DNA from: a virus
Reading direction: 5' to 3' (one strand)
Length of the DNA stretch: 31,773 nt
Virus record (IMG/VR): IMGVR_UViG_3300028840_001126
Location: 1-31,773 of that record
Shown here piece by piece: positions 1-31,773 of this stretch. The stretch's first letter is position 1, and each line of letters starts with the position of its first letter. The notes below the pieces were generated by a model, which was not told the origin of the DNA, ran no database searches, and saw only the letters and a list, made by a program, of their open reading frames with translations. The translations under genes were made by a program, and so were the position numbers.

Positions 1-510
1 ATTAAGAATAGGTGTGCCAGAGAGTAAGTACCTGTGCTTGCAATTCTCGTTAGAAGCAATAGTAAAGACTCCCTTGGCACGTTTAGATGTATTATTTTTT
101 AGTATGTGTGATTCATCGCATACCAGTATTTCAATTCCATGCTTTAGTAGAGCATAGATAATCTCTACATTATTCATAACATCATAGTTAAGAATAAATA
201 TAGTAGGTCTACCCTTTCTCTCTTCGATTTTTTCAATTCTTTTCTTGGTACTACCAACTAGAACTACAATATCCCTTGGCGTTACTCTTGAATACATGGA
301 AAATTCACGCTTCCAGTTTTCAAGTACGATCTTTGGAGCTAGAATCAAGGTACTCATCAGGCTATCTGCGGTGGCAAATCTCGCTCTTAGCATCTGAATT
401 GTAGCTAATGTCTTCCCAGTCCCAGGGTCCCAGGCTAAGTAAAGATCTCGCTGGTAACTGGACCTTTTCAATATCTCTAATTGATGTGGCATTGGTTTAA
501 AATCTATCAT
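1..510 (-). CDS. SNF2/DEAD-type superfamily 2 helicase, N-terminal part (cut by window edge)
   Basis: The minus strand reads open for 170 codons from an ATG at 510 to the first base of the window, with AAGG about 8 bases upstream of the start. Visible superfamily 2 ATPase motifs, in order: a Q-type motif around MPHQLEIL (residues 7-14), Walker A GTGKT (30-34), motif Ia LILAPK (55-60), Walker B box DESH (132-135) and motif III SGTP (164-167). The spacing fits the first RecA-like lobe of SNF2-family or phage DEAD/DEAH helicases; the second lobe lies outside the window. Such phage helicases are usually linked to replication or recombination. It is the last leftward early gene visible here. What is seen is the ATPase core; the exact role (replicative, recombination or remodelling) cannot be decided from this half. 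Confidence 0.9.
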   Translation of the reverse strand, partial: MIDFKPMPHQLEILKRSSYQRDLYLAWDPGTGKTLATIQMLRARFATADSLMSTLILAPKIVLENWKREFSMYSRVTPRDIVVLVGSTKKRIEKIEERKGRPTIFILNYDVMNNVEIIYALLKHGIEILVCDESHILKNNTSKRAKGVFTIASNENCKHRYLLSGTPILN

Positions 511-549
511 GTAAACGACCTTATACTATTGACTCAAGTATTGCAAGCA

Positions 550-768
550 CTAAAATCTATCTTCTGCTATACTCTCAGCAGCCTCTTCAAATCCTGTCTT
601 AAGTCCAATAAAGGCCCTTACTCTTTTTGCACCGATCTTTACTTGTGTGTACTTTACCCCTTTAAACCTAGACTCGATTAATGATTTTGCCCTGTTCTTA
701 AACTTACCTCTAGACACAGGGAACTTAATGCCGTCTTCTTTACATAAGCTTTTATAATCATCAAACAA
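550..768 (-). CDS. Small basic hypothetical protein, start codon unclear
   Basis: I do not recognise this 72-residue lysine/arginine-rich protein. The only conventional start is a TTG at 768, but the purine-rich AGAGGAA touches that codon, so spacing is poor. The frame stays open upstream for nine more codons (encoding KGDNLTLEE, a natural-looking helix start) to a TAA at 796-798. A good AAAGGGGA ribosome site sits at about 788-795, in front of a TTA rather than an ATG. Beyond the TAA the same frame continues to an ATG at 825 that directly follows the TGA stop of the primase gene. The true N-terminus may therefore use a rare start codon or depend on readthrough. High charge suggests nucleic-acid binding, which is inference only. 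It lies between the primase/helicase and the SNF2-type helicase. Confidence 0.6.
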   Translation of the reverse strand: MFDDYKSLCKEDGIKFPVSRGKFKNRAKSLIESRFKGVKYTQVKIGAKRVRAFIGLKTGFEEAAESIAEDRF

Positions 769-825
769 TTCCTCTAAAGTTAAGTTGTCCCCTTTTTATC
801 CTGTATAATGCAGTTTATGTTTCAT

Positions 826-2925
826 TCATTGGACTACGGTATCACTTTCATCGAGTGTTTCCTGAACTTCCTTCTCACTTGAAGCTGGTACTGTAAGAGT
901 TTCTATCTCCTTAGCTTTAAGGTATGCCTCAAAAACTAGATTAAATATCCCGGATGCTTCCTCTAGAATTTCCTTTGCTAAGAAGGGATTTCTTTTTTCA
1001 ACTGGCACAATATGATTGCAACGTATATTTACCAGTCTTCTCTTTAACGCTCTTTCACTACCTGGAGTCAAGGTCATGCGTTCATTCATGCAGAATAAGA
1101 ATTTCGGATACCATCTTATAGTAACTTCTTGAGAGTAGTACGCTCTAACGTCTGTTTCACCACCGTCTGTTAAGTTCTTAAAAACCTCGATACCTTCTTT
1201 AGGTACTTTCAGACTTGATTCTTCATTGGCGTTAAACAATGCGTTCTTCGCTGCGTATCTTGTTGTGTTTTTACTGAGTATTTCTTTTAGAGGAAAAGAG
1301 GCTCTATTTTCTTTTGTTGTTAAGCCACGCAAAATGTCTACTAAAACAGATTTACCATTGGCACCTTCTCCAATTAATATTAAGCACTTGCTGGACCAAG
1401 GGAGGTCCCCTGATAAACAGTAACCCATATACTCTTTTATAAATTGTACCTCGTCTTCGTGGTCAAATGTTTCACTTAAAAACTTTTCAAACTTAGGGCA
1501 CTGAGCATCTTTATCATACGCAAATGGTAGTTTCCATTTAAAAAAGAAGTCTGGCGAGTGCTCTAGTATTTCACCAGTTTCAATATCATAAACTCCATTT
1601 AGCATATTAACTTTGCCTTCACTGTTTGAAGCCATTTCTTCTGTGGTATGTACGTTTTCTGCTTTCAGTGCAGCAACAAATTCTTTCCTGTCATTTTCTA
1701 ATGGAGGTGGAACTATATGTTTTTGAGCAAAATTTTTCAAGAAAGCTTCGTTTATTGGTGCCCAAACCCCTTCCTTATATATGTAAATTTCTTTTGTGTC
1801 AGCAGTATGAAGGTACTTATACTTTTGGCTATAATACTTAACCAGATCTTCAAAACAAATAGGTTTTTTATCCTTTATTTTCCCTGACTCTGTTGTTTTT
1901 ATATGCCTAAACCCAGTATCTTTTGTAGCAATATAGTCATCACCTTTAATTACAACTGGTGATTTCTGTTTCCCATAAAACTTACAATTGTGACAGCCCC
2001 CCCACAAAGCATTGATATTTTCACAGGTCCTAGGTCCAGAAGCCGCTTTAGCTTGGCCTAGTTTCTCATTGGTATCTTCTGGTGTATAACTTGAAGCTTG
2101 TTTCGAATACTCATGTGCCAGATCAGTGCCATTTTTCAAATGCGCAAGGACTCCTAGCATCGCATACCAAGAGGGTTCATCTACAGTGTCTTGATTATCC
2201 TTACAATATTGCAGGAAGGAACAGCCCTTTAATACTGAATCAGTATCCACCTTTGAAGCCTTAATGTAGGCAAGGTCTACTTGCTCGGACGCGTGTACTA
2301 CTGGTATTCCACTTGCTTTTTTTAAGTCAAAGCCCTGCGGTTCCATACAGCCCTGGAGTACCTGCGCGACTCTTGATTCCTTGTTTGGTTTTCTGTTTTC
2401 TGTAAGAGGCATACGCATTAAACGCGCATCACTAAAGACACTTGAATCAAGGTCTCCGGCTAATCCTTTCTCGCGCAAGTACCCTTCGATACGCTTGCAC
2501 ATGGCCTTATAAAAAGCCCTATATTCATTAAAATACTTTGGTGAAGAGATACTCTCATCTAATAATACAAATAGCTGGAGACCGTTACCAGAGAACAGTA
2601 CGCCAGTGAAATTATAGCTTAGGCCAATGGCATCGCACGCAGCGCGAGCCGTTTCTTCCTGTTTGGTAACATCTATATGATCTATGTCGATTGGAAGGAC
2701 TGTTTGGTAGTTAAAGTCCCTCTCTTTTTTACCGTGGCAATTAGCCACCGTGAAGTAGAGGTTCCAGCGATACTCTTCGGGGACTTGCGCAATATACTTT
2801 TCAGGGTCACGCATCAAAGCGACTACACTTGGTGCTTGCCAGCCTTCGCTGAAAAACTTGTGTGTTTTCTCAGTCTTATTCTTTTTGCTGTTAAAATAAT
2901 CCCTCAACCCCAGAATCTGAATCAC
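826..2925 (-). CDS. Primase-helicase: AEP-type primase plus D5N and SF3 helicase domains
   Basis: A 699-residue replication protein. The N-terminal third looks like an archaeo-eukaryotic primase: acidic metal-binding DIDHID at about 80-85, SGNGLQLF near 112-119 and the FSDARLMRMP stretch at 164-173. A PriCT-like helical segment (about 250-295) and a Cys cluster C301, C311, C314 follow. The C-terminal half is a D5N domain (about 355-500) and a superfamily 3 helicase: Walker A GEGANGKS (519-526), Walker B-like LFNANEES (563-570), sensor CMNE (612-615) and arginines at 629-630. Such fusions prime and unwind phage DNA at the fork. The start is a GTG at 2925 preceded by AGAGGGGC at good spacing. 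A hairpin (3039-3071) and a short leader separate it from the gene upstream. The C-terminal end abuts the next gene. Recognition of the SF3 part is firm; the primase part is good. Confidence 0.93.
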   Translation of the reverse strand: MIQILGLRDYFNSKKNKTEKTHKFFSEGWQAPSVVALMRDPEKYIAQVPEEYRWNLYFTVANCHGKKERDFNYQTVLPIDIDHIDVTKQEETARAACDAIGLSYNFTGVLFSGNGLQLFVLLDESISSPKYFNEYRAFYKAMCKRIEGYLREKGLAGDLDSSVFSDARLMRMPLTENRKPNKESRVAQVLQGCMEPQGFDLKKASGIPVVHASEQVDLAYIKASKVDTDSVLKGCSFLQYCKDNQDTVDEPSWYAMLGVLAHLKNGTDLAHEYSKQASSYTPEDTNEKLGQAKAASGPRTCENINALWGGCHNCKFYGKQKSPVVIKGDDYIATKDTGFRHIKTTESGKIKDKKPICFEDLVKYYSQKYKYLHTADTKEIYIYKEGVWAPINEAFLKNFAQKHIVPPPLENDRKEFVAALKAENVHTTEEMASNSEGKVNMLNGVYDIETGEILEHSPDFFFKWKLPFAYDKDAQCPKFEKFLSETFDHEDEVQFIKEYMGYCLSGDLPWSSKCLILIGEGANGKSVLVDILRGLTTKENRASFPLKEILSKNTTRYAAKNALFNANEESSLKVPKEGIEVFKNLTDGGETDVRAYYSQEVTIRWYPKFLFCMNERMTLTPGSERALKRRLVNIRCNHIVPVEKRNPFLAKEILEEASGIFNLVFEAYLKAKEIETLTVPASSEKEVQETLDESDTVVQ

Positions 2926-3038
2926 TTACTGCCCCTCTTTTTGAATAATAAATATTGCTGAAGTGATTATTTTGTTGATTATTTGAAGTTAGTCAAATAG
3001 ATTCCATGTCACCACGTCCCAAGTCGTGAATCATGTAA

Positions 3039-3071
3039 GGCCCTGTTGTCTACGTAAGTAGTTGCAGGGCC
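3039..3071. promoter_or_regulatory. Nested hairpin between early genes, possible bidirectional terminator or attenuator
   Basis: Outer arms GGCCCTG (3039-3045) and CAGGGCC (3065-3071) pair over 7 bp, and an inner CTAC/GTAG stem closes on a 4-base loop. Read on the plus strand the stem is followed after a few bases by five Ts (3076-3080). Read on the minus strand it begins right after the TAA stop of the 3079-3306 gene and lacks a good U-tract, so a pause or attenuator ahead of the primase gene is possible. Confidence 0.4.
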
Positions 3072-3078
3072 GCCCTTT

Positions 3079-3306
3079 TTAGTCAAAATACCTTGAGTTA
3101 CGCTCATCTAAAAATTCTCTGTACGTACCCTCTTCTCGGACCGCGTCCCAAGATTCCACAACTTTAAGATCATGGTACTTAGTGTGATTGGATACCGCTT
3201 GCATGAAAGCATCATGCTCATTGTCGGCACCTACATATGTCTCATGTGTTCCATACTCATCTTTAAACTTAAGTCTTACTTTGTAACAATTCTTTTCTAG
3301 GCTCAT
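3079..3306 (-). CDS. Hypothetical protein, 75 residues
   Basis: Function not recognised. The open frame extends upstream to a TTG at 3357, but the ATG at 3306 is a better start because TAAGGGAAG sits just before it; this gives 75 residues. The protein is polar and charged, with no membrane segment or recognised motif, and ends in an acidic/aromatic tail (RNSRYFD). It lies 8 bases after the 57-codon gene at 3315-3488 and is probably translated from the same message. A hairpin follows the stop codon directly. Confidence 0.7.
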   Translation of the reverse strand: MSLEKNCYKVRLKFKDEYGTHETYVGADNEHDAFMQAVSNHTKYHDLKVVESWDAVREEGTYREFLDERNSRYFD

Positions 3307-3314
3307 GACTTCCC

Positions 3315-3488
3315 TTATGTTAATCCGTTTACGTAGTTGTCTAATACTGTAACCCAAAGATTAAACGTACTTGTATCTGGCGCTTGCATTACGTACTCAA
3401 CTCCGTTGGCATCAACTAGAGTACACGTTTCAGTTCCACTATCAGAAGAGCATGAAACAATTTTCGGTATATTTGGCGTTATGTGCAT
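3315..3488 (-). CDS. Small hypothetical protein, 57 residues
   Basis: This short gene is easily missed by length cut-offs. An ATG at 3488 with a textbook CTAAGGAG ribosome site 6-7 bases upstream opens a 57-codon frame ending in TAA at 3315-3317. The protein starts MHITPNIPKIVSC, has two nearby cysteines (residues 13 and 22) and a hydrophobic C-terminal half. Its start lies just downstream of the structural-looking gene at 3499-4335 and its stop precedes the start of the 3079-3306 gene, so it fills an otherwise empty gap in the operon. No function is assigned. Confidence 0.7.
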   Translation of the reverse strand: MHITPNIPKIVSCSSDSGTETCTLVDANGVEYVMQAPDTSTFNLWVTVLDNYVNGLT

Positions 3489-3498
3489 TTGAAACTCC

Positions 3499-4335
3499 TT
3501 AGTTATCTATTAATAAAAATGTTATAGCTATTTTTAAGTCGCCAGTTTGAGTGTCAATGATTCCTCTAAACTCAATATCAGACTTTTCAGTAAAAGTACC
3601 AGGTGAAGTTATGCCAAGTAGATTAGCTACTGAACTTGATAAGTTGAAAGATGCAATTCTAAGGAATAATCCACCGAAAGATCTAGTGTAAGAGTTCATT
3701 ACAAGTTCTTTTGAGGCCTGGCCGTCATAGAAAGCTTGCTCCGCAAGTCCTGTCTTGCCTGCTGGGATTGTGAAAAAGCCAGTGGCGTTTAAATTTGCCC
3801 CTACTTCTATCATGTTCACAATGCTTGCAGGTTTACCATTTGTAATTACACCACTACCAATATATACAGCCCCTTCATTATACCCAGTTGAGCCAGCCGT
3901 AATACCTACCATTTGATTAACTCTCAAATATGAATTAACTGTGGTGACTCCTGTTTGCCCGTTTAACATTATAAACTCTTGTATCTCGGCATAGTCAGCA
4001 TCAAGGCCAATAATTAGAACCATAGTCAGGCCACTGCCCCCAGCCACATCGTTAGCACTACTTGAGGAAACTGTTAGTTGAGCCGCTGACGCAGGCCAAG
4101 TATATAAGCCACCTTCAGGCCACACAGTCTCTTCAGTTGTTCCAACTTCGGGATTATGCCCGAAAATAGTAGTGAATGATTGCCCTTCAACGTTCCCTTT
4201 GACTATCTCTTTTGAGGCATCTCTAGGAAAAAGATCAAGGCCCCGCTTGTCAGTACCAAGGTCTGTACCTGTTATTTGTTTGTAAGTATCATGGTTTACT
4301 TTAGTAACATCGTCTAACGTGATATTGCCAGCCAT
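3499..4335 (-). CDS. Structural-looking protein encoded in the early block
   Basis: A 278-residue protein low in charge and rich in Gly, Ser, Thr and beta-forming residues, with runs such as TVSSSSANDVAGGSGLTMV (about 88-106) and TVNSYLRVNQMVGITAGSTG (about 132-151). The phrases GTTEETVWPEGG and LDADYAEIQEF resemble proteins I associate with virion structural or decoration proteins of uncultured aquatic phages; this is recollection of a style, not a search result. It is odd that such a protein is encoded leftward among replication genes rather than in the late block. Its ATG overlaps the TAA of the upstream Fis-type HTH gene (TAATG), so the two are translationally coupled. Virion location is inference. 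Confidence 0.65.
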   Translation of the reverse strand: MAGNITLDDVTKVNHDTYKQITGTDLGTDKRGLDLFPRDASKEIVKGNVEGQSFTTIFGHNPEVGTTEETVWPEGGLYTWPASAAQLTVSSSSANDVAGGSGLTMVLIIGLDADYAEIQEFIMLNGQTGVTTVNSYLRVNQMVGITAGSTGYNEGAVYIGSGVITNGKPASIVNMIEVGANLNATGFFTIPAGKTGLAEQAFYDGQASKELVMNSYTRSFGGLFLRIASFNLSSSVANLLGITSPGTFTEKSDIEFRGIIDTQTGDLKIAITFLLIDN

Positions 4336-4538
4336 TATCTCTCTCCTATTGGTAGAATACCCTTTGGTAAAGTACCTTTTCTTTCGTCTTCGATTCTTTG
4401 TTTTTCAAACCTTTGGATATACCTGTATAGCGTAGCCGAACTAATGTCCAGTGATCTTGCGGTTGCAGCTTTATTATAGTTAAAATGTTTTAATCTATAC
4501 AATACTATATCGCCTAACTCTTGTTGTAATGTCCTCAT
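4335..4538 (-). CDS. Fis-type helix-turn-helix protein
   Basis: A 67-residue protein whose first 45 residues match the Fis-type HTH found at the C-terminus of NtrC-like activators and in Fis: a helix (QELGDIVLYRLKHFNYN), then KAATARSLDISSATLYRYIQRF as the turn and recognition helix. The rest is a short charged tail. It probably binds DNA as a dimer. It is the first gene after an intrinsic terminator (4553-4580) that lies between it and the gene upstream, and it overlaps the start of the structural-looking gene by one base (TAATG). It may regulate that gene or the divergent hub, which is inference. The ribosome site is the G-run GGGGGGAAA just before the ATG. Confidence 0.8.
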   Translation of the reverse strand: MRTLQQELGDIVLYRLKHFNYNKAATARSLDISSATLYRYIQRFEKQRIEDERKGTLPKGILPIGER

Positions 4539-4552
4539 TTTCCCCCCAGATA

Positions 4553-4580
4553 CAAAAAAAGCCCCGATTAAGAGGCTTTC
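4553..4580 (-). terminator. Intrinsic terminator between 4606-5082 and the Fis-type gene
   Basis: On the minus strand AAGCCTC (4578-4572), a six-base loop TTAATC and GGGGCTT (4565-4559) form a 7-bp stem (one G-U pair) followed by seven or more Ts (4560-4554). This is a canonical Rho-independent terminator. Confidence 0.85.
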
Positions 4581-4605
4581 TTATTACTTAAAATATTGCT
4601 ATTTC

Positions 4606-5082
4606 TTACTGTATTCCAAGCTTTCCTTTTGCAGGAAGTGGAGCGCTTGGGTTAGTCTCTGGACGGTCTTCACCTTGGCCAGTGTACTCATAGTTTTCGA
4701 TCTTAGTTAACACAGGTAAAAACTTTTTTATGTCGTGATCTTCAAACTTAGACGCAAGTCTAGAACTCTCAGAGTTAATCATTTCATATCTAAGGATTAG
4801 ATATAAAACAGTTGCTTGCTCCATATCTGCATTGGTTAGTTTAATAAACTCAGGTGCAGGTGGTAAGACAAATACCTCTGGGTGAGATTTGTTGATATCA
4901 AGTTCTGGCTCAGCCATTGCTTGAGATAATGCCTGTAGGATATCTTGTCTGTAAGATTCCATGCGATTAGAGTCAAATTGGTTGATGTTAGCAACTCCAC
5001 TAGATGCTGACATTTGAATGTTTCTAATTGTACTATCAATCTTGCGAACGATTAATCTAATATCGTGATTCAAAGTTTCCAT
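4606..5082 (-). CDS. Hypothetical protein, 158 residues
   Basis: Not recognised. The protein is mostly helical and polar, with an acidic middle section, a PPAPEF turn (about 74-79) and a proline-rich C-terminus (NPSAPLPAKGK). No membrane segment, nucleotide motif or zinc ligand is visible. The ATG at 5082 has AGGAGAGA as its ribosome site. It lies 12 bases after the membrane protein gene at 5095-5562 and is the last gene before the terminator at 4553-4580. With the two genes upstream it forms one short operon bounded by terminators at 5922-5950 and 4553-4580. Confidence 0.75.
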   Translation of the reverse strand: METLNHDIRLIVRKIDSTIRNIQMSASSGVANINQFDSNRMESYRQDILQALSQAMAEPELDINKSHPEVFVLPPAPEFIKLTNADMEQATVLYLILRYEMINSESSRLASKFEDHDIKKFLPVLTKIENYEYTGQGEDRPETNPSAPLPAKGKLGIQ

Positions 5083-5094
5083 TGTCTCTCCTAT

Positions 5095-5562
5095 TTAAAG
5101 TTTTTTTATATCACCCCCATAGTTTATGGCTTGAACCTTACCACCACAAGTACTTTTTATAGCAATGCTGCGCTCCTCACCTGGATCCAGTGGCTTTTCA
5201 AAGAATAGGCGCAAGGCTTCACTAGCACTCGGTGTTTGAGTCGCGTAAACATTGGCCTTTTCAATGGCTTTAATAGCAATTTCAGGCTTTTTAAGGATTA
5301 AATACGATGCGATACTACAGCCCACAATAACCATAAGTACAATTAGCCAGTACAATATATTGGTGCGCTTATAATTCTTTTCAAGGTCCTTATATTTGCC
5401 AAGCAAGTACAAATAGTCCTCATTTTCAATCTCTTTTTCTAAACTAGTCCTTTGTCTAGGACCACGAATCTTTTCCCCGGTGTCTTCTACTGGCAAAACC
5501 ACGGTCTTATTCCTACTTAGTCCAGATCTTTTAGCTTGTGCATATTCATCAAATATATCCAT
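5095..5562 (-). CDS. Single-pass membrane protein of unknown function
   Basis: A 155-residue protein with a charged N-terminal part (1-65, basic and acidic, probably cytoplasmic and partly coiled), one clear membrane segment at about 69-90 (ILYWLIVLMVIVGCSIASYL) and a C-terminal domain of about 65 residues with a cysteine near the end (STCGG). This layout fits an inner-membrane anchor with an outward-facing domain. The ATG overlaps the TAA of the preceding gene (TAATG), so the two are coupled. No family is recognised; a role at the host envelope (for example exclusion or membrane-associated replication) would be speculation. Confidence 0.75.
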   Translation of the reverse strand: MDIFDEYAQAKRSGLSRNKTVVLPVEDTGEKIRGPRQRTSLEKEIENEDYLYLLGKYKDLEKNYKRTNILYWLIVLMVIVGCSIASYLILKKPEIAIKAIEKANVYATQTPSASEALRLFFEKPLDPGEERSIAIKSTCGGKVQAINYGGDIKKL

Positions 5563-5909
5563 TATCTTTTCCTCTTTGTTTTATTCTCGTGTTCCAAGGC
5601 CCTATTTTGTGACTCCAGTGCTTCTATTCTGGCCCTATCAATATCCACTTGGGTTATTTCGTCCACTTCAACCTTTGCTTTCACTACTGGCAACGTGCCC
5701 ATAGTAGTAAGCCCCATTAATACCGCGCAATGAGTATCTGTTTCTTTTTGTACTTCTGTGAAATTACTTAATATTAACTTACCCTTTTCCTGGAAAGCAT
5801 TGCCATATACCATGTGGCCGTCTTTTCTAACCTTATCATTGGCGGACTTAGCCGCAAGCTTGGCGTTTTCCTGCTCATTATTGGGAAAGTCGTCAAAATT
5901 AAATATCAT
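5562..5909 (-). CDS. Hypothetical protein with C-terminal coiled coil
   Basis: A 115-residue protein not recognised by family. The N-terminal half is polar; residues 80-112 (VEVDEITQVDIDRARIEAL and onward to HENKTKRKR) look like a coiled coil with a basic end, suggesting oligomerisation. Its ATG at 5909 has AAAGGATA upstream. It begins about 13 bases downstream of a strong terminator (5922-5950), so a separate promoter or readthrough is needed; none was identified with confidence. It is coupled by TAATG to the membrane protein gene that follows. Confidence 0.75.
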   Translation of the reverse strand: MIFNFDDFPNNEQENAKLAAKSANDKVRKDGHMVYGNAFQEKGKLILSNFTEVQKETDTHCAVLMGLTTMGTLPVVKAKVEVDEITQVDIDRARIEALESQNRALEHENKTKRKR

Positions 5910-5921
5910 AACGTATCCTTT

Positions 5922-5950
5922 AAAAAGTGAGCTAGCCGTTGCCAGCCCAC
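5922..5950 (-). terminator. Strong intrinsic terminator after the duplicated gene
   Basis: On the minus strand GTGGGCTGGC (5950-5941), tetraloop AACG and GCTAGCTCAC (5936-5927) pair over 10 positions, with two G-U wobbles, followed at once by TTTTT (5926-5922). It ends the transcript of the duplicated gene at 5957-6454. Confidence 0.88.
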
Positions 5951-5956
5951 TATGTT

Positions 5957-6454
5957 TTAAGACTCCTGAACCGCTTTTATCTGACTCTCGATGCTAGTAT
6001 CTGGACCAAGGTCCAAGTCTTGCATTGCAATATCAGATACCTTGAAAAACTCCTTGCGAAGGAAAGCCTTTGGGCACTCGCCCTCTGGCACTTGCATCTC
6101 AAAAGTATTCTTTACACGTTCCCTCATGGAATACTCGCCTTCAGCTTTAGTTGATACCTTGAAACTAAACTCAATCTTTGTAAACTCTATTTTACTCATG
6201 TTTATCTCCCTTAATAACCTATAAACCGCTTTTATCTGGCTCTCGATGCTAGATTCTGGCCCAAGGTCCAGGTCTTGCAATGCAATCTCAGAAACCTTGC
6301 AAAATTCCTTGCGGAGGAAAGCTTTTGGACATATGCCTTCTGGCACTTGCATCTCAAAAGTATTCTTTACACGTTCCCTTACTGAATACTCGCCTTCAAC
6401 TTTAGTTGATACCTTGAAACTAAACTCAATCTTTGTAAACTCTATTTTACTCAT
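5957..6454 (-). CDS. Tandemly duplicated hypothetical protein (two near-identical halves)
   Basis: A 165-residue protein made of two copies of a 77-residue unit (residues 1-77 and 86-162) that differ at only eight positions, about 90% identical. Each unit starts MSKIEFTKIEFSF and ends ESQIKAV. The eight-residue linker YRLLREIN is the translated former gene start: its DNA TTATTAAGGGAGATAAAC still holds a ribosome site ahead of the internal ATG at 6199, and it matches the DNA upstream of the first ATG at 6454. Either one fused protein or two products (full length and C-terminal half) may be made. Function is unknown; the unit looks like a small alpha/beta domain. The final three residues (QES) differ from the first copy's continuation. 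A strong terminator follows directly. Confidence 0.8.
   Translation of the reverse strand: MSKIEFTKIEFSFKVSTKVEGEYSVRERVKNTFEMQVPEGICPKAFLRKEFCKVSEIALQDLDLGPESSIESQIKAVYRLLREINMSKIEFTKIEFSFKVSTKAEGEYSMRERVKNTFEMQVPEGECPKAFLRKEFFKVSDIAMQDLDLGPDTSIESQIKAVQES
5969..6199 (-). repeat. Second copy of tandem coding duplication
   Basis: Downstream copy of the 231-base unit; the repeat period is 255 bases counting the 24-base linker. It keeps its own ATG (6199) and an AAGGGAGA ribosome site. Confidence 0.9.
6224..6454 (-). repeat. First copy of tandem coding duplication
   Basis: Upstream copy of the 231-base unit, starting at the ATG at 6454 with AAGGGAGAAAAAC in front. The homology also extends a few bases upstream of each ATG, into the stop region of the 33-codon gene at 6466-6567. 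Confidence 0.9.
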
Positions 6455-6465
6455 GTTTTTCTCCC

Positions 6466-6567
6466 TTAATACCCTACAGGTATGTTTACTAAAATAAATA
6501 TTGTTATTAAATGTCCTAACATAAAGCCTATTACTAACCAGTAAAAAGGCTCAATAGCTCTTAACAT
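6466..6567 (-). CDS. Small membrane protein, 33 residues
   Basis: A short frame from the ATG at 6567 (preceded by AAGGATAAGATT) to TAA at 6466-6468. The product is almost entirely one membrane segment, FYWLVIGFMLGHLITIFILV (residues 8-27), with a short N-terminus (MLRAIEP) and tail (NIPVGY). It fits snugly between the XRE regulator and the duplicated gene, and its stop overlaps the ribosome site of the next gene. Small single-pass proteins of this kind are common in phage early regions; a role cannot be assigned. Confidence 0.65.
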   Translation of the reverse strand: MLRAIEPFYWLVIGFMLGHLITIFILVNIPVGY

Positions 6568-6571
6568 AATC

Positions 6572-6832
6572 TTATCCTTTGGCATTCTTTACCAATACCT
6601 CTAACGTCTCTTTATAGTCGTCAACCATACATATAATTAGTTTATCAACGTCATAGCCTATAATGCTAAGACTTGCAAGCATCTCTTTTGAGACTCCGCA
6701 AAGCCCACGTTCGATATTTGAAACGTATTGACCTGAATCATAACCGCAAGCTTTTGCCAATGCTAGTTGTGAGTTTCCAGCTTTATTTCTTAGTCTTTTC
6801 AACTCTTTAGCTTGTCTTTTATATTTATTCAT
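6572..6832 (-). CDS. XRE/Cro-type helix-turn-helix regulator
   Basis: An 86-residue protein with an XRE-family DNA-binding domain. Helices at about 5-17 and NSQLALAKACG (20-30), the conserved turn DSGQYVSNIERG (33-44) and the hydrophobic core that follows match the Cro/C1 fold. The remaining 25 residues are a short helical tail, so it is Cro-sized rather than a two-domain repressor. It probably controls early transcription; operator candidates in the hub (9703-9714, 9719-9743) and before the capsid gene (16149-16177) are listed separately, and no link to them is proven. No integrase is seen, so it need not indicate lysogeny. The ATG at 6832 follows AAGGGGATAG. Confidence 0.87.
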   Translation of the reverse strand: MNKYKRQAKELKRLRNKAGNSQLALAKACGYDSGQYVSNIERGLCGVSKEMLASLSIIGYDVDKLIICMVDDYKETLEVLVKNAKG

Positions 6833-6843
6833 TTTCTATCCCC

Positions 6844-7374
6844 TTAAAACCTTTTCGGCATTACAATTATTTCCGTACTATCGTCTATTTTCATATAAGC
6901 CGGGGATATTTCCGGGGATATTTCCGGTGAGCCTTTTCTAAGTCTTATCTCAACGTGAAAGCCTGCAATCTCCCTGAAATAAATAGGATTAAAAGCAATG
7001 GTTGAAATACTCTCACCAGTCTTTAAAGGCGCAAACGACCAAGTGCCATCATCAGACAAATAAACAGTCAAGTGGCGAGCCTTACCAGTAGTCTTTAAAA
7101 AACCAAACATCTCAGGTATTTTTGTTTCAATCATAGTTGAATTACTATCGTTATACTCTGGTATTGCTTTTTTACCACCTTCAAATAACTCAATGCCAAG
7201 TATTTGAAGTCCGCTTGCAACGTCTACCACTGAATCGACGCGGTCTGTTTCTAGGACCAAGGCCCTATGTCCATCTGTAATATACATTTTTCCGTCTATT
7301 ACGTGCCCATAATGTAAATGCGGCCTTGTCTCATCTTTGCTTGCAAAGTTTTTCCATTCTTTTTGTTTAATCAT
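6844..7374 (-). CDS. Sliding-clamp-like (DNA polymerase III beta type) protein, small
   Basis: A 176-residue protein with features of bacterial beta clamps: ITDGHRALVLE (about 32-42, compare the ATDGHRL element of DnaN), FNPIYFREI (about 128-136, compare the NPKYL element) and the C-terminal end STEIIVMPKRF, very like the VVMPMRL tail of DnaN. Clamps normally have three such domains over about 366 residues; this one is half that length, so it may be a reduced clamp, a clamp decoy or a diverged relative. It would act by encircling DNA or binding polymerase. A short tandem repeat gives SPEISPEISP near residue 153. The ATG overlaps the TGA of the gene upstream (ATGA), with GGAGGGGAGA as ribosome site. 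Family assignment is from motif likeness only. Confidence 0.6.
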   Translation of the reverse strand: MIKQKEWKNFASKDETRPHLHYGHVIDGKMYITDGHRALVLETDRVDSVVDVASGLQILGIELFEGGKKAIPEYNDSNSTMIETKIPEMFGFLKTTGKARHLTVYLSDDGTWSFAPLKTGESISTIAFNPIYFREIAGFHVEIRLRKGSPEISPEISPAYMKIDDSTEIIVMPKRF

Positions 7375-7595
7375 GTCTCCCCTCCCCTTGTATTGCGCGC
7401 GTAGCTGTGCATTGCTGGCACTAGGTTATCCCACTCTTTTAATGGTATATCGTTTAAATGCTTGTCAGTACTGGCCTTGATCCGGTCAACCCCGATTGAA
7501 TCGCCAACTATTTTAATAATGGCATCGTTTACGAACTGGCCGTAATACTCTTCGTGTGTGTACTCTTTGTCCATATATTCTTTTCGTGTAATCAT
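7371..7595 (-). CDS. Hypothetical protein, 74 residues
   Basis: Not recognised by function. The N-terminus (MITRKEYMDKEYTHEEYYGQF) is rich in Tyr, Glu and Lys, a pattern I have seen in small phage proteins of unknown role. The rest is a polar helical domain ending in ARNTRGGET. It starts two bases after the gene at 7598-8053, has AAGGAAG as ribosome site, and overlaps the clamp-like gene by four bases, so the three are probably co-translated. Confidence 0.75.
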   Translation of the reverse strand: MITRKEYMDKEYTHEEYYGQFVNDAIIKIVGDSIGVDRIKASTDKHLNDIPLKEWDNLVPAMHSYARNTRGGET

Positions 7596-7597
7596 AT

Positions 7598-8053
7598 TTA
7601 TACTTCCTTTATGTTATGGGTTATTAGTTTATATTCGTTTTTAATGGCCCAGTTAAGGACATTGTTAAAAGGCAATGGATGCTTGCTACCAAGTAAAGGC
7701 ATCGTGCAAGCTTTAAACCTGTCTATTTGCCTTGTATCAATAATAGGAATGCCAAGCTTTAAGCATATAGGCTCAAAATAGCATTGGTCATTGTGGTTAT
7801 AGTAACCAGACAATACAGAGGACGTGCTTGAGTTGTCGCTATACTTGGAAGGATGTTCACAAGTCTTAAGGCTCCAGCCTGCGTTACCAAGCATCAAGGC
7901 ACCGCCAAACTGTAAAACATCACGTAAACTTTCAACATTATTTAATATGTGACGTTGCTCCCTGAACCTAGCCTCTTTTAATTGACCACGCTTTCTAAGG
8001 TCCTTGTGCCACCACCAGTTTTTAGCCTCTTGGTTTAATGTCTTGTAAATCAT
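7598..8053 (-). CDS. Hypothetical protein, 151 residues
   Basis: Not recognised. The N-terminal 40 residues are basic and aromatic (WWWHKDLRKRGQLKEARF at 13-30), which could bind nucleic acid. The middle contains C64, H66 and C91 with several Asn, His and Tyr residues, and the C-terminus (NNVLNWAIKNEYKLITHNI) is helical. No nucleotide motif or membrane segment was found. The ATG at 8053 has AAAAGGGAAG upstream. A hairpin at 8090-8117 lies between it and the previous gene. Confidence 0.75.
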   Translation of the reverse strand: MIYKTLNQEAKNWWWHKDLRKRGQLKEARFREQRHILNNVESLRDVLQFGGALMLGNAGWSLKTCEHPSKYSDNSSTSSVLSGYYNHNDQCYFEPICLKLGIPIIDTRQIDRFKACTMPLLGSKHPLPFNNVLNWAIKNEYKLITHNIKEV

Positions 8054-8089
8054 ATACTTCCCTTTTGTTTATTTAGCTTTAATGTGTAA

Positions 8090-8117
8090 TGGCACGCGGT
8101 GCAAGCGCCAGGTGCCA
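8090..8117 (-). other. Intergenic hairpin
   Basis: TGGCAC (8117-8112 on the minus strand) and GTGCCA (8095-8090) pair, with a second stem GGCGC/GCACC inside (one mismatch). No U-tract follows, so it is more likely an RNA structure or processing site than a terminator. Confidence 0.4.
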
Positions 8118-8126
8118 AGTTTGTAA

Positions 8127-8402
8127 TTATTTCTTTTCCAGTGAGTCAGCTATTTTTACTAGTGTCTCGTTTATATTAGTTAGTGATTCGTCTATATCGT
8201 CTAATGTGCTTTCTAGTACCTCTAAAGGGTATGAGCCTCTAAATTTTAGATTTTCCTTTAAACGAGGCTTTATGTTTTGCCAATCTTTCCATGCGTCTTC
8301 TAATACCCATAGAAACTTTTTTGTTGAATTCAAGTCTTCTTTGTCGCTCAATATCCGCACCGCTTCGTCAAGTAAATTAATCAATTTCTCTTCATTTTGC
8401 AT
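8127..8402 (-). CDS. Hypothetical helical protein, 91 residues
   Basis: The frame is open back to 8471, but the best start is the ATG at 8402, preceded by GGAGACAAAC; this gives MQNEEKLINLLDEAV and 91 residues. The protein is acidic and strongly helical, with leucines at coiled-coil spacing in the last 30 residues (LESTLDDIDESLTNINETLV). Longer forms from upstream ATGs would add a polar stretch that looks untranslated. Function unknown; possibly a small oligomeric partner of another early protein. Confidence 0.65.
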   Translation of the reverse strand: MQNEEKLINLLDEAVRILSDKEDLNSTKKFLWVLEDAWKDWQNIKPRLKENLKFRGSYPLEVLESTLDDIDESLTNINETLVKIADSLEKK

Positions 8403-8471
8403 GTTTGTCTCCATTTTTTGTTGGTTTGTGGTGCCTTTTTGCCAGTGGATGCGTTGTGTGTCAAGGGTCAA

Positions 8472-8902
8472 AAAATGATCTCACGTCCATCAAAAATGGT
8501 GTGCAAATAGTGAGCATTAAAAAGCAGTCGTGAGCATATTAGGTGTTTTTCTCTAGGTGTGTTGCGTTGCTTGTGTTGCGTTGAATGCAGTGTGTGCTTA
8601 TTCTTTGAGCTTTTCTCATGATTCAGGGTCCTAGGTGAGTGTGCAATGAGTACTAGAATGAGATTGAGTTGATTAGTATTTCCAGTTGTTTGGCCTGTTT
8701 TACTCATTTACTCATTATTTCTCTTTAACAATTATATAAATATATAATTAAATAAGTATAAAAAAGACGTATATAAATATATATAGAAAAATTTTTTAAA
8801 GTCTTTTATCAAGAAAACCGTGAGTTCGTGAGTAAACCTGGAAACGAGCCGCCGAACCCTGCTCCCTTTCCACCTCTTCAAAATAAAAACCACCGCATCG
8901 CA
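8472..8902. promoter_or_regulatory. AT-rich non-coding region with short direct and inverted repeats
   Basis: About 430 bases with no convincing gene. It holds an exact 12-base direct repeat TGTGTTGCGTTG at 8558-8569 and 8572-8583, a repeated GTGAGCAT at 8510-8517 and 8530-8537, further CGTGAG words near 8819 and 8828, an AT tract at about 8720-8810, and a dyad AATTATAT-AAAT-ATATAATT at 8730-8749. This mix is typical of a replication origin or a control region for the leftward genes. The one frame present (8468-8707) has a composition unlike its neighbours and looks untranslated. Confidence 0.5.
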
Positions 8903-9130
8903 TCAAGACTCCGAGCCAAAAACCCAGCTTCGCAAGATTCGGACATCATTTGGTGAAAGCTGGTCCAGCGCCTTGTCAATCGTTGCAAGTATCTCATCAC
9001 TGGCCCTTGGCTCGTGCACCTCATAGCAGAAACCATTAGGATTAGGCGCAAGGCCATATGATACTATCTCAACATTGGCGTCTATGCAGCGCTCTAATAG
9101 CTTGTGTACTGTTTTCTGATCTTGGTCCAT
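8903..9130 (-). CDS. Hypothetical protein, 75 residues
   Basis: Not recognised. An acidic helical protein with a central segment GLAPNPNGFCYEVHEP (about 26-41) and a C-terminal helix DVRILRSWVFG. The ATG at 9130 uses the ribosome site AAGGAGAC, which is inside the end of the small gene 9135-9236, so translation is probably coupled. It is the last gene before the AT-rich region and no clear terminator follows it. Confidence 0.7.
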   Translation of the reverse strand: MDQDQKTVHKLLERCIDANVEIVSYGLAPNPNGFCYEVHEPRASDEILATIDKALDQLSPNDVRILRSWVFGSES

Positions 9131-9134
9131 GGTT

Positions 9135-9236
9135 CTAGTCTCCTTGGTTGTATTGGTTACTTGCGCCTAGTATGAGGGCACAGGTTGATAGGCTCGTGAT
9201 TATGTAAAAGTAGAATATTGCATCCATTGGGTTCAT
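9135..9236 (-). CDS. Small membrane protein, 33 residues
   Basis: A short frame from the ATG at 9236, with a strong AGGGAGGA ribosome site, to TAG at 9135-9137. The product has one membrane segment, IFYFYIITSLSTCALIL (residues 7-23), after a short N-terminus MNPMDA and before a polar tail SNQYNQGD. Its start overlaps the end of the zinc-protein gene (9233-9535) by four bases, and its end carries the ribosome site of the 8903-9130 gene. The strong ribosome site and tight packing argue that it is real; function is unknown. Confidence 0.7.
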   Translation of the reverse strand: MNPMDAIFYFYIITSLSTCALILGASNQYNQGD

Positions 9237-9535
9237 TGGTTCCTCCCTATGATTATATCGAGCACGCTTATCCTGCGCTCGGGTTTGGTTTTCGTTGCTT
9301 TCTTAAATCTGAAACTATGCTTGATCTTTGCCTCGGCTTGTATGTACTTGGTCACGATGCTTGGCGCTCGCTCCTTGGCTATGCGTATCTCATCGTCACT
9401 TGAGAAAATACATATCGCACACGATGCCCGTGACACACCCCAATCGTAACAAGGGTGCTTAGGTATATTGCGCTTGTTGGTGACGTCCCAGTCTGTGTTA
9501 GCAATCTCCTTGTGTATAGGTGCTTGTAAGATCAT
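9233..9535 (-). CDS. C-terminal zinc domain of a PAPS-reductase/DndC-like protein, truncated
   Basis: A 100-residue protein that matches only the C-terminal part of phage and plasmid phosphoadenosine-phosphosulfate-reductase-like proteins: HPCYDWGVSRASCAICIFSS (27-46) followed by KERAPSIVTKYIQAEAKI and HSFRFK. Cysteines 29, 39 and 42 and nearby histidines look like metal ligands. Full proteins are roughly 250-300 residues and start with a PP-loop ATPase domain (SGGxDS), which is absent here; no remnant was found in the 600 bases upstream. The start (ATG 9535) has AAAAGGAACTATAC, so this appears to be expressed as a stand-alone domain. It may work with a host or phage partner, or bind metal or nucleic acid; this is inference. 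It is the first gene after the leftward promoter candidate. Confidence 0.7.
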   Translation of the reverse strand: MILQAPIHKEIANTDWDVTNKRNIPKHPCYDWGVSRASCAICIFSSDDEIRIAKERAPSIVTKYIQAEAKIKHSFRFKKATKTKPERRISVLDIIIGRNQ

Positions 9536-9633
9536 GTATAGTTCCTTTTTGTTTGTTTAGTTGTTGCCCTGTGTAGTAGCTAGAATCATGCCAAGGTCCT
9601 TGTGCCCTGTGCTTTAGTACAAGGCGCTTGCAG

Positions 9634-9661
9634 TGTATAACTTATAGGCATCTATTGTAAA
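9634..9661 (-). promoter_or_regulatory. Candidate sigma-70-type promoter for the leftward block
   Basis: On the minus strand TTTACA (9661-9656), a 16-base spacer and TATACA (9639-9634) resemble -35 and -10 boxes, about 100 bases before the first leftward gene. Support is by pattern only. Confidence 0.45.
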
Positions 9662-9702
9662 AAAGGGATAAGGCTCTGGCCCTAGGAAGTAGGAACCTGC
9701 GC

Positions 9703-9743
9703 GCGTGTTCACGCATAATGCGCACGCGTAACGCGCTCGCGCA
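9703..9743. promoter_or_regulatory. GC-rich palindromic island, possible operator
   Basis: Two adjacent inverted repeats: GCGTG-TT-CACGC (9703-9714), and TGCGC-A-CGCG-TAA-CGCG-CTC-GCGCA (9719-9743). They sit about 40-80 bases upstream of the leftward -35 candidate, a place where regulators bind. CG-rich words are rare elsewhere in the window. Confidence 0.4.
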
Positions 9744-9963
9744 CGAAAAAGGCCACCCAGGGCCCAAGAGTTTCTAGGGTGCATGGGCGTATTAGCTCGG
9801 ACCTCTCCCCCAAAACCAATTTCACCAAATAAAATGACGCAAGACACCATTCCCACTAATCCACTCCGCGGACCCGTACCGCGCAAATCTCACTGGCAAC
9901 CCACCCCTCAAACCATGCTAATTCAAACAAAAACGCGCCGCTCAGCTCTTTTCCCTGGCAACC

Positions 9964-10021
9964 CTGGCCCAAGTACCCCTATACTTAAAACAAGCTCTCA
10001 GAGGGCCTCCAGTTTTTTTTT
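9964..10021 (+). terminator. Possible rightward terminator of an unannotated hub transcript
   Basis: CTGGCCC (9964-9970) can pair with GGG...CCAG (10003-10012), enclosing a small AAGTA/TACTT hairpin (9971-9986), and nine Ts follow (10013-10021). The fold is imperfect, with a bulge and long unpaired loop. Confidence 0.3.
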
Positions 10022-10094
10022 CATTGTTTTCTTCGCTGGTACTCGCGCCTCGGTCCTCTGGGAGTGATTATTATTCTCATTTACAAGAAATCGC

Positions 10095-10123
10095 TTGCAA
10101 TCGTCCTTAATCTTGGAATAATA
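10095..10123 (+). promoter_or_regulatory. Candidate promoter for the late block
   Basis: TTGCAA (10095-10100), a 17-base spacer and ATAATA (10118-10123) resemble sigma-70 boxes about 80 bases before the small terminase start. The -10 is imperfect; a TAATAT with a longer spacer overlaps it. Confidence 0.35.
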
Positions 10124-10144
10124 TTCCTGAGCATGTTTATCTTT

Positions 10145-10190
10145 ACCCTGGTGTGCGGCTCTCGTGCTTGTCGTCCCAGGGTTTCTTTTT
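10145..10190 (+). terminator. Terminator-like hairpin in the late leader
   Basis: ACCCTGG (10145-10151) and CCAGGGT (10176-10182) form a perfect 7-bp stem with a 24-base loop, followed by TTCTTTTT (10183-10190). It lies between the promoter candidate and the small terminase start at 10205, so it could attenuate late transcription. Confidence 0.5.
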
Positions 10191-10204
10191 AGCTGGAGAC
10201 AATT

Positions 10205-10864
10205 TTGGGGGATTCTGAGTTCATAACACTCAATGAAGATGGCGTATTAGTGGCTATAAATTACCACACTGGCGAAACACGCCAACTTGACGCAGCACCC
10301 AATCCAGTTGAAACAACAGAAGACCGTTATATCAAGGTTAAGAACGAAGAAGGCGAGCTTGTTTGGATTCCGCGCACCGCAAGCAGCGAAGATATGCGTA
10401 AATTGCAAGGCAAGCGCTTCTCATTCCCTTATTCTCCATTGCTGGCGGACCGTATTTGCGAGATGGTGACCGAGGGAAAGACAATCACGGACATATGCAA
10501 GATGAACAATTACCCGTCTTATTCACAGTTATGCAAGTGGCGCAAGGAATTCCCAGAGTTCCAGGAAGCTTTGAAGCAAGCACGAGAAGACAGGGCCGAG
10601 ATAATGTTTGATAAGGCCATACAAGCAGTAGAGAGCGCTGGTACAGATCGAGACGAGATAAACCTGGCAAAAGCCAAAGCCGATATTTACAAGACGGCGG
10701 CAAAAGTTTACAACCCGAAAGACTATGGTGACAAGCAACAGATTGATGCTAAAGTTGCAAGCACGTCCTTTGTACTGGAAACAGGGATACGTCGTCCAGG
10801 AGACGAGGGATATTTTACAGATGAAACAGCTAAGATAAGAGAGGTAAATAATGGAGATGTTTGA
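10205..10864 (+). CDS. Terminase small subunit (putative)
   Basis: A 219-residue protein that opens the late block. The middle part has the small-terminase pattern: a helix LLADRICEMVTEGKTITDIC (about 80-99), a turn NNYPSYSQLCKWRKEFPEF (102-120) as DNA-binding HTH, then a long charged helix QALKQAREDRAEIMFDKAI-like region, probably for oligomerisation. Small terminases recognise phage DNA and stimulate the large subunit. The first 75 residues are a separate polar domain. The start is a TTG at 10205, six bases after GGAG; no ATG fits. The position directly before the large terminase supports the call, with only two genes between. The last bases overlap the start of the next gene by 14. Confidence 0.8.
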   Translation: MGDSEFITLNEDGVLVAINYHTGETRQLDAAPNPVETTEDRYIKVKNEEGELVWIPRTASSEDMRKLQGKRFSFPYSPLLADRICEMVTEGKTITDICKMNNYPSYSQLCKWRKEFPEFQEALKQAREDRAEIMFDKAIQAVESAGTDRDEINLAKAKADIYKTAAKVYNPKDYGDKQQIDAKVASTSFVLETGIRRPGDEGYFTDETAKIREVNNGDV

Positions 10865-11075
10865 GATTCAAGCGGAGATTAGTTCCGACTTTGACGAGAT
10901 GACGGTTAAGTTAAAGACAACTGACGAAACAGAATTATGCGCTGAAGGCTGTGTCAGAACATTGCTTGCGTGTGGGGAAAAGTTAGCTGGGGATTTTGAG
11001 ATTGATTTTGCAGGGTTGTTGGAAGAATACCTTGGGGAAAAACATATCAAAGAAGTACGAGAGGAAATGCACTAG
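10851..11075 (+). CDS. Hypothetical acidic protein, 74 residues
   Basis: Not recognised. It overlaps the end of the small terminase by 14 bases in another frame; GAGAGG lies seven bases before the ATG at 10851. The protein is strongly acidic, with two cysteines in ELCAEGCVRTLLACGEKL (about 28-45, three in all), a beta-rich N-terminus and helical C-terminus. A promoter candidate (11079-11107) follows the stop directly. It could be a small partner of the terminase, from position alone. Confidence 0.65.
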   Translation: MEMFEIQAEISSDFDEMTVKLKTTDETELCAEGCVRTLLACGEKLAGDFEIDFAGLLEEYLGEKHIKEVREEMH

Positions 11076-11078
11076 ATG

Positions 11079-11107
11079 TTGACCCATCGTATATGAGCAT
11101 GTATAAA
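11079..11107 (+). promoter_or_regulatory. Good sigma-70-type promoter before the HNH gene
   Basis: TTGACC (11079-11084), a 17-base spacer and TATAAA (11102-11107) match both boxes at five of six positions with optimal spacing. It starts four bases after the stop codon of the previous gene and would drive the HNH gene and the large terminase. Confidence 0.55.
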
Positions 11108-11127
11108 TGCACATCGACGGAGGAACA

Positions 11128-11610
11128 ATGGCTAGGAAAAATACAGTAGAAGATTTTCATAAGAAGTACACGAAGAAAAGAAATGGTTGCTGGGAATGGC
11201 AAGCAGCGAAAAATAGAAAGGGATATGGGCAGTTTAGTTATTTAGGTAAGTTATATATAGCCCATAGGTTCCTGCTACAAATAGAAGGAAAGATACCAGA
11301 TGGATACTGTGTATTGCATAGTTGTGATAATCCTAGTTGTGTTAACCCTAAACATTTGTCGATAGGGACTAACCAGGATAATGTTGATGACAAAATGGCT
11401 AAAAGAAGAGATAAGAAGAACACAGTAACACATTGCAAGCATGGGCACGAGTTTACTGAAGAGAATACAAGAATTAGAAAGTCTGATAATTCCAGACAAT
11501 GTAAAACCTGCGAACAACAACGATGCAAGGATTACTACTGGAACAGAGGCGGCAAAGCCAAGAGACAGGCATACGATAAACAAAGAAGATCGTTGGAAGG
11601 AGGTAAGTGA
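11128..11610 (+). CDS. Free-standing HNH homing endonuclease
   Basis: A 160-residue protein starting at the ATG at 11128, chosen over an in-frame ATG at 11107 because CGGAGGAAC lies just before it. It carries the HNH_3-type core: CWEWQ (about 21-25), GYGQF and AHRFLLQ, then VLHSCDNPSCVNPKHLSIGT (about 63-82) with the catalytic His and zinc-like Cys ligands, followed by DNxDD. A second Cys/His cluster (CKHGHEF, then CKTCEQQRC) lies in the C-terminal part, typical of phage HNH endonucleases. Such enzymes cut related phage genomes near their own gene and spread by repair. It sits next to the large terminase gene, whose ATG overlaps the HNH stop (TGATG) and whose ribosome site is within the HNH end. 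It has its own promoter candidate. Confidence 0.9.
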   Translation: MARKNTVEDFHKKYTKKRNGCWEWQAAKNRKGYGQFSYLGKLYIAHRFLLQIEGKIPDGYCVLHSCDNPSCVNPKHLSIGTNQDNVDDKMAKRRDKKNTVTHCKHGHEFTEENTRIRKSDNSRQCKTCEQQRCKDYYWNRGGKAKRQAYDKQRRSLEGGK

Positions 11611-12942
11611 TGACATCAAAGATAATCTATACAGGTTATTATCCAAGAGCGCACCAAGAAGCTCTACACATTGCGCTTAGGCGTTTCAATGTGATTGTTG
11701 CTCATCGCCGCTGACCGCTTTGGGAAAACGGTTTTTGCGATTAATGAAATGGTAGACCAAGGTGTGCGGTGCAAGCTTCGCAATCCTCAGTATGCGTACC
11801 TTGCGCCTACATACGGGCAAGCAAAGAGGGTTGCTTGGCAGATAATGAAAGATGCTGTTAGAGGAATCCCTGGCGTTACAATAAATGAATCAGAACTTAG
11901 AGTAGATATACAAAGAGAGCATGATAGGATTCGGTTTATGTTACTCGGCGCTGAGAATCCTGATACGCTTGCAGGTCTATACCTCGATGGAGTTATACTC
12001 GATGAGTTTGGGATTATGTCAGGAAGTGTCTGGGGAACGATTATTAGACCGATGCTTTCAGATAGAAAGGGCTGGGCTATATTTATAGGTACACCAAGGG
12101 GAGCTAACGCTTTCCAGAAGATGTACTTATTTGCTAAAGAGGCTATGAAGAAAGCTGGTTCTGAGTGGTTTGCAGCTATGTATAAAGCTTCTGAGACGGG
12201 GATTGTGCCTAAATCAGAGCTAGAAGCGGCTCGTTCCACGATGACCGAGGATGAATATAACCAGGAGTTTTTATGTGATTTCGGGGCAGCGCTTGCAGGT
12301 GCGTACTATAAAAGACAATTTATTAGAGTTAATAAGGAAAACCGTATTACTCGTGTACCATATGAGTCTGGTTATCCCGTTGATATTTCTTTTGACCTTG
12401 GCATTGACGATTCCACAGCGGTTTGGTTTATACAAACAATCGGAAGAGAAAGAAGGGTTATTGACTACTATGAGTGCTCTGGGAAAGGCTTTGACGAGAT
12501 TGTGCCGGAGATTCATGAAAAAGGGTACATGTTAAGATTTGCTTATCTGCCTCATGATGTGATGGTGAGATCCCTGGAAACTAAGAAGACAAGACTTGAA
12601 ACATTGAAAAAGCTAAACCTTGTACCTAACAGGCATAACTATATCGTTGTGAAACGAAGTTCTGTTGAAGATGGGATTAACGAGGTTAGGAATATCTTTA
12701 GTACATTCTGGTTTGATGAACACAAATGTAGTTACGGAATAGCTTGCCTGCAAGCATATGAACGTGTGTTCGATGCTAAAGAGGGAGTGTTTAAAGGTAG
12801 GCCAAGGCACAATTGGGCTTCACATGGCGCTGATAGTATGAGAACATATGCAATGGGTCTTATCTCAGAGGAAGAGATAGAAGGCAGGGATTTTCTGCCA
12901 GACCAATTAGAAACTGACTACGATGTATTCGGAGGAATGTGA
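11610..12942 (+). CDS. terL: Terminase large subunit, interrupted by 7 bases in the Walker A motif
   Basis: The packaging ATPase-nuclease. From the ATG at 11610, behind an ideal AAGGAGGT site, 34 codons encode a normal N-terminus (IYTGYYPRAHQEALHIAL with the adenine motif, then NVIVAHRR) and hit TGA at 11712. Seven bases later (from 11719) another frame continues with FGKTVFAINEMV, completing HRRFGKT. It then has Walker B VILDEFG, motif III GTPRGANAF, nuclease SFDLGIDDST and HDVM, and the HGADSMRTY end. Removing the seven bases 11712-11718 gives 441 residues, a normal length. Translating only from the TTG at 11695 gives 415 residues but loses the adenine motif and the RR before FGKT. So the gene is either recoded by hopping or frameshift, broken, or misassembled. 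The TGA stop overlaps the next ATG. Confidence 0.9.
11703..11727 (+). other. Candidate translational bypass (7-base hop) site in terL
   Basis: Codons CAT CGC CGC (11703-11711) are followed by TGA (11712-11714), C, a second CGC (11716-11718) and TTT GGG AAA. If peptidyl-tRNA-Arg left the CGC at 11709 and landed on the CGC at 11716, the product would be exactly HRR-FGK with no added or lost residue. Matched take-off and landing codons with a stop just after take-off are the hallmark of T4 gene 60 bypassing. Confidence 0.45.
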
Positions 12943-13403
12943 TGGGTATATTTGATGATTTAATTGAAGCTGCTGAGAATACTGCAAGCGTATTTGTAGG
13001 AAAGGACTCTTTAATTGACCAAGCGTTTGGTTTATTTGAAAGAGGTGAAAACCTTATAACTGACGGTACTTTTGAGACAGACGCTCAGATTGATGAAAAG
13101 AAAAGAAACGCTAAGATACTTGCCAATGCAAGCAGGAACAAAACATTGTTCAATGAGATAATGCAAGATCAGACCATATCTGAAGTAACAAGGGGAGAGT
13201 TGTTGAAGCGATTTGATACCCTTGGCGTTTTAGACGATGGTGCGTTTAGTTCTATTAGCGGTACGTTTTCTCAAGCAAAAGAGGGAATTGGCTCTAAGTT
13301 TAAAGCAAGACAAGCAACAGAAGAATTTTTACAGATAACCAGAGACAAGCCAGGTCAGAAACAAACTCGTTTCGTGGATAGTGTTTCTAATTTAGGAGTG
13401 TAG
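12942..13403 (+). CDS. Hypothetical late protein between terminase and portal
   Basis: A 153-residue protein not recognised by family. The ATG at 12942 shares its A with the terL stop (TGATG), and GGAGG six bases upstream is inside terL; a GTG one codon earlier is less likely. The protein is helical and charged, with the middle part NAKILANASRNKTLFNEIM and a Gly/Ser-rich segment (SISGTFSQAKEGIGSK). It ends two bases before the portal gene. Its place suggests a packaging or head-assembly helper or minor virion protein; this is inference only. Confidence 0.75.
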   Translation: MGIFDDLIEAAENTASVFVGKDSLIDQAFGLFERGENLITDGTFETDAQIDEKKRNAKILANASRNKTLFNEIMQDQTISEVTRGELLKRFDTLGVLDDGAFSSISGTFSQAKEGIGSKFKARQATEEFLQITRDKPGQKQTRFVDSVSNLGV

Positions 13404-13405
13404 CT

Positions 13406-15034
13406 ATGGCTATGAAGATGACCCCTGAGCAAATTATTCAAATGATGCAGACGTTAAAGTCTGAAAGATCAGTGTGGGAAACTCACTGGCAAGACTTAAC
13501 TGATATGATGTTACCTAGAAAGAATGACATTATCCGTACTGATGAAGTTAAGGGAAGAAAAAAGGGTATCGAACTTTACGATAACACCGCGATGAACTCG
13601 GCTGAGCTGCTTGCAGGTGCATTACATGGTTTATTAACTAACCCTTCCCAGCAGTGGTTTGAACTAACGACTGGTAATGAAAATCTAGATGCCAACGATG
13701 ATGTGCGTATTTACTTGCAAGGCTTAACAAAGCGTATGCATAACATTCTAAATAACTCCAACTTCCAAACAGAAGTTCACGAAGTGTACTTAGATGAAGT
13801 GGTACTTGGTACTGCTTTCATGCACATGGATGAAGACGATGAAACAGTTGTTAGGTTTCATGCCAATCACATTGCCGAGATGTTTGCGGTTGAAGGAAAC
13901 AAGGGATTCATTGACGAGGTTTATAGAAAGTTCAAGTGGACTGCTAGAAAGCTGGTACAAGAGTTTGCTCCTAACGATGCTGAAGATTTAGAGAAGGTTG
14001 AAGAGAAGCTAGGTAGAAGTGTTGCAAGGGCTTTTGAAAAGGGTAAGAATGATAAGTTCATTGTTTACCACGCTGTTTACAAGAGTGACTTCAGAGAGAA
14101 AGCTAAACAACCATATACTTCCCAGTACATTTTAGAGCTGGAGAAGAAAGAAATTCATGTGGGTGGTTTTAGAACTTTCCCTTATATGGTTCCACGCTGG
14201 ACTAAAGCAACTGGTGAAACATACGGTAGAAGCCCTGGAATGAACGCTTTACCTGAAGCTAAGACGTTAAACGCGATGTCGCTTGCGGTATTGAAAGGCG
14301 CTCAAAAAACAGTAGATCCTCCATTGCAAGCACCGGATGACGGATTTGTTAGACCTAAAAGAACAACTCCAGGGGCTATCTTGTACTACAGAGCTGGTAC
14401 TAATGATCGTATTCAGCCTGTCTTTAACGACACACGTTTAGACATTGGTGTGGAAATAACAAGAGATCGTCAATTTAGAATTAGAGAATCTTTCTTTGTA
14501 GATCAACTACAGTTAAGAGAAGGTCCACAGATGACGGCAACTGAGGTTAACCGTAGAACTGAGGAGCGTATGCGTTTACTTGGTCCTATGCTAGGCCGCC
14601 AACAATCAGAGTTCTTGGCACCATTAATTGAAAGACTATTCGATATTATGGTTAAGAAAGATTTAATCGGAGAGCCACCAGAGTTATTAAGAGGTGCTGA
14701 CCTTGTTCCTAAATACTCGTCTACTATTGCAAGAGCGCAGAGAGTCGATGAGGGTAACAATACTCTTAGAGCTTTCCAAGCAAGTGCCCCGTTCTTAGAG
14801 CAGAGTCCTCAAGCGTTTGATATTATCGACGTTGAGAAGGTTGTACGTGAGAACTGGATAAACTACGGTGCGAGCCAAACTGTTCTTCGAAGAAAAGAAG
14901 AGATAGAGGCAATCAGGGAATCTCGTGCCCAAGCGCAGCAAGAGGCTAGAGAAAGACAACAAGGTCTTGACAATGCCGAGGCTGTGCAGAAAATGAGTCC
15001 TGCAATTCAGCAAGCACAACAAGCGGAGTCGTAA
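13406..15034 (+). CDS. Portal (head-to-tail connector) protein, T7 gp8 family
   Basis: A 542-residue protein with the length (T7 gp8 is 535-536) and hallmarks of the podovirus head-tail connector: the N-terminal helix with WETHWQDLTDMMLPRKND (about 24-41), LYDNTAMNSAELLAGALHGLLTNP (about 56-79), WFELTTG, the YLDEVVLGTAFM strand (about 127-138), TYGRSPGMNALPEAKTLN (about 271-288) and LREGPQMTATEVNRRTEERM (about 372-391). The C-terminal end is Gln/Glu-rich. Twelve copies form the ring through which DNA enters and leaves the head, and the tail tube proteins attach to it. The ATG at 13406 follows TTAGGAGTGTAGCT. Its TAA overlaps the next ATG (TAATG). Confidence 0.95.
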   Translation: MAMKMTPEQIIQMMQTLKSERSVWETHWQDLTDMMLPRKNDIIRTDEVKGRKKGIELYDNTAMNSAELLAGALHGLLTNPSQQWFELTTGNENLDANDDVRIYLQGLTKRMHNILNNSNFQTEVHEVYLDEVVLGTAFMHMDEDDETVVRFHANHIAEMFAVEGNKGFIDEVYRKFKWTARKLVQEFAPNDAEDLEKVEEKLGRSVARAFEKGKNDKFIVYHAVYKSDFREKAKQPYTSQYILELEKKEIHVGGFRTFPYMVPRWTKATGETYGRSPGMNALPEAKTLNAMSLAVLKGAQKTVDPPLQAPDDGFVRPKRTTPGAILYYRAGTNDRIQPVFNDTRLDIGVEITRDRQFRIRESFFVDQLQLREGPQMTATEVNRRTEERMRLLGPMLGRQQSEFLAPLIERLFDIMVKKDLIGEPPELLRGADLVPKYSSTIARAQRVDEGNNTLRAFQASAPFLEQSPQAFDIIDVEKVVRENWINYGASQTVLRRKEEIEAIRESRAQAQQEARERQQGLDNAEAVQKMSPAIQQAQQAES

Positions 15035-15276
15035 TGAAGAGATACACAGAGCTGGAGCTAGTGAGTATGTTCCAGCAAGTATTTACAGGAAAGAATGGAG
15101 AGGTTATTCTTGACTGGTTTAAGCATATGTACGGGGATAAGATTAGTTTTGTCCCTAATGACCCTCATGGCACGAGTTTTAATGAAGGTCAAAGATCTGT
15201 TTATTTACAGATACAAGAGTTTATGAAGAAAGATATTAAGCAACTAGAAAAAGAAAGCGAGGAAGACAATGTTTGA
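15034..15276 (+). CDS. Bbp19-like small phage protein (putative)
   Basis: An 80-residue protein that resembles the Bbp19-like family found next to portal and scaffold genes in podoviruses: a first helix LVSMFQQVFTGKNGEVILDW (about 9-28), then the typical DPHGTSFNEGQRSVYLQI (about 43-60) and a charged C-terminal helix. Its role in the family is not established; position implies head assembly. It is coupled at both ends: TAATG with the portal and an 8-base overlap with the scaffold gene. Confidence 0.65.
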   Translation: MKRYTELELVSMFQQVFTGKNGEVILDWFKHMYGDKISFVPNDPHGTSFNEGQRSVYLQIQEFMKKDIKQLEKESEEDNV

Positions 15277-16132
15277 TTATTGGAGATTAATGAATCCAAT
15301 GGTAATGGATGAGGCTAGCGACGGGACTGAAGGCGGCGACGGCGGCGGTTCAACAGGTGGAACGGAACTGCCAAGTTGGGATACTGTGAAAGCAGCGTTA
15401 CCTGAAGACTTAAGAGATGCTGACGCATTTAAGACTGTTACTTCTTTAGAAGGTTTAGCTAAGTCTTACGTTCATGCTCAAAAGAGTATCGGTAAAGATA
15501 AGATTGTAGTGCCAGACCAGCATGCAAGTTCTGAAGACTACAGACAGGTAATGTTTAAACTTGGTCTATCTGAGAAACTTGAGGACTATAAGTTTGGTCT
15601 TCCTGAAGGTGTAGAGGGCGATGACGATTTCGTTAAGAACTTTACTAAGGCATCTCACGAAGCTGGTGTATTACCTCACCAAGCAGAGCAAGTTTTCAAG
15701 TGGTATCGTGATTATACTACTGAAGTTGTGGATGCTCATAAAGCTAAGATGACGGCACAGCTTGCAGAAGACGAGCAGCATTTGCGCCAGGAATGGGGAC
15801 AGGCTTATGACGAGAATCTACAAAGGTCTGGGATTGCTTTAAAAGAGCTTATTCCTAATGAAGCTGAGAGAAAAGAATTTGTTGAGTCAGGTCTTGCGAA
15901 GAATAAAACAGTAATGAAAATGCTGGCAAGCGCTTCTAAGTTTTTTGATGAAGACAAGATTGTAGGCCACGGTGGAGCTAAGTTTAGTTCTATGTCTCCA
16001 GAAGAGGCACTTCAAAAAGCGCGTGATATACAAGGGAATATGGACCACCCGTATAGAAACCCAAGTCACCCTAACCACCAAGCGGCTCAAAAAGAAGTCC
16101 AGAATCTTTACAAAATAGCTTATCCAAGCTAA
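15269..16132 (+). CDS. Capsid scaffolding protein (putative)
   Basis: A 287-residue acidic, helical protein directly before the major capsid gene, the usual place of the podovirus scaffold. It opens with a Gly/Asp/Glu-rich flexible stretch (residues 12-33), then LPSWDTVKAALPEDLRDADA and SLEGLAKSYVHAQKSIG (about 33-74), a common scaffold/assembly start in T7-like marine phages. A long helical middle (KMTAQLAEDEQHLRQEWGQAY) and a C-terminal part with NMDHPYRNPSHPNHQAAQ (about 253-270) follow. Scaffold C-termini usually contact the capsid. It guides procapsid assembly and is then lost. It overlaps the preceding gene by 8 bases. The promoter-dyad element follows its stop. Confidence 0.85.
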   Translation: MFDYWRLMNPMVMDEASDGTEGGDGGGSTGGTELPSWDTVKAALPEDLRDADAFKTVTSLEGLAKSYVHAQKSIGKDKIVVPDQHASSEDYRQVMFKLGLSEKLEDYKFGLPEGVEGDDDFVKNFTKASHEAGVLPHQAEQVFKWYRDYTTEVVDAHKAKMTAQLAEDEQHLRQEWGQAYDENLQRSGIALKELIPNEAERKEFVESGLAKNKTVMKMLASASKFFDEDKIVGHGGAKFSSMSPEEALQKARDIQGNMDHPYRNPSHPNHQAAQKEVQNLYKIAYPS

Positions 16133-16138
16133 TTAAAG

Positions 16139-16177
16139 TTGACACCGATCCCTGAGTATGTATTATTTACTCAGGGA
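16139..16177 (+). promoter_or_regulatory. Promoter with perfect 10-bp dyad around its -10 box, before the capsid gene
   Basis: TTGACA (16139-16144, perfect -35), a 16-base spacer and TATTAT (16161-16166, one mismatch). TCCCTGAGTA (16149-16158) and TACTCAGGGA (16168-16177) form a perfect inverted repeat whose 9-base centre contains the -10 box. In RNA it would be a 10-bp hairpin with no U-tract, so an operator or a 5' stabilising stem is more likely than a terminator. About 110 bases of leader precede the capsid ATG. Confidence 0.6.
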
Positions 16178-16285
16178 CAATCTTAGTCGCTGAGATCCTG
16201 GCTATAAAAAGCGTGAATCCTACAAGGGACAATTCCGAGGCGAGAAACCACAAACATTTTATTAACTTTGATTTTGGAGGACATA

Positions 16286-17209
16286 ATGTCTACAGAAATT
16301 ACTACGGCTTTTGTAAAGCAATATAGTGCTGAAGTTTTCCATTTATCACAACAGAAGGGTTCTCGCTTACAAGATAAAGTAAGACGTGAAACTCAACGTG
16401 GTAAATCGGCTTTTTATGATAGAATTGGTGCAGTAACTGCACAGAAGAAAGTATCTCGTCACAGCGATACTCCACAGATTGACACTCCTCACTCTAGACG
16501 TAGAGTTACTTTAAGTGACTACGAATGGGCTGACTTAATCGACAAGGAAGATCTTCGTCGTTTACTTCAAAACCCTGCTGGCGATTATGCTATGGCTGCA
16601 ATGTGGGCAATGGGTCGTGCGAAGGATGATGAGATCATCGCTGCTGCTAACGGTTCTGCTTACGGTGGAGAAGAAGGTTCAACTGAAGTTACATTACCAA
16701 ACGCTCAGAAGTTAGCTTCTGTAAACTCTGGTTTTGTTAACATGAACGTAGGTTTATTACGTGGCTCTAAGAAGATTTTAGATGCTGGCGAAGTAGATCC
16801 ATCAATCCGCAGATACTGTGCTTTCACTTCTAGCCAGTCTGAAAGTTTACTTTCTGAGACTGAAGTTACTAGTTCTGATTTCAACACAGTTCGTGCATTA
16901 GTTATGGGTGAGATCAATACCTTCTTAGGTTTTGAATTCGTTATGACAGAAAGGTTAGATACGCAAGTTGATGCTTTAAGTGCTAATACTACTACAGGTG
17001 TTGTTGGTTCTGGAAGTTCAGTTGTTGGTCAAAGACGTTGTATCTTCTGGGCACAAGACGGATTGCTTATGGCAACTGCTGACGATGTGCAAGCAGAGAT
17101 CGAAAGACGTGCTGACAAGTCTTACTCTACACAAGTTTACGTATCAATGGGAATTGGTGCTACTCGTATGGAAGAGAAGAAAGTTGTTATCGGACTTTGC
17201 GCTGAGTAA
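16286..17209 (+). CDS. Major capsid protein
   Basis: A 307-residue protein in the major capsid position. It has the profile of the podovirus/N4-type capsid group: N-terminal TTAFVKQYSAEVFHLSQQKGSRL (7-29 region), KVSRHSDTPQIDTPHSRRRVTLSDYEWADLIDKEDLRRLL (about 54-93), a long central domain and a C-terminal AQDGLLMATADDVQAEIERRADKSYSTQVY strand. It probably adopts the HK97 fold (family knowledge). The start is the ATG at 16286 with TTGGAGGACATA before it; the TTG at 16268 is in frame but has no ribosome site. Codon use is more biased than in its neighbours, as expected for the most abundant protein. A UUCG hairpin follows the stop. Confidence 0.9.
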   Translation: MSTEITTAFVKQYSAEVFHLSQQKGSRLQDKVRRETQRGKSAFYDRIGAVTAQKKVSRHSDTPQIDTPHSRRRVTLSDYEWADLIDKEDLRRLLQNPAGDYAMAAMWAMGRAKDDEIIAAANGSAYGGEEGSTEVTLPNAQKLASVNSGFVNMNVGLLRGSKKILDAGEVDPSIRRYCAFTSSQSESLLSETEVTSSDFNTVRALVMGEINTFLGFEFVMTERLDTQVDALSANTTTGVVGSGSSVVGQRRCIFWAQDGLLMATADDVQAEIERRADKSYSTQVYVSMGIGATRMEEKKVVIGLCAE

Positions 17210-17215
17210 TAGGTG

Positions 17216-17236
17216 AGGGCTTCGGCCCTTTCCTTA
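17216..17236 (+). terminator. UUCG hairpin after the capsid gene
   Basis: AGGGC-TTCG-GCCCT (17216-17229), then TTCCTT. The tetraloop is very stable, but the U-tract is short and broken, so it probably lowers rather than stops downstream transcription, or protects the capsid message. Confidence 0.55.
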
Positions 17237-17274
17237 GAATTTAGATTTTTAATTTTAAATAGGAGATTTTCAAA

Positions 17275-17766
17275 ATGGCTACATTGTCAGGAAATTTATA
17301 CGGAACAGAGTATAACAATAGTTATGTTGCTGAACCACAAGTAAGAAATGATGTAAGTCTTCAGCATGGACGTTTACGCTACCTTTCAGGTGAGTACACA
17401 ATTCCATCTGGTGATGTTTTAGGAACAAGTGCTATCGTAAAATTATTCAAGTTACCAAAAGGTGCAAGAGTAATTGAATGTTTAGCTTCAAGTGACGACC
17501 TTGGTACTACTGGTGACTTAGACATCGGTTGGGCTGACTCTGAAGAAGTTGACGAAAACGGTACAGTTTTAGAAGCTGCTGACGACGACGGATTCTTCGC
17601 TGATCTTGATGTTAACGCTGATGCGATTAGCAGAACTGCAATGACTAACGCTGTCGCTGGATTTCGTAAGAAGTTCGCTGCGGAAGTTGATGTTCAGATT
17701 GCTATTCCAGAAGCTACAACAACTGATGGAACAATCTTTGTTGAGATGTACTACATTCTTGACTAA
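17275..17766 (+). CDS. Putative virion structural protein
   Basis: A 163-residue acidic protein rich in beta-forming residues, with no family name I can give. Motifs: LRYLSGEYTIPSGDVLGTSAIVKLFKLPKGARVIE (about 35-69) and the C-terminal DGTIFVEMYYILD. Proteins of this size and style follow the capsid gene in many podoviruses and are found in virions, so a decoration or minor capsid role is likely from position. The ATG follows TAGGAGATTTTCAAA. It shares the strong Ala/Asp/Gly codon bias of the capsid gene, which suggests high expression. Confidence 0.7.
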   Translation: MATLSGNLYGTEYNNSYVAEPQVRNDVSLQHGRLRYLSGEYTIPSGDVLGTSAIVKLFKLPKGARVIECLASSDDLGTTGDLDIGWADSEEVDENGTVLEAADDDGFFADLDVNADAISRTAMTNAVAGFRKKFAAEVDVQIAIPEATTTDGTIFVEMYYILD

Positions 17767-17788
17767 TATTTTTTAATAGGAGGCTCCG

Positions 17789-18367
17789 ATGGCAACAAGT
17801 TCTGTGGAGATTTGCAACTCGGCTCTTATAAAAATCGGAGCTAAAACTATTACGGCCTTGAGTGATGACACCAAGGCCGCTCGCTTATGTAATGAGCAGT
17901 ACGACAAGTTACGAAAGAAACTACTCAGAAGTCATCTGTGGAATTTTGCAATATTTAGGAAGTCGCTGGCTGCCACCGCGAATACTCCTTCGTTTGGTTT
18001 TACGAATGAGTTCCTTTTGCCTAGTGACATTTTACGAATCCTGGAAACAGATTTGATAGAAGGTTCTAATTGGGTAATAGAGCAGAACACAGACGGGAAC
18101 AAAGTTCTATTATGTAACTCTAGTTCTGTTAAAGTTCGTTACATAAAAGATGTGACAGACACAACATTATTTGCAACTGACTTTGAAGAAGCGCTTGCGT
18201 ATATGCTTGCAGCAGATCTTGCGTATCCTTTAGTGCAATCAAGGGCGTTAATGCGAGACATGATGGCTCTTTATAAAGCAGAGGTAGCGGAAGCTAGATC
18301 ATTCGACGCTCAAGAGAATTCACTAGAAGAAGTGGAAGCTAATGAGTGGACTGATATAAGGGCGTAG
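17789..18367 (+). CDS. Tail tubular protein A (T7 gp11-like)
   Basis: A 192-residue protein of the T7 gp11 family size (196). Typical features are the N-terminal EICNSALIKIGAKTITALSDDTKAARLC (about 7-34), YDKLRKKLLRSHLWNFAIFRK (about 38-58), FTNEFLLPSDILRILE (about 71-86), a central strand VKVRYIKDVTD (about 112-122) and FEEALAYMLAADLAYPL (about 131-147). It forms the ring between portal and nozzle. It has TAGGAGG as ribosome site and ends two bases before the nozzle gene, as usual in this module. Confidence 0.92.
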   Translation: MATSSVEICNSALIKIGAKTITALSDDTKAARLCNEQYDKLRKKLLRSHLWNFAIFRKSLAATANTPSFGFTNEFLLPSDILRILETDLIEGSNWVIEQNTDGNKVLLCNSSSVKVRYIKDVTDTTLFATDFEEALAYMLAADLAYPLVQSRALMRDMMALYKAEVAEARSFDAQENSLEEVEANEWTDIRA

Positions 18368-18369
18368 AC

Positions 18370-21231
18370 ATGGCTAGGTTTAATGACATAATCAACAACT
18401 TTGTAAATGGCGAAGTTAGTCCTCGTATTTACGGAAGAACTGATTCAGAGATTTACAGACGTGCTTGCAAGAATATTAAGAATATGATTGTTGTCCCTCA
18501 AGGTGGGGCACGTCGCAGGGTAGGAAGTCAGTTTGTAACTGATGAGTACTCAACAGGAAACGAGACTACATCAAACACAGGGGATATTCTAGCTCTATCT
18601 GATAGTATGAGGTTGATTCCTTTTGTTGTTTCAGAGGAAGAGTCATATTTAATACTCCTTACAGCAGATTACTTTGATGGTCTAAACCAGCATTTATTCT
18701 ATGTTTACAATGTGAAAGACGAGACATTTCACCCTGTAGCATTAGGGATTGGTGATACAGTATTCTCAAGTAGTGCAAATACTACTACGGTACTGCAAGA
18801 TGCGGATAAGATAAAAGAAATACAGTACGACCAGTCTGGTGACGTAATGATTTTCGCACATAAGGACATGCCGCCTTTTTACTTTGTAAGAACTGGCGTG
18901 AATGAGTTTACAGCTAACGAGTATGTTTCGACTACTCCGGTAAACTTCTCAGGGAAGATAACAGCAAACGGCGCACCTTTCAGAGATCAGAACACGTCTG
19001 ATACAACATTAACTTTAAGTGCTGTCACAGTTGGGACAGGTAGAACACTAACTGCAAGCGATGATGTTTTTAATGCACTTCACGTTGGAACTATGTTTGC
19101 TTTTCAAGATAGCGGTACGATTGGTTATGCCATAGTAACTGCGTATAGTTCTGCTACTTCGGTGACAGTAGAAATTATCCAAGCATGTGCTGCGGCTTTT
19201 ACATCAGGCAGTACACAATGGTATGAGTGCGCTTGGTCTGACTACAGAGGATGGCCTAGAACAGTTTCTTTCTGGCAAGGAAGACTCGTATTTGGCGGTA
19301 ACGAATCACAACCAGATACTTTATGGACTTCACAACTTGGTGATGTTTTTGAAATGAATAACGATGACGTTATCGACCCTGGCGAAGCTTTAACAGAAGA
19401 CGACCCACAGATTGTGACAGTAGCTTCGGATAAGGTGAATGAGATCAACTGGCTAGTAGCCGGAAGAGGAGATCTTTTATTTGGAAGTAGAGGACGTGAA
19501 TACGCTGCAAGCGGTTTAGGAATAGGTACTGTTTCAGTTAGTCCTTATTCCAACAATGGTTCTGAGTATGTTCAGCCAGCGGTTGTAGATAACACGCCTA
19601 TTTTTGTTCAACGTGGCTTTAGAAAAATAAGAGATATGAAGTACATTGAGCAGATCAGAGGATACACTTCCACAGATCTTACTTTCATAGCGGAGCATAT
19701 AACAAAGAAAAGTTTAAGTATTTACACAAGCCCTTCTGCTCCAAAGATAAAGGGCATTACTGAACAGCGTTTAGACAACAAGCTTTTATGGGCTTGGGAC
19801 AACAACGGCTATCTTTACTCTTGCACAGTAGCGGAGGAAGGTGACGTAAAAGCTTGGCACAGACATGAACTTGGTGGTGTACTGTCTTCAGACATACCAA
19901 AGGTATTAAGTGCTGCAAGCGTTCCTTCAAAAGATGGTACATATGATGAACTTCACTTACTGGTGAAAAGAACAGTGGATAGTACGGAGGTTGTATTTTG
20001 GGAAAAACTTGGGAATGATTTCTTTGAGGAGTCTCTTCACCCTGATGTTGATGCTAGGTACAGACAGCCTGTGTATATGGACGCTGCTAAAATGTTTAGA
20101 ACTTCTGGTCCTGCTACTTTCTATGCTAGCTTAAGATCTGATGCCGACGCTGATACTTCTGATGGAACTGGTACGGGTACTGAAACAGGTACTATAACTT
20201 ACGCCAGAGATAAGGCACAGTTTGATGACGGTAGTGCAAGCTATATTGACTGGGATGGTACAGATAATGCTGACTCCGCTCAAGTAGGTTGCATACGTTG
20301 GGACTGGTGGCCTAGTAAAAGAGGTACTAAGCAAACAATGGTATCTATCTGTAAAGCGGCTAGTGACATCGACAACTTAATTCAGGTTTCTTGGGAAGCT
20401 GATGATTCTATCGGGATTATCATTTTTGATTCTACAGGTAGTTCAGTGATTAACTCTACATTATCTGGAATTGATATTGGCGAAAGCGCTCCATCTGGAT
20501 ACTTGAATGGCGGGACCCCATATCACTTTGAATTAAATTACGACTTAACCAATGGTGCGACAAGACTCTTTGTTAACGGCAAGCAGTTAGGTACAACCTT
20601 TGCTGCAACAGGGACTAGAGATACAAGTATAGACCTTATTAGAATGGGAGCGGCATACAATGCTGCAACTCCTGCTTTAAATGCAAGAGGAGCTAACCTT
20701 GTTATATTCGATAGTGTCCAGCACACAGCGGACTACGAGTGGTACGAGTATCAGGGAGCGTCTACTACGATAAGAGGTCTTGATTATTTAGAGGGACAAA
20801 CGGTTAAGGTACTTGCGGATGGATTGGTGCAGAGTGATAAAACAGTTTCATCTGGAAGTATAACTCTTGATGATACGTATTCTACTGTTATAGTGGGCCT
20901 TTCTTACGAGCATTTACTAGAGCCTTTAGCAATTAATTTTGGAGGGGCAATTGGAACAAGACAGGGAGAAACAACGAGGCTTGACAGGATTGTGGCAAGA
21001 TTTGAAGGAACTGCGGCTTGCAACGCTGGCCCTACAGCAGATGATGTTGATTCTATTATATTTCGTGACGCTGATACTCCTCTTGCTGACCCTATCGCGC
21101 TTGTGACGGACGACAAAGAGATTTACTTAGATGGAGATTATGGACTAAATGAAACAGTTGTATTCAAGGGTTCTGATCCTTTACCATGTAACATTACATG
21201 TATTGTTGCAAGAGGTATAGCTTATGAATAA
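18370..21231 (+). CDS. Tail nozzle (tubular protein B type) with inserted LamG-like domain
   Basis: A 953-residue protein. The N-terminus INNFVNGEVSPRIYGRTDSEIYRRACKNIKNMIVVPQGGARRRVGSQFV (9-57 region) is the hallmark of the podovirus nozzle, which closes the tail tip and keeps the genome in. The sections with WPRTVSFWQGRLVFGG (about 297-312), FGSRGREYAASG and YLYSCTVAEEGDVKAWHRHELGG follow the same family. It is longer than T7 gp12 (about 794): residues about 605-790 contain a jelly-roll-like insert (ASYIDWDGTDNADSAQVG, then FELNYDLTNGATRLFVNGK) of the LamG/concanavalin type, which often binds sugars. The C-terminal part returns to nozzle-like sequence. The ATG is two bases after gp11's stop. 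Confidence 0.88.
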   Translation: MARFNDIINNFVNGEVSPRIYGRTDSEIYRRACKNIKNMIVVPQGGARRRVGSQFVTDEYSTGNETTSNTGDILALSDSMRLIPFVVSEEESYLILLTADYFDGLNQHLFYVYNVKDETFHPVALGIGDTVFSSSANTTTVLQDADKIKEIQYDQSGDVMIFAHKDMPPFYFVRTGVNEFTANEYVSTTPVNFSGKITANGAPFRDQNTSDTTLTLSAVTVGTGRTLTASDDVFNALHVGTMFAFQDSGTIGYAIVTAYSSATSVTVEIIQACAAAFTSGSTQWYECAWSDYRGWPRTVSFWQGRLVFGGNESQPDTLWTSQLGDVFEMNNDDVIDPGEALTEDDPQIVTVASDKVNEINWLVAGRGDLLFGSRGREYAASGLGIGTVSVSPYSNNGSEYVQPAVVDNTPIFVQRGFRKIRDMKYIEQIRGYTSTDLTFIAEHITKKSLSIYTSPSAPKIKGITEQRLDNKLLWAWDNNGYLYSCTVAEEGDVKAWHRHELGGVLSSDIPKVLSAASVPSKDGTYDELHLLVKRTVDSTEVVFWEKLGNDFFEESLHPDVDARYRQPVYMDAAKMFRTSGPATFYASLRSDADADTSDGTGTGTETGTITYARDKAQFDDGSASYIDWDGTDNADSAQVGCIRWDWWPSKRGTKQTMVSICKAASDIDNLIQVSWEADDSIGIIIFDSTGSSVINSTLSGIDIGESAPSGYLNGGTPYHFELNYDLTNGATRLFVNGKQLGTTFAATGTRDTSIDLIRMGAAYNAATPALNARGANLVIFDSVQHTADYEWYEYQGASTTIRGLDYLEGQTVKVLADGLVQSDKTVSSGSITLDDTYSTVIVGLSYEHLLEPLAINFGGAIGTRQGETTRLDRIVARFEGTAACNAGPTADDVDSIIFRDADTPLADPIALVTDDKEIYLDGDYGLNETVVFKGSDPLPCNITCIVARGIAYE

Positions 21232-21243
21232 TGGAGGTTTGTA

Positions 21244-21762
21244 GTGGACCCGTTTACGGCAGCGATGTTAATATCTGGCGGTGTTCAGATAATAGGAAAG
21301 ATTAGGGCTAACCAAGCTGAAGCAGAGGCTCACGAAAGAAACGCTGAGTTCTTTCGTGAACAGCAAAAGATTTCACAGCTTGCAACTAGACGTGAATTAG
21401 ATATTTTCCAGAGGGAGTCTGAAGCTTTCTTTGGCGACCAAGTAAGTGCTTACACAAAAGCTGGCGTTGATTTATCTGGAAGTATTCTGCGTTCATTGAC
21501 TGAGACTAAGAGATCAGTTAGACAAGAAGAAGGAGCTATCCTAGAGCAAGGTAAGTTGCGTACAAAATTAGCTGGCATGAAAGCTGATGAGTCACTTAGA
21601 AATGCAGATAGAGCTAGAAGCAGTAACTTCTTCGATGTTATTTCAACAGTGGCTAACGTAGGGGCTTCAGTAGCCGGAAGAAGTAACCCAGAGGCTTCAA
21701 GTAAAAGTCCAGATGTATTCTTCAGTGGAAGCAACAGCGCGGTGAAAAAGGCAGGTTTATAA
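21244..21762 (+). CDS. Internal virion (ejection) protein, gp14-like
   Basis: A 172-residue protein starting with GTG at 21244, behind a good GGAGGT. The N-terminus DPFTAAMLISGGVQIIGKI is hydrophobic, then a long Glu/Arg/Gln-rich helix (ANQAEAEAHERNAEFFREQQ) and SAYTKAGVDLSGSILRSL (about 76-93) follow. This layout, a hydrophobic start plus amphipathic helix and AGVDLSGS motif, is typical of T7 gp14-like internal core proteins that insert in the outer membrane on DNA ejection. It is first of three probable ejection genes, coupled by TAATG to the next. Confidence 0.8.
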   Translation: MDPFTAAMLISGGVQIIGKIRANQAEAEAHERNAEFFREQQKISQLATRRELDIFQRESEAFFGDQVSAYTKAGVDLSGSILRSLTETKRSVRQEEGAILEQGKLRTKLAGMKADESLRNADRARSSNFFDVISTVANVGASVAGRSNPEASSKSPDVFFSGSNSAVKKAGL

Positions 21763-23366
21763 TGGCTAGAATACCTACTAGAAGAGAAGGTCAAAGATTA
21801 TCACAAGCTTCACCAGTTCAGGGCGAGAGTCCTGGAGCTGCAAGACGTGAAGGCGAAAATATAGCTAGAGCAGGTGCAGCCCTTGGTAACTTATCTGGAG
21901 CCTTGGGTAACTACTTTGAAAAGAAAAATAAAGTAGACAACAAATTATTTGAACATGAAGTTAGAGTTAGAGCCGAGCAGGTTTACCAAGAGGCTATGTT
22001 TAAAGCACGTCAAGACAAGAGACTTGAAGACGATGGCAGTAATATGCTGGCGTTATACAAAGAACACTCAAGCGGTTTTAACGAACAGATTGAGGGAATG
22101 GACGACGGTTTAAATAAACGTGTGGCTAGACGTATTTCTTTAGACGTTTCAAACGGGTTTACCAAGAAAGTTTATAGTAATATGATAGGCTTCGATGCTG
22201 CCCATAAAGCTAAAAGAGTTGAGGACTTTAGGGACTCGATGACTACTACAATGATGGCTAACCCAGAAGCATCTTCCATTGATGAAGCTAGGAATAGGTT
22301 TACTGACTATGTGGATGCGTTAGGTTTAGATCCTGAGACTAGAGCAAAGGTAGAATCTGAGTTTAATGAAAGTGCAGACTTGGCAATAGCCCAAGGCCAT
22401 GCCTTAAAGGGTAACTACCAGAGTGCTACTGAACATGTAATGAATAGTGATAACTTTTCCCCCAAGCAAAAAACATCGTTGGTGAAAGACATTATTAATC
22501 AGCAACAACAGGTTGCTAATATTAATTACACACGAGATCAGAGGGAACGTACTCAACAGAAACAAGCATTGCAAGATCAGCGTGAAGACTTTTCAAGTGC
22601 TGTAATGAATAAGTTGATTGAAGCTGGCGATGACTTGCAGACGATAGCTGAAGTTGAAGCAGAGGTACAGTCTGTATTCCAAGCTAATCCGACTCTTGCT
22701 ACAAAAGAAATTAGAAATATAGTAAAGTCTTTTAAAGATCCTGAGCGCAAGCAAGTACAAGATGAAGTCTTTTATGATTTTCAGGAAAGGATTTATAAAG
22801 GACGTGACATGAAAAGCCTGATGGCAGATATAAACGCTGCTATTGGTAATAGGGAACTTGACCCAAGAGATGCGGTAACTCTCCTTAATAGGCTTAGAGC
22901 TAATTCTAAGAAATCGACAAGTGATAAGTCTTTTGCGATTGATAAGAAGGCTGCTGAGTCTTTACTTAATGCGACGGTTACGCCTGATGGATTTGATATA
23001 ACTGGTGCTTTTTATAAGGGTAAGAACTTAGCCAGAGTAGCTGGAGTTAGAGAACTTTACGCAGTTAATATCGACAAGGGTATGCGTCCTACAAAGGCTA
23101 TGCGAAAAGCTTTGATTGCTTCTGGTTTAACACCAAAGGTAATTATTCCTCATATTCCTTTGGATGCTCAAGACGATGCTCAAAAGGTAGAGTTAATCAA
23201 AAGAAAGATCGTAGACGATATTAAGGGCGGTAAGTTAAAATCAAGGGACGATAAGAACAGAGCTAGAGATATTCTTAAAGCTATCCCTGAGTTTATTAGA
23301 AGAGAAAACGAGAAGAAATCCCTAGAGGAACTTATTCGATTAGATAAGGTAGAGGAAGGTAAATAA
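21762..23366 (+). CDS. Internal virion (ejection) protein, gp15-like
   Basis: A 534-residue, highly helical and charged protein. Typical parts are the N-terminus (ARIPTRREGQRLSQASPV, then RAGAALGNLSGALGNYFEKK) and several helices rich in Gln/Asp/Arg, such as QVANINYTRDQRERTQQKQA. These and the place between gp14-like and the very large protein suggest the T7 gp15 role, that is, part of the ejected channel across the host periplasm. Sequence likeness to gp15 itself is low, so assignment is mostly positional. Coupled by TAATG at both ends. Confidence 0.75.
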   Translation: MARIPTRREGQRLSQASPVQGESPGAARREGENIARAGAALGNLSGALGNYFEKKNKVDNKLFEHEVRVRAEQVYQEAMFKARQDKRLEDDGSNMLALYKEHSSGFNEQIEGMDDGLNKRVARRISLDVSNGFTKKVYSNMIGFDAAHKAKRVEDFRDSMTTTMMANPEASSIDEARNRFTDYVDALGLDPETRAKVESEFNESADLAIAQGHALKGNYQSATEHVMNSDNFSPKQKTSLVKDIINQQQQVANINYTRDQRERTQQKQALQDQREDFSSAVMNKLIEAGDDLQTIAEVEAEVQSVFQANPTLATKEIRNIVKSFKDPERKQVQDEVFYDFQERIYKGRDMKSLMADINAAIGNRELDPRDAVTLLNRLRANSKKSTSDKSFAIDKKAAESLLNATVTPDGFDITGAFYKGKNLARVAGVRELYAVNIDKGMRPTKAMRKALIASGLTPKVIIPHIPLDAQDDAQKVELIKRKIVDDIKGGKLKSRDDKNRARDILKAIPEFIRRENEKKSLEELIRLDKVEEGK

Positions 23367-26300
23367 TGGCTGATGTTACAGATCAAGAGTTACTAAGACT
23401 AGCCAATGAAGCTGACACAGGAGATGTTACTACAGCTCCAGAAGTGAAGACTGAATCACAGGTCAGGCAAGAAAGAGAATCTGAAGGCCAGAACTTTCTA
23501 GATGTAATGCAAGCAGATGTTAGAGCGCAGGAAGGTGAAGTAAGTACTGAGACTGTGAAGCAAGCCGCAGGTGGAGTTTTGGACATAGGCCAAGACTTAA
23601 TAAACACAACTCACGATATTTTAGACTGGGGAGAGAATTGGCTGGCTGAAATGGGAATTGGCGAAGGTGATGTTTTTGAGCCTGGTAAGGCTACAACTTT
23701 TGCGGAGAAGATTATTCCTCCAAGTGCTAACCCTGTAGACAACGTGGTACGTGGTGTTGTTAGTTATGTTATGCCTTATGCAGGTCTTTCAAAGATAGTT
23801 ACAGGTGGTTCTAAGGCTATCAAAGCAAGTAAAGCTTTAGCTGGTTCTGCTGCCATTAACGGTGTCTTAATGGACCCTGATGAGAAACGTGTGGCAGACT
23901 TCGCCAATGAAGTGCCTATGCTTTCACCGCTAGTGCCAAGCTGGTTACTTTCTGATGAAGACGATGAGGCTTTTGAGTCTAGGGTTAAAAACTCTGTAGA
24001 GAGTTTATTGGTTGATGCAGGACTGGCAGGACTTGGAACTGCTGTTGCTAAGTCTTTTAATATGGTTAGAAAAGGGCGTAAGCTAAAAGCTGCTCAAAAG
24101 ACTGGTATTCCTGCGGTTGAAGAAAGTGCTGTTGGTGACGCTATACCTTCAAAGGAAACGGCTAAACCAAAGGTAGAAGCTAAACCAGTTACTCCAGAGG
24201 AAGATGAAGTTCTTAAAGCTTTGTATGAGCCTTCGGACTTTAATGCAAAAGACTTGGAGACAATACAAGGAGCTAATTCTTTAGAAGAGTTAGAGGCAGC
24301 TTTCCTGGAAACTTCTAAACACGCTGAGATCAAGAAGATAACAGCTCTTGCAAAACGTGGTGAAATACCGCAGGAAGAAACTACATTACGTGCAGTTGGG
24401 ATACTGGCGAATAAAAAGAAATTTAATGAAGTTCTACAAAGGTCACATACTCCAGGTGAAGTTTTAAATGCTGAAGAGATTAGAGCCGTAGACATTTTCA
24501 CTAGAGCTAAGGTGAATGAAGTTGTAGACTTCATGGAAAACATTAAGAACTTTGATGGTGACGACATAAACCTGCAAGCGGCTGTACTTAAAATGCAGGA
24601 AGCTCAGGTTGCAATGATGGGTAGGAACTCTACTTTCTCTGAAATTGGTAGAGCCTTGAACATCGCTAAAGTCACTGACACAATGGAACTCTCTGACTTA
24701 AGAAGAGAGTATTTAAACCAATATATGAAAGTGGTGGGGAAAGATAACGCTGTTGATCTTGTGAAAGAGATGGATAAGATTAGGAAATTAAAAAAACCTG
24801 CTGACTTACGGAACGCGATTAGAGCAATGGGGCAAGGTAGACTTGATACATTATCTAAGAAATTCCAAGGTTATTACTTATCAAACTTAATTGCAGGTCT
24901 TGGTACTACTAAAACAGCAATGGTAGGTAACGCATCATACGGTGTTGTAAGATCTGGAGAACTGGCAATACAGGGTATGATATCACCTTTCATAAAAGGC
25001 GCAAGCGTTGGTGAAGTAGTTTCAGCAGCTCGTGCAATACCAACTTCATTTATCGAAGGTTTAACAAATACAAAAGACTTCTTTGTTCACTCAAAGTTAC
25101 CTACAGATATTACTAAGCAAAGATTTACTGACACTAAGAGAGTATTTACTGACACTATGGAGAGTTTAGGTTTAGCCGGAGAGACGGGTTCTGCTTGGAA
25201 TAAAGTAGTTCATACGACAGGTAACTTAATAAGTGGGCAGGGTAGACTTCAAGCGGTGGATGCTTTTTCAAGGACTGTGGCTAAACGATCTACAATGAAC
25301 CAGTTGGTTTATAGGGATGCTGTAGAAGCAGGTTTGAAAGAGGGTACTGAAGAGTTTTCTCAACATATGTCAAAGCTTATTGCTAACCCTACGCCAGAGT
25401 TAATTAATACAGTTGAAGGCGCTGCAAGTAGAGCAGCATTTGGAGCTAGAGCAAGTGAAGTACCTATTATAGGAACTGATGACTTAAATGTTGGTGAAGT
25501 GCTTAATTACTTTGAAAAGGGTTTATCTAGAATACCTGTGGTAAACGTAACAGTTCCTTTCGTAAGAACAGCAACTAACCTTGCGGACTTCTCGGTACAA
25601 AGAGTACCTGGAATTAACTTACTTAGCCCTAAGATTAGAGCAGGATTTGCGTCTGGTGGTGCGGCAAGGGCTGAAGCAATCTCCAAGACAATAATGGGTA
25701 CTTCGGTACTAGGAGCTGCGGCCTTTTTAACTCACCAAGGTCACATGACTGGTGGGAATGCTGCTTCAAGAAAGTTTAAAAAGAAATTAACTGGAGATTC
25801 TAGGTACGGTGAATACGTATTAAATATCCCAGGTCGAGATAAGCCAGTTAAGTATGACAGGTTAGATCCTTTGGGAACTCTACTTGGAATAGGCGCTGAT
25901 CTTGCGGAGATTTCAGGTTATGTAAGAGACGACAACTTCACAGACCATGAAGAGTTAGTAGGAGCGGCTGCAATTTTAGTTAAAGATTTAATGATACCTG
26001 AAGGACCATTAAATAACTTTGGTGATCTTGCAAGGTTCTTATCTGACCCTAAGCCTGGCAACGTACCTTTAAGTTTAACTGGTTTTATCCCTATGGGTGG
26101 GTTAGTTAAAGAAGCTACAAAAACTGGTACAGTAGCATCTGATCCTATAAAACGTGACACTAAATCAAAGGCCAAGGGTATTATGAAAGCCTGGGACGAG
26201 GTTTTCAATAAAGCCTTAGATACAATAGGTCTAGGTAAAGATATGCCACCATTACTAAACGTACTTGGTGATGAGGTAGCTTATCCTCCTGGCGTTAAGG

Positions 26301-26788
26301 TTGAACACGCGCTACCATTTTTTAGACATGATCTAACTAATGAGAACATGGACCCTGTTTATAAAGAACTTTATAGGCTGGCACCAGATGAATTTACAGA
26401 TGCAGCAGAACCTTTTAGAGAACTGCTTTCAATGCCAGATCGAATTGTAAACTTCGGTATGGTTGTAGGTAGTACAGGGATTACTTCTAAGGCCCAAGAG
26501 GGTGTATTTAAGTATGAATTAGATGCTAAACAGTACCATAAACTAGTTAAATTAAGTGCTGGAATCGGCCTTGGTGGACCTACTCTTAAGCAATCTTTAT
26601 CTAAATTAATAGATAGCTTTGCATACAAAAACGCTCCTACTGATCTTGCAAGAAAAGCAATGATATACCAAGTAGGTAAGCAGTATAGAAGTCTTGCGAA
26701 GAAAAAGATGATGTCTGAGATCGAGGGAGTTGAGGAAGAATTTAAGAGAATGGAACGTAAATTTAGACTTAAAGTTCAAGGGAGATAG
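23366..26788 (+). CDS. Large internal virion (ejection) protein, gp16-like, no transglycosylase domain seen
   Basis: An 1140-residue protein, the largest in the window, third in the ejection set. T7 gp16 is 1318 residues and has an N-terminal lytic transglycosylase; I see no ExxE/AESxF-type catalytic pattern at the N-terminus here. There are Gly/Ala-rich hydrophobic sections (VVSYVMPYAGLSKIV at about 124-138; LVDAGLAGLGTAVAKS; FYLIAGLGTT-type at about 500; TSVLGAAAFLTHQGHM near 780) that could insert in membranes, between long charged helices. Polymorphic length and helical repeats fit ejection proteins. It probably forms the inner channel and pulls DNA into the cell (family knowledge). Four bases separate its stop from the fibre gene. 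Confidence 0.8.
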   Translation: MADVTDQELLRLANEADTGDVTTAPEVKTESQVRQERESEGQNFLDVMQADVRAQEGEVSTETVKQAAGGVLDIGQDLINTTHDILDWGENWLAEMGIGEGDVFEPGKATTFAEKIIPPSANPVDNVVRGVVSYVMPYAGLSKIVTGGSKAIKASKALAGSAAINGVLMDPDEKRVADFANEVPMLSPLVPSWLLSDEDDEAFESRVKNSVESLLVDAGLAGLGTAVAKSFNMVRKGRKLKAAQKTGIPAVEESAVGDAIPSKETAKPKVEAKPVTPEEDEVLKALYEPSDFNAKDLETIQGANSLEELEAAFLETSKHAEIKKITALAKRGEIPQEETTLRAVGILANKKKFNEVLQRSHTPGEVLNAEEIRAVDIFTRAKVNEVVDFMENIKNFDGDDINLQAAVLKMQEAQVAMMGRNSTFSEIGRALNIAKVTDTMELSDLRREYLNQYMKVVGKDNAVDLVKEMDKIRKLKKPADLRNAIRAMGQGRLDTLSKKFQGYYLSNLIAGLGTTKTAMVGNASYGVVRSGELAIQGMISPFIKGASVGEVVSAARAIPTSFIEGLTNTKDFFVHSKLPTDITKQRFTDTKRVFTDTMESLGLAGETGSAWNKVVHTTGNLISGQGRLQAVDAFSRTVAKRSTMNQLVYRDAVEAGLKEGTEEFSQHMSKLIANPTPELINTVEGAASRAAFGARASEVPIIGTDDLNVGEVLNYFEKGLSRIPVVNVTVPFVRTATNLADFSVQRVPGINLLSPKIRAGFASGGAARAEAISKTIMGTSVLGAAAFLTHQGHMTGGNAASRKFKKKLTGDSRYGEYVLNIPGRDKPVKYDRLDPLGTLLGIGADLAEISGYVRDDNFTDHEELVGAAAILVKDLMIPEGPLNNFGDLARFLSDPKPGNVPLSLTGFIPMGGLVKEATKTGTVASDPIKRDTKSKAKGIMKAWDEVFNKALDTIGLGKDMPPLLNVLGDEVAYPPGVKVEHALPFFRHDLTNENMDPVYKELYRLAPDEFTDAAEPFRELLSMPDRIVNFGMVVGSTGITSKAQEGVFKYELDAKQYHKLVKLSAGIGLGGPTLKQSLSKLIDSFAYKNAPTDLARKAMIYQVGKQYRSLAKKKMMSEIEGVEEEFKRMERKFRLKVQGR

Positions 26789-26791
26789 TAA

Positions 26792-27685
26792 ATGTCTATA
26801 AGTAATTTAACAGTTAAAGCTACTTATGTTGGCGACGGTGCAAATACTACATTTGCTATCCCTCACGCCAATGTTGTAGATGATTCAGCCGAAGTAAAGG
26901 TTTACATCAGGGACGAGTCAACTCCTACTGCAATCACTGAGGCACTTCAAACAGAAGGCGCACTTCAAGACTATACTTTAACAGGGGCACCGGACGCCTC
27001 CTCGTTCCACACGGACGTGGAGTTTAATACCGCACCTGCAAGCACGGATAAGGTTATTGTGATTAGGGAGCTACCTTTAACCCAGCCTCTTGATCTTACA
27101 AATGCTGGCAACTATAGCCCAGCGGCCCTAGAACTTGCGTACGATAGAGCGATTGCGATGATTCAGCAGTTGAATGAGATCTTAACCAGGGTTCCAAGGC
27201 TTTCTATCACGGAACAAAAGAGTGAAGCCAATATGACTTTACCTGTAACCATACCTGAGAATGGTATTTGGGGATTTGACGGAACTGACGGAATGAAGTT
27301 CTGGACTCCAGCGGAATTACTGGAAGAAGTTGAGGATGTGGAAATTGGTGCAGGGTACGGGGACAAAGAATCGGATACTTTAACCGATGGTCAATCAGCT
27401 ACCAATGTAACTGGTATGACGATGGATAGTTCAACTGAAACAAGTGCAAGGTGGTTTGTAGAAGTGAAGGTTACATCAACTGCTGGCACTAAGTTTTTAA
27501 CAGGCCATGTGGTAGGTCATTACAATGGAAGTGCATACTCGGTACACAAGAGTTTATTTGAGGGTGACATTTTCCAGGCAGATTTCACGATTGATGCTGG
27601 ACAAGTTAAGCTTGCTTTAGGTACTCTTGGTGGGACTGGTTTTTCAGGTACGATTAAATTTAAAAGAATGGTTTTGGAGGCATAA
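26792..27685 (+). CDS. Tail fibre adaptor with T7 gp17-type N-terminal domain
   Basis: A 297-residue protein whose first 165 residues match the T7 tail fibre N-terminal domain that docks on the tail: VKATYVGDGANTTFAIPH (7-24 region), VKVYIRDES, QDYTLTGAP, and RELPLTQPLDLTNAGNYSPAALELAYDRAIAMIQQLNE (about 91-128). After a linker there is a short beta-rich C-terminal domain (GYGDKESDTLTDGQSAT to the end). T7 gp17 is 553 residues, so this is shorter, without a long shaft. It probably connects the separate 777-residue fibre encoded by the next gene, whose ATG overlaps its stop (TAATG). Confidence 0.87.
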   Translation: MSISNLTVKATYVGDGANTTFAIPHANVVDDSAEVKVYIRDESTPTAITEALQTEGALQDYTLTGAPDASSFHTDVEFNTAPASTDKVIVIRELPLTQPLDLTNAGNYSPAALELAYDRAIAMIQQLNEILTRVPRLSITEQKSEANMTLPVTIPENGIWGFDGTDGMKFWTPAELLEEVEDVEIGAGYGDKESDTLTDGQSATNVTGMTMDSSTETSARWFVEVKVTSTAGTKFLTGHVVGHYNGSAYSVHKSLFEGDIFQADFTIDAGQVKLALGTLGGTGFSGTIKFKRMVLEA

Positions 27686-30018
27686 TGAGACGGGCAATAC
27701 ATATCATATTAATAGTACTGTTTACCAGTGTGGCGGCTTGGGGTGTATCTCAACTGCCAGAACTACAGGTAGATAACATAAATATAAATGGCAACACAAT
27801 AAGTTCTACAAGCGGTAATATAGCGTTAACGCCTACAAGTGACTTAGCAATTACTGGAAACACAACTACAACTGGGACCATAGATGGTAGAGATGTTGCA
27901 GCGGACGGTGTTATTTTAGATAGCCTTGATTCTATTCTTGGTGACATTACAAGTGCTGAAGCAGATCAAATTGAAAACATTGATTCGGTGACAATCTCCA
28001 ACACACAGTGGGGATATTTAGGTGTACTAGACCAAAGTCTAGTGACAACTGATACGCCTACTTTTGATGGTTTAATACTAACAGATCCAATGACTTTAAG
28101 CCATGAGACGACACCAAGTAATCCTTCCTCTGGCAACGTAAAAGTTTATGCAAAGAACGATGACACATTGTATGTGCTTAATAGTTCTGGAACAGAAACA
28201 GCAATAGGGGCTGGCGGTGGCTCCGGTCTTGGTGGTATCACTTACTTTCCAGACTTTGAAGCAGATGACACTTCAAACGTAACTACTTATGACGACGGGG
28301 CTGCGAACCCTGTGGATGGTACAGGTGGAACGGTTGACTACTTAACGGTATCAAGTGAGACTTCAGTTCAACTATCAGGTGACGCCAGTTATAAGATTGC
28401 AAAGTCAGCCAATGATGCTCAAGGTGAAGGCTTTGCCATTGCTTCAGATAACTTTTACAGGTTGGAAAAAGTCGGACCTAATACAATGGTCGCTTCATTT
28501 AGTTATGAAACCAGTACCAATTATGCCAGTGGTGACGTTACTATTTGGTATTATTTGATAGGCTCAAATGAGATACATCAATGTGTTGGAACGACAGTTA
28601 TTGGAACAGGTCCACCAACAAATGAATTACTGAAAGCCGATGACGGTTCTGATTATAAATGTTTATTAAATGCCACAAGTTCTGACACGAACTTAAGGTT
28701 TATCTTTCACGTGGCGAGTACCAATGCCACAGCTTATGACGTTTACGTTGATAGAACAAAGCTTGCGCCAGACGAACTAGTTCCTGGGTTTATTGGAAGT
28801 GAGTGGGAGACTGCCACGGTAACAGATAGCTGGACGAACAGCACAGTATCGGCGAAAAAAAGAAGGGTAGGTGACTCGGCAGAGTATGAAGTTACGGTCC
28901 AATTAACGGGGACACCAGCAAGTACTACAGTTCTTGATTTAACATTAGATGAGACAGTCGATGAATCAAAGATAAGTCAATCTAATGATAGACCTTCTAT
29001 AGGTGCTGCTTTTCTATTCGACTCTGGCACAGCGGGAAATAGACAACACGGGCAAGTATTCTTTTATCAACCAGGTAACACAGTAAGAGTGCTAGCAGAC
29101 GGGGCATCTGTAGTAACAAATACAAGTCCCTTTTCTTTTGTCTCTGGGGATTATGTAAGTTTTAAATTTACAGTACCAATAGAAGGCTGGAAGTCAGGGG
29201 CTTTATTTTCTAGTGCTGCGGTTGATTATAAGAATGTTGATGTGCGCGGCTCAGGAAACGGCGGGACATCAATCACAGCCAGTACTACCAATCTTGATTT
29301 TACTGAAGTAAGTGACGAACTAGGTGCGTGGAGTGGTTCCCAGTTTACTGTCCCTGCTGATGGCAAGTATGTATTTACAGGAGCGGTGGGGACTACCGCG
29401 AGCCAAGCCGCAACTATGTATCTTTATATTGATGGAACAATAGATATACCTGTATCTAACAATCCAACAGCAACCACTATAAAAACTTTTCATGCAGAGA
29501 AATACTTAGAGAAAGATCAAGTAGTCGGGATTAGAAGTGATACAGGCTTTACTTTATTTAACTCTATAAATCATTACCTATCTATAGCCAGTGTTCAAGA
29601 CACTTCAAAGCATAGTGAGTATAGAGGGACGAAGAAAACCCAAATAAAATATTTAACGGCAGATATAACTACAAATACAACTATGAGTGATTTAACCTTT
29701 TCAAACTTAGTTGTTGGTCAGTGGTATGAGGTTGACTTACATGGTAGGGCCGCTCTAACGGCGGCAACCACAGACAACGTGGATATAAATATTGAGCATG
29801 ATGGCTCAAAAGTGGCTAGGCAAATTATACCTTTATCTTTTAACGGGGCAGCCGATCTTCGACATACATCTGCGGTATTTCAAGCGACAACAACAACTCT
29901 CACCTTTGTGTCTGCGAGTGTTGGCGGTAGTTCTGTTATTAATGGCAATTCGTCCAAGGATGAGACGTGGGCGCAATTAAAAGAAATTGAACCTTTAGTG
30001 GAAACAACGGAGTGGTAA
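27685..30018 (+). CDS. Probable receptor-binding tail fibre with secretion-signal-like N-terminus and C1q-like domain
   Basis: A 777-residue Ser/Thr/Gly-rich beta protein. Residues 1-20 (RRAIHIILIVLFTSVAAWG) look exactly like a Sec signal peptide: two arginines, a hydrophobic core and small residues at 17-18. Next comes a fibre-like repeat part (NINGNTISSTSGNIALTPT) and DTPTFDGLILTDPMTLSH, common in fibre shafts. About 505-635 looks like a C1q/TNF-type domain (AAVDYKNVDVR, FTVPADGKYVFTG and MYLYIDGT), often used to bind ligands as a trimer. A final beta domain ends at residue 777. A signal peptide on a virion protein is unusual, as phages assemble in the cytoplasm; it may be a hydrophobic plug or tip instead. 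TAATG couples it to the adaptor gene. Confidence 0.75.
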   Translation: MRRAIHIILIVLFTSVAAWGVSQLPELQVDNININGNTISSTSGNIALTPTSDLAITGNTTTTGTIDGRDVAADGVILDSLDSILGDITSAEADQIENIDSVTISNTQWGYLGVLDQSLVTTDTPTFDGLILTDPMTLSHETTPSNPSSGNVKVYAKNDDTLYVLNSSGTETAIGAGGGSGLGGITYFPDFEADDTSNVTTYDDGAANPVDGTGGTVDYLTVSSETSVQLSGDASYKIAKSANDAQGEGFAIASDNFYRLEKVGPNTMVASFSYETSTNYASGDVTIWYYLIGSNEIHQCVGTTVIGTGPPTNELLKADDGSDYKCLLNATSSDTNLRFIFHVASTNATAYDVYVDRTKLAPDELVPGFIGSEWETATVTDSWTNSTVSAKKRRVGDSAEYEVTVQLTGTPASTTVLDLTLDETVDESKISQSNDRPSIGAAFLFDSGTAGNRQHGQVFFYQPGNTVRVLADGASVVTNTSPFSFVSGDYVSFKFTVPIEGWKSGALFSSAAVDYKNVDVRGSGNGGTSITASTTNLDFTEVSDELGAWSGSQFTVPADGKYVFTGAVGTTASQAATMYLYIDGTIDIPVSNNPTATTIKTFHAEKYLEKDQVVGIRSDTGFTLFNSINHYLSIASVQDTSKHSEYRGTKKTQIKYLTADITTNTTMSDLTFSNLVVGQWYEVDLHGRAALTAATTDNVDINIEHDGSKVARQIIPLSFNGAADLRHTSAVFQATTTTLTFVSASVGGSSVINGNSSKDETWAQLKEIEPLVETTEW

Positions 30019-30019
30019 T

Positions 30020-30208
30020 ATGGCAGATAAAGATTTAGTGGACTATTTTATAAAGCATACTAACGAAAGGCTTTCAGCTATTGATAAAAAGATGGATACA
30101 CTGATTGCCTTTAAGTGGCAAATAATAGGCGGCGCAGGAGCCGCAAGCATAGTAGTCACGTTATTAATTCAATTTGCAATGGAAGTGCTTAAGCACAAAC
30201 AAATATAA
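30020..30208 (+). CDS. Small coiled-coil plus membrane-anchor protein, possible holin
   Basis: A 62-residue protein with a polar helix (LVDYFIKHTNERLSAIDKKM, 5-24) and one membrane segment at about 34-56 (IIGGAGAASIVVTLLIQFAM), then a basic tail KHKQI. This layout resembles XhlA-like lysis proteins and other single-pass holins. It starts two bases after the fibre gene and precedes lysis genes, which supports a role in lysis. Direct recognition is weak. Confidence 0.6.
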   Translation: MADKDLVDYFIKHTNERLSAIDKKMDTLIAFKWQIIGGAGAASIVVTLLIQFAMEVLKHKQI

Positions 30209-30217
30209 GGGGGACAT

Positions 30218-30421
30218 ATGTCTGAAGAAAAGAAAGCTGTAATGGCTGAAGTAAAAGTAGAGAACGGCATCATCAAAGTACACGCTGAGATTGATGTTAT
30301 TGATGCACTAGAAGATCTAGCTGCAAAGTCTGACAACACTGTTGATGACGCTCTTGTTAAGATTGTGGCTGCGGCTAGAGAAAATCTTGACTGGAAGGGT
30401 GTAGCCAAGGAATTAATGTAA
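30218..30421 (+). CDS. Hypothetical protein, 67 residues
   Basis: Not recognised. A soluble protein with a beta-rich start (AVMAEVKVENGIIKVHAEID) followed by two helices (DALEDLAAKSDNTVDDALVKIV). It follows AAGGGGGACAT and its stop overlaps the ATG of the next gene (TAATG). It is located within the lysis group, but nothing in the sequence shows a lysis role. Confidence 0.7.
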   Translation: MSEEKKAVMAEVKVENGIIKVHAEIDVIDALEDLAAKSDNTVDDALVKIVAAARENLDWKGVAKELM

Positions 30422-30681
30422 TGGGTGCGCTTTCAGTAGTCCTATCCAAGGTGCTTTCGAGCGCCTTGGTGTGGGGACTAGAAAAGTTTTATATTTGGAT
30501 TAAGAACAAGCATGCAGAAGATAAAGACAACGAGAAAACAACTGAAGCTGCGAAAGAGTTCAAGAAAGGAAATGAAGTCATAGCCGATAGAATTATTAAG
30601 GCAGAGGAAATAACCGATGAAGATGTTCAGAAAGCTAGAAAAGCGGCACGTAATCTTATTGGTCGCTTTGGCGATATTTAG
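30421..30681 (+). CDS. Hypothetical helical protein, possible inner-membrane spanin-like partner
   Basis: An 86-residue protein with a moderately hydrophobic N-terminus (MGALSVVLSKVLSSALVWGLEKFYIWI) and a long charged helix after it (NKHAEDKDNEKTTEAAKEF). Its last 65 bases overlap, in another frame, the start of a lipoprotein gene. Overlapping inner-membrane protein/lipoprotein pairs just before or after the endolysin are typical of Rz/Rz1 spanins, which fuse inner and outer membrane at lysis. The hydrophobic part is weak for an anchor, so a holin or an unrelated helper is possible. Confidence 0.6.
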   Translation: MGALSVVLSKVLSSALVWGLEKFYIWIKNKHAEDKDNEKTTEAAKEFKKGNEVIADRIIKAEEITDEDVQKARKAARNLIGRFGDI

Positions 30682-30919
30682 CCTTGGTGCCAGTTCATGC
30701 GATAGGCAAGAGAAAGACTTTGATTTCTGGTACTTAGAGATAACTCCAGAGTATAGGTTTCAATGGTGTGTTCCTATTGAAGTTGAAGGTAAGGAAGTCT
30801 GTGAGAAGACTATGACCTTAACTGAGTCACACAAAAAAGGTATGATCGGCACGACTACTGAAGACTTTGAAGAGTTGGTTATGCGTTACAATAAGCTGAA
30901 AAGGGATTGCGGTAAGTGA
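30617..30919 (+). CDS. Small lipoprotein, possible outer-membrane spanin-like partner
   Basis: A 100-residue protein with a clear lipoprotein signal: basic MKMFRKLEKRH, hydrophobic VILLVALAIFSLG and the lipobox-like GASSC, giving an acylated Cys at residue 28. The mature part is 72 residues with two more cysteines (51 and 62) that may form a disulphide and a third near the C-terminus (98). It overlaps the previous gene by 65 bases in another frame. Mature Rz1 proteins are usually short and proline-rich; this one is not, so the role is uncertain, but a lysis or envelope location is clear. The start ATG at 30617 follows GAGGAAATAACC; the second ATG (30623) is also possible. Its TGA overlaps the endolysin GTG. 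Confidence 0.7.
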   Translation: MKMFRKLEKRHVILLVALAIFSLGASSCDRQEKDFDFWYLEITPEYRFQWCVPIEVEGKEVCEKTMTLTESHKKGMIGTTTEDFEELVMRYNKLKRDCGK

Positions 30920-31491
30920 GAAAAATAGAAAAGAAAATGTATAATTGGATTGATAGCAAGCTTCATAGCAATGGAGTTGCCCAACACGCAATAGTTCATA
31001 GGGACGCGCGTTTACTTCTTGTCTGTGCAGCGCAAGCTTGCGTAGGAATAAGAGAGGAAGGCGGTAACAATAGAGGAGAGTTCGTTGAACTTATCCAAGA
31101 GACTATTGGTGGTGCTGTATCTGAGCCTTGGTGCATGAGCCTTGTTCAGACTCTGATTGCCTACGTTGAGAATAGGTTTAAGATTGTGTCTCCAGTTTTT
31201 GCAACTGAACATGTCCAAACTTGCTGGAATAAAACGGACCAGGAACAAAGGATTAGGTTCTATCCTTTACCCGGCGCTGTCATTATCTGGAGAAAGGGTA
31301 AGACTAATTCAGGTCACACTGGAATTGTATTTGCCACAGATGGTGACGAGATGTGGACACTTGAAGGTAACACTGAAAAAGGTGTTGTTGATGGTCACGT
31401 TGTAAGAGACGGTGGCGGTGTTTACCTGGTGAAGAGAAACATTAAAGGCACAGGAAGCATGTTAGTCAGAGGCTTCCTTAAACCGTTCTAA
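30916..31491 (+). CDS. Endolysin with CHAP-type peptidase/amidase fold
   Basis: A 191-residue protein with the CHAP/NlpC-P60-type signature: VGIREEGGNNRGEFVELIQETIGG (about 43-66), catalytic Cys in PWCMSLVQT (about 71-79, C73), catalytic His in NSGHTGIVFAT (about 135-145, H138), then WTLEGNT with an Asn (about 152-158) and the GVYLVKR strand. It cuts peptidoglycan peptide bonds or amide links. The start is GTG at 30916, overlapping the stop of the lipoprotein gene. No signal peptide is seen, so export needs a holin, for which 30020-30208 is a candidate. It is the last late gene; the stop overlaps the stop of the convergent gene on the other strand. Confidence 0.9.
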   Translation: MRKIEKKMYNWIDSKLHSNGVAQHAIVHRDARLLLVCAAQACVGIREEGGNNRGEFVELIQETIGGAVSEPWCMSLVQTLIAYVENRFKIVSPVFATEHVQTCWNKTDQEQRIRFYPLPGAVIIWRKGKTNSGHTGIVFATDGDEMWTLEGNTEKGVVDGHVVRDGGGVYLVKRNIKGTGSMLVRGFLKPF

Positions 31492-31773
31492 GCACCGACT
31501 TGAAGCTTAATGAGTTTTTGAATGTAAGGTTGAACCATGAAACTTTTGTTTCTCCAGCCACCCCAATACTTGTTAAGCTTTTTTCTTTGCTGGTTAATGC
31601 TGATTATATTCCTGATAAACCACTTGCCAATTAAAGTTGGTTGATGTTCCAAGGCTACTATCACTTGGCCAAGGAATGTTATGTTGTCTTCATTACTGTT
31701 AAGCCTATCGAATATAGTAGCAAGCAGTAACCAAGCGTCACATAGATAAAGCAGAGTCCAGTCAGAGAATCCA
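31488..31773 (-). CDS. Hypothetical protein, C-terminal part (cut by window edge)
   Basis: The minus strand reads open from the right edge to a TAG at 31488-31490, giving 94 residues of a C-terminal part (first full codon at 31772). The protein is rich in hydrophobic and basic residues, with WTLLYLCDAWLLLATIFDRL near the edge, then LIGKWFIRNIISINQQRKKL and KYWGGWRNKSF. It is not recognised. It converges with the endolysin gene, their stop codons overlapping by two bases, and marks a return to leftward genes. On a circular map it would be an end of the early block. Confidence 0.6.
   Translation of the reverse strand, partial: GFSDWTLLYLCDAWLLLATIFDRLNSNEDNITFLGQVIVALEHQPTLIGKWFIRNIISINQQRKKLNKYWGGWRNKSFMVQPYIQKLIKLQVGA

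Follow-up and report, generated by a model that had tools for sequence, protein, structure and literature searches.

The terL gene of this virus is interrupted inside the P-loop (Walker A motif) by seven surplus bases that begin with a stop codon, and it lies directly downstream of a homing-type HNH endonuclease gene. Stop-bearing inserts of 4-9 nt recur at the same codon in three further lineages, they are linked to the HNH gene, they have several origins, and both parts of the interrupted gene are conserved. From these observations we infer cleavage at the site, protection, co-mobility and ribosomal bypass. We give an even chance to the explanation as a whole, namely that the P-loop insert protects terL against the HNH enzyme and is bypassed at a low rate by ribosomes. 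The statement that such inserts are recurrent minimal bypassed elements, which evolved with at least three origins at the cut site of the neighbouring HNH enzyme and travel with its gene, we put just short of evenly balanced.

The window, by which we mean the whole 31,773-nucleotide stretch analysed (virus record IMGVR_UViG_3300028840_001126), contains a podoviral late module; pelagiphage HTVC010P and phages like it are relatives, at 39-43% TerL identity. From terS the module runs through a small ORF, the HNH_3 endonuclease gene, terL and a second small ORF to portal, with these features.

10205-10864, plus strand: small terminase, Sf6-like (Pfam Sf6_terminase, E 1.2e-23).
11107-11610, plus strand: HNH_3 (homing-type) endonuclease gene (Pfam HNH_3, E 2.7e-8; PHROG HNH endonuclease, E 1e-39).
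11597-11604, plus strand: strong Shine-Dalgarno sequence AAGGAGGT of terL, a perfect site within the 3' end of the HNH gene.
11610-11714, plus strand: terL 5' part, 34 codons with a Q-motif-like segment and strand 1, HRR and TGA; homologous to the N-termini of intact TerLs.
11695-11697, plus strand: candidate TTG restart in the +1 frame, which would yield MLLIAADRFGKT...; poor Shine-Dalgarno.
11712-11718, plus strand: 7-nt insert TGACCGC at the P-loop, absent from 132 intact TerLs and at the position of the L085, L088 and L543 inserts.
11719-12942, plus strand: terL 3' part, 407 codons with FGKT (the end of Walker A), Walker B and the nuclease domain; otherwise undisrupted.
13406-15034, plus strand: portal or head-tail connector (Pfam Head-tail_con, E 9e-125).

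Elsewhere in the window, a minus-strand ORF (5957-6454) holds two tandem near-identical copies of a protein of about 80 residues (MSKIEFTKIEFSFKVSTK...), a recent internal duplication. The G+C-rich region at 9000-10100 (48%) lies between divergent modules where GC skew switches sign, and is a possible origin, promoter or packaging region.

Reading of terL starts at the ATG at 11610 and runs for 34 codons ending in HRR (CAT CGC CGC, 11703-11711) before the TGA at 11712-11714. FGKT (TTT GGG AAA ACG) picks up from 11719 in the +1 frame, leaving the seven bases TGACCGC between HRR and FGKT, and the codons at 11709-11711 and 11716-11718 are both CGC. The original prediction had given these coordinates, the gap and the codon pair exactly, as direct reading of the sequence confirmed. 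It had also described a strong ribosome site and a homing-type endonuclease gene abutting upstream, and both hold: the HNH stop codon shares one base with the terL ATG (TGATG), and the anti-Shine-Dalgarno duplex, at -13.1 kcal/mol, is in about the top 1.5-2% against 131 intact relatives. The window has a single occurrence of the 12-mer CCGCTGACCGCT (expectation 0.00) and no second copy of terL. The 3' part is 40-68% identical to TerL of other phages. The nearest solved homologue is 4ZNI, which we take to be TerL of phage P74-26; its Walker A sequence GRQSGKS aligns with HRRFGKT of the window, and the stop therefore falls inside the P-loop.

Searches of related phages, as had been suggested, brought in three more lineages, each with a different stop-bearing insert in the same arginine codon of the Walker A motif. 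L085/L086 (TerL 67% identical to the window) reads CAT CGG CGT TAG C TTC GGT, with four surplus bases, TAGC. L088 (42% identical) reads CAC CGG CGA AGG TGA TTC GGA, with six, AGGTGA. L543 reads CAC CGA CGC TGA CCT CGT TTC GGA, with nine, TGACCTCGT. The L085, L086 and L088 loci were reached by searching with the window's HNH protein. L543 was found, among the matches listed, by a DNA-pattern scan blind to HNH, and its HNH gene, 35% identical to that of the window, also lies directly upstream of terL, so that all four interrupted lineages share this arrangement. A scan for inserts of exactly 7 nt returned 74 loci, with TerL only in the window's own lineage. Variable-gap pattern scans gave at least 120 matches and further interrupted cases may exist among them. 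An HNH-alignment scan of the genome collection found 11 distant HNH genes, with no interrupted terL seen among them, and phage records searched with an HNH and TerL chimera included none listed as matching both parts.

The original prediction had named an assembly error as an alternative, and all the sources are indeed metagenomic, with no isolate carrying the insert. However, contig IMGVR_UViG_3300017963_000774, from a separate assembly, has the same seven bases; of 7455 aligned bases, six differ between it and the window, all outside the insert. A one-off assembly or sequencing error is therefore excluded. Three of the six differences lie within 8 bases of each other in the portal gene (window 13675-13682). 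L085 and L086 are identical over 6.9 kb and come from two samples. With these independent contigs, and with different inserts at the same codon in three further lineages, assembly error is ruled out as the origin of the inserts, and we give almost no credence to an artefact of any kind. As six other sites changed while the insert was kept, the allele has been inherited or transmitted over that time, and such an allele could not persist in a phage without any source of TerL.

As a control set we tabulated 135 distinct TerLs from homology scans. No HNH gene lies nearby in 129 of them, every one intact, and 110 of these had at least 800 bp of upstream sequence. Homologues of the window's HNH gene adjoin terL upstream in L085, L087, L088 and L543, and the carriers with HNH directly upstream in the window's TerL family are thus the four interrupted lineages and one intact one, L087. 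The target was altered in four of the five carriers, against none of the 110 HNH-less TerLs with at least 800 bp upstream. The association of HNH with interruption gave a Fisher p of 7e-7 with the window, which was selected for being interrupted, and 2e-5 without it; adding L143 and L089 as extra intact carriers and dropping the window gave 8e-5. The likeness to the homing-linked insert of T4 gene 60 and mobA, drawn in the original prediction, is borne out by this association at one and the same codon. Homing linkage of the terL interruptions is, from these comparisons, very likely.

L087 is a natural counter-example: its terL (L087:1542-3334) is intact despite an HNH gene directly upstream, and has an apparent TTG or GTG start that overlaps the HNH gene. 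A related HNH gene (50% identical) lies between terS and terL of a different TerL family in L089 (490-2576), where the P-loop is intact (RASHSLGKS). Judging by the window and L089, this HNH group seems to land repeatedly at the terS/terL junction. The very distant TerL of L143 is likewise intact with an HNH gene nearby.

On the TerL tree the window and L085 form a sister clade (100). The sister of L088 is L322 (100) and the nearest relative of L543 is L261 (80), both of them intact and HNH-less, so that the inserts have at least three origins. The HNH gene itself is patchy among close relatives, being present in L088 and missing from L322 at a TerL identity of 81%. This patchiness, typical of mobile genes, argues against the suggestion that the HNH protein is a packaging nuclease like HK97 gp74, and not a homing enzyme, with the stop limiting TerL dosage by way of programmed recoding. 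In some phages, HNH genes adjacent to terminases are known to belong to the packaging machinery (see the discussion in PMC10448857), and strong terL ribosome sites would suit such a limit, but a dosage throttle needs no stop at the identical codon every time, and we consider this reading highly improbable.

All four inserts can be placed within the second arginine codon, at CG^N, as CTGACCG (an equal alternative placement in the window, containing UGA-C and the second CGC), TTAG, AAGGTG and CTGACCTCG. Variable content at a fixed position is what one would expect if a single site were cut and then repaired imprecisely; going by this pattern, the insert site is very probably the HNH cleavage site. 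The insert would then be a protective mark that is inherited together with the HNH gene. Placement inside the arginine codon also leaves one or two ancestral letters in front of FGKT, so that as many as two letters of a landing triplet need no explanation of their own. The matched codons, which had been put forward as the telling feature, are therefore largely a by-product and weak evidence, and we dropped them as proof of bypass. The codon preceding FGKT is CGC in the window, CGT in L543, AGC in L085 and TGA in L088, and encodes arginine in only two. Each insert carries an in-frame stop, in the first codon in the window, L085 and L543 and in the second in L088. The chance of a stop in all four is 1e-4, or 1e-3 without the window, in a test conceived after seeing the data. 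The L088 and L543 inserts are multiples of three and read in frame across the stop, so there the stop is not due to frame loss.

A break-and-repair origin could instead have left terL dead. In this main rival to bypass, which we think rather unlikely, the inserts are end-joining scars of HNH cutting, TerL comes from co-infecting intact phages, and the stops are retained, as TerL made at full length with a defective P-loop would poison the motor. The fixed position of the insert, its variable sequence and length and the adjacent HNH gene all fit this account, and the 5-bp repeat CCGCT flanking GA in the window resembles a fill-in scar. It has to accommodate, however, an allele that was kept while six SNPs arose, the identity of L085 and L086 in two samples, and an obligate helper in each of at least three lineages.

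The genes themselves also speak against loss of function: the four interrupted terLs have no other disruption and both pieces are conserved. End branches on the TerL tree show no acceleration (L088 0.11 against 0.15 for its intact sister L322; window 0.28, L085 0.33). Between the window and L085, dN is 0.30 for the 5' part and 0.28 for the 3' part, and between L088 and L322 it is 0.21 and 0.12, none of which lies outside what intact pairs show. In the interrupted-pair comparisons dS has reached saturation or is close to it, and dN/dS alone therefore cannot date the inserts. Both parts of terL have been under selection since the ancestor of the window and L085 if that ancestor was already interrupted; their differing inserts leave either case. 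In strength, the terL ribosome sites of the four interrupted lineages rank among the top 2-7% of relatives (p 0.0009, again a test conceived after seeing the data), as would be expected if few ribosomes pass the insert, though the HNH gene may simply bring along a strong terL ribosome site.

The explanation we prefer joins homing to a ribosomal hop. A free-standing HNH homing endonuclease gene would have entered the genome directly upstream of terL, its likely target being the conserved P-loop DNA (HRR/FGKT) about 100 bp downstream of the HNH gene. An insert of 4-9 nt at that site would destroy the target and shield the carrier, and break repair would carry insert and HNH gene jointly into uncut relatives. 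The insert would halt standard reading of terL and a minority of ribosomes would hop over it: with a slow stop codon in the A site, peptidyl-tRNA-Arg would leave its CGN codon, re-pair with the triplet immediately ahead of FGKT, whether the match is full or partial, and so restore an unchanged HRRFGKT. The packaging motor is needed in few copies, so TerL synthesis of low efficiency may suffice, and a low hop rate could be enough given the very strong ribosome site and small TerL requirement. An insert at the cut site survives only if ribosomes can skip it, and the repair-scar and bypass readings are compatible.

The predicted hop product is HRRFGKT in every interrupted lineage, whatever the frame. 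At the landing triplet the window would pair fully (CGC/CGC), and L543 would do so through wobble (CGC/CGT), the same tRNA being expected to read both codons. For AGC in L085 and UGA in L088, two letters of the three would pair, and L088 could add a first-position G-U. RNA folding at the four loci revealed no unusual structure or take-off hairpin at the insert (z 0.04, -0.89, -0.51, 0.36), which suggests bypass of low efficiency. Rfam had no match in the window to a self-splicing intron or other known RNA, there is no intein, and the inserts are only 4-9 nt long; a group I or II intron at the terL site was rejected on the same Rfam result.

Other routes to TerL would need no hop. +1 frameshifting in the window and L085, or stop readthrough in L088 and L543, would add one to three residues to the P-loop. 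UGA-C is a poor terminator, which counts in favour of this reading, as does the frame being kept across the stop in L088 and L543. Against it, separate lineages would require separate recoding modes, a +1 slip of tRNA-Arg from CGC or CGT to GCU or GUU would be poorly paired, and no suppressor tRNA was found in the window or the compared loci. RR stands directly before xGK[TS] in 132 of 132 intact TerLs with no extra residue between them, and added residues are unlikely to work. We regard frameshifting or readthrough as unlikely.

TerL might also be made as two polypeptides, the 34-residue piece and an overlapping, coupled piece restarted at TTG 11695. TTG codons lie just before the stop in both the window and L085, and split genes occur beside homing endonucleases in other phages, for example Aeh1 nrdA (PMC2988022). 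The split would cut through the P-loop, however, the restarted peptides would lose the conserved HRR to other residues, and TTG restart fails as a general explanation in L088 and L543, which have no P-loop-keeping start codon, that is, none after the stop and before FGKT in its frame. Two polypeptides seem to us distinctly unlikely. Among single routes to TerL that would serve all four lineages, a low-level stop-hop is the best, and it has about even odds on this evidence.

The closest known parallel is T4 gene 60 with mobA (PMC5009743). In both cases an insert breaks the frame of an essential gene and has an HNH homing gene next to it, and a non-coding gap in a conserved gene is missing from relatives (here 132 intact TerLs against four interrupted lineages). 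A stop directly follows the take-off codon in the window, L085 and L543, and one codon later in L088, and take-off and landing codons match in the window. The gene 60 insert has been proposed to protect against cleavage (PMC5009743). The gap is 50 nt in T4, however, and 4-9 nt here; T4 has a take-off hairpin, which the four terL loci lack; and the landing match is imperfect in L085 and L088. The terL inserts have several independent origins, the gene encodes TerL and not a topoisomerase, and bypass is here a prediction.

In synthetic E. coli constructs, stop-hops between matched codons around a stop decode a short stretch as one amino acid (PMC5009743). CGC-UGAC-CGC in the window and CGC-UGACCU-CGU in L543 are similar, though in a natural essential gene. 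Free-standing HNH homing, whether intronless or collaborative, likewise involves an HNH catalytic domain and a gene adjoining its presumed target, here terL. In the collaborative homing of ICP1, a T5orf172 endonuclease gene also lies beside and not within the terL insert (PMC10448857); that insert is a splicing intron, whereas ours are 4-9 nt, with no intron detected by Rfam in the window. Inteins in the TerL P-loop of mycobacteriophages (PMC5050341) also make the Walker A motif a homing target, but they splice as protein and in frame, whereas the window's terL has a stop and no intein. The terminase gene of Streptomyces phage Hau3 has been put forward as a candidate for bypass (PMC5009743), which is thought to depend on a UUA codon and is not tied to a stop-bearing insert or a homing endonuclease. 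Our literature search, which took in few subscription papers, turned up no description of HNH-linked, stop-bearing micro-inserts in terL.

To our knowledge, hardly any natural bypass other than that of T4 gene 60 has so far been demonstrated, apart from those in yeast mitochondria. In terL, the interruptions strike a single conserved codon of an essential motor gene again and again, always beside an HNH homing gene and with close intact genes to compare. If our explanation is right, small inserts and simple reporters would suffice for a direct test of the idea that homing protection creates bypass, an idea that bears on the origin of such gaps. Annotation pipelines would be overlooking functional terL genes that appear broken, and these phages would be paying for protection from homing with ribosome hopping.
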